NCBI RefSeq assembly: GCF_013044135.1
Contig: NZ_JABEPP010000001.1
Coordinates: forward strand, 496,001 to 560,000
Reading direction: 5' to 3'
DNA: 64,000 bases
Source of the DNA: Enterovirga aerilata
GTDB lineage: Bacteria > Pseudomonadota > Alphaproteobacteria > Rhizobiales > Beijerinckiaceae
Shown: positions 1 through 64,000 of the stretch, in pieces
How the letters are laid out: the number at the start of each line of letters is the position of its first letter
How positions within the stretch are numbered: the stretch's first letter is position 1
The notes under the pieces: generated by a model
Told to the model about the DNA's origin: nothing
What the model saw: the letters and a program-made list of their open reading frames with translations, nothing else
Databases searched by the model: none
Translations under genes and position numbers: made by a program

Positions 1-2000
1 CGGACGACGAGGGCGACCGCAAGGTCGTCATCCGGCGGCCCGGCATGCCGCTCAAGATCATCACGCCCCCGAAGCCGAAGGGCCCGGGCGGCGGCAACCG
101 CGACCGCCGCGGCCGCCTGACCATCGCCAGCGCCACCTCGGGCGAGGAGGAGCGCACGCGCTCCGTCGCAGCCTTCCGCCGCCGCATGCAGCGCATGAGC
201 GGCCACCGCCAGGTTGACGACAAGGAGAAGATCGCGCGCGAGGTGACCATCCCGGAGACGATCACCATCCAGGATCTCGCCAACCGCATGGCGGAGCGCG
301 CGGTCGACGTGATCAAGCTCCTGATGAAGCAGGGCCAGATCCACAAGATCACCGATACGATCGATGCCGACACGGCGCAGCTCGTGGCGGAGGAGCTCGG
401 CCATACGGTGCGCCGCGTCGCCGAGGCCGACGTTCTCGAGGGCCTGTTCGACGAGCCGGATCTCGAGGAGCATCTCGAGCCGCGCCCGCCGGTCGTCACC
501 ATCATGGGCCATGTCGACCACGGCAAGACGTCGCTGCTCGACGCGATCCGCAAGACGGACGTCGTTGCGGGCGAGGCCGGCGGCATCACCCAGCATATCG
601 GCGCCTATCAGATCACGACGCCCTCCGGCGCGAAGATCACCTTCATCGACACGCCCGGCCACGCCGCCTTTACGGCCATGCGGGCGCGCGGCGCCAAGAT
701 CACGGACATCGTGGTCCTGGTGGTCGCGGCCGATGACGGGGTCATGCCGCAGACGGTCGAGGCGATCAGCCACGCGAAGGCGGCGGGCGTTCCGATGGTG
801 GTCGCGATCAACAAGATGGACAAGCCGGACGCGAACCCGCAGCGGGTCCGCACGGAGCTGCTGCAGCACAACATCCAGGTCGAGTCGATGGGCGGCGACA
901 CCCTCGAATTCGAGGTGTCCGCGCTGACGGGCCAGGGCCTCGATACCCTGCTCGAAGGTCTGCTGCTCCAGGCCGAGGTGTTGGACCTCAAGGCCGATCC
1001 GCTCCGCAACGCGGAAGGCACGGTGATCGAGGCGAAGCTCGACCGCGGTCGTGGTCCGGTCGCGACCGTGCTCGTCCAGCGCGGGCTGCTGGAGCCCGGC
1101 GACATCATCGTGGCCGGCGCCGAATGGGGCCGCGTGCGCGCCCTCATCAGCGACACGGGCGAGATGATCGAGGAGGCGGGCCCGTCCTATCCGGCCCAGG
1201 TGCTTGGCTTCAACGGTACGCCGGATGCCGGCGACCGGTTCGCCGTGGTGGAATCGGAGGCGCGCGCCCGCGAGATCACGGAGTACCGTGCCCGCGTGAA
1301 GCGCGAGCGTGCGGCCGCCCGCGCCTCGGTGAACCGCGGCTCGCTCGCCGACATGATGCGCGACCTGCGCGAGGGCTCCGGCCGCAAGGAATTCCCGCTC
1401 GTCATCAAGGGCGATGTGGGCGGTTCGGTCGAGGCCATCGTCACCGCGCTCGAGAAGATCGGCAACGAGGAGGTCGCCGCGCGCATCCTGCATGCCGGCG
1501 TCGGCGCCATCACCGAATCCGACGTGACGCTCGCCCAGGCCTCGGGCGCGGTCATCATCGGCTTCAACGTGCGCGCCCACAAGGAAGCGCGCGAGGCGGC
1601 CGAGCGCGCCGGGATCGAGATCCGCTATTACAACATCATCTACAATCTCGTGGACGATGTGCGGGACGCGATGTCGGGCCTGCTCGCCCCGACGCTCCGC
1701 GAGGAGCGGCTCGGCGAGGCGAAGATCCTGGAGGTCTTCGACGTCTCCAAGGTCGGCAAGGTCGCCGGCTGCCGCGTGATGGACGGCCGCGTCGAGCGCG
1801 GCGCCCATATCCGGCTCATCCGCGACAACGTCGTCATCCACGAGGGCGGGCGCCTGCAGACGCTCAAGCGCTTCAAGGACGACGTCCAATCGGTCGTGGC
1901 CGGCCAGGAATGCGGCATGTCGTTCGACAATTACGACAAGATCCGCGTCGGCGACGTGATCGAGTGCTTCAACGTCCACGAGGAGCGGCGCTCGCTGTAG
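1..2000 (+). CDS. infB: Translation initiation factor IF-2 (5' end outside the window)
   Basis: GTPase that brings initiator fMet-tRNA to the 30S subunit and promotes 70S joining. The reading frame is already open at base 3, so about 665 C-terminal residues are visible and the variable N-terminal region is missing. The IF2 N-terminal helical domain ([20 protein letters not shown]) precedes the G domain with G1 GHVDHGKT, switch region [12 protein letters not shown]3 DTPGHAAF and G4 NKMD, followed by the translation factor beta-barrel domains and the C-terminal fMet-tRNA-binding domain. It ends in TAG. Downstream come rbfA and truB, the usual order. An inverted repeat separates it from rbfA. 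The family call is certain; only the true start cannot be seen. Confidence 0.98.
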
Positions 2001-2005
2001 CCCTG

Positions 2006-2086
2006 TCATGGCCGGGCTTGGCCCGGCCATCCACGGAACCCTCGAGACTGGCAGTACGTAGATGGCCGGGCCAAGCCCGGCCATGA
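2006..2086. repeat. Perfect 26-bp inverted repeat between infB and rbfA
   Basis: Bases 2006-2031 and 2061-2086 are exact reverse complements separated by 29 bases. Each arm is itself nearly palindromic around GGCCGGGC/GCCCGGCC. This resembles the short GC-rich intergenic palindromes (REP/RIME-like) scattered through Hyphomicrobiales genomes. It could fold into a strong RNA hairpin that attenuates or processes the infB-rbfA transcript. No T-run follows, so a simple intrinsic terminator is less likely. Confidence 0.75.
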
Positions 2087-2122
2087 CGCTTTGGAGCCGG
2101 TTCGATTCCGGCATTGCGAACG

Positions 2123-2545
2123 ATGCAGAAACGACAGGACTCCCCGAAGGGCCCGAGCCAGCGCCAGCAGCGCGTGGCGGAGCTGGTGCGTCACGCGCTC
2201 GCCGAGGTGCTCGGCCGCGGCGACATCCAGGATCCGGTGCTCGCGGCCCACGTGATCACCATTCCCGAGGTGCGGATGTCGCCGGACCTGAAGCTCGCGA
2301 CGGCCTTCGTCATGCCGCTCGGCGGCAAGGACGAGCGGCCCGTCATCGAGGCGCTCGACCGCAACAAGAAGGTGCTGCGCCAGGAGGTGGCGCGGCGCGT
2401 CGAGCTGAAATACGCGCCCGAGCTCCGCTTCCGGCGCGACGAGAGCTTCGACGAGGCGGCGCGCATCGACGCCCTCCTCAGGAGCGAGAAGGTGCGGCGG
2501 GACCTGGAGAAGGATGCCGCCGCGGACGAGACAGAACGGGGCTGA
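2123..2545 (+). CDS. rbfA: 30S ribosome-binding factor RbfA
   Basis: Cold-shock and 16S rRNA maturation factor that binds the 30S subunit during assembly. The 140-residue product starts [20 protein letters not shown] and shows the family pattern: an N-terminal basic helix leading to [11 protein letters not shown], then [19 protein letters not shown] of the KH-like fold and a C-terminal half with [19 protein letters not shown]. The ATG at 2123 is preferred over an in-frame TTG nine bases upstream because it gives the usual family start. Its stop TGA overlaps the truB ATG by one base (TGATG), so the two are probably translationally coupled. Confidence 0.95.
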
Positions 2546-3516
2546 TGGACACGATGGTCGACGAGGCGCCGCGCGCCGAGGAACGGGCTCCCGAAGGGCG
2601 CCGCCCACCGCAGGACCGCCCGAAGAAGCGGGTCGTGAACGGCTGGGTCATCCTCGACAAGCCGGTCGGGATGACCTCGACCCATGCGGTCGCGGTGGTG
2701 AAGCGCGCCCTGAACGCCAAGAAGGCGGGCCATGCCGGCACGCTGGATCCGCTCGCCTCGGGCATCCTGCCGATCGCGCTCGGCGAGGCAACCAAGACCG
2801 TTCCCTTCGTCATGGACGGCAGGAAGTCCTACGTCTTCACGGTTACCTGGGGTGTCGAGACCGATACGGACGATGCGGAGGGCCGGCCGGTCCAGGCCAC
2901 GAACCGGGTCCCGGACCCCGCGGCCGTGGCGGCGCTGCTGCCCCGCTTCATCGGCCAGATCGAGCAGGTGCCGCCGCGCTTCTCGGCCATCAAGGTCGCG
3001 GGCGAGCGCGCCTATGACGTCGCCCGCGGCGGCGGCGACCTGGAGCTCAAGGCGCGCGTGGTAGAGGTGGAACGCCTCGCGATCCTCCATCACGCCGACG
3101 ACAAGACGGTGCTCGCGGCCGATTGCGGCAAGGGTACCTATGTGCGGGCGCTCGCCCGCGATCTCGGGCGGGCGCTCGGCTGCCTGGGCCATGTCTCGGC
3201 GCTCCGGCGCACGCGGGTCGGCCCCTTCACGGAGGCCGAGACGGCGACGATCCAGGAGCTCGAGACCGGGACGCCGGAGCCCGGCCGGACGACGCCCATC
3301 CTGCATCCGGTCGCATCCGCGCTCGCCGACCTGCCATGCCTGCCCGTGTCGCGCGATGCGGCCGGCCGCCTGATGCGCGGGCAGTCCGTGCTGCTGCGCG
3401 GCCGCGACGCGCCGGTGGAAGGCCGGCTCTATGCCACCTGCAACGGCGTCCTGGTCGCGATAGCGGATGTCGAGCAGGGGGAACTCGTCCCCCACCGGGT
3501 GTTCAGCCTGGCGTGA
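2545..3516 (+). CDS. truB: tRNA pseudouridine(55) synthase TruB
   Basis: Isomerises U55 in the T-loop of tRNAs. The 323-residue protein contains NGWVILDKPVGMTSTHAV, the catalytic motif AGHAGTLDPLASG (Asp68) and, further on, FVGQIEQ-like and KGTYVRALARDLG segments typical of TruB. The first 28 residues are a family-variable charged extension. The start ATG overlaps the rbfA stop by one base; the TGA stop overlaps the next ATG in the same way. The window therefore shows a tight infB-rbfA-truB-acetyltransferase run. Confidence 0.97.
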   Translation: MDTMVDEAPRAEERAPEGRRPPQDRPKKRVVNGWVILDKPVGMTSTHAVAVVKRALNAKKAGHAGTLDPLASGILPIALGEATKTVPFVMDGRKSYVFTVTWGVETDTDDAEGRPVQATNRVPDPAAVAALLPRFIGQIEQVPPRFSAIKVAGERAYDVARGGGDLELKARVVEVERLAILHHADDKTVLAADCGKGTYVRALARDLGRALGCLGHVSALRRTRVGPFTEAETATIQELETGTPEPGRTTPILHPVASALADLPCLPVSRDAAGRLMRGQSVLLRGRDAPVEGRLYATCNGVLVAIADVEQGELVPHRVFSLA

Positions 3517-4055
3517 TGGGGGCGGAAGCTCCCGAGATACGGGTCCTCGGACCTCAGGATGCGGCCGATTACCGGGCTCTCCGGCTATTCGCGCTGGAAT
3601 GCGAGCCGGAAGCCTTCTCGGCCGATCTCGAGGAGGCCCGAGGGCACGGGCTGGACTGGTTCAGGAACCGGCTGGACCTGCCGCCGCCATCGGCGACCTT
3701 CGGGGCTTTCTTCGGCGGAACGCTGGTCGGGGCGGCGTCGCTGATCGTCGAGACGAGCCGGAAGATGAGCCATCGCGGGCTGGTCGCCGGCGTGTTCGTC
3801 TCGCCGGAGGCGCGGGGCAGGGGCGTAGCGGCCCGGCTGCTCGGCGGGCTGGTCGACCACGCGACGGACCGGCTCGATGTCCTCGACCTCGCGGTCGGAA
3901 CCTACAACGCACCCGCGCGAGCGCTCTACCTTCGGCTCGGCTTCACGCCTTACGGCCTGATGCGCGACGCCCTCCGGGTGAACGGGCGCTCGATCGACGA
4001 GGAGATGATGTCCCTCGATCTTCGGACGCGAGCCCGACGGCCCGCGTCCGATTGA
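3516..4055 (+). CDS. GNAT family N-acetyltransferase
   Basis: A 179-residue protein of the GNAT fold, which transfers an acetyl group from acetyl-CoA to an amine. Motif A is visible as VAGVFVSPEARGRGVAARLL, with the pyrophosphate-binding RGRGVA, and the C-terminal NAPARALYLRLGFTPYG is the usual motif B. The start ATG overlaps the truB stop, so it is translated from the same message. The substrate cannot be predicted; RimI-like protein acetylation is one option but the sequence does not show it. It ends 6 bases before the convergent stop of the DUF892 gene. Confidence 0.88.
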   Translation: MGAEAPEIRVLGPQDAADYRALRLFALECEPEAFSADLEEARGHGLDWFRNRLDLPPPSATFGAFFGGTLVGAASLIVETSRKMSHRGLVAGVFVSPEARGRGVAARLLGGLVDHATDRLDVLDLAVGTYNAPARALYLRLGFTPYGLMRDALRVNGRSIDEEMMSLDLRTRARRPASD

Positions 4056-4061
4056 GCGGAA

Positions 4062-4604
4062 TCAGCGGTCCGCCTTCTCGCCCGCGGCCGCCCGCTCGAG
4101 GTATTTGCGGGTGATCGGCTCCACCATGTCCTTGATCATCTGCGCAGCCTTCTCGTCCTCGCGCAGGTTCTGGTTGAGCGCCGTCAGGAACCGGCTCTCG
4201 CCCGCCACCTCCGCCATCGTGACCAGCGACTTGTAGGCCGCCACCTCGAAATTCTCGAAGGCGTGGTTGGCGAAGGTGTTCTTCAGGATCTCGTCGCCCA
4301 TGGGCACATGCGCGATCGCCGCCATGTTGCCCATGAACTGCGTGGCCATGTCCTTCAGCAGCGAGCGGTCCTCGCCCAGACCGTCCAGGATCTCGTCGAT
4401 GCGCTGCTCGTGCTGGAGGGTCTCCTCCAGGTGACGCCTGACGAGCGCCTCCATCTCCGGATAGTTCTTGAGCCGCTCGAGTTGCCGCTCGAGGATCTGG
4501 ATCGCCTCCTTTTCCAGCGCGTGCGCGTTCTTCACGCCCGTGATGAAGATGGACCGCACCGCGTCGTTCTGCGAAAGGCTGCCGCCGAGTGTGGCCGTCG
4601 CCAT
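4062..4604 (-). CDS. DUF892 / YciE-type ferritin-like protein
   Basis: A 180-residue all-helical protein matching the DUF892 (YciE/YciF) family of ferritin-like four-helix bundles associated with stress responses. Features seen: ALEKEAIQILERQLERLKNY in helix 1, HLEETLQHEQRIDEIL with the conserved E/H metal-ligand positions, and DEKAAQMIKDMVEPITRKYL at the C-terminus. There is no signal peptide, so it is probably cytoplasmic. A good ribosome site (CGGAG, 7 bases before ATG) fixes the start at 4604. It stands alone, convergent to the truB run and divergent from rpsO. Biochemical function is unproven in the family. Confidence 0.85.
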   Translation of the reverse strand: MATATLGGSLSQNDAVRSIFITGVKNAHALEKEAIQILERQLERLKNYPEMEALVRRHLEETLQHEQRIDEILDGLGEDRSLLKDMATQFMGNMAAIAHVPMGDEILKNTFANHAFENFEVAAYKSLVTMAEVAGESRFLTALNQNLREDEKAAQMIKDMVEPITRKYLERAAAGEKADR

Positions 4605-4735
4605 GTGAATGCTCCGTCGGGTGATGCCGGCTCAACCGGCTCCTCGGCGACGGAGTTCCCATGCGAAACCGGACGGAAGCGCACGGAGCCGTGAACGTCC
4701 GGGAAGTGGCTACTGGCGCCCGAGACGGATTCGTG

Positions 4736-4741
4736 TATAAG
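4736..4741 (+). promoter_or_regulatory. Possible -10 element (TATAAG) of the rpsO promoter
   Basis: TATAAG lies about 145 bases upstream of rpsO in an otherwise GC-rich stretch. No convincing -35 box is visible 16-18 bases upstream, so this is a tentative assignment. It would also give a long leader on the rpsO message, which suits the translational autoregulation known for S15. Confidence 0.3.
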
Positions 4742-4884
4742 GGCGCGTCCCGGACTGGCCCCTGGCCCCGGGCATTCCCGCGACAACCGACCGCGCTGGA
4801 CGACATCCCGGCCCGGCCGCTTTCGCGGACCGGCGGTCACGTCACGTGCCCCGGCCTCGTCAACCCCTACCCGAAAGGATCCCG

Positions 4885-5154
4885 ATGTCGATCACGGCCG
4901 AGCGCAAGCGAGCGCTCATGAACGAATATGCCCGCGAGGCGAACGACACCGGCTCGCCGGAGGTTCAGGTCGCCATCCTCACGGAGCGGATCAACAACCT
5001 GACCGACCACTTCAAGTCGCACAAGAAGGACAATCATTCGCGCCGCGGCCTGCTGAAGATGGTGTCGCAGCGCAGGTCGCTGCTCGACTATCTGAAGAGC
5101 CGGGACGAGAGCCGCTATCGCTCGCTCATCGAGCGCCTCGGCATCCGTCGCTGA
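4885..5154 (+). CDS. rpsO: 30S ribosomal protein S15
   Basis: An 89-residue primary rRNA-binding protein of the 30S platform. It has the family length and conserved segments [34 protein letters not shown] and [20 protein letters not shown]. The ATG at 4885 follows GAAAGGATCCCG and gives the standard SITAERK N-terminus. An upstream in-frame ATG at 4846 would add 13 atypical residues and was not used. A strong hairpin terminator follows, and pnp is next, the arrangement found in most Proteobacteria. Confidence 0.98.
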
Positions 5155-5163
5155 CGAGTTCCT

Positions 5164-5191
5164 GGCCGGAGCCTTGCGCTCCGGCCGTTTT
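5164..5191 (+). terminator. Intrinsic terminator after rpsO
   Basis: GGCCGGAG pairs with CTCCGGCC across a 7-base loop, followed by GTTTTC. It starts 10 bases after the rpsO stop. It may be partial, with read-through into pnp as in other Proteobacteria. Confidence 0.8.
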
Positions 5192-5228
5192 CGCATCCGG
5201 GACGGCTGCAGCCGTTCCGTAACCCGAT

Positions 5229-5246
5229 CGGCGGAATGGTCCGCCG
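5229..5246 (+). promoter_or_regulatory. Hairpin in the pnp leader
   Basis: CGGCGGA, loop ATGG, then TCCGCCG forms a 7-bp stem about 150 bases upstream of the pnp ATG. In enteric bacteria the pnp leader hairpin is cut by RNase III for autoregulation. Here only the hairpin is seen and the role is an inference. Confidence 0.35.
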
Positions 5247-5392
5247 GTCCGATCCCAAGCCGGGCGGCTGAGGCAGGCCATGGCAGGATCGCCGGGGGCT
5301 CGCGCGGACTGATCTCCGCCCTGTGCCGAGCCCCCCGTCGTCTTGCACATGGCGGAACCCACGCCTCCGTCGGCCCACACGGAAGGCAGCAC

Positions 5393-7729
5393 ATGTTCGA
5401 CATCCAACGCGAAGAGCTGATCTGGGGCGGGCGCAAGCTCACCCTCGAGACGGGCAAGATGGCCCGCCAGGCGGACGGCGCCGTCGTCGCCACCTATGGC
5501 GAGACGACCGTCCTCGCCACCGTCGTCTCCATGAAGGAGCCGAAGCCCGGCTTCGACTTCTTCCCGCTCACGGTGAACTACCAGGAGCGCACCTATGCGG
5601 CCGGCCGCATCCCGGGCGGCTACTTCAAGCGCGAGGGCCGCCCGACCGAGAAGGAGACGCTGACCTCGCGTCTCATCGACCGGCCGATCCGCCCCCTCTT
5701 CGTCGAGGGCTACAAGAACGACACCCAGATCGTCGCGACCGTGCTGAGCCACGATCTCGAGAACGATCCGGACATCGTCGCGATGCTCGCGACCTCCGCC
5801 GCGCTCACGCTCTCCGGCGTACCGTTCATGGGCCCGATCGGCGCCGCCCGCGTCGGCTATATCGGCGGTGCCTACAAGCTCAACCCGACCCTCGCCGAGA
5901 TGGAGGCGACGAGCCTCGACCTCGTCGTGGCGGGCACGAACGAGGCCGTGCTCATGGTCGAATCCGAGGCGAAGGAGCTCTCGGAAGAGGTCATGCTCGG
6001 GGCGGTCATGTTCGGCCACAAGCATTTCCAGCCGGTCATCGAGGCGATCATCCGGCTCGCCGAGAAGGCCGCCAAGGAGCCGCGCGACTTCACGGCGCCT
6101 GACCTCTCCGAGATCGAGAAGGTCATCCTGGAGATCGCCGAGCAGGACCTGCGCGCCGCCTACAAGCTCACCGACAAGCAGAGCCGCTACGCCGCGGTCG
6201 ACGCCGCCAAGGTCAAGGTCATGAACGCGCTGGTCCCGGCCGAGGGCGAGGCGCGGTTCGACCCCGAGAAGGTCAAGACCGCCTTCAAGGAGGTCCAGGC
6301 CAAGATCGTGCGCTGGAACATCCTCGACACGAAGAGCCGCATCGACGGCCGCGACCTGACGACGGTCCGCCCGATCGTTGCCGAGGTCGGCGTGCTGCCG
6401 CGGGCGCATGGCTCGGCGCTGTTCACCCGGGGCGAGACGCAGGCGCTGGTCGTCGCGACGCTCGGCACCGGCGAGGACGAGCAGTTCATCGATCAGCTGG
6501 AAGGCACCCGGAAGGAGAACTTCCTCCTTCACTACAACTTCCCGCCCTACAGCGTCGGCGAGACTGGCCGCATGGGCTCGCCGGGCCGCCGCGAGATCGG
6601 CCACGGCAAGCTCGCCTGGCGCGCCATCCACCCGATGCTGCCGCCCGCGCACGAGTTCCCGTACACGATCCGGGTCGTGTCCGAGATCACGGAATCGAAC
6701 GGCTCCTCCTCGATGGCGAGCGTCTGCGGCGCCTCGCTCTCGCTGATGGATGCGGGCGTGCCGCTCCGCAAGCCCGTCGCGGGCATCGCCTTGGGCCTGA
6801 TCCTCGAGGGCGATCGCCACGCGGTCCTGTCCGACATCCTCGGCGACGAGGACCATCTCGGCGACATGGACTTCAAGGTGGCGGGCACGGATGCCGGCAT
6901 CACGTCGCTCCAGATGGACATCAAGATCGCCGGCATCACCGAGGAGATCATGCGGGTCGCACTCGACCAGGCGAGGGACGGCCGCACGCACATCCTCGGG
7001 GAGATGAGCAAGGCTCTGACCTCGGCCCGCGCCGAGCTCGGCGAGCATGCGCCGCGCATCGAGGTCATGACCATCCCGACCGACAAGATCCGCGAGGTCA
7101 TCGGCACGGGCGGCAAGGTCATCCGCGAGATCGTCGAGAAGACCGGCGCCAAGATCGACATCCAGGACGACGGCACGGTGAAGATCGCCTCCGCCGACGG
7201 CAAGGCGATCAAGGCGGCGTATAACTGGATCCGCTCGATCGTGGCGGAGCCGGAGGCCGGCACGATCTATGACGGCACCGTCGTCAAGACGATGGAGTTC
7301 GGCGCCTTCGTCAACTTCTTCGGCCCGAAGGACGGCCTCGTCCACATCTCGGAGCTCGCGCCGCAGCGCGTCCAGAAGGTCACCGACGTCGTGAAGGAAG
7401 GCGACAAGGTGAAGGTGAAGTTCCTCGGCCAGGACGAGCGCGGCAAGATCCGCCTCTCCATGAAGGTCGTCGACCAGCAGACGGGCGAGGACCTGACCGA
7501 GAAGCTCAAGGCGCAGCGCGACGCCGAGCGGGCCGAGCGCGAGGCCCGCGGCGAGACCGTGGATGACCGCGAGGAGCGCGGCGACCGGAGCGATCGCGGT
7601 CCCCGCCGCGATCGCGGTGACCGTGGCCCGCGCCGCGACCGTGGCGACCGCGATCGCGGCGACTTCCGCGAGGGGCGCGGCGAGGGCGAACGCCGCGAGC
7701 GGCCGGAGCCCGCAGACGCCGGCGAGTGA
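5393..7729 (+). CDS. pnp: Polyribonucleotide nucleotidyltransferase (PNPase)
   Basis: 3'-5' phosphorolytic exoribonuclease of the degradosome. The 778-residue protein has two RNase PH-like domains ([20 protein letters not shown] at the start; the second with the catalytic [15 protein letters not shown]), then a KH domain with VIGTGGKVI, an S1 domain beginning near [15 protein letters not shown], and an unusual tail. The last 65 or so residues are charged and Arg/Asp/Gly-rich, with repeats of RRDRGDRG. The ATG at 5393 gives the standard N-terminus; longer in-frame readings upstream lack family similarity. Terminator follows directly. Confidence 0.98.
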
Positions 7730-7749
7730 GCCTCGCGAATCGAGACGAT

Positions 7750-7778
7750 GAAGGCGGCCTCTCGAGGCCGCCTTTTTC
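7750..7778 (+). terminator. Intrinsic terminator after pnp
   Basis: AAGGCGGCCTC and GAGGCCGCCTTTTT form an 11-bp stem with a very short loop followed by a T-run, 20 bases after the pnp stop. Confidence 0.92.
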
Positions 7779-7874
7779 ATGTCTGCCGCCGCCTTTGTCG
7801 CTGGAACGGGTCCCCGTCTCGCCGGTTCACGGTCCGGGCCGCCGCACGCTGCGGCGCGAAGGAGTTTCGAACCG

Positions 7875-8141
7875 ATGCCGAACCACCTGATCGAGGAAAC
7901 CCAGCACCTGTTCTCCGGCGAGCGGAACCTGTCCGTCACCGAGCGGAGCCTGTCGGTCGTGGGCGGGCTGGCGCTTGCGGCCGTTGCGGCGAGGCCGCGT
8001 CCGAACAAGGTGCTAAGCCTGATCGCGCTGGTGGCCGGCGTGGCGCTCGCCATCCGGGGCGCGACCGGTCACTGCCCGGCCAAGGCCGCCATGACCGGGG
8101 GCTCCATGTCCGGGGGCGCCGTGTCCGGCCCGGACGCCTGA
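7875..8141 (+). CDS. DUF2892-type small membrane protein
   Basis: An 88-residue protein with the DUF2892 (YgaP-like transmembrane) layout: NLSVTERSLSVVGGLALAAVAA and a second hydrophobic helix KVLSLIALVAGVALAIRG followed by ATGHCP. The two helices should form an inner-membrane hairpin; the Cys after the second helix is typical of the family. GGAG lies 10 bases before the ATG at 7875, which decides the start. It is a single-gene unit bounded by the pnp terminator and a strong downstream hairpin. Function is not known. Confidence 0.8.
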   Translation: MPNHLIEETQHLFSGERNLSVTERSLSVVGGLALAAVAARPRPNKVLSLIALVAGVALAIRGATGHCPAKAAMTGGSMSGGAVSGPDA

Positions 8142-8144
8142 CGC

Positions 8145-8177
8145 GGAAAGCCGCCCGGCCAGGCCGGGCGGCTTTCC
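8145..8177. terminator. Bidirectional terminator between convergent small genes
   Basis: A perfect 16-bp stem (GGAAAGCCGCCCGGCC with its complement) around a single central base lies between the convergent stops at 8141 and 8189. Both orientations carry a short A/T run at the stem base, so it can serve both genes. Confidence 0.85.
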
Positions 8178-8188
8178 GACGACGCGGT

Positions 8189-8458
8189 CTAGGCCATTGG
8201 CCGAGAGGAGGAACGGCCGACGATCAGCCCGTAGATGAACAGCACGATGATGGCCCCGACCACGCCCCCGATGAAGCGGGCGCCGTCATTCGGGCCGTAC
8301 CAGCCGACGAGCTGGCCGAGCCAAGTTCCCACGAACATGCCCACGATGCCCAGGATCGTGGTCAGGATGAAGCCCTGCGGCTCGTTCTTGCCGGGCATGA
8401 TGAACTTGGCCACGACACCGATGATGAAACCCAGAATGATCGTCCAAAGAATACCCAT
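8189..8458 (-). CDS. GlsB/YeaQ/YmgE family stress-response membrane protein
   Basis: An 89-residue, very hydrophobic protein with three predicted transmembrane helices: GILWTIILGFIIGVVAKFI, GFILTTILGIVGMFVGTWLG and FIGGVVGAIIVLFIYGLIVG. The glycine-rich pattern and the IMPGK-type loop match the family formerly called transglycosylase-associated protein. Members are induced by stress in several bacteria but have no assigned activity. The ATG at 8458 follows CGAGGAA closely; a longer in-frame start would add 12 charged residues and is less likely. Convergent with the DUF2892 gene. Confidence 0.88.
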   Translation of the reverse strand: MGILWTIILGFIIGVVAKFIMPGKNEPQGFILTTILGIVGMFVGTWLGQLVGWYGPNDGARFIGGVVGAIIVLFIYGLIVGRSSSRPMA

Positions 8459-8582
8459 TTCCTCGCGCTCCGGCTGCTGAGACCTGCCGTGCAACGCTCA
8501 GGCTCCGGCCCGGTTGCACCGGACTGCCAAGCTTGGTGAAAATCGTGATCGGCGTTTGACGCCTCCGCCTCGGTCGGGAACG

Positions 8583-9212
8583 ATGCGGGCCATGTCCCAG
8601 CCTGCCGAAATCACCTCCGTCGAGGATCTCCATGCCCGCTACGGCCGCCCGAGCGAGAACGCGGTCGCGAAGGAGCTCGACAGGCTGATCCCGGAATACC
8701 GGGTCTTCATCGAGGCCTCGCCCTTCCTGACGATCGCCAGCGCCGGGCCGGACGGGCTCGACTGCACGCCGCGCGGCGACGCGCCCGGCTTCGTCCGAAT
8801 CGTCGACGACAGGACCCTGATGATCCCGGACCGGCGCGGCAACAACCGCGTCGACACGCTGGAGAACATCCTGCACGACCCGCGCGTCGGGCTCCTCTTC
8901 CTAATCCCGGGGATAGGCGAGACGATCAGGGTGAATGGCCGCGCGCGGATCTCGGTCGATCCCGAACTGCTGGAGAGCTTCGCGACCGAAGGGCAGGCGC
9001 CGCGCTCGGTGATGATCGTCGCCGTCGGCCGGGTCTATTTCCAATGCGCGAAGGCGATCATGCGCTCGCATCTGTGGGATCCGTCCCGCCATGTCGAGCG
9101 CTCCGCGCTGCCGAGCCCGGGGCGCATCCTGAAGGCCTGCACGGCAGGCCGGATGGACGCGGAGGCGATCGACGAGGCCTATCCGGCGCGCCTGAAGGCG
9201 ACGCTCTGGTAG
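8583..9212 (+). CDS. FMN-dependent PPOX-type flavoprotein (MSMEG_1061-like)
   Basis: A 209-residue protein of the pyridoxamine-phosphate-oxidase split-barrel fold. FLTIASAGPDGLDCTPRGD, then FVRIVDDRTLMIPDRRGNNR and VGLLFLIPGIGETIRVNGRA match the MSMEG_1061-type subgroup, which binds FMN and probably reduces small molecules. RMDAEAIDEAYPARLKATLW closes the protein. The start is either the ATG at 8583 or the one at 8592; the difference is three residues. It is divergent from the GlsB-like gene and has no evident operon partner. Substrate unknown. Confidence 0.85.
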   Translation: MRAMSQPAEITSVEDLHARYGRPSENAVAKELDRLIPEYRVFIEASPFLTIASAGPDGLDCTPRGDAPGFVRIVDDRTLMIPDRRGNNRVDTLENILHDPRVGLLFLIPGIGETIRVNGRARISVDPELLESFATEGQAPRSVMIVAVGRVYFQCAKAIMRSHLWDPSRHVERSALPSPGRILKACTAGRMDAEAIDEAYPARLKATLW

Positions 9213-9302
9213 CGAGCGGCCGCCGGCCGGGAGCGCGAGCCCGCGCTCGGCAACGAACTCGCCGCCCTGGCGTTGTCGCCCCGACGATCCAGGGAGAGCG
9301 AA

Positions 9303-9629
9303 ATGGGAAGCGCCGGCTACGGCAACCATGAGGAGGCGGTGGCGGAGCGGCCTTCGGAAGAGGCCGCATCGGCGAAGCTCGGCGCGGGTTCGACGGACCG
9401 GCCGGGCCTCGATCTCGGCGGAGCGGGCGATCTCTCCTCCCCGCAGGGGCAGATGGCGGGCTCGCGCTCCGTGCCCGATCCGGCGGGGACCGGGCCCCAT
9501 TCCGGCAACAAGGATTCGGGTTCGCCGACACTGAGCGACGACGACCGCCGCGACCAGTCGACGCCCGGCTCCGGCGCGCTTCCGAGCGACCGCCCCCAGG
9601 GCGGCGAGGTCGATCCGGGTGCCGGCTGA
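9303..9629 (+). CDS. Hypothetical hydrophilic disordered protein
   Basis: A 108-residue protein without hydrophobic segments, rich in Gly, Ser, Asp, Pro and Glu, for example SDDDRRDQSTPGSG. The composition suggests intrinsic disorder. GGAGAGCG lies just before the ATG at 9303. A similar small protein begins 10 bases after its stop and shares the flavour of its composition (DPDAAGED, PKGGSEQG), so the pair may form a two-gene unit. I do not recognise a family; such proteins are common next to stress genes in Methylobacterium-like genomes. Confidence 0.55.
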   Translation: MGSAGYGNHEEAVAERPSEEAASAKLGAGSTDRPGLDLGGAGDLSSPQGQMAGSRSVPDPAGTGPHSGNKDSGSPTLSDDDRRDQSTPGSGALPSDRPQGGEVDPGAG

Positions 9630-9639
9630 GGGGACGCAT

Positions 9640-9825
9640 ATGGGAGTGGCCAGCAACACCACCGACAACAGGCAGGGCCAGGGCACTCTGCGCGATGCCG
9701 GCAAGGGCATCGATGCCCCGCGTCTCACGCCGCAGGGCCGGACCGACCCGGATGCCGCCGGCGAGGACGACACCTCCCCGAAGGGCGGCTCCGAGCAGGG
9801 ACAGCCGAGCAAGGCCGAGGGCTGA
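9640..9825 (+). CDS. Hypothetical small hydrophilic protein
   Basis: A 61-residue protein, MGVASNTTDNRQGQGTLRDA and onward, with no hydrophobic segment and many Gly, Asp, Gln and Lys residues. GAGGGGA lies 6 bases before the ATG. It follows the preceding disordered-protein gene by 10 bases and is probably cotranscribed. Codon use matches coding sequence of the neighbourhood, but with this length and composition the call remains moderate. Confidence 0.5.
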   Translation: MGVASNTTDNRQGQGTLRDAGKGIDAPRLTPQGRTDPDAAGEDDTSPKGGSEQGQPSKAEG

Positions 9826-10059
9826 GAGCGGCGACGTGCCCGCCCTCGCGACATCCCCGGGCGAACGAAGCGGAGCGTAACGGGTCATCTCCCACCCGCC
9901 GGGAGAGAGGTCGGGCCGGAGACCCGAGACCCTCCGTCGGCAGCCATGGTCCTTGCGAACCCGGGAATGTCCGGAGGGCTGCGCCGCCTGCCCGGACCCG
10001 TCACATGGATGTTACCTCGCGGCGCGAGGAGCGGCCCGTCGTCCAGACGGAGACCCGAC

Positions 10060-10983
10060 ATGCTGTCACGCCGCACCGCGCTCGGGAGCGCGCTCGCCGC
10101 CACGCTCGCCACCCGGTTCGCCGGCTTCGCGGCCGCCCAGGACGGGGCGTTCCGGTTCGGCATCGTGGCCGATCCGCAATATGCGCCGGTGCCGCCGAAC
10201 CTCGCCAGCGGCCGCTACTACGCGAACAGCCTGTGGAAGATGCAGGAGGCCGTGGCCGAGCTGAACAGGCACGACCTGAAGTTCGTCGCGACGCTCGGTG
10301 ACATCATCGACCGGCACTGGGAGAGCTTCGGCCACGTCCTGCCCGTCTATGACGGCCTGAAGCACCCGAAGGTCTTCGTGCTCGGCAACCACGATTACGA
10401 GGTCGGCCGCGAGTTCCTTCGGTCGGTGGTGCGGACGGTGGGGATGCCCAATGCCTATTACGATTTCGCCGGCGGCGGCTACCGCTTCGTCGTGATCGAC
10501 GGCAACGACGTCTCGACTTTCGCGCCGCCCGTCGGCGATCCGCGCCGCGAGCTTGCCGCCGAGCGCCTCGCCAGGCTCAAGGCTTCGGGGGCGCCCAATG
10601 CGCAGAGCTGGAACGGCTCGCTCTCCGACGAGCAGTTCGCCTGGCTGCAGAGGACCCTCGATGCCGCCCGCACGGCCCGAGAGAACGTGGTCGTGCTCGG
10701 CCATTACCCCGTCTTCCCGGCCGACAAGCACAATATGTGGGACTCGCAGCGGATCGTCGATCTGCTGACGAGCTACGACAATTTCGTCGCCTATCTCTGC
10801 GGCCACAACCACGCCGGCAATTACGGCGAGATCGGCGGGCGCCACTTCATCAATTTCCGCGGCATGGTCGATACGCCGACCACCACGGCCTACTCGATCG
10901 TGGAGATGCATCCCGACCGGCTGCGGATCGAGGGCTTCGGCCGCGAGGAGAGCCGGTCCTACGCGATCCGGGCCCGAGCCTGA
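10060..10983 (+). CDS. Tat-exported metallophosphoesterase
   Basis: A 307-residue calcineurin-like phosphoesterase, resembling the ADP-ribose/CDP-alcohol diphosphatase branch. The N-terminus MLSRRTALGSALAATLATRF has a twin-arginine motif and a cleavable hydrophobic stretch ending AAAQD. Metal-binding motifs are in order: FGIVADPQY (Asp), LGDIIDRHW (GD), LGNHDYEVG (GNHD), VLGHYPV (GH) and CGHNHAGNYG (GHxH). It is therefore expected to act in the periplasm. The ATG at 10060 places the twin arginines at the usual distance from the start. It is convergent with the NHL-propeller gene. Confidence 0.87.
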   Translation: MLSRRTALGSALAATLATRFAGFAAAQDGAFRFGIVADPQYAPVPPNLASGRYYANSLWKMQEAVAELNRHDLKFVATLGDIIDRHWESFGHVLPVYDGLKHPKVFVLGNHDYEVGREFLRSVVRTVGMPNAYYDFAGGGYRFVVIDGNDVSTFAPPVGDPRRELAAERLARLKASGAPNAQSWNGSLSDEQFAWLQRTLDAARTARENVVVLGHYPVFPADKHNMWDSQRIVDLLTSYDNFVAYLCGHNHAGNYGEIGGRHFINFRGMVDTPTTTAYSIVEMHPDRLRIEGFGREESRSYAIRARA

Positions 10984-11032
10984 CTAGGGGAGCCGCCTCC
11001 CGCTCCGCCAGCCTCCTGCAGGGGCCGCCCCG

Positions 11033-12145
11033 CTACTGTACGGCGGCGCGCTTCCTGAGCACCATGTCGCCGCGGAACAGGAACTTCTGCGTCCGTTTCG
11101 CGGTGTCGACCTCGGTCGTGAAGACGTTGCCCTTCGAGTCGACCGCGAGGTTGTGCACCCAGTGGAACTGGCCCGCATTGCGGCCATTGCGGCCGAAGGC
11201 CCCCAAGACGTCGCCCGTCTCGCGGTCGAGCGTGCGCACCTCGTTGTTCTCGCCGTCCGCATTCAGGAGGAAGCTCTCCTTCTCGTCCGGCCAGAGCGCC
11301 AGTTCCCATACGGCCCCGTTGCCGCGCGTGGCCTTCTCGACGAAGAACTCCTTCACGAAGCTCCCGTCCCTCCGGAAGACCTGCACGCGGTTGCTGACCC
11401 GGTCGCAGACATAGACGAGCCCGTCCCGTGCCACCTGGACGCAATGGACCGGGTTCCTGAACTGGGCCGGGGGCGTCTCGCCCGGGCTGTAGGCCGGAAG
11501 CCTCTCGTCGGTCGGCGGCTTGCCGTAGGCGCCCCACATCCGCTTGTAGGCGCCGGTATCGGCGTCGAACACGATGATGCGCCTGTTGCCGTAGCCGTCC
11601 GCCACGAAGAGCTCGTTGGTCGCGGCGTCGACCATCATGCCGGCCGGTCGGCCGAGCCGGCTCGTGTCGAGGCTGTTCGTCTGCGGCCCCTGCTTGCCGA
11701 TCTGCATCACGAACTTGCCGTCGGCCGTGAACTTCAGGATCTGCCCGTCCTGCTCGCCGTTCCCGGCGAGCCAAACGAAACCTTTGTGGTCGATGTGGAT
11801 TCCGTGCTCGCTCTGGGGCCAGCTGTAGCCCTCGCCCGGGCCGCCCCAGCTCCTGATGAGGTCGCCGGCCTGGTTGAACACGAGCACGGGCGGGGCCGGC
11901 CTGCAGCATTTCGAGCGCGGCGGATCGAGGCTCGCGCCCTTCTCGTCATCGGTCAGCGTACGCGGGCGCTGCACCACCCAGACATTGTCCTCGGCATCCA
12001 CGGCGACACCTGCCGCCTGGCCCATGAGCCACTCGTTCGGGAGCGGCTTCGGCCAGGCCGCATCGACCTCGAACCTGAGAGGTTCCGCCGCATCGGCGGC
12101 AAACGACAGTACGAGCGCCGCCGCAGCGGCTACGACCAGCCTCAT
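11033..12145 (-). CDS. Exported NHL-repeat beta-propeller protein
   Basis: A 370-residue protein with a Sec signal peptide (MRLVVAAAAALVLSFAADAA) followed by about six propeller blades. Blade signatures include GVAVDAEDNVWVVQ, GIHIDHKGFVWLAGNG, GMMVDAATNELFVADGYGN, CVQVARDGLVYVCDRVSNR and NLAVDSKGNVFTTEV, with the D..G..V pattern of NHL repeats. Such proteins act as binding scaffolds or lyases in the periplasm; no catalytic signature is clear. GGGAGG lies 8 bases before the ATG. It follows the SPW gene on the same strand with an 83-base gap. Confidence 0.82.
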   Translation of the reverse strand: MRLVVAAAAALVLSFAADAAEPLRFEVDAAWPKPLPNEWLMGQAAGVAVDAEDNVWVVQRPRTLTDDEKGASLDPPRSKCCRPAPPVLVFNQAGDLIRSWGGPGEGYSWPQSEHGIHIDHKGFVWLAGNGEQDGQILKFTADGKFVMQIGKQGPQTNSLDTSRLGRPAGMMVDAATNELFVADGYGNRRIIVFDADTGAYKRMWGAYGKPPTDERLPAYSPGETPPAQFRNPVHCVQVARDGLVYVCDRVSNRVQVFRRDGSFVKEFFVEKATRGNGAVWELALWPDEKESFLLNADGENNEVRTLDRETGDVLGAFGRNGRNAGQFHWVHNLAVDSKGNVFTTEVDTAKRTQKFLFRGDMVLRKRAAVQ

Positions 12146-12228
12146 CGGACCACCCTCCCTGACGCATCTTGTTCAGCGGAGTATCGGCCGGTCCGCGGCT
12201 TCGATCCAGCGATATCGGCGGAGTGGGG

Positions 12229-12606
12229 TCAGGCCCTGTTACCGGCGATCCGATCGGGCAGGCGCGGCGCCCGCTCGGTGGCGAGCCCCGCTGCGACGGA
12301 GAAGAGACCGAAGAGGAGATGCGGCCAGACCACGCGGTCCGCGAAGCCGAAGATCCATGGCGAGGCCGCCAGGACCGCGCCGCCTGCGACGTCGAGCATG
12401 AGGTGGACCGGCACTGCGATGACCGGCAGAAGCCCGACCTCGTAGTCCGTGAGCAGGCTGTAGAGGATCGCGCCGGCGCCGAGGATCCAGGCCATGTAGG
12501 CGGCAGGCCCGTCGCCGGCGAAGCCCAGCGTCCAGGGCGCGGTGCCGAGGAGCAGGCCCCAGGCATAGTCGACGAGCCCATGGATCCGGGTAGGGATGAA
12601 CCGCAT
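12229..12606 (-). CDS. SPW-repeat integral membrane protein
   Basis: A 125-residue protein with four hydrophobic helices containing two SPW-like motifs: GTAPWTLGFAGDGPAAYMAW near the start and LAASPWIFGFADRVVWPHL in the second half. The length and the internal duplication fit the SPW repeat family of the inner membrane. GGAGG lies 5 bases before the ATG at 12606, so the longer upstream reading is not needed. No function is known for the family. Confidence 0.85.
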   Translation of the reverse strand: MRFIPTRIHGLVDYAWGLLLGTAPWTLGFAGDGPAAYMAWILGAGAILYSLLTDYEVGLLPVIAVPVHLMLDVAGGAVLAASPWIFGFADRVVWPHLLFGLFSVAAGLATERAPRLPDRIAGNRA

Positions 12607-12868
12607 CGCGCCCTCCGGTTCGCGAGAAGCACAACAGTCGGCCGGCGACGCCGTTCCCCTGCGATCCGCAGCCGGGGCAGCGGGAGGAACACGCCTGTCT
12701 CCTCCCTCGTCAGAAGACATCGTCGGGCGCTGCGGGCGTCGGGAGCCGTCTTGCGCGACCTTCACGCGGGCGGCAGGTGCAACCAGTTTCGATCCACGCT
12801 CCGGCGCAGGAGCGACCTGCGTCCATGCGCCGGCCAGTTCTGCGGCTGCAACTGGAACTGCGCGTGCT

Positions 12869-13150
12869 CTAGCCCGTACCATCCCTTGCCGAGCGCCCGG
12901 CTTCGGGAGCATCCTGCCGCGTCGCCTTCAACACGCCCCGGAGATCGTTGACCAGTTCGTTCGTCAAGTTGGATAGGCCAGGCTCATCTGATGCTCGTCT
13001 CATCATCAGCAGGCCAAACAACAGGCAGCCACAACTTCCGAATAAGGGGTAAAGTAGTAAGGAATATGGGCCGAATGCAGGCCAGAACAGGAGGCAGCTT
13101 ACACCCGATACGATGCCTGCAAGCGCGAGCGGAAGCAACATGGTGCTCAA
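12869..13150 (-). CDS. Hypothetical membrane protein
   Basis: A 93-residue protein with two hydrophobic helices (LLPLALAGIVSGVSCLLFW and SLLLYPLFGSCGCLLFGLLM) and a polar C-terminal tail, SNLTNELVNDLRGVLKATRQ. AAGGAG lies 7 bases before a TTG at 13150; the ATG at 13141 is 16 bases from it, so the TTG start is preferred. Base composition is a little lower in GC than its neighbours, and an AT-rich stretch upstream could hold its promoter. I recognise no family. Confidence 0.5.
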   Translation of the reverse strand: MSTMLLPLALAGIVSGVSCLLFWPAFGPYSLLLYPLFGSCGCLLFGLLMMRRASDEPGLSNLTNELVNDLRGVLKATRQDAPEAGRSARDGTG

Positions 13151-13694
13151 TGTGCCGCTCCTTGGTTAATGAATAATTATGTTTCTGGTCTGGGCACTAT
13201 CAGCCGAGACTAAAAATTGGGCAATACGCCTCGATGTCACACTGAAGCGACCTGCCGACGATCCCTCAAGCCCCCCGCGCTAGATATCCCCAGCGTCCTT
13301 CGCCGCGTCCGCCGGTTGCGCTACCCGGATCGATCACAAGCTGCGACCCGCAGCGGACGGGAACAGAGCCTGCGCGGTCCGGCCAAAGGCTGCGGCCGCC
13401 ATTGCCTGGCCGCGTGCGCAGCCCGAGACGGGCAGGCGCGTCGTGAATTCGGGTTGGATGGGCGCCGTCCAGACCCGGACGGGCACCCGCCCGCGCAGGG
13501 CTAAACCGCTATCCGGAAGGTGTAGAGGCGGGCAGGCGCAAGGGCCGCCAGTGGCGGAACGCTCCCGCTCGGGACCACCCGACGATGCTTCAGCCTGTCG
13601 ATGGAGCCGTTCAGGCCGGTCTCAGGCCAGGCAGCGTGCTTCGTCAGAGTGGCGGACGTCCAGAATTCCACCAACCGAACTCATGATCTCCCCT
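13151..13694. other. Intergenic region without a convincing gene
   Basis: 544 bases between the small membrane protein and the sugar transferase stop. The first 80 bases are AT-rich for this genome (around 13160-13225) and may carry the promoter of the minus-strand gene. The rest is GC-rich with open frames of low coding character in several phases. I see no RNA gene, terminator or repeat. Confidence 0.5.
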
Positions 13695-15086
13695 CTAGTA
13701 CGCCCGATGGGAAATCAACTTCGTGCATGTCAGCGCCAATATACGGAGATCCAGCTCAAGAGACCAGTTTTCGATGTACCAGAGATCATGATCAACGCGG
13801 GCCTTCATGTCCTCGACACGAGGCGTCTCGCCTCTGAACCCATTGACCTGCGCCCAGCCGGTGAGGCCAGGCTTGACATGCTGCCGGTGCGCGTAGTTGT
13901 CGATGACATCGCTGTAGATCTCGTCATGGGCGACTGCATGCGGCCGCGGGCCGATAACGGACATGTCTCCCTTGATGACGTTCCAGAGCTGAGGCAGTTC
14001 GTCGATGCTGGTCCGGCGAAGCCACCGGCCAACGCGGGTCACCCGCCGATCGCTTCGCGTCGCCTGAACGACTTCACCGCCGTCTTCCAAGACATGCATC
14101 GTGCGGAACTTCAAAATCTTGAAAGACCGCCCATTGAAGCCCCGCCGCGTCTGCCTGAAGAGGATCGGTCCTGCGGAATCGAACTTCACCGCCGCAGCAA
14201 CGAAGAGAAGGAGCGGTGCGAGCGCCGCGATCGCCAGACCGGCCACGACAAGGTCCAGAATACGCTTCGCGGAGCGTTCGACCAATGTAAGCGGCTCCCG
14301 CTTGACCTCGACCAGCCCGAAGCTCCCGTATCCACGCCGGCGCTGGAAAAGCAGATATGAAGCCGCGTCGTCCGGCAGAACACTGGCGGGGAGCGGCGTC
14401 GAGCGCAGCTCGAAAACGATGATCGGCAGGATGTGGAGATGGCGATACGGAAGGTGTATCAATATCTCCTCGACGTTCGATCCTCGCAGCTGGGCTATCG
14501 CTTTGGCTACGCGGACAGGAATCTCTTGGGAATTTGATCTGTCGAGGGAGATGGTTTCCGTTATCTCGAAGCCGTTCCTGAGAAGTGCCTGCTTCTTGCT
14601 GGGTGCGAGCTCGTCGTCACTCCACGTCAGAAGCGCGACGGGCCGACGCTTCAGTCCGCCCCGATCCAATTCCGAGCTGAGATGTCTGCTCCAAAAGGCC
14701 CTTGCGCCGATCAGCTGTACCGAGCACAGACAGACGAACGCAACCGTCTCTCCCTGGAATAGTCTCAATTCAGATTGTATGAGCCGAACAATGAAATATG
14801 CCATGAAAATGGATATGAACAGATGGCTGACAACGTACTTGATCTGATCATATAACGATAAGAGATGTTCAACTTTGTACAACCCACGATAGAAGAGCGT
14901 GGCGCTGCAGACGGAAGCGACGAGAATGGCGAAGCCAAGGTATAGATCCGGATGATGGGGGTAGGCGTAGAAAAACCCGTGTAGATAGGCTGACACAGGT
15001 CCGGAAAGCGTGATGATCGCGAAATCAAGCCCTGCGGCAGAGATTTCGACCCGATGATGCGGATACCGCGGCAAAGACTCACTCAT
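13695..15086 (-). CDS. Polyprenyl-phosphate sugar-1-phosphate transferase (EPS priming enzyme)
   Basis: Transfers a hexose-1-phosphate to undecaprenyl phosphate, the first step of exopolysaccharide repeat-unit synthesis at the inner membrane. The 463-residue protein has an N-terminal membrane part with four or five helices, a central soluble domain and the conserved C-terminal catalytic domain: FRQTRRGFNGRSFKILKFRT, SIDELPQLWNVIKGDMSVIG and KPGLTGWAQVNGFRGET. This is the WbaP/CpsE/PssY two-domain type. AAGG lies 5 bases before the ATG. GC content is lower than in the flanking genes, particularly in the N-terminal half, a hint of transfer. It opens the EPS locus. Confidence 0.93.
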   Translation of the reverse strand: MSESLPRYPHHRVEISAAGLDFAIITLSGPVSAYLHGFFYAYPHHPDLYLGFAILVASVCSATLFYRGLYKVEHLLSLYDQIKYVVSHLFISIFMAYFIVRLIQSELRLFQGETVAFVCLCSVQLIGARAFWSRHLSSELDRGGLKRRPVALLTWSDDELAPSKKQALLRNGFEITETISLDRSNSQEIPVRVAKAIAQLRGSNVEEILIHLPYRHLHILPIIVFELRSTPLPASVLPDDAASYLLFQRRRGYGSFGLVEVKREPLTLVERSAKRILDLVVAGLAIAALAPLLLFVAAAVKFDSAGPILFRQTRRGFNGRSFKILKFRTMHVLEDGGEVVQATRSDRRVTRVGRWLRRTSIDELPQLWNVIKGDMSVIGPRPHAVAHDEIYSDVIDNYAHRQHVKPGLTGWAQVNGFRGETPRVEDMKARVDHDLWYIENWSLELDLRILALTCTKLISHRAY

Positions 15087-15641
15087 CAGCGCCTTCGTTC
15101 GCTCCTAGTCCGCTGGGCTAAGGGGTGCCGCTATCGCCCTCTGAGCGTATCATAGGCGGCAATCCTCGATCTAGCGGTTTCGGCTTAATCCACGTCATAT
15201 CAGGTCGTTCGGAAGTACTTGGCGCATTCGGCGGACGTGAACGCGTCCGGGACCGCGTCGAGCCGGGCCCGAAATGCTCCAGCGGTTCGCGTGGTTGCCT
15301 CGCGCAGGAGGGCCTAAGCTTGGCGAAGGCATTCTCGCTGGGGGAGAACTCGGAGCTGGTTGGCCTGCCGGGGCGGGCCGGATGGGAGAAGAGGCCGCCG
15401 CGCGCCGCTCCACGCCTTGCGGCGGGAGAACTTGCCCGGGAGATCCGTTCGCCTGTGTTAGAAGAAGCTTGGCTGGCGCGGCCAGGCCTCCCTTCCGGGA
15501 ACTGTCGCGGCCGCTGTCGCGATGCCTATTCGTGATCGTGCGCTAACTCTTCGTTGCGCCGATCGATGCATTCGATGATGTTTCGAGGATCATTGCTACA
15601 AACATTGATCTTAGACGGTTCCCGTCAGTTCGGGGACCCGC
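15087..15641. other. Intergenic region between divergent EPS genes
   Basis: 555 bases separate the minus-strand sugar transferase from the plus-strand GH5 gene. It must contain both promoters. The part from 15540 to 15620 is AT-richer, but no clear -35/-10 pair was found. An open frame at 15125-15535 has no recognisable similarity, no good ribosome site and poor codon character, so it was not called. Confidence 0.5.
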
Positions 15642-18575
15642 ATGAATCTCGGGATAAATCTGTCCGGCGCCCGCTACGGACTGCTGGCCGATTTCAGTAG
15701 CATCGACTACTTCGCCGCCCGCGGATTTTCCACCATCAGGCTCCCGCTCGACTGGGAGCTTCTGCAACCCAAGCTCAATGGGCCGCTGGAGGCCAGCCTG
15801 ATGACGCAGGTCCATGCCTTCGTCTCCTATGCCGAGGCGCGGGGGATGGACGTCATCATCGACCTGCACAATTACGGCTCCTATGCCGGCCACCTGATCG
15901 GGACCGCTCAGACGCCGGTCAAGGCCTTCGCCGATTTCTGGGGCCGCATGGCGGCCGAGTTCAAGAACGACGCCAATGTCTCGTTCGGGCTGATGAACGA
16001 GCCGCAACTCGCCTCGGCCGGGGCCTGGCTGCCGGCCGTGAACGCTGCCGTGTCGGCGATCCGGGCCGCCGGAGCGACCTCGCAGGAGATCCTCGTTTCC
16101 GGCACCTATTGGGACGGCGCCCATAACTGGACGCAGACCGACAACGCCTCGGTACTCGGGACGAAGGGAGCGATCGTCGACCCGTCGGACAACATCGTCT
16201 TCGAGGTTCACCAGTACCTGGACGATACGTCCGGCAAGCACGAATGGGTCGTGTCCGAGACGATCGGCGTCGAGCGTCTGACGGCGATCACGGAATGGGC
16301 CCGCGAAACGGGCTCGAGGCTTTATCTGGGCGAGTTCGGGGTTGCGAACAATCCGACCGCGCTGATCGCTCTCGGCAACATGCTGAATTTCCTGGCCGCA
16401 AATAGCGATGTCTGGGTGGGCGCCGCGTATTGGGCGGCGGGAAAGGGCTGGCAGGATTACATGTACTCTGTCGAGCCGAACCACGGCATTCTCGACATGC
16501 CGCAGATGGCGGTGCTCGCGCAGCATACCGACACGCGCACGGTGGCAAAGACGCTCCCGGACGGCCTCGTGGAGGTCCTGACATTCGTCGGCGATAGCTC
16601 ATCCGCGAGCATCAGGGACGTTGTCGCTGCGGACGGCCGGCTACTCTCCCGGACGCTGTTCGACCCCGAAGCCAGGGTGACGCGCAGCGTCGAGGTTCGG
16701 TCCGACCAAACCCTCAAGCTCTCGATCCACTCGGTGCCAGGCTCGGCCCCGGACATCGTCGAGATCTACACGCCGACGGACGAGATCGTCAGCCGCACCA
16801 CGTTCAACACCGACGGCTCGAAACTCCTGCAGTTCTTCGGCGAGAACGAGTGGCAGACTGTCCGGTCCGAAACCTACACGGCCGACGGCCGGTTGGCGGA
16901 GGTCTTCATCAAGAACCCGGACGGGACGCTCGTCGTCCAGCATTACGCGAACGACATAATCTCCAGCGTCGAGACGTTCGACGCAGGCTGGAACTTCATC
17001 TCCCGCTCGAGTTACGACGCCGCGGGACGGCTCACCAGAACCCAAAGCGTGGATGATTCCGGTCACAACGTCGTGACCGAGTACGGCAGCGCTGGGACGG
17101 TACCCACGACAGCCTACGTCTACGACACGTCCTGGAAGCTCATCGGTACGAGAAGCTACGATGCGGAGGGGCTTCTTCTGCTCGAGCGTACGAAGCTCGC
17201 CGGCGGAGGCGAACAGGTCGACAGCTATCAGGGCGGCCGAATAACCCAGACGGAGCTCTTCGATCGGGCCGGCGCCCTGGTGTCGCGCACGGTGCGCGAT
17301 TCTGACGGTACGCGAACCGTGTCCAGCTTCGAGAACGGCGTGATCGAGACACTCGAGGTCGTCGCTTCCTCCGGTCAGATCCTGGCCCGCACCTGTTACG
17401 ACGATTCAGGCCTCGTAAGTACGGTCGAGCGTACGGCCGAGGATGGAACGCGCCTGCTCGAGACCTATCGGTCAGGCACCGCATCGCTCGCAACATCCGA
17501 GGCCTATGCGGCGGATGGACGTCTCGTCAGCCGGACGACCTACGATGTCGAGGGCCGGGTCTCCGAGGTTCTGACCGAGAGCTCGGACGGAACGCACACG
17601 GTCGCCAAGTACGCGGCTGGCGCCACGACGCCCTCTACGCTTGACGTCTTCGACGCGTCCTGGGCCATCGTGAGCCGGACGCATTTTGATCCCGACGGCG
17701 ATGTCACCGCGATCGATCGGATCGACGCCTCCGGACGACATCTCGTCGACAGTTTCGAACCGGGGTCCAGGTCGCCGATCCGGTCGGAGATCTATGATGC
17801 GAGCTGGAATCTGGTCAGCCGCACGACTTTCGATGGCGAGGGCCGCGTCGTCGAAACCCTGCAAGAAGGCACGGACGGAACTCATACGGTCGCGAGATTC
17901 ACTGCCGGGGCGGAGCATCCGTCCACGGTGGACGTGTTCAGCCCGGATTGGAGCATTCTGAGCAGAGCTCATTACGATCAGAACGGCGCGTTCATCGCGA
18001 TCGACCGCATCGACCCGTCCGGGAGACACCTGGTCGACAGCTTCGAGCCGGGCTCCGCGTCGCCGATCAGATCGGAGGTGTATGACGCGAGCTGGAATCT
18101 CCTCAGCCGCATCACGTACGACAGCGATGGTCGCATAACGACCGTGCAGCACGACAAGGCCGACGGAGGCCACCTTATCGCAAGGTACGATGCTGACGGC
18201 GACCTGCAGTACCTGGACACGTTCGCGCCGAACTGGGCGATGCTTGCGCGGGCCACGTTCCTCGACGATGGCAGCCTGCAGGCAGTCGACCATATCGGCG
18301 CGGACGGCTCCCACCGGGTCGACACCTTCCGCGGCGGCTCCGAGCAGGCCTACAGGTCCGAATTCTACGATCCTCAATGGCGCTTCATCGAGGGCAGGGG
18401 CTTTGCCGACGGCGGCGGGCCGACAAGCGAGCTGGCGGCGGAGGCGTGGAACTTCGCCGAGAGCGGAGGACCGGGCGGGAGCGTCGTTCCAGCGCCGGCC
18501 TGGACGGACGATACCCTCTCCGCATCAGCCTCGTCCGACCACTTCCCCGTCTCCGGCTGGTTACTCGCCGGGTGA
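15642..18575 (+). CDS. GH5-family glycosidase fused to a long Trp-centred repeat array
   Basis: A 977-residue protein. Residues 1-300 are a GH5 cellulase-like TIM barrel: GFSTIRLPLDW, VIIDLHNYGSY, the acid/base NEP with Glu120, HQYLDD and the nucleophile in LYLGEFG (Glu231). Residues about 330-945 are tandem units of roughly 48 residues, each with a core like YDASWNLVSRTTFD and a DG.H.V..F half. Two pairs form a nearly identical 96-residue superunit. The repeats look like relatives of YD/RHS-type beta repeats but centre on Trp. There is no Sec or Tat signal; the start follows GGGGA at 5 bases, so truncation is unlikely. Export route unknown; type I secretion is possible. The last 15 bases overlap the convergent acyltransferase. 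Confidence 0.85.
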   Translation: MNLGINLSGARYGLLADFSSIDYFAARGFSTIRLPLDWELLQPKLNGPLEASLMTQVHAFVSYAEARGMDVIIDLHNYGSYAGHLIGTAQTPVKAFADFWGRMAAEFKNDANVSFGLMNEPQLASAGAWLPAVNAAVSAIRAAGATSQEILVSGTYWDGAHNWTQTDNASVLGTKGAIVDPSDNIVFEVHQYLDDTSGKHEWVVSETIGVERLTAITEWARETGSRLYLGEFGVANNPTALIALGNMLNFLAANSDVWVGAAYWAAGKGWQDYMYSVEPNHGILDMPQMAVLAQHTDTRTVAKTLPDGLVEVLTFVGDSSSASIRDVVAADGRLLSRTLFDPEARVTRSVEVRSDQTLKLSIHSVPGSAPDIVEIYTPTDEIVSRTTFNTDGSKLLQFFGENEWQTVRSETYTADGRLAEVFIKNPDGTLVVQHYANDIISSVETFDAGWNFISRSSYDAAGRLTRTQSVDDSGHNVVTEYGSAGTVPTTAYVYDTSWKLIGTRSYDAEGLLLLERTKLAGGGEQVDSYQGGRITQTELFDRAGALVSRTVRDSDGTRTVSSFENGVIETLEVVASSGQILARTCYDDSGLVSTVERTAEDGTRLLETYRSGTASLATSEAYAADGRLVSRTTYDVEGRVSEVLTESSDGTHTVAKYAAGATTPSTLDVFDASWAIVSRTHFDPDGDVTAIDRIDASGRHLVDSFEPGSRSPIRSEIYDASWNLVSRTTFDGEGRVVETLQEGTDGTHTVARFTAGAEHPSTVDVFSPDWSILSRAHYDQNGAFIAIDRIDPSGRHLVDSFEPGSASPIRSEVYDASWNLLSRITYDSDGRITTVQHDKADGGHLIARYDADGDLQYLDTFAPNWAMLARATFLDDGSLQAVDHIGADGSHRVDTFRGGSEQAYRSEFYDPQWRFIEGRGFADGGGPTSELAAEAWNFAESGGPGGSVVPAPAWTDDTLSASASSDHFPVSGWLLAG
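17711..18286 (+). repeat. 288-bp tandem superrepeat inside the GH5 gene
   Basis: The stretch starting at 17711 recurs at 17999 with high DNA identity, for example GATCGATCGGATCGACG against GATCGACCGCATCGACC, and continues through the YDASWNL core (17790 and 18078). The period is 288 bases, or 96 residues, equal to two protein repeat units. Less similar copies flank it on both sides. Confidence 0.75.
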
Positions 18576-19742
18576 CGGCGCGCGCACGGGCCGCGACCGA
18601 GAGGCGCCCGCCGCCGAATCCAGGGGCTGCTCTGGGCCGGAGGCCCGGCCCGCGGCGCGAGCAAGAAATCTTCGCTCGACCAGATGCCAGGACAGGAAGC
18701 CGGCCAAGTATGAAATCGCCATGACGGCGTACAGGTAGATTTCGCGACCGACGGCTCCAAGTTCCACGAATATGTTGAGAACGAGCCCGTGATACAGGTA
18801 GGTCCCGTACGAGATGTCCGTGGCGTGGAGCAGGTTTCGCCGGACGAAGGTATATGCGGCCGAGATGGTGGCCGCCGCGAGAGCCGCCTGGGCACACATG
18901 ATCGCCGCCGTGCTGGTGCCGCCGAACGTCGTGATGGCGAATAGCAGGGCAACCCAGGACAGGAGCTTGCCCCGCAGCAAGCGATGCGAATGCAGCGCCA
19001 GATAATAGCAGGCCGCTCCGGCCAGGAAGAGATGATAGTGTGAGATGAAGGCGTAACGTACGAGCTTGGCGGGCAGCGTCTCCTGACCCTCGAACATTCC
19101 GGTCACGCTCGGAAAGATCAGCCTGATCACCAGGGCGAGCACCCAGGCCGCCACGAGAAGCAGGCCCAGGACCGTGGCACGGCGCCCGCAGCGGTTCAGG
19201 AACCAGCTCAGGATCGGAACCGTAACGTAGAACTGAATCTCGACCGGGATGGTCCAGAGGCTGCCGTTATAGGAGCCGAACCCGAAATCACGCAGAAATG
19301 CCGGCGTGTAGAGCAGGAACGCGAACTGCGCGAGCAGCCAGCGCATGCCGTGCCCGGTGAGGATAGGGTATCCCAGCAGGAGGAGGACGAGCGCCGTGAC
19401 CGCGAGGCAGCCCCATAGGCCCGGGATGATGCGCCGGGCCCGCCGCTCTGCATAGCTCCTGCTCGAGCGGCTTCGCTCATAGGAGGCCGTGATCAGGAAG
19501 CCGCTGGTCACGAAGAAGACCGGCACGCCCGAGAAGGGGCCGAGAAGGGCGGTCCATCCGGGCGCAGAAATCCCGAGGTGGTGGACCGCGTGGAATACCA
19601 TCACCTGAGTGGCGGCGAAGATCCTGATGTAATCGAAATTGTTCGGCAGCAGCGAAGGCGCGGCCGGACTCGCGTTCGGATCCGGGGCGGAACGCTCCGG
19701 CCGCTGCGATGGGGCATACCCCCCGGGGATCCAGCCGCGCAT
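18561..19742 (-). CDS. Acyltransferase-3 family membrane protein (third of three)
   Basis: A 393-residue inner-membrane protein of the acyltransferase-3 (OafA/ExoZ-like) family, which O-acylates surface sugars. About ten transmembrane helices; the family motif is IRIFAATQVMVFHAVHHLG with the catalytic-type His, then VPVFFVTSGFLI and GSLWTIPVEIQFY. The ATG at 19742 lies 8 bases after the stop of the upstream acyltransferase; a longer in-frame reading would add 46 low-complexity residues. The C-terminal tail is Arg/Pro-rich. It is the last gene of a three-acyltransferase run and overlaps the end of the GH5 gene by 15 bases. Confidence 0.88.
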   Translation of the reverse strand: MRGWIPGGYAPSQRPERSAPDPNASPAAPSLLPNNFDYIRIFAATQVMVFHAVHHLGISAPGWTALLGPFSGVPVFFVTSGFLITASYERSRSSRSYAERRARRIIPGLWGCLAVTALVLLLLGYPILTGHGMRWLLAQFAFLLYTPAFLRDFGFGSYNGSLWTIPVEIQFYVTVPILSWFLNRCGRRATVLGLLLVAAWVLALVIRLIFPSVTGMFEGQETLPAKLVRYAFISHYHLFLAGAACYYLALHSHRLLRGKLLSWVALLFAITTFGGTSTAAIMCAQAALAAATISAAYTFVRRNLLHATDISYGTYLYHGLVLNIFVELGAVGREIYLYAVMAISYLAGFLSWHLVERRFLARAAGRASGPEQPLDSAAGASRSRPVRAPSPGE

Positions 19743-19750
19743 GCGCCCTG

Positions 19751-20836
19751 TCACGCCTGGCTTTGCGCGGCCGGCGCCGTGCGTTCCGGAGCCAGACCTC
19801 CGGATCGACCGACCCGGCCCCTGTCTGCCGAGAGCAGGCCCTGAGCCAGCCTCGTCAACGGCATCTCCACGAACTTCCACACCAGGTGCGCGACGACGAG
19901 CGAGGATACGATCGAGACGACATAGAAGGCCGCTGACGCCACTGCCCCGCTGCTTATGCCAAAGCCGGACCAGATTGCACGCACTACCGGCAGGACCAGG
20001 ATATGGGTCAGGTAGAGCGAGTAGGATACGCCCCCCAGCCAGTTCAGGGATGGGATTTCAGGCACGCCGTTGCTCTTCTCCCATAGAACAAAAGCCGCAA
20101 CGATCAAGGCGACCGGCCCCCCGATCGCGAGAACGTGGAGCGGCACTGGCCGCACCGTGAACAGGATGGCGAGCATGAGGCCCGATGCGAGACAAAGGAG
20201 TGACAGGGCGCGGCTCGGCCGCGCCGCGGTCGTGAACAGCCACCCGATCACGACGCCGGCCCCGAACTCGAGGATGATGGGATCGGAATAGAACCGGATC
20301 GCATCCGGCAGGTCCGGTGCGAACCCAAGCGCCGCGATCGCAGACAGGATGGCGAGAACGGTCCAGGGCCGGCGCTTCTCGTCGGTCCGGAGGCATTGCG
20401 AGAAGACCAGGTAGAAGGCGAGCTCGTATAGCAGCGTCCAGCCCGGGATGAGGACGGGCGAGAGGCCATGACCGAGCGGGTGCGGCCAGGGAAGGAACAG
20501 GAGGGACGCGATCATGTGCGGGCCATCGACGACGGTCGATCGCATCGCGCCCGGAGCAAGGAGCGCGACCGCGACGACCGCAAGGGTGAGCGCCCAGTAC
20601 AGGGGAGCGATCCGGGCCATCCGCCGCGCCAGGAACTCGGTCGCGGTCGGCTGAGACCGGACCGTCGTGATCCACATCACGATCCCGCTGATGACGAAGA
20701 ATACGTCGACGCCGAAACGGCCCAGGCTTCCGAACGGCGCGATCTCTCCGCCGATCCGCACGATCTGCGTCTCGATGTGGAAATAGACGACGGCAAGAGC
20801 GGCGAGCCCCCGAAGGTACTGCAGGGAGAGGATCAA
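19751..20836 (-). CDS. Acyltransferase-3 family membrane protein (second of three)
   Basis: A 361-residue OafA/ExoZ-like O-acyltransferase: LQYLRGLAALAVVYFHIETQ with the conserved His, VDVFFVISGIVMW, and LIPGWTLLYELAFYLVFS. No ATG fits; the start is a TTG at 20836 that shares the four bases TTGA with the stop of the upstream acyltransferase, a classical coupled overlap. About ten membrane helices, then a short Arg-rich tail. Together with its two neighbours it suggests several distinct acyl decorations (acetyl, succinyl or similar) of the polysaccharide. The acyl group cannot be predicted. Confidence 0.87.
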   Translation of the reverse strand: MILSLQYLRGLAALAVVYFHIETQIVRIGGEIAPFGSLGRFGVDVFFVISGIVMWITTVRSQPTATEFLARRMARIAPLYWALTLAVVAVALLAPGAMRSTVVDGPHMIASLLFLPWPHPLGHGLSPVLIPGWTLLYELAFYLVFSQCLRTDEKRRPWTVLAILSAIAALGFAPDLPDAIRFYSDPIILEFGAGVVIGWLFTTAARPSRALSLLCLASGLMLAILFTVRPVPLHVLAIGGPVALIVAAFVLWEKSNGVPEIPSLNWLGGVSYSLYLTHILVLPVVRAIWSGFGISSGAVASAAFYVVSIVSSLVVAHLVWKFVEMPLTRLAQGLLSADRGRVGRSGGLAPERTAPAAQSQA

Positions 20837-21972
20837 ACAGCGCCCCCGGATCGCGACGAGTCGAGCCTCTGCTCCGCGATGGGCGGCGTCGCCGCGTCTG
20901 CCTCGGGGACTTGCCGTCCCCTCGGACGCAGGCGCGCGAGGGGCTGCTCGATCAGCCGGTGATAGGCGAGCCCGACGCAAGTGGCCGCAATCACCAGTGC
21001 GACGAACGCGACCGGCAGGCTCAGCGAACGTCCGGCGATCTTCGTGACGAGATGGATGGAGGCGGAAAGCGCGACCCCGTGGATCAGATAGATCGCGTAG
21101 GAGGCCGCGCCGAGTTGCCGGAGCGGCGCGAGAACCGCCACGCCGCGGCTGCGCTCGAATTCGACGAAGCCGACGATGCCGCAGAAGGATGCTGCGCCGT
21201 AGGCGAGGCGGGCGAACAGGGAGGTCGCCATGAAGGGCGGCGGGAAGAGCATCAGCGCGAAGAACGACAGCAGGCCGGCGACGCCCACCAGGAGCGGGGC
21301 CGGAATGCGGGCATGCCGCAGGCAGGCGGCTGCACCTATGCCGATGAGGAACTCCAGGTTGAAGGCGTTCAGGTAGACCGAGAGCGGGAAAGGCAGGCGC
21401 CCATAGTGAAGCTCCGCCCAGACGATCAGCGCGGCCCAGGTGGGCAGGACCCACAGGAACGGTCGGCCGAGCACGATGAGGAGCCCGAAGAGCAGATAGA
21501 ACGCGATCTCGTGGACCAGCGTCCAGGCTACGCCGAGAACTGGGGGCTCCGGATAGGGCAGGAGCGCGGCGGACAACAAGAGGTTCAGCGGATCGCGCTG
21601 GCTGGGCTGGCCCGTGCCTGGGAACATGAAGTAGAGAGCCGCCAGCGGCAGCAGTACGGCCCAATAGCTGGGATATATTCGCCAGAAACGCCGGATGGCG
21701 TATCGGCGAAGGCGCTCGGGACGTCCGAGGTCGCCCCAATGGACCCAGGAGATGATGAAGCCGCTCAGTACAAAGAAGAAGTCGACGCCGGCGCCGAAGG
21801 GTAGAAGCCTGCCGCCGAACACGAGCTCCCCGAAGAAGCGAGGCTCGGCCATGATGCTGGTCGCATGGGCGAGCACGACGGCCAGGGCCGCTAGGCCACG
21901 CCCCGCCTCGATGGTCTCAAGCTTGCCAGCAGGCGGAGCAGTGGCGCCGGACTTGGATTTCTCTCCTGACAC
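20833..21972 (-). CDS. Acyltransferase-3 family membrane protein (first of three)
   Basis: A 379-residue member of the same O-acyltransferase family. Motifs: IEAGRGLAALAVVLAHATSI, VDFFFVLSGFIISW, RRFWRIYPSYWAVLLPLAAL and VAWTLVHEIAFYLLFG. The start is a GTG at 21972 with GGGGTAGCAGG just upstream. It leads the three-gene minus-strand acyltransferase run (20833-21972, 19751-20836, 18561-19742). The three proteins are clearly distinct in sequence, so they are old paralogues rather than a recent duplication. Confidence 0.88.
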   Translation of the reverse strand: MSGEKSKSGATAPPAGKLETIEAGRGLAALAVVLAHATSIMAEPRFFGELVFGGRLLPFGAGVDFFFVLSGFIISWVHWGDLGRPERLRRYAIRRFWRIYPSYWAVLLPLAALYFMFPGTGQPSQRDPLNLLLSAALLPYPEPPVLGVAWTLVHEIAFYLLFGLLIVLGRPFLWVLPTWAALIVWAELHYGRLPFPLSVYLNAFNLEFLIGIGAAACLRHARIPAPLLVGVAGLLSFFALMLFPPPFMATSLFARLAYGAASFCGIVGFVEFERSRGVAVLAPLRQLGAASYAIYLIHGVALSASIHLVTKIAGRSLSLPVAFVALVIAATCVGLAYHRLIEQPLARLRPRGRQVPEADAATPPIAEQRLDSSRSGGAV

Positions 21973-22240
21973 CTGCTACCCCAGCGGCAAGACCGGACGA
22001 AACCGAAGCTGAACCCGCCGCCCCCCTTGGGGATAGTGGCAGCATATGGGCGGGGCGCGCGGAGCGCTCCCCTGTCTAGCCGGGCCTGCGATTGCTGGAC
22101 AGTACTGACGGCGATTTGCTCGAAAGAAGGTAAAATCCGCAGGTCTGGCTAAACTGGCCGCCTTGTGCGATGCAAGATGCTGGCCTATCTCCCTGGCGCG
22201 GACGACTAGGCCAGGGCGGTTGCTCAACCGGAGATCCGAC

Positions 22241-23644
22241 ATGCAAAATGCCGCGTGGCCGTTCTTTCTCCGGCATTGGAAGATCCTGGCCGCGCTTGCA
22301 TTCCTGGCACCGGTTGTGCTCGCGGCCGTTGCAGCCTTCGTTCCGTCCAAGCGCTATCAGGCGACAGCCTGGATCATCGTGGATGCCAGTCGGCAATCCC
22401 AGGCGGTGTCGGTGTCGCCGGAAGAGCGGCGCGGAGGCAACGAGGTCATCACCTACGATCAGGTGCTGCGGACCCAGCTCAGCATCGCTGGCAGCGAGGA
22501 GGTCGTCCGCCGCGCGATCCAAGGCCTGCGCCCGGTGCGTCTCTATCCTGAGCTTCCGGAGGACGCGACCGATGCCGAGTACCTGATGGCCAGAGGCAAC
22601 CTCGGCTTGGCGGTCGAGCCGAACACCTTCGTCGTCAAGATCAGCTTCCGGCACAAGGATCCGGTGCTCGCAGCGAGATTCGCCAACGAGGTCGCGAGCA
22701 AGTACCGTGATCGGCGTTCCGAACTCATCGGGAACGAGGGTGCGGTCGATTTCTTCAGGAAGGAGGAGGAGAGGTTCAAGAACGAACTGCAGAGTGCCTC
22801 CGCCAAGCTGGAAGAGTTCGCTCGCAAGACGGGCATCTATGCCGTCGGCGAGCAGCGGAAACTGCTGCTCGAAGCCCGCTATCACTCCGCAAAGGAGCTG
22901 GCCGAAAACGAAAACCAGATCGCGCGTGCATCGAGCGAACTGGACTCCCTGCGCTTCCAGATGCGTGCGCTCCGTCGAAGAACGACGCTGCCGCCCGAGA
23001 TCTTCGGAGAGGGGAGCAACCCGGCTGCCGCGCGCCAGCCTCGGCGCGACGAGATCCTGTCCGACGAGCCGCCCCTGCTCAACGTCAAGATCTACCAGGA
23101 TTCGGCGGCAAAGCTTGTCGCGGCCAATGCGGAGCTGGAAGGCCTCAGAGCCACTCAGGCGAAGCGTCTGGAGGATCTGAGGAAGATGGACGAGCAGCTT
23201 GCGCAGCTTGCAGCCAACGAGGCTCAATTCACAAGTCTGAGGCGCTCCGTCTCCTTGGCGGAAGCTTATATCGAGAACCTCGCCAAACGCGCCGACGAGG
23301 CCAAGATCAACAATTCGTGGCGGTCCAACGAAGCGTTTTCGAGCGCGCAGCTGCTACAGAGCGCAACCGTCCCGCTCGGGCCGTCCTTCCCGAACCCTGT
23401 CCTGTTCATGGGCGCGGGATTGCTCGCCGGCGTCTTCGCCTCGGGGAGCATAGCCTATTTTGCCAAGGTGTTCGGAAGGTTCTCAGCCCCAACCGATGCT
23501 GGTCGGATCGGGGAGACGGTGCAGGCCGCCCCGGCGCATCCGTTCGGCGGCTTCGGGTCGCGAGTGCAGCCGCCTCGTGACGCCGTACAGGATTTTCCGT
23601 CCGTCAAGGGCGGCCGTCGACCGCTCGGGGTCTCCGAGCTGTAG
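22241..23644 (+). CDS. Wzz/GumC-like polysaccharide chain-length protein
   Basis: A 467-residue polysaccharide co-polymerase. An N-terminal transmembrane helix (KILAALAFLAPVVLAAVAAF) is followed by a long periplasmic region predicted to form coiled coil (KLEEFARKTGIYAVGEQRKLL, QAKRLEDLRKMDEQLAQLAA) and a second helix FMGAGLLAGVFASGSIAYF. The short cytoplasmic tail has no Walker motifs or tyrosine cluster, so it is a Wzz/GumC-type protein without a fused BY-kinase. CCGGAG precedes the ATG at 22241. The next gene starts 12 bases downstream and is probably cotranscribed. Confidence 0.87.
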   Translation: MQNAAWPFFLRHWKILAALAFLAPVVLAAVAAFVPSKRYQATAWIIVDASRQSQAVSVSPEERRGGNEVITYDQVLRTQLSIAGSEEVVRRAIQGLRPVRLYPELPEDATDAEYLMARGNLGLAVEPNTFVVKISFRHKDPVLAARFANEVASKYRDRRSELIGNEGAVDFFRKEEERFKNELQSASAKLEEFARKTGIYAVGEQRKLLLEARYHSAKELAENENQIARASSELDSLRFQMRALRRRTTLPPEIFGEGSNPAAARQPRRDEILSDEPPLLNVKIYQDSAAKLVAANAELEGLRATQAKRLEDLRKMDEQLAQLAANEAQFTSLRRSVSLAEAYIENLAKRADEAKINNSWRSNEAFSSAQLLQSATVPLGPSFPNPVLFMGAGLLAGVFASGSIAYFAKVFGRFSAPTDAGRIGETVQAAPAHPFGGFGSRVQPPRDAVQDFPSVKGGRRPLGVSEL

Positions 23645-23656
23645 GGCGAGGCATCC

Positions 23657-24910
23657 GTGCATCGGGCCTCGCATGGCGAGCATGGTTCGCCTGGATCGGC
23701 TCGACCTCCTGCACGCGCGGTGGAAGACGCTCGGCTGACGATCGTTCAGTACGCGGGAGACTTCCGCGAGGCCTCCGAACGGCTGCGGGACGGAGGGCCG
23801 GAGACCTATCGCGGCCAGCGCTACACGGTCGGCTACGTGGAGGGTCTCGCATCCCGGCTCGCCTCGGTGACGACGGTGACCGGCTTCACCGAGGAAGCTT
23901 ACGCAGAGACCCTTCCGAGCGGCGCGAAGGCGATCGGGGCTGGCTTCCGCGACCGCTTCGACGGCAGGCGGATGGCGGCGCTGGTGAAGGAGAGCGCGCC
24001 CAACCTCCTCATTCTGCGCTCGCCCATCCGGCCGGTCCTGCTCTGGGCGGCGCTGAACCGCGTCCGGACGCTTGTTCTCCTCGCCGATTCCTTCGACCGG
24101 AGCTCGCTCAAGTCCCGCTTGAGCCAGTATCTCCTGTCCGGGTTTCTCCGTCTCCCGAATGTCGACTGGGTCGCCAATCACGGGCTGCGCGCTGCCGAGC
24201 AGCTCGTGAGCGCGGGTGTCCCGGCCCGCAAGGTCCTGCCCTGGGACTATCCTGCCCTCGACAGTCCTCACGGGCGTCCCGCGAAGACGCAGGCCGGATC
24301 GGCCGGCCGGCTGCTCTATGTCGGCCTGATGACGGAAGCCAAGGGCGTCGACGACCTCATCGAGGCCGTCGCCCTGCTGAAGGCGCAAGGGCGGGCGGTT
24401 CACCTCGACCTGATCGGCCGGCCCGATGACGGACGGCTGGCGCAGCTGATTGCCGCGAGGGATCTTGGCGCCGAGGTGACCCAGGTCGGCCTGGTGAGCA
24501 ATGCGGAGATCGTGGGCCGGATGCGGCAGGCCGATGTGGTGGTCGTCCCCAGCCGACACGAATATTCCGAGGGCATTCCGCTCACGATCTACGAGGCCTA
24601 TTGCTCCCGCACGCCGCTCGTCGTGTCCGATCACCCGATGTTCCTCGGCAACGTGGTCGACGGGGAGAGCGGCCTCGTCTTCCAGGCCGGCAGGCGCGAC
24701 GGGCTGGCCTCGAGCATCGCACGCCTCCTCGACGACCCGCCGCTCTATGCCCGCATCTCCGCCGCCTCCGCCTCCGCCTGGGAGCGGCTGCAGATCCCGC
24801 TCAAATGGGACAGGCTGATCGACGATTGGCTCGAGAACAGCCCGGAGAGCCGGGCCCGGCTCGCGAGCCACTCCCTGGCGAGGACTTCGGTTGCCGCAAG
24901 ACCCGCTTAG
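23657..24910 (+). CDS. Glycosyltransferase family 4-like protein
   Basis: A 417-residue GT-B glycosyltransferase. The C-terminal domain shows GRLLYVGLMTEAKGVDDLIE, VVVVPSRHEYSEGIPLTIYE with the E-x7-E donor-binding motif (EGIPLTIYE), and the usual GLVFQAG. The N-terminal acceptor domain is less conserved. The GTG start at 23657 has GAGG 5 bases upstream and lies 12 bases after the preceding stop. It adds one sugar of the EPS repeat unit on the cytoplasmic face. The end overlaps the next gene by 20 bases. Confidence 0.86.
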   Translation: MHRASHGEHGSPGSARPPARAVEDARLTIVQYAGDFREASERLRDGGPETYRGQRYTVGYVEGLASRLASVTTVTGFTEEAYAETLPSGAKAIGAGFRDRFDGRRMAALVKESAPNLLILRSPIRPVLLWAALNRVRTLVLLADSFDRSSLKSRLSQYLLSGFLRLPNVDWVANHGLRAAEQLVSAGVPARKVLPWDYPALDSPHGRPAKTQAGSAGRLLYVGLMTEAKGVDDLIEAVALLKAQGRAVHLDLIGRPDDGRLAQLIAARDLGAEVTQVGLVSNAEIVGRMRQADVVVVPSRHEYSEGIPLTIYEAYCSRTPLVVSDHPMFLGNVVDGESGLVFQAGRRDGLASSIARLLDDPPLYARISAASASAWERLQIPLKWDRLIDDWLENSPESRARLASHSLARTSVAARPA

Positions 24911-26015
24911 CAGCGTGCGCAACCACCTTCCGGGGGAGGGCGGGTCGCCGGGGTTGAGCCGGCGCGACACGTTTGGCGGCGCCGCCCTGGCCGCCCAGCT
25001 CGTGCTGCCGTCCGCCTCGGCATTCGGGCAGGCCGGCGGGTCGTCCTCCTTCCCGTTCCTGCGCGGCATCAATCTCGTCGGCAGCAACCGCTATATCGGG
25101 GCCAATACCTGGCCGACCGAGAAGGGAATGGATTACTGGCTCGGCCTCGGCATGAACTGCTTCCGCATCACGGCGATGTGGGAGAATCTGCAGCCGCGGC
25201 TCCTCGGCCCGCTCCATCCCGGCAACCGGGACGGCCTTCTCCGCACCGTATCCTATCTCAGCGCGGGCGGCGCCTATCCGATCGTCGAGCTGCACAACAG
25301 CGCACGCTACAAGACCAGCGGCCGCGACGACGATCCCGGCAGCGTCGTGGGCGAGAGCGCCGTCACGGCGGAAATGTTCGCAGACGTCTGGGCCAAGCTC
25401 GCCGAGCTCTTCAAGGCGGATCCCCGCGTGATCCTCGAGCCGACGAACGAGCCGCACGACCAGGATACCGATATTCTCGTGCGGACCTACAACATCGTCA
25501 TCGCGGCGATCCGGGCGACGGGCGCGCGCAACCTGATCCTGCTGGACGGCAACGGCTACTCGAACGCGGCGTCCTGGATGCGGAGCTACGACGGCTCGGT
25601 CGCGAACGGCGTCGCGATGCTCGGGATCGTCGATCCGATCGACAATGTCGCGTTCAGCCCGCACCAGTACCTCGACGACATGGGCGGAAAGCTCGAGACC
25701 TGCGTCGCGGGTGCCGGCACGCGGTATCTCGGGGGCGTGACGGATTGGGCGCGCAGGCACCGCAAGCGGCTGCTGCTCGGGGAATTCGGCGGTGGCGAGA
25801 ACGCCGCCTGCCATCGCGAGATCGCCGCCATGATCCGCTACGTCGAGGCGAATAGCGACGTGTGGATGGGCTGGACCTACTTCGCCGCCTATGCGGGCCA
25901 GCGCCCCTATCTGGAGCCCGACACGTTCTTCCTCGGCATCGATCCGAAGGATTACGACAACCCGGTCGAGAACGGCCGGATCAGGACGCTCCGGCAGTTC
26001 CTGACCAAGCGCTGA
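24891..26015 (+). CDS. Tat-exported GH5 glycosidase (endoglucanase-like)
   Basis: A 374-residue GH5 enzyme with a twin-arginine signal (GLSRRDTFGGAALAAQLVLP, cleavage near AFGQA) and one catalytic domain: NEP with Glu187 as acid/base, SPHQYLDDMGGK, and LLLGEFGGG with Glu298 as nucleophile. It closely resembles the catalytic domain of the 977-residue protein at 15642, so the two are paralogues. The start is a TTG at 24891 with GAGG 7 bases before, overlapping the upstream gene by 20 bases. In EPS loci such periplasmic glycanases trim chains or set polymer length (compare ExsH/BcsZ roles). Confidence 0.9.
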   Translation: MPQDPLSSVRNHLPGEGGSPGLSRRDTFGGAALAAQLVLPSASAFGQAGGSSSFPFLRGINLVGSNRYIGANTWPTEKGMDYWLGLGMNCFRITAMWENLQPRLLGPLHPGNRDGLLRTVSYLSAGGAYPIVELHNSARYKTSGRDDDPGSVVGESAVTAEMFADVWAKLAELFKADPRVILEPTNEPHDQDTDILVRTYNIVIAAIRATGARNLILLDGNGYSNAASWMRSYDGSVANGVAMLGIVDPIDNVAFSPHQYLDDMGGKLETCVAGAGTRYLGGVTDWARRHRKRLLLGEFGGGENAACHREIAAMIRYVEANSDVWMGWTYFAAYAGQRPYLEPDTFFLGIDPKDYDNPVENGRIRTLRQFLTKR

Positions 26016-26028
26016 GGCGCCGCCGGGC

Positions 26029-27273
26029 TCAACCTCGGCCCGCCAGAAGGTGCTGCTTGTAAAGCCAGAGCCCCAGGATCAGCGCGAAGACGGTTGCACC
26101 GCCGGGGTAGAACAGCGTCGGCGAGATGCAGCCATAGGCGGCGATCAGGCATCCGCTCAGGAAGAAGGGCCACGCATAGCGCGGCCCGAGAAGCGAGTTC
26201 CACGAGCAGGCGATGAGCGCGCCCGTCACGAAGAGCAGCATTCCGAGAAGACCGAAGTCCCACCAGACGCCGACTAGGCCGAGGTCGCTGGCGGCGAAAA
26301 AATAGTTCCCGGTGGCGAAGCCGACTTCGTAGGGCGTGGGTGCGAGGCCGACACCCAGGAGCGGGCTCTCGCGCAGGAAGTCCTGAGCTACCTCGAACTC
26401 GATCGCGCGCGCCGTGCCGGACGAGTCGGCGGACAATGCGGAGAACGGGTTGAAGGACGGATCGAGGATCCCGGCGAGGAGGACCAACGAGGTCGTCCCG
26501 AAGACGAGGACCGAGAGCGCCGAGATGGCCGGCCGCGGCATACGGACGAGATAGAGCAGGGTCATGAAGCCCGTCAGAAGGATGAATACGCGAGACAGGC
26601 TGATGAGGATCGCCGCCGCGCATAGGACGATGCCTGCGGCCGCGGCCGCCGTCAGGCCTTCCGAGCGCCATCGGTGCAGCCAGTAGAAATAGGCGACGGC
26701 GGTGGCCGACCCGTAGTGGTAGAGCCGCAGGCCGCGCTCGTCCTGGAACAGCGTGACGGGAGCCATGAGGCCTGCGGGCAAAACGCCCGCGGAATAGGCG
26801 AGGCTGAGGGCAAGATAGGCTATGCTATAGAGGAAGAAGTACCTGCACGCCCATTCCAGCATATGATGCAGCAAGCCGCACCTGGCCATGATGAAGAAAA
26901 AAATGAATGTCTGCACGGGCAGGAATTGAAAGCCTGCCGTGACGAGGAAGCCGAAGCCGCTCACCTTGGAGAACAGGTAGATCTGAAAGAACAGCAGCGT
27001 TATCGTGAGCGTGCTCAGTCCGGCGATGATCAGGTGGCCGCTGAGATAGGCAAGGACGAGCGCCAGCGCGATGCATGCGAGCAGGACCGCGAGCGTGAGC
27101 TGCTGCGAGGATGGGTGAAGAAGAGCGCGGTTCAGGCGCGAGCTGAAGACCAAGTCCGAGACAAGCAGGAGATGGAAGGACAGCTTCAGGATCAGCTGGA
27201 CAGGTTCGGACGCGAGCACCGCATCCAGGCTCGTCGGGGCCGCGCGCCGAGGCTCCTGCAGGACGATGCTCAA
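26029..27273 (-). CDS. O-antigen ligase/Wzy-type polymerase
   Basis: A 414-residue membrane protein with about eleven hydrophobic helices and a large periplasmic loop before LLGVGLAPTPYEVGFATGNY, the layout and motif of the O-antigen ligase (Wzy_C) fold. It probably polymerises lipid-linked repeat units in the periplasm. GGAGG lies 6 bases before the TTG at 27273, which decides the start; an upstream GTG would add 18 basic residues. It is convergent with the Tat GH5 gene (13 bases between stops) and divergent from the flippase. No further gene separates it from the export function, and Wza is not nearby. Confidence 0.85.
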   Translation of the reverse strand: MSIVLQEPRRAAPTSLDAVLASEPVQLILKLSFHLLLVSDLVFSSRLNRALLHPSSQQLTLAVLLACIALALVLAYLSGHLIIAGLSTLTITLLFFQIYLFSKVSGFGFLVTAGFQFLPVQTFIFFFIMARCGLLHHMLEWACRYFFLYSIAYLALSLAYSAGVLPAGLMAPVTLFQDERGLRLYHYGSATAVAYFYWLHRWRSEGLTAAAAAGIVLCAAAILISLSRVFILLTGFMTLLYLVRMPRPAISALSVLVFGTTSLVLLAGILDPSFNPFSALSADSSGTARAIEFEVAQDFLRESPLLGVGLAPTPYEVGFATGNYFFAASDLGLVGVWWDFGLLGMLLFVTGALIACSWNSLLGPRYAWPFFLSGCLIAAYGCISPTLFYPGGATVFALILGLWLYKQHLLAGRG

Positions 27274-27497
27274 TGCGTGCCTCCGGCTTCGGCTGGCAGC
27301 GACCCTGCGCGCGAGCCGTGGGTGCACTGCCGTCCGCCAGTCCTAGCTAGCGTGCCGTCCGGCGCCAGGATAGAGGCGGTCTGCACGTGCACCAAGTCCG
27401 CCGGACCTGCGCACCTGCCCCGGGGGCAACTCCGGTTGCGCGCGAGGCGCGGAACCGGGCCTCGGCTAGATGGTCTGAACGGGGCAGAGACGCGGGC

Positions 27498-28973
27498 ATG
27501 AGAAAGCCAGGCATCGCGCGCAGTTTCGCCGCGAACTCCATCGGGACCCTGCTGACGCTTCTCGTGTCCATCCTGACGGTGCCGATCTACGTCCATCAGG
27601 TCGGGGATGCGCGTTACGGCGTGCTGTCGATCGTTTGGCTCCTCCTCGGATATTTCGGCTTCCTCGACCTGGGCCTGTCCCGCGCCTCGACGAACGCGCT
27701 CGCCAAGATCGGCGAGGGGTCGGACGAGGAGCGCACGCGCGTCTTTGCGACATCGCTCGCCATCAATCTCGTGCTCGGGGCGGTCGGAAGCTTCGTCCTA
27801 TACGTCTGCGGATCGTTCCTTCTTGAGCGGATCGTATCGGTTCCGGCCGAGCTTCGTCCGGAGGTCGAGGCGTCGCTGCCCTGGGTTGCCTCGCTCCTGC
27901 CGCTGGCACTCGTCTCCGGCGTGGCTGTCGGAACCTTGGAGGCGCGAGAGCGCTTCGTCGCGGCGAACGTGCTGCAGGTGGCCGGCACGAGCATCGGGCA
28001 GATCGCACCCGTGATCTGCGCGATCGTCATCTCGCCGAGCCTGACCGTCGTCATACCGGCCGCCGTGATCGCTCGCGCGTTCGGCGTCCTCCTCGTCCTG
28101 GGCTACGTCGTTCTCAGGAACGGACCCTGGACAGGCTTCCGGGTCGATCCTGCGAAGGGGCGGGCCCTCCTCGGCTATGGCGGCTGGGTGACCGTCTCGA
28201 GCGTCGTCAGCCCGATCCTGCAATCCGTCGACCAGTTCGTGATCGGCTCGATCCTCGGCGTCGCCGCGGTGACGTATTACGCGATCCCCATGAACCTCGT
28301 CGTGCGCAGCCAGCTTTTCGCTGTCGCGCTCTCCCGATCCTTGTTTCCGAGGATGTCGCGGCTGGATCCCGAGGAGGGGAGGCGGATCTCCTCCCGCTCG
28401 CTCGTGACGCTGGCCTTCGGCTACGCCGCAATCTCCGCGCCTGCCATCGTCTTCGTCGAGCCGTTTCTCGGGCTGTGGATCGGCCCGACCTTCGCCGACA
28501 CGGCCGGATCGCTCGCCCGTGTTCTCTTTCTAGGGGGCTGGCTCAACGGCCTGGCCTTCATTCCCTTCAGCCTGCTCCAGGCGCAGGGCCGCCCCGACAT
28601 CACGGCCAAGTTCCACCTCGTCGAGATGTTGCCCTTCCTGGCCGTCCTGTGGGTCCTCTCCTCCCATTTCGGCCTCCTCGGGGCCGCGATCGCATGGTCT
28701 CTCCGCACGATCGTCGATGGCGGTCTGCTCTTCGCGGCGGCGAGGCTCGAGTACCGGGCGCTCCTCAGCATCCTTCCGGCAGGCCTGACGCTGGTCTTCG
28801 CGCTGGCGCTCGCGGAGCTCGTTCCGCTCTCCCTTCTGCCGGCCTTTCTTGCCGCGTCGGCCGTGGGGGTGGGGGTGCTCGGTCTAGGCTTGGCCTGCGA
28901 CGCGGAACTCCGCTCGCGCATCGAGAGGATTGCGAGCGACGCACGCCTCTTCCGCACGAAGCGGTCGGGCTGA
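27498..28973 (+). CDS. Wzx-type polysaccharide flippase
   Basis: A 491-residue MOP/MATE-fold transporter that flips lipid-linked repeat units to the periplasm. About twelve to fourteen helices are predicted; the N-terminus RSFAANSIGTLLTLLVSILT and YGVLSIVWLLLGYFGFLDLG are characteristic of the polysaccharide-biosynthesis branch, with LSVDQFVIGSILG-like SVDQFVIGSILGVAAVTYYA in the middle. The ATG at 27498 is preferred; the upstream extension is not conserved. Its start lies 224 bases from the divergent Wzy-type gene. Confidence 0.9.
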   Translation: MRKPGIARSFAANSIGTLLTLLVSILTVPIYVHQVGDARYGVLSIVWLLLGYFGFLDLGLSRASTNALAKIGEGSDEERTRVFATSLAINLVLGAVGSFVLYVCGSFLLERIVSVPAELRPEVEASLPWVASLLPLALVSGVAVGTLEARERFVAANVLQVAGTSIGQIAPVICAIVISPSLTVVIPAAVIARAFGVLLVLGYVVLRNGPWTGFRVDPAKGRALLGYGGWVTVSSVVSPILQSVDQFVIGSILGVAAVTYYAIPMNLVVRSQLFAVALSRSLFPRMSRLDPEEGRRISSRSLVTLAFGYAAISAPAIVFVEPFLGLWIGPTFADTAGSLARVLFLGGWLNGLAFIPFSLLQAQGRPDITAKFHLVEMLPFLAVLWVLSSHFGLLGAAIAWSLRTIVDGGLLFAAARLEYRALLSILPAGLTLVFALALAELVPLSLLPAFLAASAVGVGVLGLGLACDAELRSRIERIASDARLFRTKRSG

Positions 28974-29000
28974 CCGCCCTCGGCAGGGCTGCATGATCTA

Positions 29001-29029
29001 TTGACTTTATTCCTTTATAGGAATATAAG
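29001..29029 (+). promoter_or_regulatory. Sigma-70-type promoter with a dyad in the spacer
   Basis: TTGACT at 29001-29006 and TATAAG at 29024-29029, 17 bases apart, in an island of low GC. TATTCC (29008-29013) and GGAATA (29020-29025) form an inverted repeat lying across the spacer, a good place for an operator. It lies 35 bases upstream of the gene at 29064 and would drive it together with the SGNH hydrolase. Confidence 0.65.
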
Positions 29030-29063
29030 CAGGAAGAGCTAGCGCCTGACGCGAGGAGTTGCC

Positions 29064-29420
29064 ATGCGCGCCTTCCTGGAACCCTATCCCCTTAGCTCCA
29101 CCCGCTCGAGCTTCGCGCCGCCCTTCGCCGATTACGTCGAAGACGTGGTGCTGCCCGCCGACACCCTCGTCCGCGTCCCGATCCCGGCCGGAGCGCGCTT
29201 TGCGCTGTTCTCCTTCGACGGCAGCTTCCGTGCGAAGCCCGGGGTCGCCGCAACGACCTTCGCCCTTCCGACGGCGACGACCGGGGACGGCTCCGGCAGC
29301 GAGCTCGAGCCCGCGGCCCGGCGCATCCCGCCGTTTCTCGCAGACGGTACGACCGCTCCCACGCATCTCTGCCTGCGGGCGCCTGCGGCCTGCAAGGGCT
29401 CGCTCGCCTTCTACCGGTAA
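29064..29420 (+). CDS. Small protein resembling phage structural proteins
   Basis: A 118-residue soluble protein, MRAFLEPYPLSSTRSSFAPP and onward. The pattern VVLPADTLVRVPIPAGARFA, a beta-rich middle, GDGSGSELEPAARRIP and a C-terminal THLCLRAPAACKGSLAFYR recalls small virion or tail-tip-adjacent proteins of phages, which share the GTASELNPTxRxL-like middle and a ..V.FY end. This is from memory of family patterns, not a search. It has no signal peptide, has its own promoter and is 5 bases from the SGNH gene. The origin could be a domesticated phage module in the EPS locus. Confidence 0.55.
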   Translation: MRAFLEPYPLSSTRSSFAPPFADYVEDVVLPADTLVRVPIPAGARFALFSFDGSFRAKPGVAATTFALPTATTGDGSGSELEPAARRIPPFLADGTTAPTHLCLRAPAACKGSLAFYR

Positions 29421-29425
29421 GCGCG

Positions 29426-30709
29426 ATGACCTCGCTTATCTCCCCGCTCGGCGGGACGGACCGCGTGTTCTCGGGCCCCGGCGCGTTCGCGACGGCGTGG
29501 CGGGAAAGAACCGGGATCGGCAGCCCAGGCGCCGTGCCGCTCGGCGCGCGCCTCGTGACCCTTGGCGACAGCATTACGGCTCACGCCTTCCAGCAGAACA
29601 ATCCGCAGGACCGCGGCTATTCGGCTTCCGGCTTCGTGTTCTGGTTCCTTCAGGGGCTCGGGCACAGGCTGCGCGTGCCGCATAACGGCAACCTGGCCGT
29701 GTCCGGCAACACGCTGCAGCAGATCCGCGACAGCCTCGGCGCGGGCGGCGCGACCGTGCGGGCGCTGGCCCCGGACGTGGTATCGTTTCTCGGCGGGACG
29801 AACAACCTGAACGACACGTTCGCGGACGGGCAGTTGACGGCCCTGCTCGACCAGAGCCTGGATCTCCTGCTGGGAGCGACGGCGGCGCAGATCCTGCTCT
29901 GGACGATCCCACCGCGACCGGCGGCGGTGCCCCTGTCGACGGAGGGTGAGCGCCAGCGGCTGGCGCTCAATGCCCATCTCGCGGCGCGGGCCGCGGCGCG
30001 CACCGACCGGATCACGCTGGTCGACCTCGACGACGTCGGGCTCGGGGCCGGCGACTTCTCGGACAATGTCCACCCGAACGCGAGCGGGGCCAGGAAGATC
30101 GGCCTCGCGGGCGCCGCCCGGTTCGTCGGCAAGGTGGCGGCCGGGAGCATCGCGGCCGTGCCGCCGCTTGCCGCCTACACGCTCAACCCGACCCTCTCGG
30201 GCGGAAGCACGGTCGCGCCCTCCTGGAGCACGACGCTGGCGGCGGGCAGCGCCACCGTGGCGTTCACAAAAGACGAGAACGACCGTCAGCGCATCCTGAT
30301 CTCCGGAAGCTATGCCGGGACGGCCGGCAGGATTTCGCTCGATCAGTACACGACCGTCGCGGCTGTGGGCTCAGGGCCGCCCGACGGTGCGGAGATCGAT
30401 GCGCTGCTCGATTACGAGATCGTCGGCACACCGGTCGGCATCAACGCGATCGGCGTCCTGGGGCAGACCGGAACGGCGGGCTACGCGAACCTCGCTCAGG
30501 CGCAGAGTTGCCTCGGCGACTACGCGAACGATCTCACGCCCGGGGGGCCGGGCAGCTACCTGTCGCGTGCGATCGGCGTCGCGAAAGGAGCCGGTACGCC
30601 GCATTTCCTGACGACGCGCCTCCTGATCACCTTCATCGACCGCCCTGTCGCAGGGCCGGTCTCTCTCGATCTGCGCGTCAACTCGCTTGCCTTCCGGCGG
30701 ATTGGCTGA
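29426..30709 (+). CDS. SGNH/GDSL-family hydrolase with a beta-rich C-terminal domain
   Basis: A 427-residue protein. The SGNH hydrolase domain (about residues 40-235) has block I GDSI with nucleophile Ser49, block II Gly94 in AVSGNT, block III GGTNN (124-127) and block V DNVHP with Asp213/His216. Residues 240-427 are a beta-rich domain (PTLSGGSTVAPSWSTTLAAG onward) that looks like a carbohydrate-binding or tail-spike module. No signal peptide is seen. Such enzymes remove acetyl groups from polysaccharides, fitting the three acyltransferases upstream. A terminator follows. Confidence 0.82.
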   Translation: MTSLISPLGGTDRVFSGPGAFATAWRERTGIGSPGAVPLGARLVTLGDSITAHAFQQNNPQDRGYSASGFVFWFLQGLGHRLRVPHNGNLAVSGNTLQQIRDSLGAGGATVRALAPDVVSFLGGTNNLNDTFADGQLTALLDQSLDLLLGATAAQILLWTIPPRPAAVPLSTEGERQRLALNAHLAARAAARTDRITLVDLDDVGLGAGDFSDNVHPNASGARKIGLAGAARFVGKVAAGSIAAVPPLAAYTLNPTLSGGSTVAPSWSTTLAAGSATVAFTKDENDRQRILISGSYAGTAGRISLDQYTTVAAVGSGPPDGAEIDALLDYEIVGTPVGINAIGVLGQTGTAGYANLAQAQSCLGDYANDLTPGGPGSYLSRAIGVAKGAGTPHFLTTRLLITFIDRPVAGPVSLDLRVNSLAFRRIG

Positions 30710-30718
30710 CCCGAGCTG

Positions 30719-30742
30719 AGGGGCGGCGAAGCCGCCCCTTTC
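30719..30742. terminator. Intrinsic terminator after the SGNH gene
   Basis: GGGGCGGC, loop GAA, GCCGCCCC, then TTTC. It begins 10 bases after the stop and lies between convergent genes, so it can serve both strands. Confidence 0.85.
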
Positions 30743-30744
30743 GG

Positions 30745-31221
30745 TCAGATGAGATCGAAGCCGTGCGCCACACCGGCAGCGACGGCGGCCCAGTTTACGT
30801 GCAGGCCGGAAACGTCGTGATTCACCTCGTTGATCGTGTAGTCGGCCGCGATCTGCCACTTGTAGTTATAGAGCTGCACGTAGTCGTACTGGCCGTAGTC
30901 GAACTCGGCCTTCGCCCACTGGAAGTCCAAATCGGAGTCGAAGTGTTCGGTCACCGTCTTGTTGCCGGTGACGGTCACGATGTCGACGCCTTCAAGCTTC
31001 CACTTCTTGTTGTAATGCTCCGTCCGAGTCTGGTTCCCGTTGACGGTGACGATCTCGGAGCCGGTCTGACGCCACTTGCTGTCGAAATGTTCGATGATCG
31101 TCCTGTCGCCGTCCTGCTTGACGGAAGTGGCCGAGACGAGCCGGTTCTTGTCGTCCAGGATCTGCGTCACTGTCGCGCCGTTCACGACGCTCACGTATTT
31201 GTGTGTCGGTCTTTGCTTCAC
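30745..31221 (-). CDS. Small Trp-repeat protein related to the GH5-linked repeats
   Basis: A 158-residue protein made of tandem units such as EHFDSKWRQTGSEIVTVNGN, EHYNKKWKLEGVDIVTVTGN and EHFDSDLDFQWAKAEF, plus YNYKWQIAADY. Each unit has an aromatic-Asp/Asn-x-x-W core like the YDASW core of the GH5 fusion protein at 15642, followed by a G/D turn and a beta strand. No signal peptide or catalytic motif. GGGAG lies 6 bases before the GTG at 31221; an alternative GTG is 15 bases upstream. Lower GC than average. Transcribed like the glycosyltransferase upstream on this strand. Function unknown; inferred secreted or surface-bound. Confidence 0.65.
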   Translation of the reverse strand: MKQRPTHKYVSVVNGATVTQILDDKNRLVSATSVKQDGDRTIIEHFDSKWRQTGSEIVTVNGNQTRTEHYNKKWKLEGVDIVTVTGNKTVTEHFDSDLDFQWAKAEFDYGQYDYVQLYNYKWQIAADYTINEVNHDVSGLHVNWAAVAAGVAHGFDLI

Positions 31222-31338
31222 GGACGCTCCCCGCACGCCTGCTCATCTTTCGTGAATTAGGCGAACGCTTCTGCGGGCGCGACACTTTGGTGAACAATTA
31301 GTAAAATAGATCGGCTCCGGCAGACCTCTCGCCCGGCC

Positions 31339-32484
31339 TCATGCCGAGCGGGCAAGATCCACGAAGGTGCGGCCGATGCCGCCCCAGGCGATCGAGGTGG
31401 AGACCCTGGCGGCGGCGGCGGAGGCGCGAACCTGCCATTCGGCGGCGGGCAAGGCCGCGAAGCGATCGATGGCATCCGCGATGGAGGCGGGCCCGACCGG
31501 CCCGAGGATCTCTTCCCCGGCCATCCCGGCGGCAAAGAGGTCGGCGAGCCCGCCCGAGCGCGACCCGATCACGGGCCGTCCACTGACCGCAGCCATGACG
31601 GCGACGCCACTCTGGGACTCGAAGTTGTCGTAGGCGAGGATGAATGCGTCGATGCCCGACAGGATGCCGGGCAGGTCCTCGTCCCGAACGAAGCGCAGAT
31701 CCACATCGAACCCGTCCGGATCCCGTGCGATCTCCGACAGGCACTCGTCCCAGTACTCGCGCTCGAGCGGATGCGGCTCCCCGGCTATCAGGAGCCGCAC
31801 ATCCAGACCCCGGGCCCGGGCGAGCTTCACGCCCCGGATCGCCTCGAGGACATTCTTGTTCCGCCGGATCGTCCCGAAGCAGAGGAAGCGCCCCGACCCG
31901 GGGACCGGCCCGACTCCTTGGACCGCGAACGGCCCGTGCGGGACGACACTGATCCGGGACGGCTGGATCCCGAAGCTCTGCTCGAGGACGCGGGCGCCGG
32001 CCGGAGCGAGCACCACGAGCCGCTGCGCCAGCCCGTAGATCAGGTCGTGCACGATCCGCTCCACCGAGCGCAGGGCTCCGGCGAAGCGCCAGGCGTGCGG
32101 CTCCGGGTCGTGCACCACGAAGATGATCCGAGCGCCGGTCGCGCGTAGAAACAGCAATAGCGGCACCGTGAACGGCAGCGGCTCGGGTATGGTGAAGATG
32201 AACACGCGGGTCGAGCCGCGCAGAAGGGCGGTGCGCAGCGTGCTCGTGAGAGAGCGCCGGAGCGATGCCATGACCCGGGCCGGCCGCATTGCCGGCACGA
32301 CCAGCTCGCGGGGCACGACAATTCGGGTCACGTTCGGGTGCGAAGGCTCGCGAGCCTCCGGCGAGGCAAGCGGCGACACGAAAGCCACGGTCGCGCCGGC
32401 GCCCGCGATCGCTTCGGCCAGGAGCTGAGCGTACCATCCGGTGCCCGAGCGCCAGACCTTGGAAACCAGGCAGATCTCGGGCAT
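31339..32484 (-). CDS. Glycosyltransferase family 1-like protein
   Basis: A 381-residue GT-B fold protein. Visible are MPEICLVSKVWRSGTGWYAQ with the N-terminal Gly-rich loop, VVHDPEPHAWRFAGALRSVE and the C-terminal donor-binding end SGVAVMAAVSGRPVIGSRSG. The usual Glu of the E-x7-E motif is changed (ESQSGVAVMAA), so the activity may be altered. GAAG precedes the ATG at 32484; a longer reading adds 20 residues without support. Divergent from the GT2 gene, sharing a 160-base intergenic region. Confidence 0.8.
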   Translation of the reverse strand: MPEICLVSKVWRSGTGWYAQLLAEAIAGAGATVAFVSPLASPEAREPSHPNVTRIVVPRELVVPAMRPARVMASLRRSLTSTLRTALLRGSTRVFIFTIPEPLPFTVPLLLFLRATGARIIFVVHDPEPHAWRFAGALRSVERIVHDLIYGLAQRLVVLAPAGARVLEQSFGIQPSRISVVPHGPFAVQGVGPVPGSGRFLCFGTIRRNKNVLEAIRGVKLARARGLDVRLLIAGEPHPLEREYWDECLSEIARDPDGFDVDLRFVRDEDLPGILSGIDAFILAYDNFESQSGVAVMAAVSGRPVIGSRSGGLADLFAAGMAGEEILGPVGPASIADAIDRFAALPAAEWQVRASAAAARVSTSIAWGGIGRTFVDLARSA

Positions 32485-32644
32485 CGCTTCACCGATGGGC
32501 GCCGCTTGTGAACGGCGGGAACACTTGCTAGTCAGCCCGCTCATCTTCGCGCGGGCGGCCTCATGTCAAGCGCGGGCGGAGGTTTTAGGCGGCCTCTCGT
32601 CGGCTCTTGCTGGATCAGCAGCTGTCGACCATCGGAATATCGGC

Positions 32645-33691
32645 ATGGCAGGAGGTCGTGATTTCGCAGCCGATGCGACGGCGGTCATCGTTCTGAACTA
32701 CAACGGCTGGCGCGACACGATCGACTGCGTCGAGTCTCTGCTGCATCTGCCCGAGCCGCTCGGCGTGTTCGTCGTCGACAATGCTTCGTCGGACGAGTCG
32801 GTCCGCAAGCTGCGCGAGTGGGGGCAGTCACGACTTCCCGACATCAATGCCGAAAGGGTTGCGTCTGGCTCCTCGGCCGTGCGCTTCCTCGAGCGCAGGC
32901 CGATGTCGTCGCAGGGACCGGGTCCGGATTGGCCGCCCGCCGAGAGCAGCATCGGGTCCGTGGTGCTGATCGCAAGCAGCCGCAACGGAGGCTACGCGGC
33001 CGGGAATAACGTCGCACTACGCTTCGCGCTGGCCGAACCCTATCGGTTCTTCTGGGTGCTGAACAACGACACCCTGGTGAAGCCGGACACGCTGCACTGG
33101 ATGATCGCGCGGCTGCGGGAGGATCCGGGGATCGGCATGTGCGGCTCGACGCTCCTCTACCACGACGAGCCGGACACCGTGCAGAATTACGGCGGCGCCG
33201 CCTTCCAGCCCTGGAAAGGCCGGGCCTCGGGGATCGGGCTCGGGGAGCCTTTCGATCCCGCCATCGACCGGACCGGCGTGGAGCGCCAGCTTGCCTATGT
33301 CAGCGGAGCGTCGACACTCGTCACGCGGCGCTTTCTCGAGACGGTCGGCCTGATGGAGGAGAGCTACTTCCTGTTCTGGGAGGAGATCGACTGGGCCGTT
33401 CGAGCCCGGGGCCGCTTCCGTCTCGGCTTTGCGCCCCGCTCGATCGTGTATCACCGGGTCGGTGCGTCCATCGGAACCCGGGACAAGAGCGAGCAATCCG
33501 AACTCGCGGAATTCTACATGGTGCGGAACCGCGTCCTGTTCTGCAGCCGCTATTCCCGTCGCTCCCTCCCGTTCGTGCTCGCCGATGTCGGCCGAACCAT
33601 GTTCCGGCGACTGCGCCGCGGCGAGTGGCGGCGTGCGGCCGGCCTGGTTCGGGCGGTGACCGGCGGTCATCTGCGGCCCGGGACGGTGTGA
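32645..33691 (+). CDS. Glycosyltransferase family 2
   Basis: A 348-residue GT-A enzyme. VIVLNYNGWRDTIDCVESLL opens the domain, VDNASSDES marks the nucleotide-binding strand, WVLNNDTLV gives the metal-binding region and EEIDWAVRARGRFRLGF is the catalytic-base region. It resembles rhamnosyl-type GT2 enzymes. The ATG at 32645 leaves a region of about 160 bases upstream for the divergent promoter. The next gene starts 15 bases after its stop and the following one overlaps, forming a GT2-WecG-GT4 operon. Confidence 0.88.
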   Translation: MAGGRDFAADATAVIVLNYNGWRDTIDCVESLLHLPEPLGVFVVDNASSDESVRKLREWGQSRLPDINAERVASGSSAVRFLERRPMSSQGPGPDWPPAESSIGSVVLIASSRNGGYAAGNNVALRFALAEPYRFFWVLNNDTLVKPDTLHWMIARLREDPGIGMCGSTLLYHDEPDTVQNYGGAAFQPWKGRASGIGLGEPFDPAIDRTGVERQLAYVSGASTLVTRRFLETVGLMEESYFLFWEEIDWAVRARGRFRLGFAPRSIVYHRVGASIGTRDKSEQSELAEFYMVRNRVLFCSRYSRRSLPFVLADVGRTMFRRLRRGEWRRAAGLVRAVTGGHLRPGTV

Positions 33692-33706
33692 CATCGAAGG
33701 CGAAGC

Positions 33707-34492
33707 GTGGTGACTTCTCTCGACATTCGTCCGGCAGGTCCCGAGGTGGGGCTCGACCTGTTCGACAAGCTCTCGGTCGTCGAGACGGAGCGGGAGCTCG
33801 ATTCCCTCGTCAGCGACCTGCTCGATAGGAAGCGAGCCGTCGTCCTTTCCTTCCTGAACCAGCACGCCTTCAACCTCGCCATGCGGGACGCGCCGTTCAG
33901 GCGCGCCCTTCTCGAAAGCGACATCCTCCTGCGGGACGGCGTCGGCATCGAGGTGGCATTGAAACTCCTGGGCCGGCCGGCCGGCCTCAACTCGAACGGC
34001 ACCGATCTCATCCCGCTCATCCTGGAAAAGGCACGGGGACGACGGGTCGCCATCTTCGGTACCCGGGAGCCCTGGCTCGGGGCGGCGGCGGACAGGATCG
34101 GCAGGCTCGGAGCCGAGATCGTGTCATGCCGCGACGGGTTCCAGCCGGAGGCAAGCTACCTCGATCAGGTGCGGGCGACGCGGCCTTCGATCGTGCTGCT
34201 CGCGATGGGAATGCCGCGGCAGGAAAGCCTCGCCGCTCTCATCAGGTCAGAAGCGGAGGAACCCTGCCTGATCATCAATGGGGGCGCGATCCTCGACTTC
34301 ATGGCCAACCGCTTCCGGAGAGCGCCGACCTGGATGCAGGCAGCCCGCATCGAATGGATCTTCCGGATGGCGCAGGAGCCGGAGCGTCTCATGCGGCGCT
34401 ATCTGTCCGGAGGCCCGCCCTTCGCGATGAAGGTGCTTCGCCTGGCCTGGCATCAGCGCGCGAGGCGGGCGCTTGCGAGCGGCGACCCATGA
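33707..34492 (+). CDS. WecG/TagA/CpsF-family glycosyltransferase
   Basis: A 261-residue member of the family that transfers N-acetylmannosamine-type sugars to lipid-linked intermediates. Motifs: LSFLNQHAFNLAMRDAPFRR, LLRDGVGIEVALKLLG, IFGTREPWLGAAADRI, LLAMGMPRQE and INGGAILDFMANRFRRAPTW. No transmembrane segment is evident; it probably works at the membrane surface. The GTG start at 33707 is preceded by GAAGG. The stop overlaps the next ATG by four bases (ATGA), a sign of coupling. Confidence 0.9.
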   Translation: MVTSLDIRPAGPEVGLDLFDKLSVVETERELDSLVSDLLDRKRAVVLSFLNQHAFNLAMRDAPFRRALLESDILLRDGVGIEVALKLLGRPAGLNSNGTDLIPLILEKARGRRVAIFGTREPWLGAAADRIGRLGAEIVSCRDGFQPEASYLDQVRATRPSIVLLAMGMPRQESLAALIRSEAEEPCLIINGGAILDFMANRFRRAPTWMQAARIEWIFRMAQEPERLMRRYLSGGPPFAMKVLRLAWHQRARRALASGDP

Positions 34493-35595
34493 CGGAGGGC
34501 CGACGAACCCGGATCGTCGCGATCGCGTCGCCGGGCGGACGCTCTGCAGGCGGCGGAATGGGCACGGTCTCGCGTCTGATCGCCGACGGCCTGGAGGGCG
34601 CCGGATCCGGTTACGGCGCCGTGATCCTGGATCCGCGGGGCGCCGGTTCGCCTTGGCTCTGGCCCGCCTTCTTCCTCGGCGTCTGCGGCCGACTCGGGTG
34701 GCTGTGGGCCCGAGCCCGCCTGTCCGTCCTGCACCTGCAGGTTTCCGAACGCAGCAGCTTCATCCGGAAGGGGCTGCTGCTTGCGCTCGGCAGGGCTCTC
34801 CGGGTTCCGGTGGTGCTGCATCATCACGGAGCGGAGCTCATCCCCACCTACGCGGGTGGCCCGCGATGGCTTCGCGCCATCATGCGCCGCACAATCAGGG
34901 GGGCCGATCTCAATATCGTGCTGGGCGATGTCTGGCGCCGCTTCCTCGTCGAAGAGATCGCGGCCGATCCGGCGAAGGTCGTCGTTCTTGCCAATGCCAG
35001 CGCCGATCTCGGCTCGCGATCCCCGCCCGAGCCGTCCCAGGGCGCCCGGCCGGGGCTGCTGATGCTGGCAAACCTCTCGCCCCGGAAGGGCGTAGGCGAG
35101 TTGCTCGCCGCGCTCGCCCGCCTCCGTGAGGAGGGTCTGGACGTTCCGACGATGCTCGCCGGCGGCGGCGAGGTCGAACGCTATCGGGCCGAAGCCGCAC
35201 GGCTCGGCATTGCTGATCTCTGCACCTTCACAGGCTGGGTTGGCCGGGCGGAGGTCGAAAGGCTGCTTGGCCAAGCGCGGGCGCTCGTCCTGCCGAGCTA
35301 CGAGGAAGGCCTGCCGATGGCCATTCTCGAGGCCTTGAGCGCCGGTGTGCCGGTCGTCGCCACGCCGGTCGGCAGCATCCCGGAGAACCTGACGAACGGC
35401 GAGACATGCCTGCTCGTTCAGCCCGGGAACGTGGACGAACTGGTCTCGGCCCTGCGCGCGATCATGACGGACGAGCACTTGCGTGAACGTCTTGTCCGGA
35501 ACGGGCGTGCGTTGTTCGAAAAGCGCTTCGCTCCAGGCGCCTACATCCAGGCCGTCGTCGCCATGTACGACCGGCTTGGAGCCGGCCGGCCATGA
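34489..35595 (+). CDS. Glycosyltransferase family 4
   Basis: A 368-residue GT-B enzyme with N-terminal SPGGRSAGGGMGTVSRLIAD and HHHGAELIPTYAG, and C-terminal LANLSPRKGVGELLAALARL and EEGLPMAILEALSAGVPVVA with the E-x7-E motif. It overlaps the WecG-family gene by four bases (ATGA). It is the last gene of the EPS region on this strand; 9 bases after its stop begins the 3' end of a convergent small gene. Confidence 0.9.
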   Translation: MTEGRRTRIVAIASPGGRSAGGGMGTVSRLIADGLEGAGSGYGAVILDPRGAGSPWLWPAFFLGVCGRLGWLWARARLSVLHLQVSERSSFIRKGLLLALGRALRVPVVLHHHGAELIPTYAGGPRWLRAIMRRTIRGADLNIVLGDVWRRFLVEEIAADPAKVVVLANASADLGSRSPPEPSQGARPGLLMLANLSPRKGVGELLAALARLREEGLDVPTMLAGGGEVERYRAEAARLGIADLCTFTGWVGRAEVERLLGQARALVLPSYEEGLPMAILEALSAGVPVVATPVGSIPENLTNGETCLLVQPGNVDELVSALRAIMTDEHLRERLVRNGRALFEKRFAPGAYIQAVVAMYDRLGAGRP

Positions 35596-35604
35596 GGCCT
35601 GGAC

Positions 35605-35832
35605 CTAGCTCGCGGCCCACAAGGCCAGGGAGTACGCGCCGTAGAGCAGTCCAAGCGTCCAGGCGGCAGACCCCAGCAATCCGACGCCGATCACTGCCAG
35701 CGGCCAGTGCGGTGCAACGGTGTTCAATGCGGCCGATACGGCGACCGAGCGATGGCCGGCCGGCGTCGCCGGACCCAAGTCGGGCCGGCAATCCGCCTCG
35801 AGGTGGGCTTCGCGGGCGAGAGCTGCGACCAC
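35605..35832 (-). CDS. Hypothetical small membrane protein
   Basis: A 75-residue protein with a hydrophilic N-terminus (AREAHLEADCRPDLG) and a hydrophobic C-terminal half, WPLAVIGVGLLGSAAWTLGL, that should span the membrane once or twice. CAGGAG lies 8 bases before a GTG at 35832, which is preferred to an ATG at 35871 without ribosome site. I recognise no family. It lies between the EPS glycosyltransferase and modE. Confidence 0.42.
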   Translation of the reverse strand: MVAALAREAHLEADCRPDLGPATPAGHRSVAVSAALNTVAPHWPLAVIGVGLLGSAAWTLGLLYGAYSLALWAAS

Positions 35833-35870
35833 GATCCTGACTCCTGATGCTGCACTAGCTAACGTTAACA

Positions 35871-35881
35871 TTGCGACGCAA
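35871..35881. promoter_or_regulatory. Small dyad near the hypothetical membrane gene
   Basis: TTGCG-A-CGCAA is an exact 11-base palindrome 39 bases upstream of the GTG of the small membrane protein gene, next to the AT-rich GTTAAC. It could be an operator; nothing else supports this. Confidence 0.25.
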
Positions 35882-35932
35882 CAATGTCAGCTCGGCCGGA
35901 TCGCGCGCAAGGGGGGCGTTCGCCCGGCGTCC

Positions 35933-36280
35933 CTAAGACGGCTGCTCCGGTACGTGCAGGAGAGCCGCATCCAGAGCGTCCAGATGGGCGCGAGACGCCG
36001 CTTCGGCCTCACGCTCGATGGCCCGGTAATGGGCGACGAGAGTCTTGCCCAGCTCCGTCAGACGGGCGCCGCCGCCATGGCGTCCGCCAAGCTGCGCCTC
36101 GACGAGCGGGGACGCGAAGGTAGCGTTCAGTTCCGCGACCAGGTCCCATGCCCGCTTGTACGACATCTTGAGCGAGCGCCCGGCCGCCGAGATCGACCCA
36201 TGCTCCGCGATGCGTTCGAGGAGCAGGACCTTGCCGGGTCCCAATCGGCGCTCGGGACCCAGATCGATGCGGATGCTCAT
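35933..36280 (-). CDS. modE: ModE-type winged-helix regulator (DNA-binding domain only)
   Basis: A 115-residue protein corresponding to the N-terminal winged helix of ModE, a LysR-like fold: SIRIDLGPERRLGPGKVLLL, HGSISAAGRSLKMSYKRAWD (recognition helix) and PLVEAQLGGRHGGGARLTEL with the wing. The C-terminal molybdate-binding Mop/TOBE domains of the enteric protein are absent, as in many alphaproteobacterial ModE paralogues. It follows modC by 19 bases in the run modABC-modE. It may repress modA through the box at 38914-38937, but how it would sense molybdate without the Mop domains is open. Confidence 0.82.
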   Translation of the reverse strand: MSIRIDLGPERRLGPGKVLLLERIAEHGSISAAGRSLKMSYKRAWDLVAELNATFASPLVEAQLGGRHGGGARLTELGKTLVAHYRAIEREAEAASRAHLDALDAALLHVPEQPS

Positions 36281-36299
36281 GCGGGCCAAGGGAGCGTCC

Positions 36300-37385
36300 T
36301 CAGATCGCGGGAAGCCTGTCCGCGAGCGCCGCGGCCTTGACGACGGCATAGGCGGGCGAGCCTGGGCGGAGGCCGAGCGCGCGCAGCGATCCCCGCGTGA
36401 TCCGCGACAGCAATCGGGCATCCCCGCAATCGAGCTGCAGCATCATGCTCCCGTCGGGAAGCTCCTCGATTGTCGAAACGGTCCCGGGAAGAACGTTCAT
36501 GGCCGAGATCCGGCCCGGAGGGTCGACGGCCAGCAGCACGTCCCGGGCATAGATCCGCACCCGGCTTCTCGCGCCCGCAGGCAGGTTCAGCGAGGGGATG
36601 CGGAGCTCGCCCGCCCGGCTGGACAGGACCGTCACGCCGAGCTCGGCATCATGTCCGATCACCTCGGCCTCCAGGACGGCGCTGGCCTCGTCTCCTTCGG
36701 CGCGCGCGACATCGAGCCGGGAGACGAGGTCGGAGGCGGGACCCGCCGCGATCACCCGGCCGGCCTCGAGCAGGACGAGCGTATCGGCGAGGCGGGCCAC
36801 CTCGGCCATGGCGTGCGACACGTAGACGATCGGGACCGCCGCCTCGTCCCGGAGGCGCTCGAGATAGGGCAGGATCTCCGCCTTCCGCGCGGCGTCCAGG
36901 GACGCCAGCGGCTCGTCCATCAGGAGCAGGCGCGGCTTGGACAGGAGCGCGCGGCCGATCGCCACCCGCTGCCGCTCTCCTCCCGAGAGGCCGGCCGGCC
37001 GCCGTGCGAGCAGGTGGCCGATGCCGAGCAGATCGACGACCCCCGGCAGGTCCGGGCCCCGTTCCCGGCGGGGGGCGAAGAAGCGCCCGAACAGGAGATT
37101 TTGCCGGACCGTCAGATGCGGAAACAGCCGCGCCTCCTGGAACACATATCCGATCCGGCGCCTGTGGCAGGGAATCTCGGTCCCATCATCAGTGTCGAGG
37201 AGCACGACGCCGTCGACGACGACACGTCCCCGGCCGGGTCTGAGAAGCCCGCCGATGACGTTGACGAGGGTCGTCTTGCCGGAGCCGGACCGGCCGAACA
37301 GCGCCGTCACGCCAGACGGAGCATCGAAGGCGGCCTGGAGGGCGAACTCGCCGAGCCTGTGCTCGACCTCGACGGACAGCCTCAT
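36300..37385 (-). CDS. modC: Molybdate ABC transporter ATP-binding protein
   Basis: A 361-residue ATPase of the molybdate importer: Walker A FGRSGSGKTTL, Q-loop YVFQEARLFPHL, signature LSGGERQRVAIGRAL, Walker B LLLMDEPLASLD and H-loop VYVSHAMAEV. The C-terminal TOBE/Mop-type domain (about residues 290-350) with ARSRVRIYARDVLLAVDPPG is present and binds molybdate as a regulatory site. The start ATG overlaps the modB stop by four bases. Inner membrane-associated, cytoplasmic. Confidence 0.95.
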   Translation of the reverse strand: MRLSVEVEHRLGEFALQAAFDAPSGVTALFGRSGSGKTTLVNVIGGLLRPGRGRVVVDGVVLLDTDDGTEIPCHRRRIGYVFQEARLFPHLTVRQNLLFGRFFAPRRERGPDLPGVVDLLGIGHLLARRPAGLSGGERQRVAIGRALLSKPRLLLMDEPLASLDAARKAEILPYLERLRDEAAVPIVYVSHAMAEVARLADTLVLLEAGRVIAAGPASDLVSRLDVARAEGDEASAVLEAEVIGHDAELGVTVLSSRAGELRIPSLNLPAGARSRVRIYARDVLLAVDPPGRISAMNVLPGTVSTIEELPDGSMMLQLDCGDARLLSRITRGSLRALGLRPGSPAYAVVKAAALADRLPAI

Positions 37386-38077
37386 GCCGCCAGGCGCCGG
37401 CTGACCCGCCGAGCCAGGAACTCGGATGCGGCGAGCGCCGCCATCGACACTGCGACGGAGACGACGGTCAATCTCATTGCTCCCGCCTCCCCGCCGGGCA
37501 CCTGCGTGAAGGTGTAGATCGCCGACGGCAGCGTCTGGGTCTCGCCGGGGATGTTCGACACGAAGGTGATCGTCGCTCCGAACTCGCCCATCGACTTGGC
37601 GAAGGAGAGGATCATGCCCGCGATGATGCCGGGCAGGATCAAGGGCAGGGTTACCAGGCCGAAGACCCAGGCCCGGTTCGCGCCAAGCGTGCCCGCCGCC
37701 TGTTCCAGCCTGATGTCGACGGCTTCGATCGAGAGGCGGATCGCCCGCACCAGCAGGGGAAATCCCATCACGGCGCAGGCGAGAGCGGCCCCCGTCCAGT
37801 GGAACGAGAGCACGATGCCGAAGCTATCGGCCAGGAACGTCCCGATCGGCCCGCGGCGCCCGAACCAGACCAGCAGCAGGTAGCCCGTGACGACCGGCGG
37901 CAGGATGAGCGGAAGGTGCACCAGGGTATCGACCAGCGCCTTGCCCCAGAACCTGCCCCGGGCGAGGAGGTAGGCGACCGCGAGGCCCGGAACGAGGCTC
38001 GCGGCTGTGGCGGTCGTCGAGACGAGGAGGGACAGGCGCAAAGCCGTCCACTCCTCGGGCCGGAGCCAGTCCGTCAT
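37382..38077 (-). CDS. modB: Molybdate ABC transporter permease
   Basis: A 231-residue inner-membrane permease with five or six helices. The ABC-contact EAA loop is AAGTLGANRAWVFGLVTLPL, and MILSFAKSMGEFGATITFVS is a hallmark of ModB. Coupled to modC by a four-base ATGA overlap and 11 bases downstream of modA. Confidence 0.95.
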   Translation of the reverse strand: MTDWLRPEEWTALRLSLLVSTTATAASLVPGLAVAYLLARGRFWGKALVDTLVHLPLILPPVVTGYLLLVWFGRRGPIGTFLADSFGIVLSFHWTGAALACAVMGFPLLVRAIRLSIEAVDIRLEQAAGTLGANRAWVFGLVTLPLILPGIIAGMILSFAKSMGEFGATITFVSNIPGETQTLPSAIYTFTQVPGGEAGAMRLTVVSVAVSMAALAASEFLARRVSRRLAA

Positions 38078-38088
38078 CGATCAGGAGG

Positions 38089-38892
38089 TCAGGAGCCGCC
38101 GGCAGGCCGGTCGAGCACCGTGAAGCCCTGCTTCTCGAAGGCTGCCCTCGCCTCCGGACCGCGCAGGAAGGCGAGCAGCGCGGCGGCGTCCGGGCTCGCC
38201 GCCTCCTTCGTCACGGCAACGGGGTAGACAATCGGCGGGTGAGTATCGGCCGGGAAGGTGGCGAGCACCTTGACGTTCGGATCGGCGGCCGCGTCGGTCG
38301 CATAGACGATGCCGAGCGGCGCCTCGCCGCGGGAGACCAGAAGGAGCGCCGCCCGGACGCTCTCGGCCTGCGCGACCCTGTCCTTCAGGCCCTCCCAGGC
38401 GCCGAGCTTCTCCAGCGCCGCCTTGCCGTATTTGCCCGCCGGCACGGCATCGACGTTGCCCATGGCGATCCGGCCCGAGCCGAGCGCCGCCGAGAGATCG
38501 AGCCGCGGCCCCATGCTCACCGACGCGCGCGAGTCCTTCGGGGCGATGATGACGATCGTGTTGGCGAGAAGGTTTATGCGCGTGCCGGGACGGATCAGGC
38601 CCTTCCTCTCGACATGATCCATCCAGTCGAGGTCGGCCGAGAAGAAGAGGTCGGCCGGCGCTCCCTGCTCGATCTGCTTGGCGAGCGTGTTGGACGCGGC
38701 GAGCGAGACCCTGAGCGGCGGCTTCCCGCTCCTGGCCCAGGCGGCGGCGATGTCGTCCATGGCGTTCTTCAGGCTCGCGGCCGCGAACACGGTTGGGCCG
38801 CCGGCTTGCGCGAGGGCGGCAGGGCCCGCGGCCGCGACCGACAGCAGCGCTCCGAGCAGCGTGCCGGCGACCAGTCTGCGCGTTGCGGCCAT
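38089..38892 (-). CDS. modA: Periplasmic molybdate-binding protein
   Basis: A 267-residue solute-binding protein. Residues 1-29 form a Sec signal peptide (LLGALLSVAAAGPAALAQAG). VFAAASLKNAMDDIAAAW, VSLAASNTLAKQIEQGAPAD and LFFSADLDWMDHVERKG are the family's ligand-binding segments. It leads the modA-modB-modC-modE operon, and a ModE-like box lies just upstream. Confidence 0.95.
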   Translation of the reverse strand: MAATRRLVAGTLLGALLSVAAAGPAALAQAGGPTVFAAASLKNAMDDIAAAWARSGKPPLRVSLAASNTLAKQIEQGAPADLFFSADLDWMDHVERKGLIRPGTRINLLANTIVIIAPKDSRASVSMGPRLDLSAALGSGRIAMGNVDAVPAGKYGKAALEKLGAWEGLKDRVAQAESVRAALLLVSRGEAPLGIVYATDAAADPNVKVLATFPADTHPPIVYPVAVTKEAASPDAAALLAFLRGPEARAAFEKQGFTVLDRPAGGS

Positions 38893-38913
38893 CGCGATCC
38901 CTCCGATCTCCTG

Positions 38914-38937
38914 CGCTATATCCAGCCATTTATATCG
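38914..38937 (-). promoter_or_regulatory. ModE-like operator upstream of modA
   Basis: CGCTATAT at 38914-38921 and TTATATCG at 38930-38937 form an imperfect dyad about 21 bases upstream of the modA ATG, similar to the ModE consensus CGnTATAT-n-ATATAnCG. The position overlaps or follows the expected modA promoter, which fits repression under molybdate sufficiency. It is also about 130 bases upstream of the divergent cas3. Confidence 0.6.
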
Positions 38938-39067
38938 CTCCGAGGCAACCGCCTAGGGCGGATCCCAGCCTGCCGGACCGCATCGATGCGCGGCGGGTCC
39001 CGGCGGGTCTCGGCCCCGGCAGCAGGGTCCCGGTTGCGAAGCGGAGGGGCCGCCTGAAGAATGACGC

Positions 39068-41368
39068 ATGTTCTTCGCGCATTCGACGGACCGGCCCGAC
39101 CGCTCCGACTGGCAGCCGCTTGCGGTTCATCTGACGGGCGTCGGCGCGAAAGCGTCTGAGTTCGCGGCCAAGTTCGGGGCGCCGAAGGCGGCGCTCCTGG
39201 CGGGGCTCGCGCACGACCTCGGGAAGTACAGCCTGGCCTTCCAGGCCCGGCTCTCGGGCGGGAAGGAGCGGGTCGATCACTCGACCGCGGGCGCACGGGA
39301 GGTGGTCGGCGCTACCTTGCCGAAGGCGCCGTGGAGCTGGATGGCCGAGCTCGTCGCCTATGCCATCGCGGGCCATCATGCGGGACTGCCCGACCGGCAC
39401 GGCGGCCGGGGTTCGCTCGAGGAGCGCCTGAAGGCCGCCTCCATCCCCGAACCCGACCCGGCCTGGGCAGGAGAGATCTCCCTGCCCGCGGCAGGGCCGC
39501 CCCGGATCCCGGACCCGGTGAAGGAGCGCTATCCCTTTCAACTGGCCTTTCTCGGCCGGATGATCTTCTCCGCCCTCGTGGACGCAGACCGGCGCGATAC
39601 GGAGGAGCACGCGGTCGCGACGGGACAGGAGGAGGCGAAGCCGCGCGACCGGCCGCTTCTCTCGGAGCAGGTCGACGCGATGATCGCCAGGCTGGACGCG
39701 CATCTCGCGCGGTTGTCCGGGCGAGCCCCGGACGACACGCTGACCGGGATCCGCCGCCGCGTCCTCGACGCCGTGACGGCGCGGGCCGAGGGCGAGCGCG
39801 GCCTCTATACCCTCACGGTACCGACCGGAGGAGGCAAGACGCTCACGGCGACGCGCTTCGCGCTGGGCCATGCGCGCCGCTGGCATCTCGACCGGATCAT
39901 ATACGCCATCCCGTTCACGTCGGTGATCGAGCAGACGGCCGCGATCCTGAAGGGCATCTTCGGCGAGGAGCTTGTTCTGGAGCACCACTCCGCGATCGAG
40001 TTCGGGTCGTCCGAAGACGAGCGCCAATTTCGCGAGCGCGACGAGAGCCTCGGGCTCAAGCTGCGCCTTGCCATGGAGGATTGGGCCGTCCCGGTGGTCG
40101 TGACCACGAACGTCCAGCTGTTCGAGAGCCTGTTCTCGCACCGGCCCTCGCGCTGCCGGAAGCTGCACAACCTGGCAAACAGCGTCATCATCCTCGACGA
40201 GGCTCAGACGATTCCGCTCATGAAGCTGCGGCCCTGCCTGGCAGCGATCGACGAGCTTGCGCGCAACTACGGTTGCACGGTCGTGCTGTGCACGGCCACG
40301 CAGCCGGCCATCGCTGCGCCCGATTTCGGGGGCGGGCTTCACCTCGGGCCGGAGCGCGAGCTTGCGCCTGATCCTGCCGGGCTCCACGAGGAGCTCCGTC
40401 GCGCCGCCATCCGGATCGAGCCTCGGCCGATGACGGACGGCGACCTCGTGGCTGCGCTCGCCTCGGTCGAGCAAGGGTTCGTGATCCTCAACTCGCGCCG
40501 GCACGCGCTCGCGGTCTACCGGGCTGCCCGGCAGGCCGGGCTGGAGGGGCTGATCCATCTCTCGACCCGGCAATATGCCGCCCATCGCCGCGAGATCATC
40601 GCAGGGATCAAGCGCGATCTCGCCGACGGACGACCCTGCCGGCTGGTCGCGACCTCTCTGATCGAGGCCGGCATCGACCTCGACTTCCGGGCCGGCTGGC
40701 GAGCCATGGCGGGGCTCGAAAGCATCGTGCAGAGCGCCGGGCGCGTGAACCGGGAGGGGCGATACGCGGCCGAAGACAGCATCCTCACCGTGTTCACGCC
40801 CGCCGTCGATCAGGACACGCCGCGCGAGATCGCCGGATTCATCAGGGATCTCGGCCGGATGGCCAGGGAGCATTCGGACCTCGCCCATCCGGACGCGATC
40901 CGGGCCTATTTCAGGGAAGTCTACTTCCGGACGGACGCGGAGCTGGACATCATCGAGGTCAGAGAGGACAACGGCGCCACCCGACGCAGCGTGCTCGACT
41001 CGTTTCGGCTCAGCGGGAGCGAGACAAATTTCGCCTACCGCACCGTCGGCGAGAACTTCCGCATGGTCGAGGATCAGGGACTGCCGGTGATCGTCGCGCG
41101 GGACGAGGAAGCCAGTATCGCGCTCGATCGGCTGGGGCGTCCCGACGCGTCGGCCGGCGCGGCCGCACGTCTGCTGCAGCGCTATATCGTCCAGGTGCCG
41201 CAACGGAGTCGGCAGCGGATGCTCGACAGGGGAGACGTTCAATTCCGTGAACATGCTCGCTTCGGGGAGCAATTCCCGGTCCTTGCAGCCGATCTCCTGT
41301 ACCAGGACGAGTTCGGTCTACTTTGGGAGGATGATGCCGAGCTTGGCAGCGAAGATACGATCTTCTAG
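39068..41368 (+). CDS. cas3: CRISPR-associated helicase/nuclease Cas3 (type I-C)
   Basis: A 766-residue protein with an N-terminal HD nuclease and a C-terminal SF2 helicase. HD residues: His21, HD at 49-50 in AHDLGK, His71, HH at 103-104, and DADR at 172-175. Helicase: Walker A PTGGGKT (252-258), Walker B DEAQ (377-380), CTATQPA, SLIEAGIDLDF and QSAGRVNREG. It degrades target DNA recruited by Cascade. All catalytic residues look present. The ATG follows GGAGGGG by 15 bases or GAAGA more closely. It starts a cas operon divergent from modA; the next gene starts 25 bases downstream. Confidence 0.97.
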   Translation: MFFAHSTDRPDRSDWQPLAVHLTGVGAKASEFAAKFGAPKAALLAGLAHDLGKYSLAFQARLSGGKERVDHSTAGAREVVGATLPKAPWSWMAELVAYAIAGHHAGLPDRHGGRGSLEERLKAASIPEPDPAWAGEISLPAAGPPRIPDPVKERYPFQLAFLGRMIFSALVDADRRDTEEHAVATGQEEAKPRDRPLLSEQVDAMIARLDAHLARLSGRAPDDTLTGIRRRVLDAVTARAEGERGLYTLTVPTGGGKTLTATRFALGHARRWHLDRIIYAIPFTSVIEQTAAILKGIFGEELVLEHHSAIEFGSSEDERQFRERDESLGLKLRLAMEDWAVPVVVTTNVQLFESLFSHRPSRCRKLHNLANSVIILDEAQTIPLMKLRPCLAAIDELARNYGCTVVLCTATQPAIAAPDFGGGLHLGPERELAPDPAGLHEELRRAAIRIEPRPMTDGDLVAALASVEQGFVILNSRRHALAVYRAARQAGLEGLIHLSTRQYAAHRREIIAGIKRDLADGRPCRLVATSLIEAGIDLDFRAGWRAMAGLESIVQSAGRVNREGRYAAEDSILTVFTPAVDQDTPREIAGFIRDLGRMAREHSDLAHPDAIRAYFREVYFRTDAELDIIEVREDNGATRRSVLDSFRLSGSETNFAYRTVGENFRMVEDQGLPVIVARDEEASIALDRLGRPDASAGAAARLLQRYIVQVPQRSRQRMLDRGDVQFREHARFGEQFPVLAADLLYQDEFGLLWEDDAELGSEDTIF

Positions 41369-41393
41369 CTTCGGCTGAGGCGCGTCGGGGGGA

Positions 41394-42085
41394 TTGGTGG
41401 CGTACGGTGTAAGGCTGAAGGTGTGGGGAGATTACGCGTGCTTCACTCGGCCGGAGATGAAGGTCGAGCGCGTATCGTACGACGTGATGACGCCGTCAGC
41501 GGCCCGAGGGATACTTGAGGCGATCCACTGGAAACCGGCGATTCGCTGGATCATAGACGCCATTCATGTGCTGGAGCCGATCCGCTTTCACTCCATCCGC
41601 CGCAACGAGGTGGGGAGCAAGGTTCCGGCCGCCTCGGCCCGGAGAGCCATGAGGGCCGGCAGCATCGAGGGCCTGCATCTCAGGATCGAGGATGCGCGGC
41701 AGCAGCGTGCCGCGACCGTCCTGGCCTGCGTCGCCTATGTGATCGTTTCGAGCTGACGCCGAAGGCTGATGGGAGCGACAACGCGGGGAAGCATCTCGAC
41801 ACCTTCAACCGGCGCGCCCGCAGGGGCCAGTGCTTCCACCAACCCTGCCTCGGCACCCGGGAGTTCCCGGCCCGCTTCGAGCTGATCGAGCCGGGCGCGC
41901 CGCTGCCGCGCGCGAAGGACGAGCACCGGACGCCAAGTCTCGGCTTCGGAACACCGCGCGACCTCGGCTTCATGCTCTGGGACATCGATCACGCCGGCGA
42001 CCGCTCCTCGATGCTGTTCCGGGCGAGCCTGGCGGACGGCGTGATGCGCGTACCGCCGCCCGGCTCGCCCGAGATCAGGCGGTGA
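41394..42085 (+). pseudogene. cas5c: cas5c with an internal frameshift
   Basis: Cas5c (Cas5d) is the RAMP subunit of type I-C Cascade that also cuts pre-crRNA. Frame one (41394-41756) encodes GVRLKVWGDYACFTRPEMKV, then SYDVMTPSAARGILEAIHWK and ends at RQQRAATVLACVAYVIVSS. The rest of the protein, RFELTPKADG..., HLDTFNRRARRGQCFHQPCL, LGTREFPARFEL, GFMLWDIDHAG, runs from 41744 to 42085 in another frame. Family members read VAYVIEARFEL at this point, so seven bases (two codons plus one) seem to be missing between 41744 and 41747. The two halves are otherwise clean. Start is TTG at 41394 or GTG at 41397. Sequencing error cannot be excluded, but the 25-base spacing to cas3 and 7-base spacing to cas8c are normal. 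Confidence 0.85.
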
Positions 42086-42092
42086 GGGAAGA

Positions 42093-43934
42093 ATGACGAT
42101 CCTGGCTTCGCTCGCGAGAGCCTATGAGCGGCTTCCGGACAAGTCCCCGCCTGGCTATTCGAGCCAGCCGATCGGCTACGTGATCTCTCTCAACCCGGAC
42201 GGCACGCCGGCCCACCTTCCGATCCCGCGGCAGCAAGGTTCCGCGAGGAAGCCGGCCGCATTGCCGATGAGCGTGCCGCAGCCCGTCAAGCGCACCTCCG
42301 GCATCGCGCCGAACCTTCTCTGGGACAAGACCTCCTACGCGCTCGGCGTCACGGCGGCGGGCGGCCGCAGAACCGCCGAGGAACATGCGGCCTTCCGCAA
42401 GCTCCACGCCGAGAAACTGGCGGGCAACGACGATGCCGGGCTGACGGCGCTCAGGCTGTTCCTGGAACGTTGGACGCCGGGCCAGTTCGAGGCGCTCGGC
42501 TGGCCGAAGGAGATGATCGACCAGAACGTCGCTTTCGTGCTGGAAAGCGACCGCCTTCGCCACCTGTTCATCCACGACCGGCCAGCCGCGCGAGCGCTGG
42601 TCGCGCGGGTCTCGTCCGAAGGCGGGGCCCGGCCGGAAGCCGTGTGTCTGGTCACGGGCGAGCGCGCTCCTGTGGCGCGCCTCCACCCGTCCATCAAGGG
42701 CGTCTGGGGAGCGCAGACAGCCGGCGCCTCCATCGTCTCGTTCAACCTCGACGCCTTCACGTCCTACGGCCACGAGCAGGGCGACAACGCGCCGGTCTCG
42801 GAGGCGGCGGCCTTCGCCTATACGACCGCGCTGAACCGGTTCCTGGCGCGCGACAGCCGCAACCGCATCCAGATCGGCGACGCCTCGACCGTGTTCTGGG
42901 CGGATGCGAGTGCGGCCGATGCCGGCAGCGGCGGAGATCTGGCCGCAGAGCTCGAAGGGATGTTCCGCACCCTGCTCGGGGAGGGGATGAGCGCCGAGGA
43001 GGCGCGCGGCATGGCCGAGATGGTGCTCGGCGATTTCTCTCGCGTGGACGAGGTCGGTGAGGCCGAGAAGCTTCGCGCGGCGCTCCGCCAGATCCGGGCC
43101 GGGCGGCCGGGCGAGATCAGGCTCGGTCTCGCCGAGCATGTCCGCTTCCACGTGCTCGGCCTCGCGCCGAACGCGGCCCGCCTGTCTGTCCGGTTCTGGC
43201 TCGACGACGAGTTCGGCGTCATCGTCCGGCGCTACGCCGAGCATGTGGACCGGATGCGGATCGAGCCGAAGCCGCGCGACGAGAGCCCGTCCATCTGGCG
43301 CTGCCTCGTGGAGACGGCGACCCTGCGCAAGACCGAGAACATCCCGCCCAACCTCGCCGGGGATTGGCTGCGCGCGATCCTCGCCGGCACACCCTATCCG
43401 CTCACCCTCCTGACGACGCTGCTCATGCGCATGCGGGCCGACAAGGACGTGAATGCGTTGCGCGCCGCCATGCTGAAGGCCGTGTTGATGCGAAACTTCG
43501 GAATGACCGAGAAGGAGGCGCCCGTGGGGCTCGATCCCGACAACGATCAGCCCGGCTACCTGCTCGGGCGGCTATTTGCGACCTACGAGCGGATCCAGAC
43601 CGACGCTCTGCCGGGGCTGAACGCCACGATCCGGGACAAATTCTACGGGGCCGCTTCGGCGACGCCCCGGAAGGTGTTCACCCTGCTCGACCGCGGTTCG
43701 GCCAATCACCTGGCCAAGATCGCCAAGGACAGCAAGGGCCGGGCCGTCAACCTGGAGAAGCTGCTCAGCTCCATCATGGAGCGGCTCCGGCCGGACCGTG
43801 ATCCCTTTCCGGCCTTTCTCTCCACCGACCAGCAGGCTCTGTTCCCGCTCGGCTATTACCACCAGAAGAGCGAGTTCTTCCGCCGCAAGGAAACCGGGAC
43901 GGCGCCCAGCCCCGTAGAGGAAACCGCTGCATGA
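42093..43934 (+). CDS. cas8c: Type I-C Cascade large subunit Cas8c
   Basis: A 613-residue Csd1-family protein. The N-terminus MTILASLARAYERLPDKSPP and the segments YALGVTAAGG, QFEALGWPKEM, CLVTGERAPVARLHPSIKGV and AAFAYTTALNRFLARDSRNR are characteristic of Csd1/Cas8c, which recognises the PAM and carries target DNA recognition in type I-C Cascade. Full length. GAGGGAAG lies 3 bases before the ATG. It overlaps cas7c by four bases (ATGA). Confidence 0.95.
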   Translation: MTILASLARAYERLPDKSPPGYSSQPIGYVISLNPDGTPAHLPIPRQQGSARKPAALPMSVPQPVKRTSGIAPNLLWDKTSYALGVTAAGGRRTAEEHAAFRKLHAEKLAGNDDAGLTALRLFLERWTPGQFEALGWPKEMIDQNVAFVLESDRLRHLFIHDRPAARALVARVSSEGGARPEAVCLVTGERAPVARLHPSIKGVWGAQTAGASIVSFNLDAFTSYGHEQGDNAPVSEAAAFAYTTALNRFLARDSRNRIQIGDASTVFWADASAADAGSGGDLAAELEGMFRTLLGEGMSAEEARGMAEMVLGDFSRVDEVGEAEKLRAALRQIRAGRPGEIRLGLAEHVRFHVLGLAPNAARLSVRFWLDDEFGVIVRRYAEHVDRMRIEPKPRDESPSIWRCLVETATLRKTENIPPNLAGDWLRAILAGTPYPLTLLTTLLMRMRADKDVNALRAAMLKAVLMRNFGMTEKEAPVGLDPDNDQPGYLLGRLFATYERIQTDALPGLNATIRDKFYGAASATPRKVFTLLDRGSANHLAKIAKDSKGRAVNLEKLLSSIMERLRPDRDPFPAFLSTDQQALFPLGYYHQKSEFFRRKETGTAPSPVEETAA

Positions 43935-44881
43935 CCGCGCTCGCGAACCGCTATGACTTCGTCCTTCTCTTCGACGTGACGAACGGCAATCCCAACGGCG
44001 ATCCGGATGCCGGCAACCTGCCGCGGCTCGACCCCGAGACCAATCGCGGCCTCGTCAGCGACGTCAGCCTCAAGCGGAAGGTCCGCAACTATGCCGAACT
44101 CGCGAAAGCGGGAGAGACCGGTTACGCGATCTATGTCTCGGAGGGCGCCATCCTGAACGACAAGCACCGGGAGGCCTACAAGGTCGCCCGGCCCGGCGAC
44201 GCCAAGGTCGCGACCGAGAAGAAGCTGAACCCGAAGGACGATGCGGAAGCCGCGAAGGTGCGCGGCTTCATGTGCGAGAACTTCTTCGACGTGCGGACCT
44301 TCGGGGCCGTGATGTCGACCGGCATCAATTGCGGTCAGGTGCGCGGGCCGGTGCAGTTCTCCTTCGCGACCTCTGTCGAGCCGATCGTGCCGCTGGAGAT
44401 ATCGATCACCCGCATGGCCGCGACCACGCCGGACGAGAAGTCGAAGCGGGAGCAGGAGAGCGAGGGCGACGAGCGGCGCGAGAACCGCACCATGGGCCGG
44501 AAATACATCGTCCCCTACGGGCTCTACCGGGCCCACGGCTATGTTTCCGCGAAGCTGGCGGAGCGGACCGGCTTCTCGGAGGATGACCTCGCCTTCCTCT
44601 GGGAGGCGCTCGACGGCATGTTCGACCACGACCGATCGGCGGCGCGCGGCGAGATGGCCAAGCGCCGAACGGTGATCTTCAGGCATGCCTCGGCGCTCGG
44701 CAACGCGCCGGCGCACGCGCTCTTCGACCGCGTCAAGGTCGACCGCGTGTACCAGGGCGACAGTCACGAGGTCGGCGATGCGCGCACGTCCAACTGGCCG
44801 CCGGCCCGCCGCTTCGAGGATTACGCCATCCGGATCGATCGGGACGGACTGCCGGAGGGCGTAGAGGTGATCGAACGTTAG
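43931..44881 (+). CDS. cas7c: Type I-C Cascade backbone subunit Cas7c
   Basis: A 316-residue Csd2-family RAMP protein that forms the crRNA-binding filament: FVLLFDVTNGNPNGDPDAGN, SDVSLKRKVRNYAEL and VRGPVQFSFATSVEPI are typical, along with the glycine-rich IVPYGLYRAHGYVSAKLAER. Full length. Starts within the cas8c stop (ATGA), as in other type I-C operons, giving tightly coupled synthesis of the two Cascade subunits. Confidence 0.95.
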   Translation: MTALANRYDFVLLFDVTNGNPNGDPDAGNLPRLDPETNRGLVSDVSLKRKVRNYAELAKAGETGYAIYVSEGAILNDKHREAYKVARPGDAKVATEKKLNPKDDAEAAKVRGFMCENFFDVRTFGAVMSTGINCGQVRGPVQFSFATSVEPIVPLEISITRMAATTPDEKSKREQESEGDERRENRTMGRKYIVPYGLYRAHGYVSAKLAERTGFSEDDLAFLWEALDGMFDHDRSAARGEMAKRRTVIFRHASALGNAPAHALFDRVKVDRVYQGDSHEVGDARTSNWPPARRFEDYAIRIDRDGLPEGVEVIER

Positions 44882-44895
44882 CTTCCGCTTCGGAG

Positions 44896-45546
44896 ATGGC
44901 TGCGACCCCCGACCCCGCCGCCGAGGACGCGCTGATCCCCCTCTCGGCGCTGCAGCACCACCTGTTCTGCCCGCGGCAATGCGCGCTGATCCACGTGGAG
45001 CAGATCTGGGCGGAGGATCGGGCCACGGCGGAAGGGCGTCTCCTGCACGAGCGGCCGGATGACGGACGCGGCGAGACCCGGCCGGGCCTGCGCGTGGCGC
45101 GGGGCATCGCGATCCGCTCCTTCGCCCTCGGCGTGTCGGGCAAGGCCGATGTCGTCGAGTTCCACGGCGCCGGCCCGGGCCGGATCGGCCGGCCGTTTCC
45201 GGTCGAGTACAAGCGCGGCAGGCCGAAGGCGCACCGGGCGGACGAGGTGCAGCTCTGCGCCCAGGCGATCTGCCTGGAGGAGATGTTCGGCATCACCGTG
45301 CCCGAAGGCGCGCTCTTCTACGGCGCGACCCGCCGGCGCTGTCCGGTCAGCTTCGACGACGGCCTGCGCGAACTCACGGCCCGCGTGGCGGCGCAAGCCC
45401 GGACCATGATCCAGGCCGGCCGGACACCGCCGCCCCTGCGCATCCCGGGATGCCGCCGCTGCTCCCTCCAGGATGCCTGCCGGCCCGATCGGCTGCAGAA
45501 GCCGCCTTCCGTCGCCCGCTGGCTCGCCCGCCAGCTCGCCGCCTGA
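44896..45546 (+). CDS. cas4: CRISPR adaptation nuclease Cas4
   Basis: A 216-residue RecB-like exonuclease that helps choose spacers with a correct PAM. Four cysteines of the iron-sulphur site are at 25 and 29 (HHLFCPRQCALIH) and 186, 189, 195 (CRRCSLQDAC). RecB active-site residues: GKADVVEFH and FPVEYKRGRPK. ATG at 44896; 14 bases after cas7c. Followed by cas1 after 8 bases. Confidence 0.93.
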   Translation: MAATPDPAAEDALIPLSALQHHLFCPRQCALIHVEQIWAEDRATAEGRLLHERPDDGRGETRPGLRVARGIAIRSFALGVSGKADVVEFHGAGPGRIGRPFPVEYKRGRPKAHRADEVQLCAQAICLEEMFGITVPEGALFYGATRRRCPVSFDDGLRELTARVAAQARTMIQAGRTPPPLRIPGCRRCSLQDACRPDRLQKPPSVARWLARQLAA

Positions 45547-45554
45547 GCCCGTCC

Positions 45555-46595
45555 ATGCGCCGGATGCTCAACACGATCTACGTGACGAGCGACGGCGCCT
45601 GGCTGCGCAAGGACGGCGCGAACCTCGTCGTCGAAGTTGAGGGGACGGAACGCGGCCGGGCGCCGCTGCACATGCTGGACGGCATCGTGTCGTTCGGGCG
45701 ACCAGGCGCCTCGCCGGCGCTGCTGGCGGCCTGCGCGGAGGCCGGTATCACGGTGTCGCATCTCGATCCGAACGGCCGCTTCCTGGCCCGCGTGGAAGGG
45801 CCCCGGACCGGCAACGTGCTGCTGCGGCGGGCGCAGTTCCGGCTGGCGGACGATCCGGCTCGCGCCGTGCCGATCGTGCGCGGGATCGTGGCCGGCAAGG
45901 CCGCCAACCAGCGCGTCGTGATCCAGCGTGCCCTGAGGGACCACGGGCCCGGCCTGCCCCGGGAGCAGGCGGAGGCGCTCGAAGCGGCCGAGCGCCGGCT
46001 GGCGGATGTCGCTCGCCGCACGCTGCCGGCGACCGAGATCGACACCCTGCGCGGGCTCGAAGGCGAAGCGGCCCTGGTCTATTTCGGCTGCTTCGACGCC
46101 ATGCTGCGCGTCGAGGGGGAGGCCTTCCGGTTCCGCGGGCGCTCCCGCCGTCCGCCGCTCGACCGAGTGAACGCACTGCTCTCGTTTCTCTACGCCATGC
46201 TCGGCCACGATTGCCGCTCGGCTCTGGAAGCGCATGGGCTCGACCCGCAGGTCGGTTTCCTCCACGCGGCCCGGCCGGGCCGCGCGAGTCTCGCGCTCGA
46301 CCTGATGGAGGAGCTCCGTCCCGTGCTGGCGGACCGCCTTGCGCTGAGCCTCGTCAACCGCCGGCAGCTCGCGGCGGACGATTTCGTCGTGGAGGAGGCT
46401 GGCGGCGTGCGGCTCACCGACGAAGCCCGCAGGCGGGTCCTGGTCGCCTGGCAGGAGCGCAAGCGCGACGAGCTCCGCCATCCCTTTCTCGACGAGGCGG
46501 TGCCGCTCGGGCTGCTTGCGCACGTGCAGGCGCAGCTGCTCGCGCGCACCCTGCGCGGCGACCTCGACGGCTACCCCGCCTTCATCTGGAAATAG
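45555..46595 (+). CDS. cas1: CRISPR integrase Cas1
   Basis: A 346-residue type I-C Cas1, the integrase that inserts new spacers at the leader. RRMLNTIYVTSDGAWLRKDG is the family start; catalytic residues lie in GLEGEAALVYF (Glu), GFLHAARPGRASLALDLMEE (His and Asp/Glu). Full length with no frameshift. The ATG at 45555 is favoured; another ATG at 45564 would drop three residues. Confidence 0.95.
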   Translation: MRRMLNTIYVTSDGAWLRKDGANLVVEVEGTERGRAPLHMLDGIVSFGRPGASPALLAACAEAGITVSHLDPNGRFLARVEGPRTGNVLLRRAQFRLADDPARAVPIVRGIVAGKAANQRVVIQRALRDHGPGLPREQAEALEAAERRLADVARRTLPATEIDTLRGLEGEAALVYFGCFDAMLRVEGEAFRFRGRSRRPPLDRVNALLSFLYAMLGHDCRSALEAHGLDPQVGFLHAARPGRASLALDLMEELRPVLADRLALSLVNRRQLAADDFVVEEAGGVRLTDEARRRVLVAWQERKRDELRHPFLDEAVPLGLLAHVQAQLLARTLRGDLDGYPAFIWK

Positions 46596-46598
46596 CCG

Positions 46599-46889
46599 AT
46601 GCTCATGCTCTTGACTTACGACGTGAACGTCGAGACGAAGATCGGGCGGCGCCGGCTCCGCCGCGTCGCACGCGCCTGCCTCGATTTCGGGCAGCGGGTG
46701 CAGAACTCGGTCTTCGAATGCGAGGTCGACCCGGCGCAGTGGACGGCCCTGCGGGCGCGCCTCGTGGCCGAAATCGACCCGGCCGTCGACAGCCTCCGGT
46801 TCTACCGGCTCGGCGCGGAAGGGCGCAGGCGCGTCGAGCATGTCGGCGCCAAGCCCGCACCCGACCTCGAGGGGCCTCTCCTGTTCTGA
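46599..46889 (+). CDS. cas2: CRISPR adaptation protein Cas2
   Basis: A 96-residue protein with the ferredoxin-like start MLMLLTYDVNV, LRRVARACLDFGQRVQNSVF and SLRFYRLGAEGRRRVEHVG, the type I-C Cas2 pattern. It bridges two Cas1 dimers in spacer integration. 3 bases separate it from cas1. The array begins 181 bases downstream. Confidence 0.95.
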   Translation: MLMLLTYDVNVETKIGRRRLRRVARACLDFGQRVQNSVFECEVDPAQWTALRARLVAEIDPAVDSLRFYRLGAEGRRRVEHVGAKPAPDLEGPLLF

Positions 46890-47070
46890 CCCGCGCGAAC
46901 CGGGAGCGGCCACGAGGCAGGCCGAGGGTTCGCGGGGAGGCCAAGTCCCGATCCGCAAAGGCAAATCCGCCGTCGGCCCGCCCTGGCGGCCTTGCAGCGG
47001 CGCCACGGGCGCGGGGTTTCGCGCGGCGAGGGCGATTTTGCATGTCCTGCCAATATGGTAGCGGCAGGCG
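46890..47070 (+). promoter_or_regulatory. CRISPR leader
   Basis: 181 bases between cas2 and the first repeat. The last 40 bases, with GATTTTGCATG and AATATGGTA, are AT-richer than the rest and are the likely promoter/integration-signal part. It is called a leader because adjacent repeats are invariant here while repeats degenerate at the far end. No clear -35/-10 pair. Confidence 0.65.
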
Positions 47071-50000
47071 GTCGCTCCCTCACGGGAGCGCGGATCGAAA
47101 CGAGGGCACCGATGCGGGCAATGGCATCGGTCGAGAGTCGCTCCCTCACGGGAGCGCGGATCGAAACCACACGCTTGAACCAGTGGGCCCGCCCATCTCC
47201 AGGTCGCTCCCTCACGGGAGCGCGGATCGAAACTCGCGTTCAGGCGCGAAGGCACGTCGCGACTGGCGCGTCGCTCCCTCACGGGAGCGCGGATCGAAAC
47301 ACGATCCGCGTGAACAGCCAGATCTACACCACGCCGTCGCTCCCTCACGGGAGCGCGGATCGAAACTCGATGGCCTCGTCCGGAATGGGATGCTCGATCT
47401 GTCGCTCCCTCACGGGAGCGCGGATCGAAACATCGAAGCGTGTGAGGACATCGGTTTCGATGTCTGTCGCTCCCTCACGGGAGCGCGGATCGAAACACCT
47501 CCAACGTGCATGTTGCGGTGATGGTGCTCGTCGCTCCCTCACGGGAGCGCGGATCGAAACCCGTCGGGCTCCTGACCACGATGGCCGTGGCCGGCGTCGC
47601 TCCCTCACGGGAGCGCGGATCGAAACTGCTCGGTATCGGCCTCCTTGTTCTCAAGCTCGGGTCGCTCCCTCACGGGAGCGCGGATCGAAACCAATAGATC
47701 ACTCCCTTTGGGAGTGATTGAGCCAAGTCGCTCCCTCACGGGAGCGCGGATCGAAACTCCTATGCCGCTGGCGACGTCGTGCCGGTCGAGGAGTCGCTCC
47801 CTCACGGGAGCGCGGATCGAAACTCCGCCGCCTCGAGCTCGCGCGCCAGGCGATCCCGTCGCTCCCTCACGGGAGCGCGGATCGAAACATGAGGGCATAG
47901 GCCTCGCGCGCCTGGGCCACATGTCGCTCCCTCACGGGAGCGCGGATCGAAACTGCGGGTTGCCGATGATGTAGCGGCCCTCGCCGTGTCGCTCCCTCAC
48001 GGGAGCGCGGATCGAAACGATTGCTACGGCCTCGCCCGCTACGTCCAGCGCGGTCGCTCCCTCACGGGAGCGCGGATCGAAACCCGGACGCACCACTTGT
48101 TCAGGATGTCGCGCAGGGTCGCTCCCTCACGGGAGCGCGGATCGAAACGGTATTGGCGTATTGTTTGCGCTCGCGCTCCAGCGTCGCTCCCTCACGGGAG
48201 CGCGGATCGAAACAAGACGGTCGTCGTGGACACCGCCGGCCGGGCGCTCGTCGCTCCCTCACGGGAGCGCGGATCGAAACCAGGGGCTCCGCTTCCCGTC
48301 ATAGATGGGCACCACGTCGCTCCCTCACGGGAGCGCGGATCGAAACAGGAGCGAGAACGGGACGCGCGTTGCGAAGCGGTGGTCGCTCCCTCACGGGAGC
48401 GCGGATCGAAACAGAACCGACGCGCGCAACGCCGCCCGCCGCCACGCGTCGCTCCCTCACGGGAGCGCGGATCGAAACAGCAGGATCGCGACACGGTCTG
48501 CCGTCGGCGCAGGTCGCTCCCTCACGGGAGCGCGGATCGAAACTCGCGGTTGTCGCGCTGGTATCGCAACTGCCGCTGTCGCTCCCTCACGGGAGCGCGG
48601 ATCGAAACTCGCAGGAGCTCGGCACGGGCAAATGCGACGTCAGTCGCTTCCTCACGGGAGCGCGGATCGAAACTCCTCAATCTGTCGATATTTGGCGGGG
48701 ATTGGCGGGTCGCTCCCTCACGGGAGCGCGGATCGAAACATGGGCGTGATGGTGAACACTCTGTCGCTGGCCGTCGCTCCCTCACGGGAGCGCGGATCGA
48801 AACTGGAAACGCTCCCCCATCACACGCCCGAACTTCGTCGCTCCCTCACGGGAGCGCGGATCGAAACCATTCGAGCTCCTCGTGGATCTCGCCGCGATCC
48901 CGTCGCTCCCTCACGGGAGCGCGGATCGAAACTGGAAACGCTCCCCCATCACACGCCCGAACTTCGTCGCTCCCTCACGGGAGCGCGGATCGAAACCATT
49001 CGAGCTCCTCGTGGATCTCGCCGCGATCCCGTCGCTCCCTCACGGGAGCGCGGATCGAAACGACGATCATCTGCAGGTCGGGAGCGTCGGTCTTGTCGCT
49101 CCCTCACGGGAGCGCGGATCGAAACTTGATCGGGTCGGACACGGCGCGCGCCTGCAGCAGTCGCTCCCTCACGGGAGCGCGGATCGAAACCGGATCAGGA
49201 TGTCGAAGCCCGGCTACGACGCCCTGGTCGCTCCCTCACGGGAGCGCGGATCGAAACTCAACCACCTCTGGCGCGACCGACTGCAGCCCTGTCGCTCCCT
49301 CACGGGAGCGCGGATCGAAACAGGGCCGTGCGAGAGGAGGCGCGCCACCTCCGCCGTCGCTCCCTCACGGGAGCGCGGATCGAAACGTGCTGGGGGCAGG
49401 CTTCGTGCTCGGCGGCTGCCTGTCGCTCCCTCACGGGAGCGCGGATCGAAACGCGGCGCTCCTGCCCGGCGTCCCGGACGGGACGCGTCGCTCCCTCACG
49501 GGAGCTCGGATCGAAACAGATCGCGGACGACGGCAGCGTGGAGCGCGACCAGTCGCTCCCTCACGGGAGCGCGGATCGAAACCACCGCGCAATGGCGCGA
49601 GCGCTGGGTCGGGGTCGTCGCTCCCTCACGGGAGCGCGGATCGAAACTCCGGCGACAGCATGGTCGAATACGCGCTGTTCTGTCGCTCCCTCACGGGGGC
49701 GCGGATCGAAACTGGCGCGGCAAGAAGAACGGCACGGAGGGCCACGGTCGCTCCCTCACGGGGGCGCGGATCGAAACTCGTTCCTCGGCGCTCATCTCGG
49801 CGCCCCCGGGGTGTCGCTCCCTCACGGGGGCGCGGATCGAAACACCGCGGAGGCCGCCGAGAAGATCGGCCTGTCCGTCGCTCCCTCACGGGGGCGCGGA
49901 TCGAAACTTCGCCGCGCTCCTGCGCAACGCGCCCGGGCGGGTGTCGCTCCCTCACGGGAGCGCGGATCGAAACGACCACTGGTTCACGGAGCCCGTCTCG

Positions 50001-50503
50001 CTCGACGAGTCGCTCCCTCACGGGAGCGCGGATCGAAACATCTATGCCGATGGCACCATCACGCTCACGTCGGGCGTCGCTCCCTCACGGGAGCGCGGAT
50101 CGAAACGCCTGGGATGCGGGCCCGATTCCCCAGACCTCGGTCGCTCCCTTACGGGAGCGCGGATCGAAACCGCAAGGCCAATCCAACCCTGATCCTCCGC
50201 GCCCTCCGAAGTCGCTCCCTCACGGGAGCGCGGATCGAAACAGGTTCGCGGTGACGTTCGTGCGGACGCGCGGGGGGTCGCTCCCTCACGGGAGCGCGGA
50301 TCGAAACGCTATCCGCTCCTGCTCGCACTCGCGATCCGGGCGTCGCTCCCTCACGGGGGCGCGGATCGAAACAACAACCAGCTCCCGGCCGGCTCGCGCG
50401 AGGCGGGTCGCTCCCTCACGGGGGCGCGGATCGAAACGAGTTGGAGGCGTGCGATGACACGGGTCGTCTCGCGTCGCTCCCTCGCGGGAGCGCGGATCGA
50501 AAC
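47071..50503 (+). CRISPR. Type I-C CRISPR array, 53 repeats and 52 spacers
   Basis: Repeat of 31 bp with stem CGCTCCC / GGGAGCG and loop TCAC; the 3' end CGGATCGAAAC equals the 11-base 5' handle made by Cas5c. Spacers are 33-36 bases except one of 40 (50171-50210). The first 24 repeats are identical. Variants: C to T at repeat base 7 (48643), T change in the 3' stem arm (49487), GGGGG in place of GGGAG (49682, 49747, 49813, 49877, 50342, 50407), C to T in the loop (50140) and A to G in the loop of the last repeat (50473). Two spacers occur twice (48804-48836 and 48868-48901). No spacer matches this window by eye. Confidence 0.97.
48773..49030 (+). repeat. Tandem duplication of two repeat-spacer units within the array
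   Basis: Bases 48773-48901 and 48902-49030 carry the same two spacers (beginning TGGAAACGCT and CATTCGAGCT) and their repeats. The 129-base block is copied head to tail without any difference, so it arose by recombination between repeats or replication slippage and is young. Confidence 0.9.
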
Positions 50504-50548
50504 CACATGGCGCCATCGCCGCCGACCTCGCCCATCAGCGAAGTCACT

Positions 50549-50582
50549 CCCCGCAGGCGCGGGTCGGGCCGCGCCTGCGGGC
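50549..50582 (-). terminator. Strong hairpin after the array, terminator of the minus-strand gene
   Basis: CCCGCAGGCGCGG and CCGCGCCTGCGGG pair over 13 bases with a 6-base loop. It lies just after the stop of the PepSY-like gene (50586) and 45 bases after the last repeat, so it may end both transcripts. Confidence 0.7.
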
Positions 50583-50585
50583 GCG

Positions 50586-51542
50586 TCAGTTCGTCTGGGC
50601 GGGCGCGTCCGGCTTCGGACCCGCCTCGTTGTTCTGCGGCGGCGGGGTGCTCTGCTGGCCGCTGTTCATGGGCGTCACGCCCTCGATGACCCGGACGGGC
50701 CTGCGTTCGCCCGCCTCGGCCGTCGCGGGGCCGGGTGCGGCCGGCGTCGCATCCGGCTTGGTCGCGGTGCTCGGCGCCGGGGCGGCAGGCGAGGTCCGGG
50801 CGGCGGGGGCCTGCGGCTCGGCAGGCTTCTCGGGCCTGGCCGCCACATCCGCCTTCGGCTTCGGCGCGGGCTTCGCCGCACGGCGGGCGTCCGGGTTGAC
50901 GCCGTCCACTCCGCCCGACGGCAGGCCTGGCTCGGGACCGGCGGGGCGCCTGGCTTCGCGCCGGGGCTCCGGCTCGGCCGGACGGGAGGCGGCCGGGCTG
51001 TCCGGGGCGAGCCGCGGATCGGCCGGGCGGGTCCGCCGCGCCGGGGAGGGCGGGTCGAGCTCGGGCGCGACGGGCCTTGCGGCCTGGCGGCCCGGGACCG
51101 GCTCGGGCTCGCCCGGGCGCCAGCGCGGCGCGTTCGGCATCTCGGGGGGCGGCGATACGCTCCGGCTGCGCGGCGCCGGGTATCCGTCGATGTCGAAGAG
51201 GTCGTCGTCGTCGAGACGGGCGATCGTCAGCGGCGTCTGGCGCAGGATCCGCCCGTCATAGGGGTCGAGCACGAGGCGGACCGCGCCGCCGCGGCGGCTC
51301 GTCGCCTCCACGACATAGACCGAGCCGTCGAAACGCGGCCGGCCGATATCCTCGAAGCCCCGATCCTCCAGCCGCTCGACGATCAGGTCGCGCGGGAGCG
51401 GGCGGGCATAGGCGGGCCCGCCATAGCCATAGGGGGGCGGCGGCGCGTTGTAATAGGTCCCGCCATACCATTGCGCGGCGGCGGGCGATGCGAGGCCGGC
51501 GAGCGCGGCGCCGGCGATCAGCAGGGACTTCAGGTTACGCAT
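50586..51542 (-). CDS. Exported proline-rich protein with a PepSY-like domain
   Basis: A 318-residue protein. Sec signal peptide MRNLKSLLIAGAALAGLASP ending AAAQ, then a YGG-rich stretch, then a PepSY-like domain (about residues 45-110: RDLIVERLEDRGFEDIGRPR, VYVVEATSRRGGAVRLVLDP, GRILRQTPL) and from about 130 on a long Pro/Ala/Arg-rich low-complexity region. Similar proteins are frequent in Methylobacterium and relatives, with unknown role in the periplasm. It is on the strand opposite to the array, and its terminator sits between. Confidence 0.78.
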   Translation of the reverse strand: MRNLKSLLIAGAALAGLASPAAAQWYGGTYYNAPPPPYGYGGPAYARPLPRDLIVERLEDRGFEDIGRPRFDGSVYVVEATSRRGGAVRLVLDPYDGRILRQTPLTIARLDDDDLFDIDGYPAPRSRSVSPPPEMPNAPRWRPGEPEPVPGRQAARPVAPELDPPSPARRTRPADPRLAPDSPAASRPAEPEPRREARRPAGPEPGLPSGGVDGVNPDARRAAKPAPKPKADVAARPEKPAEPQAPAARTSPAAPAPSTATKPDATPAAPGPATAEAGERRPVRVIEGVTPMNSGQQSTPPPQNNEAGPKPDAPAQTN

Positions 51543-51603
51543 TCATCCGCTTCCGGTGGAATGCCGCGAGACTCGCGGCGGATTGGGGCGCGGCTGCGGC
51601 GGC

Positions 51604-51625
51604 GAGCTTACAAATTGGTAAGCTC
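51604..51625. promoter_or_regulatory. Perfect 8-bp dyad between threonine aldolase and the PepSY-like gene
   Basis: GAGCTTAC and GTAAGCTC flank AAATTG. The dyad begins 62 bases upstream of the PepSY-like gene ATG and lies 7 bases downstream of the threonine aldolase stop. The TTAC-n6-GTAA core looks like a regulator half-site pair; weak terminator is the other possibility. Confidence 0.4.
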
Positions 51626-51631
51626 CCGCCC

Positions 51632-52699
51632 TCACGCCCCCTGCCGGGCCGCCGCGAGCAGCGCCTCCACGCTCTCCGGCCGGGTGTCGAACGCGGTCAC
51701 CAGCCTGACCAGGACCTCGTCGGGCCCGACCGCCTCTCCGGCCGGCAGGCTCTTCGCCGACCAGGGATGGTAGACCGCCCCGGCCGTCCGGAGCGCCGCG
51801 TCGACGCGCTTCGGCAGGATCGGGAAGACCTCGTTCGCCTCGCAGGGCCAGGCGAGCCGCACGCCCGGCACCGCGGCGAGCCCGGCCGCGAGCCGGGCCG
51901 CCATGGCATTGGCGTGCCGCGCGTTCTCGAGCCAGTGACCCTGCGCGAGGTAGCCCTCGAACTGCGCCGCGAGCAGCCGGCCCTTGGACAGGGTGTGGCC
52001 GGCGCGCTTGCGCCGCCGCCGCAGCGTGCCGGCAAGGTCCGGGTCGAACACGACGACCGCCTCCGCCGCGAGGCAGCCGTTCTTCGTGCCGCCGAAGGAC
52101 AGGATGTCGACCCCGCGCCGCCAGGTCATCTCGGCCGGTTTCGCGCCGAGGCTCACGAGAGCGTTCGCGAAGCGCGCCCCGTCCATGTGGAGCTTCAGGC
52201 CCCGCGCATGCGCAGCCTCCCCCAGCGCGGCGATCTCGTCGGGCGTGTAGACGAGCCCGCATTCGGTCGCCTGCGAGATCGAGACGATCTCCGCCGGCAT
52301 CTGCTTCTCGTGCCGTGGCAGGGCGTCCGCCGCAGCGGCCACCGCATCGGCGCCGATCTTCCCGCCGGCGCCGGGGAGGCCGAGAAGCTTCGCGCCGTGG
52401 CTGAAGAATTCCGGCGCGCCGCATTCGTCGTCGATCACATGCGCCTCCTCGTGGCAGAGGCACAGGCCCCAGGGCGAGAGCGCCGCCGAGAGCGCCAGCG
52501 CGTTCGCGGCCGTGCCGGTGGCGACGAGCAGCACCTCCACCTCCCGCTCGAACAGCTCGACGAAGGCTTCGGCGACCCGCCCCGTGATCGGGTCCGCGCC
52601 ATAGGCCGGCATCGGACCGGCATTGGCCGCGACGAGTGCATCGAGCACGGGCCTGCTTGCGCCCGCGACGTTGTCGCTGGCGAAGTTGAGAGGGATCAC
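51632..52699 (-). CDS. ltaE: Low-specificity L-threonine aldolase
   Basis: PLP-dependent lyase that cleaves L-threonine or allo-threonine to glycine and acetaldehyde. The 355-residue protein begins IPLNFASDNVAGASRPVLDA and has VSISQATECGLVYTPDEIAA, LKLHMDGARFANALVSLG and the PLP lysine in ILSFGGTKNGCLA. AGGA lies 6 bases before the GTG at 52699, which gives the usual family N-terminus; the longer upstream reading would add 55 Arg-rich residues. Divergent from the beta-lactamase gene. Confidence 0.9.
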   Translation of the reverse strand: MIPLNFASDNVAGASRPVLDALVAANAGPMPAYGADPITGRVAEAFVELFEREVEVLLVATGTAANALALSAALSPWGLCLCHEEAHVIDDECGAPEFFSHGAKLLGLPGAGGKIGADAVAAAADALPRHEKQMPAEIVSISQATECGLVYTPDEIAALGEAAHARGLKLHMDGARFANALVSLGAKPAEMTWRRGVDILSFGGTKNGCLAAEAVVVFDPDLAGTLRRRRKRAGHTLSKGRLLAAQFEGYLAQGHWLENARHANAMAARLAAGLAAVPGVRLAWPCEANEVFPILPKRVDAALRTAGAVYHPWSAKSLPAGEAVGPDEVLVRLVTAFDTRPESVEALLAAARQGA

Positions 52700-52770
52700 G
52701 GGCTGTCCTGGATAGAGCTGGCTGCGTTCCGGGCTTATAAGGCACCCCTCCGCCGATCGGGAGCCGTCCG

Positions 52771-53655
52771 ATGCAACCAAGGCCCACGCGCCGCGCCGCG
52801 CTGCAGGGTGGAATGCTCGTCGCGATCCCGCTCGCGGCCGGGCCCGGCCGGGCGTCATCCCCACGGGATGCGGCCGCCGAGATCGCGGCGATCGAGGCCG
52901 GGCTCGGAGGCAGGATCGGGGTGGCGGCGCTCGACGGCGGGTCGCGGCAGCGCATCCTGCACCGGGCCGACGAGCGGTTTGCGCTGACCAGCACCTTCAA
53001 GATGCTGGCCGCGGCCCTCGTGCTCGCCCGGGTCGACCGCGGCGACGAGGATCTGGATCGGCGCATCCTCTTCGGCCCGGACGATCTCGTCACCTATTCG
53101 CCCGTCACGAAGGACCGCACCCACGGACAGGGCATGTCGCTGGCCGAGCTCTGCGAGGCCGCCGTCGTGGTGAGCGACAACACCGCCGGGAACCTGCTTC
53201 TTGCGAGCTTCGGCGGGCCTGCAGGGCTGACCGGCTACCTGCGCTCGCTCGGGGACGACCTCACCCGGCTCGACCGGACCGAGCCCCAGCTCAACGAGGC
53301 TGCGCCGGGCGATCCGCGCGACACGACGACCCCGGCCGCGAAGCTCGAGACGATGCGCCGGATCCTGATCGGCGACGCGCTCGCGCCCCATTCCCGCGAG
53401 CGCCTGCTGCGCTGGATGCGGGCGAGCCGGACCGGCGCGGCGCGGCTCAGGGCCGGGTTGCCGAAGGACTGGACAGCCGGAGACAAGACCGGCTCCGGCG
53501 GGAACGGGACGGCGAACGATGTCGCGGTCGCCGTCAAGCCGGACGGGACGCCCGTCCTGATCGCCTCCTACATGACCGGCTCGAAGGCCAGCACGGCCCG
53601 GCTGAACGAGGCCCACGCCGCCATCGGCCGGCTTGTCGCGGCGACGTTCCGATAG
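52771..53655 (+). CDS. bla: Class A beta-lactamase (chromosomal)
   Basis: A 294-residue serine beta-lactamase. MQPRPTRRAALQGG carries twin arginines followed by a hydrophobic stretch, so export by Tat is likely. Active-site elements are complete: STFK with Ser74/Lys77, SDN at 135-137, EPQLN with Glu171, and KTG at 239-241. GGGAG lies 7 bases before the ATG at 52771. The 71-base gap to the divergent aldolase contains TATAAG (52736) usable as a -10. No regulator of the AmpR kind is next to it. Confidence 0.93.
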   Translation: MQPRPTRRAALQGGMLVAIPLAAGPGRASSPRDAAAEIAAIEAGLGGRIGVAALDGGSRQRILHRADERFALTSTFKMLAAALVLARVDRGDEDLDRRILFGPDDLVTYSPVTKDRTHGQGMSLAELCEAAVVVSDNTAGNLLLASFGGPAGLTGYLRSLGDDLTRLDRTEPQLNEAAPGDPRDTTTPAAKLETMRRILIGDALAPHSRERLLRWMRASRTGAARLRAGLPKDWTAGDKTGSGGNGTANDVAVAVKPDGTPVLIASYMTGSKASTARLNEAHAAIGRLVAATFR

Positions 53656-54012
53656 GAGCGCGCGCAGCGCGGTTCGGTCCACGTGACGCTTGTGCTCGCA
53701 ACTCAAATCTGTCACGTTCGAAACTAGGACAGTGGTGCTGTCCAAAACCCGGCTTCGGTCGCCAAGGCTTTCGTCCCGTGACACGCGTGGCTACGAAAAA
53801 ACGAGACGTGATCGACGCCCGCGCCGAGCGGGCGATGCGGGTGCGCGCGGGCTAGGCAGCCGGCGAGACGCCCGCGGGAGCGGGCGCGAGACGGGACGCG
53901 GCCGCCCCAAGAGGAAGAGGGCAGCGAACGTCCGGGCAGTTTCTTGCATTCGGGCGGGATCGCCGCCGCGAGTCTGGTGTTTGCCATGCGGCAGGCGGAT
54001 GCAGGAAACGTG
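53656..54012. other. Intergenic region upstream of gltB
   Basis: 357 bases. A dyad GGACAG-tggtg-CTGTCC lies at 53727-53743; AT-rich ACTCAAATCTG precedes it. It may serve as the beta-lactamase terminator or an operator. The remaining part is GC-rich and holds the gltB leader. No gene. Confidence 0.5.
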
Positions 54013-58713
<4,701 letters not shown>

Positions 58714-58739
58714 ACGGCCGTTGTAGGGGAGAAATCTGC

Positions 58740-58761
58740 GGCATATGCTCTGGCATATGCC
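58740..58761 (+). promoter_or_regulatory. Palindromic operator/promoter of vapBC
   Basis: GGCATATG at 58740 and CATATGCC at 58754 form an inverted repeat; the second part is itself the palindrome GGCATATGCC (58752-58761). It lies 16 bases before the VapB ATG, where VapB-VapC complexes bind to autorepress. The double palindrome would suit cooperative binding. Confidence 0.65.
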
Positions 58762-58776
58762 AATCGGAGGTCGGCC

Positions 58777-59010
58777 ATGCTGGAGCGAAAGGTGAGCCTG
58801 TTCCGGAACGGCCGCAGCCAGGCCGTCCGGATTCCGAAGGAATTCGAGCTGCCGGGAAATGAGGCCGTCATGCGGCAGGAGGAAGGTGGTCGACTCGTGA
58901 TCGAGCCGACCCGGAAAGAGACGCTGCTGGAGGTTCTCGACCGCCTTGAACCGGTCGAGGATCCCTGGCCTGAGTTCGATGATCCGCTTCCCGAGGCGGT
59001 CGACCTGTGA
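58777..59010 (+). CDS. vapB: VapB-type antitoxin (AbrB/SpoVT fold)
   Basis: A 77-residue antitoxin. [20 protein letters not shown] is the swapped-hairpin DNA-binding domain; the acidic C-terminal part ([20 protein letters not shown]) is the segment that binds and blocks VapC. AATCGGAGG stands 6 bases before the ATG. Overlaps vapC by four bases (GTGA). Located between gltB and gltD. Confidence 0.92.
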
Positions 59011-59411
59011 GCCGCTACCTGCTCGACACGAACATTCTCTCGGATGCGATGCGAAATCCTCGGGGTGTGATCCGGCAACGGATCGAGGAGGTCGGGCCGG
59101 ACTCCGTCTACACGAGCATCATCGTGGCGGCGGAGCTCCGTTTCGGAGTGGCAAAATCTGGCTCGTCGCGTCTGGCGAGCAACTTCGACGAGGTTATCAG
59201 GCCGCTAGAGGTGGTGCCGTTCGCTGCGCCGGCGGACCGGATCTACGCCGATCTCCGCGCCGATCTCGATCGATGCGGCACGCCCATCGGGGCGAACGAT
59301 CTCTGGATCGCCGCCCAGGCGCTGCACGACGGCAGCGTCCTGGTGACGGACAACATGAGCGAATTCAGCCGTGTGCCTGGGCTCACGGTCGAGAACTGGC
59401 TTCGGCCGTAG
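59007..59411 (+). CDS. vapC: VapC-type PIN-domain toxin
   Basis: A 134-residue ribonuclease toxin. The acidic PIN residues are present: LLDTNILSD (Asp), VAAELRFGV (Glu), [12 protein letters not shown] (Asp) and [10 protein letters not shown] (Asp). GTG start within the last codons of vapB (four-base overlap). VapC toxins cut initiator tRNA or rRNA; the target here is unknown. gltD follows after 35 bases. Confidence 0.93.
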
Positions 59412-59446
59412 CCCGCGCGAGCGGGCCGGGTACAGGACGTGTGGGT

Positions 59447-60871
<1,425 letters not shown>

Positions 60872-60886
60872 CGGCAGAGGAGGAGA

Positions 60887-63490
60887 TCAGAACTCCTCCC
60901 AGCCCTCGTCGTTGGAGGGTTCGAGGCTCAGGGCCGTGTTGCCCCGGACGGAAGCGGCCGGCGGTGCGCTCCGGGTGACCGGGGCCGGACGGGCGGCCGG
61001 AACGGGCCGGGGAGACTGCGCACGGGTCTCTTCAGTCCTGAACCGGCCGATCAGCCGGGCGAGCTCGTCGACCTCGCGGGCGAGCGAGTGGCTCGCGGCG
61101 GTCGATTGCTCGACCATGGCGGCGTTCTGCTGCGTCACCTGATCCATCTGGTTGATGGCCGTGTTCACCTCGGCGAGGCCGGTCGACTGCTCGCGGGCCG
61201 AGGCGGCGATCTCGGCCACGATGCCGTTGATCTCGCCGACCTGTGCCACGATCCGCTCCAGGCTCCTGCCCGTCTCGGCCACGAGCTCCACGCCGGAGGC
61301 CACCTGCGCGCCCGAGGTTGAAATAAGGGCCTTGATCCGCTTGGCGGCGTCGGCCGAGCGCTGGGCGAGGCCGCGGACCTCGGAGGCCACGACCGCGAAG
61401 CCCTTGCCCGCCTCGCCCGCGCGGGCCGCCTCGACACCGGCATTCAGCGCGAGCAGGCTCGTCTGGAAGGCGATCTCGTCGATGACGCCGATGATCTGCG
61501 AGATCTCCTTGGCGGATTTCTCGATCTCGCCCATCGCGGCGACCGCCTCGCGCACGACCGCGCCGGAGCGCTCGGCGTCGCCGGAGGCGGCGGCCACGGC
61601 CTCGCGGGCGTGGCTCGCGCCTTCGGCGGTCTTGCGGACGGTCGCGGTGATCTCGTCGAGCGCGGCCGCGGTCTCCTCCAGCGAGGCCGCCTGCTGCTCG
61701 GTGCGCCTTGAGAGGTCGTCCGCCGCCTGGCTCACCTCGCCGGCGCCTGAGCGGATGCCTTCCGCATTGCCGGCCACGACCCGCATGGTCTCCTGCAGCT
61801 CTGCCATCGCGGCGTTGAAGTCGGTGCGCAGCTTCTCGTACTCGGCCGCGAAGCGCCGCTCGAGCCGGAAGGTCAGGTCGCCCTTCGACAGGTTCTCCAG
61901 CCCCTCCGCCAGGGCATCGACCACGGCCTGCTGTTCCGCGGCCTGCCGCTCGCGGGCCTCCTCGTTCCGCATCCGCTCGGCTTCCGCCGCCGCGGCCTGC
62001 TCGGCGCTTTCCCGTTCCAGGCGCAGCTTCTCGATCGCGGCCTCCTTGAAGGTCAGGACGGCCCTGGACATCTCGCCGATCTCGTCCCGGCGCTCCGTGC
62101 CCGGGACCGCCGCCTCGTGGTCCCCGGAGGCGAGCCGGCGCATGGCGTCCACGAGCCGCTTGACCGGGAGCGTGATGCTGCGCCCGACCAGGAGGGCGAG
62201 GACGAGGCCGATCGCGATGGCCAGGAGAACCCCGCCGCCGAGCAGCCAGAGCGCGCTGGTGCGGGCCGTCTCGATGCCGGCGAGCTCGCGGGCTGCGACC
62301 TCCTGGGCCTCGCTCGCGACCTTGGCGACCGAGCGCGACAGCTCGGTCCGCAGCTCCTGCTCGGCCGCGTTGGCGTCCAGGATCTCGGGAATGCTGTTGC
62401 GGTACTCGGTGATCTTGCCGAGCAGGCCCTCGATCACCTTGTGCTGCCCGGCCTTGTCGATCTTGTAGTAGATGTCGAGCGCGGCCTTGGCGAGCGTCGC
62501 GGCGGCCGCGTCCATGGCGGTCGCGGCGGCCTCGTTGCCCGTTCGAATGAGCTCAAGCTCCTCCGCTTGCGCCGTCTGGGCCGCGACGATCGCGGTCGAG
62601 CTGAGCGTGAGGAGCTCCGTGCCGAGCGAGATGCGGTCGCGCGCCTCCTCCAGCCGCGTCTGGACGCTGCTTTGCTGGTTCAGGATCTGGCCGTCGATGG
62701 CCTGGAGCGCGTCCTGCAGGGCGCGGCCGGCATCGCCCAGCCCCTGCATCTCCTCGGGGCTCGCGATCCCCTTGATCGCGGCGCGATAGGGCTCGAGCGC
62801 CGCGAGCGCCTTTTCGGCCCCGTCCTTGAAGGCGGGGGCCTGGGCGACCCTGCGCAGGACGACGCCGACGAGATTGGCCGCCCGATCCGCCTGGATCCGC
62901 TGCTCGCCGTCCCGCAGGAGCGCGGCTTCGGATGCGCGCATCTGGTAGACCGAGCGGTTCACGTGGGCGAGGTTGCTCGCCAGCGTGTTGAGGGCGATCT
63001 GCTGGGCCGTTCCCTCCGCGGAGCTCTTCACGGCGGCGGCCAGGCTCTCCTCCTGCGCCATCGCGATCTCGCGCGCGGCGGTCTGGAACTCGTCCACCAG
63101 CGCCTTGTGCGCCCGCTGCATCGCGGCCTTCGTTCCCTGGCGGTCGGTGAGGCCGGTGAGGCCGGACTCGAAGGCGTCGAGTGCCTTGTTCATTCTGGCC
63201 GCCGCCTCGGCGATGGCGGCGCCGGGGCTTGCCGCGAGCCGGGCGATCGAGCCGCGGACCGCGGTCAGCGCCGCGCGCACCTGCGGATCGTCCTTCGCCC
63301 TGCCGCCGGCAAGCGCTCGTTCCGCTGCGAGCGCCAGCTGGCTGCTCTGGCCGCTGAGCGTCTGTGCCAACACCGCCTGGTCGGCCCCGGCCGAGAAACT
63401 CGAGAGGCTCCGCCAGCCCACCGCGGCCACTGCAATGGTGAGGAATAGGACCGAGAAGAAACCGCCGAAGATCCGCAGCCGAACGCTCAC
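60887..63490 (-). CDS. Methyl-accepting chemotaxis protein
   Basis: An 867-residue receptor. TM1 ([20 protein letters not shown]) is followed by a long helical ligand-binding region (about residues 30-415), TM2 ([20 protein letters not shown]), HAMP ([20 protein letters not shown]) and a cytoplasmic signalling domain with [20 protein letters not shown] and [20 protein letters not shown]. The C-terminal GWEEF resembles the NWETF pentapeptide that docks CheR and CheB. GTG start at 63490 with GGGGAG 6 bases before. No other chemotaxis gene is in the window, so it belongs to signalling encoded elsewhere; the ligand is unknown. Confidence 0.95.
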
Positions 63491-63647
63491 CCAACTCTCC
63501 CCCGTGCTCGGGCGGAGTCTGGATAAGACCGCTTAATTCCAGCTGAAATTCGGTGGTCGGTTCAAAGTTTAACTAAGGACTGCTTAATCATGTTGTCATT
63601 TGAACTTGTTCGCACAAGATCAAAGGATCAGGGATGCCGGTCGGCGG

Positions 63648-64000
63648 TCATGGCCGGCGCAGCGCCTCCAGCACCCGCCGGTTGGCGTAGCCGTCGGGCA
63701 GGAGACCGCGCGAGAGCTGGAACCGGCGTACGGCATCACGCGTCTGCGCCCCGAATTTCCCGTCCGGCGTGCCCCTGTAGAAGCCGAGGGATGTGAGCCG
63801 GCGATGCAGCTCGCGCCGCTCGTCTCCGGTCAATCCCGCGCCGGTCGGCCAGGCGCGGGAGAGTGGCGGCCCGCCGCCGATCCGGTCCGACAGGAGCCCG
63901 ATCGCGAGCGCATACGCGTCCGAGGTGTTGTAGGCGCGGATCGCCTCCCAGTTCTCGTCGGCCAGCAGGAAGGCCGGCCCGCCGATCCCGGCCGGCAGGA
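63648..64000 (-). CDS. Lytic murein transglycosylase, C-terminal part (5' end outside the window)
   Basis: The frame is open from the window edge to the stop at 63648, giving about 116 residues. FLLADENWEAIRAYNTSDAY and ALAIGLLSDRIGGG are the end of an MltB/SltB-type lytic transglycosylase domain, whose N-terminus with the catalytic Glu lies beyond base 64000. The last 60 residues are a peptidoglycan-binding domain of the PG_binding_1 type: RRLTSLGFYRGTPDGKFGAQ and TRDAVRRFQLSRGLLPDG. Cleaves glycan strands in the periplasm. Confidence 0.85.
   Translation of the reverse strand, partial: LPAGIGGPAFLLADENWEAIRAYNTSDAYALAIGLLSDRIGGGPPLSRAWPTGAGLTGDERRELHRRLTSLGFYRGTPDGKFGAQTRDAVRRFQLSRGLLPDGYANRRVLEALRRP

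Follow-up and report, generated by a model that had tools for sequence, protein, structure and literature searches.

The type I-C locus of Enterovirga aerilata carries a broken cas5c

In type I-C CRISPR systems, Cas5c has two roles, cleaving the pre-crRNA and, within Cascade, capping the 5' handle. We asked why the gene for this protein is broken in Enterovirga aerilata, within a type I-C locus that otherwise appears complete. The locus lies in the window, by which we mean the whole stretch of DNA analyzed (64,000 nucleotides), and comprises the following features.

39068..41368, + strand: cas3 (766 aa), open; TIGR01587, TIGR01596
41397..41756, + strand: cas5c, upstream part; frame 0, premature TGA at its end; TIGR01876 match
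41742..41749, + strand: site of a 7-nt shortfall compared with relatives; 2 nt here, 9 nt in 98/98 relative loci (93 distinct sequences)
41744..42085, + strand: cas5c, downstream part; -1 frame; TIGR01876 match
42093..43934, + strand: cas8c/csd1 (613 aa); TIGR01863, E 1.6e-163
43931..44881, + strand: cas7c/csd2 (316 aa); TIGR02589, E 1.6e-108
44896..45546, + strand: cas4 (216 aa); TIGR00372, E 7.8e-36
45555..46595, + strand: cas1c (346 aa); TIGR03640, E 2.4e-147
46599..46889, + strand: cas2 (96 aa); TIGR01573, E 9.2e-18
47071..50503, + strand: CRISPR array of 53 repeats and 52 spacers

The gene order cas3-cas5c-cas8c-cas7c-cas4-cas1-cas2 and the subtype-specific Cas8c, Cas7c and Cas1c are those of type I-C, as is the array, with 53 repeats of 31 nt and spacers of 33-36 nt except one of 40. 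The six cas genes besides cas5c are single open frames with family matches above the curated cut-offs. A preliminary description of the window had counted 53 repeats and judged the other cas genes intact, and both statements held. Repeats similar to those of the window adjoin two related loci, L009 and L054. Within the array, spacers 27-28 recur exactly as spacers 29-30 (window 48804-49030), an internal duplication of two units. A single repeat-like site lies at window 12785-12821 on the - strand, approximately 34 kb from the array, and a genome-wide pattern search detected no further copies of the repeat outside the array.

Frame 0 of cas5c starts at GTG 41397 or TTG 41394, reads ...VAYVIVSS and ends with a TGA at 41754-41756, after 119-120 codons. 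The C-terminal half (RFELTPKADG...) is in the -1 frame, which is open from 41744 to 42085. Both halves match the Cas5c model TIGR01876, the upstream half over profile positions 1-89 (E 1.7e-31) and the downstream half over positions 106-203 (E 5.9e-12). As a measure of the gap, we counted the nucleotides separating I, where the shared residues of the first half end, from F, where those of the second half begin. The spacing was 2 nt in the window and 9 nt in all 98 relative loci, five of the 93 distinct sequences having each been fetched as two loci; this count excludes L075, which is cut by a contig end, and four loci whose cas5c is a copy of the one in the window. The gene of the window is thus 7 nt short compared with every relative measured. 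Further, the stretch spanned by the two matches together is free of stops in 97 of the 98 relative loci, the exception being L038, which carries a nonsense codon. The frameshift is therefore present in the assembled sequence, and the locus encodes no intact Cas5c that could serve as the pre-crRNA endonuclease, given that the gene is split over two frames and has no second copy. The preliminary description had reported the stop of the first frame, the RFELTPKADG motif kept in a second frame that continues to 42085, and a deletion of seven bases; its description was correct wherever it could be tested.

Three spacers match a prophage in the same genome perfectly

A search of the genome with the whole array as query (E up to 1) yielded 38 matches, including the array itself. 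Three whole spacers matched at 100% and five more weakly (86-97%), all in the interval 101-156 kb of contig C8. The other matches were one of 94% on contig C3 and the repeat-like site at window 12785-12821, and 27 further matches at E 0.014-0.62 were taken as chance. The eight spacers matching C8 are as follows (all on the + strand of the window; the trinucleotide directly 5' of the protospacer is given last).

47102..47136, +: spacer 1; 0 mismatches to prophage C8:143381-143415(-); TTC
47168..47202, +: spacer 2; 0 mismatches to prophage C8:143564-143598(-); TTC
47367..47400, +: spacer 5; 0 mismatches to prophage C8:156075-156108(+); TTC
48214..48249, +: spacer 18; 3 mismatches to prophage C8:101344-101379(-); TTT rather than TTC
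48281..48315, +: spacer 19; 2 mismatches to prophage C8:142162-142196(-); TTC
48347..48381, +: spacer 20; 5 mismatches to prophage C8:140540-140574(-); TTC
48413..48447, +: spacer 21; 3 mismatches to prophage C8:152467-152501(-); TTC
49062..49094, +: spacer 31; 2 mismatches to prophage C8:154215-154247(-); TTC

Eight of the 52 spacers thus matched C8:85001-185000 with five mismatches or fewer. The next-best spacers had 9 mismatches (four such spacers were taken as chance), and reversed spacers, used as a control, had 10 at best. TTC lay directly 5' of the protospacer in seven of the eight cases (P = 9e-13 for at least 7/8 at the prophage TTC frequency of 1.4%), and TTC has been demonstrated as the type I-C PAM in Xanthomonas oryzae (PMC8406640). 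Spacers 1, 2 and 5 are therefore self-targeting, being identical to the cell's own chromosome next to a TTC whose function as PAM we take by analogy with X. oryzae. A region making up 1.36% of the genome holds all three perfect whole-spacer matches (P 2.5e-6 for even draws), and these spacers therefore most likely came from the phage and not from the chromosome at large. The C3 match, of spacer 48 (window 50171-50210, 40 nt) to C3:611442-611481, is doubtful, and no TTC directly precedes it; the last 34 nt of the spacer match from C3:611448, between two open frames, with 2 mismatches (8 over all 40).

The matched region is an integrated tailed prophage

The matched region of C8, a contig other than that of the window, is a 63-kb prophage (C8 about 95150-158270) in a tRNA-Thr gene. 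An exact 22-bp repeat occurs at C8:95177 and 158249, the latter inside tRNA-Thr(GGT), and a 49-nt stretch at C8:95150-95198 matches the tRNA-Thr(GGT) region at 92%. Just inside the left repeat is an integrase gene (PHROG 216, E 4e-8), which we read as being of the tyrosine type, and between the repeats are genes for a Sak4-like annealing protein, a primase-helicase, large terminase, portal, tape measure and tail proteins, and an endolysin/amidase. The integrase, the attachment repeat in a tRNA gene, and the terminase, portal, tail and lysis genes together identify an integrated tailed prophage.

An IMG/VR provirus record of 60,155 bases was 100% identical over the 23.2 kb compared. This record probably derives from the same genome, and it therefore supports the provirus call but does not represent an independent phage. 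As for free relatives of the phage, neither exact IMG/VR queries using spacers 1, 2 and 5 nor a protein query using one tail protein brought up anything besides a single provirus record, which showed no differences over the parts compared and probably comes from the genome of the window. One 8-kb stretch of the prophage nowhere reached 80% query coverage against phage records, the best 15 of 33 records being tape-measure matches at 2% coverage. The right-hand flank of the prophage on C8 is 70-84% similar to genus-mates, and C8 is therefore unlikely to be a contaminant contig. No empty attachment site could be shown in the genus-mate comparison with G007, which has the tRNA and the right neighbor and whose left flank did not align. 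The prophage also carries a DNA polymerase sliding-clamp-like gene with Pfam beta-clamp domains (C8:109935-111065), a HicB-like antitoxin gene adjoining a small toxin-family gene (C8:129681-130294) and its own tRNA-Thr(TGT) (C8:119783-119857).

Loss of cas5c as a probable escape from autoimmunity

Three perfect spacer matches with the right PAM provide a selective reason for the break in cas5c. A working type I-C system should attack the chromosome of this strain, and we therefore read the frameshift as an escape from CRISPR autoimmunity. If crRNAs were made, spacers 1, 2 and 5 would lead Cascade-Cas3 to three perfect TTC-flanked chromosomal sites. Without Cas5c, the 5' handle would remain uncut and no Cascade would form; with no crRNA to guide Cas3 to the prophage, the cell would survive and coexist with it. 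Since the cell exists, it presumably does not target itself, and the broken cas5c suffices to explain this and is alone in having direct sequence support. We estimate a probability of about two in three for this reading, in which a type I-C system, complete in other respects, was recently inactivated by the frameshift in a self-targeted lysogen and the cell could thereby survive with the prophage; the break would then presumably have been fixed by selection against self-targeting. The preliminary description had interpreted the frameshift as a possibly recent loss of crRNA processing. The break and the apparent youth of the loss stood, the Cas5c model found no second copy, and the prophage, which that interpretation lacked, changed the meaning of the finding once the genome beyond the window was searched.

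The expected outcome of the break is illustrated by the cas5d deletion mutant of X. oryzae PXO99A, likewise a type I-C system with a TTC PAM and without Cas5, which was left with neither intermediate nor mature crRNA (PMC8406640). That deletion was engineered, unlike the natural break examined here. Given this result, loss of array processing is a reasonable expectation in the present strain, in which the break would abolish crRNA production.

A counterpart for the selective side comes from DMS3 lysogens of Pseudomonas aeruginosa PA14, whose CRISPR system is reportedly of type I-F. In evolved lysogens of this kind, in which the prophage is likewise matched by a host spacer, cas-gene breaks were among the outcomes, with cas7 or cas8 disrupted in 4 of 18 isolates by three frameshifts and a small deletion (PMC11406979). 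That case was a laboratory experiment with an imperfect match (PMC11406979), whereas ours is a sequenced genome with a type I-C system, three perfect matches and a broken cas5c. Mutation of cas genes is also among the listed ways of escaping self-targeting (introduction of PMC10810201; PMC6990116). Escape of this kind is thus already described, and what is new is the natural type I-C case. Among the papers listed from the literature searched, which lay mostly outside subscription journals, we noticed none reporting a natural cas5c frameshift in a self-targeting type I-C system. The locus is of interest as a natural, single broken cas gene tied to a selective cause that is visible within the same genome.

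Age of the lesion and cas lesions among relatives

It is rather unlikely, on the evidence below, that cas5c was lost by ordinary decay, that is, by drift or some other cost, and that the prophage entered later, the self-matches being a consequence of the loss and not its cause. To date the lesion, we compared the window with 61 relatives having all five pieces (both Cas5c halves, Cas8c, Cas7c and Cas1), using terminal branches on a common tree. The ratio of the cas5c branch to the sum of the cas7c and cas8c branches ranked 29th of 62 for the upstream half and 52nd of 62 for the downstream half (rank 1 being the fastest); thus, terminal branch lengths gave no indication of accelerated cas5c evolution in the window. 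Further, no column on which 97% or more of the relatives agree was lost in the window (0/40 and 0/30 in the two halves, 0/70 in all). Because strongly conserved positions are retained in both halves, the lesion looks young, in keeping with the suggestion of the preliminary description that the loss may be recent, and we dismissed an old pseudogene on both rate and conserved columns. The length of the array and the identity of its first 24 repeats likewise suggest that the loss of cas5c was probably late, which argues against ordinary decay. So do the perfect matches of the leader-end spacers 1 and 2 and the concentration of the perfect matches in so small a part of the genome.

In favor of decay, broken type I-C loci are ordinary. 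We surveyed the best 80 of 90 related loci found by their Cas8c, of which 67 to 80, depending on the gene, had more than 80% of it covered; some of the lesions may be sequencing errors. At least one apparent cas lesion was present in 10 of the 80, and cas5c was affected in just one of these. By gene, the apparent lesions numbered six in cas3, five in cas1, two in cas8 and one in cas5c, with none in cas7, cas4 or cas2; loci with apparent lesions, mostly of cas3 and cas1, included L017, L018, L035, L036, L050, L054, L059, L078 and L081. Breaks in cas5c are thus uncommon. The broken cas5c of a relative is that of L038, the type I-C locus of Aurantimonas sp. VKM B-3413, which has an independent in-frame stop at residue 45. 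Unlike the window, however, L038 is a decaying locus, with cas1 in two frames and only 2 repeats in the part examined.

Cas lesions also occur where no self-targeting is known, which speaks against the escape reading. We searched partial arrays of two other loci at E up to 0.01, in one genome each, a number too small to act as a control. The 8-repeat array of L054, which has cas3 in two frames, gave no match to its genome. L009, in which cas5c is open and no lesion was counted, had no perfect self-match; within one spacer, 31 nt matched imperfectly, at 91%. Decay is further favored by the presence of decayed CRISPR remnants on contigs C5 and C6 of the same genome and by the absence of cas5c from the eight genus-mates searched, whose completeness is only 61-99%.

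In an order-level sample of 397 genomes, 35 had a Cas5c match. In all of these but the genome of the window, a match spanned nearly the full length of the Cas5c model. A second, partial cas5c (profile 1-85) was observed in G480 at C28:9954-10271, with a full copy elsewhere in that genome. L089, from a genome (G065) of the same family as the present organism, and L009, from Chelatococcus albus, share an identical cas5c, and the organism is therefore probably related to Chelatococcus at the family level.

Order of spacer capture, lysogeny and the break

We lean toward an order in which the phage-derived spacers came first and were followed by lysogeny in a cas5c mutant, the alternative being a break followed by spacer capture. 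The targets of the leader-most spacers 1 and 2 are 183 nt apart; on the same strand, the target of the leader-distal spacer 19 lies 1.2-1.4 kb away from them. If sites were drawn evenly, the chance that both fell this near one another and this near any of the five mismatched targets would be about 0.001; these distances were chosen after seeing the data, and they therefore provide only a hint of priming. Priming requires a working effector, and the break, if priming occurred, would therefore postdate the capture of spacers 1 and 2. Against this order, cas1, cas2 and cas4 are open. Spacers may thus have been captured after the break, and capture after loss of the effector is named as a general possibility in a review (PMC6990116). 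An acquisition-only state, in which the effector is off and the array may keep recording phages, including the cell's own prophage, free of penalty and of immunity, seems unlikely to us; spacers 1 and 2 could have been acquired in this state, or else shortly ahead of the break, primed by spacer 19.

The array appears to record repeated encounters with one phage lineage, the mismatched spacers 18-21 and 31 being leader-distal and the perfectly matching spacers 1, 2 and 5 near the leader. Because this record stands beside a lesion apparently too young for decay, the order of capture, lysogeny and immune loss could be tested in sister isolates.

Anti-CRISPR proteins as an alternative protection

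We consider it quite improbable that the prophage encodes a type I-C inhibitor and that the break in cas5c followed as a neutral change. Anti-CRISPR proteins are often unrecognizable, and in one scanned subset 14 of 20 prophage proteins had no PHROG match. Nevertheless, of the 78 prophage genes called by a crude caller, 47 distinct genes were scanned (40 against PHROGs, 20 against NCBIfam and 7 against Pfam, most in one library only), and no named anti-CRISPR was detected among them. A precedent exists in Xanthomonas albilineans, a living cell with a natural type I-C system and self-matching spacers, whose self-targeting type I-C and I-F1 systems were expected to be protected by anti-CRISPRs and in which AcrIC11 and AcrIF12Xal were found to block degradation (PMC10810201). 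However, transcripts of all 13 cas genes were detected in that organism (PMC10810201), whereas one cas gene is broken here.

Sequencing error and rescue of cas5c

A sequencing or assembly error at 41744 is very improbable. The difference is 7 nt rather than one base, cas5c contains no homopolymer of five or more, and the adjoining long cas genes are single open frames. Further, the genome (4.65 Mb) is assembled in 10 contigs with a completeness score of 100%, and the self-matching spacers provide an independent reason for inactivation.

The preliminary description had named a second cas5c, an alternative enzyme or ribosomal frameshifting as possible rescues and had proposed a search for a second copy. 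When the Cas5c model was run on the whole genome, it matched just the two halves. As for an alternative enzyme, Cas6 was absent at E up to 1 with PF10040, the sole Cas6 model used, and the general Cas5 model found no other cas5 over its cut-off in the whole genome (a remaining match at E 0.34 was dismissed as chance); these models thus lend that suggestion no support. Frameshifting fared no better, and it is hardly credible that functional Cas5c is still made, whether by -1 ribosomal frameshifting or from two pieces translated on their own: although the strongly conserved columns are kept in both halves and the -1 frame lacks stops as far upstream as 41519, the stretch 41510-41756 contains no slippery heptamer X XXY YYZ such as programmed -1 frameshifting uses, for an internal restart, the downstream frame offers neither ATG nor GTG nor TTG upstream of 41972, and the slipped product, which from the 7 nt would be two residues short, would still be shorter than in each relative measured. 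We found no catalytic residues of Cas5d in the literature and hence claim no residue mapping.

Other CRISPR remnants in the genome

Extra cas1 matches were observed at C5:548454-548774 and C6:35190-35435 (L113 and L114). We read them as decayed remnants, presumably of type I-E, a label that we take from the style of the repeats. In the C5 remnant, a Cas3 HD start and a piece of Cas1 are fused in a single open frame, and two short repeats adjoin it. The C6 remnant is a shorter copy, of which a 719-bp part is common to C5 at 97.9% identity.
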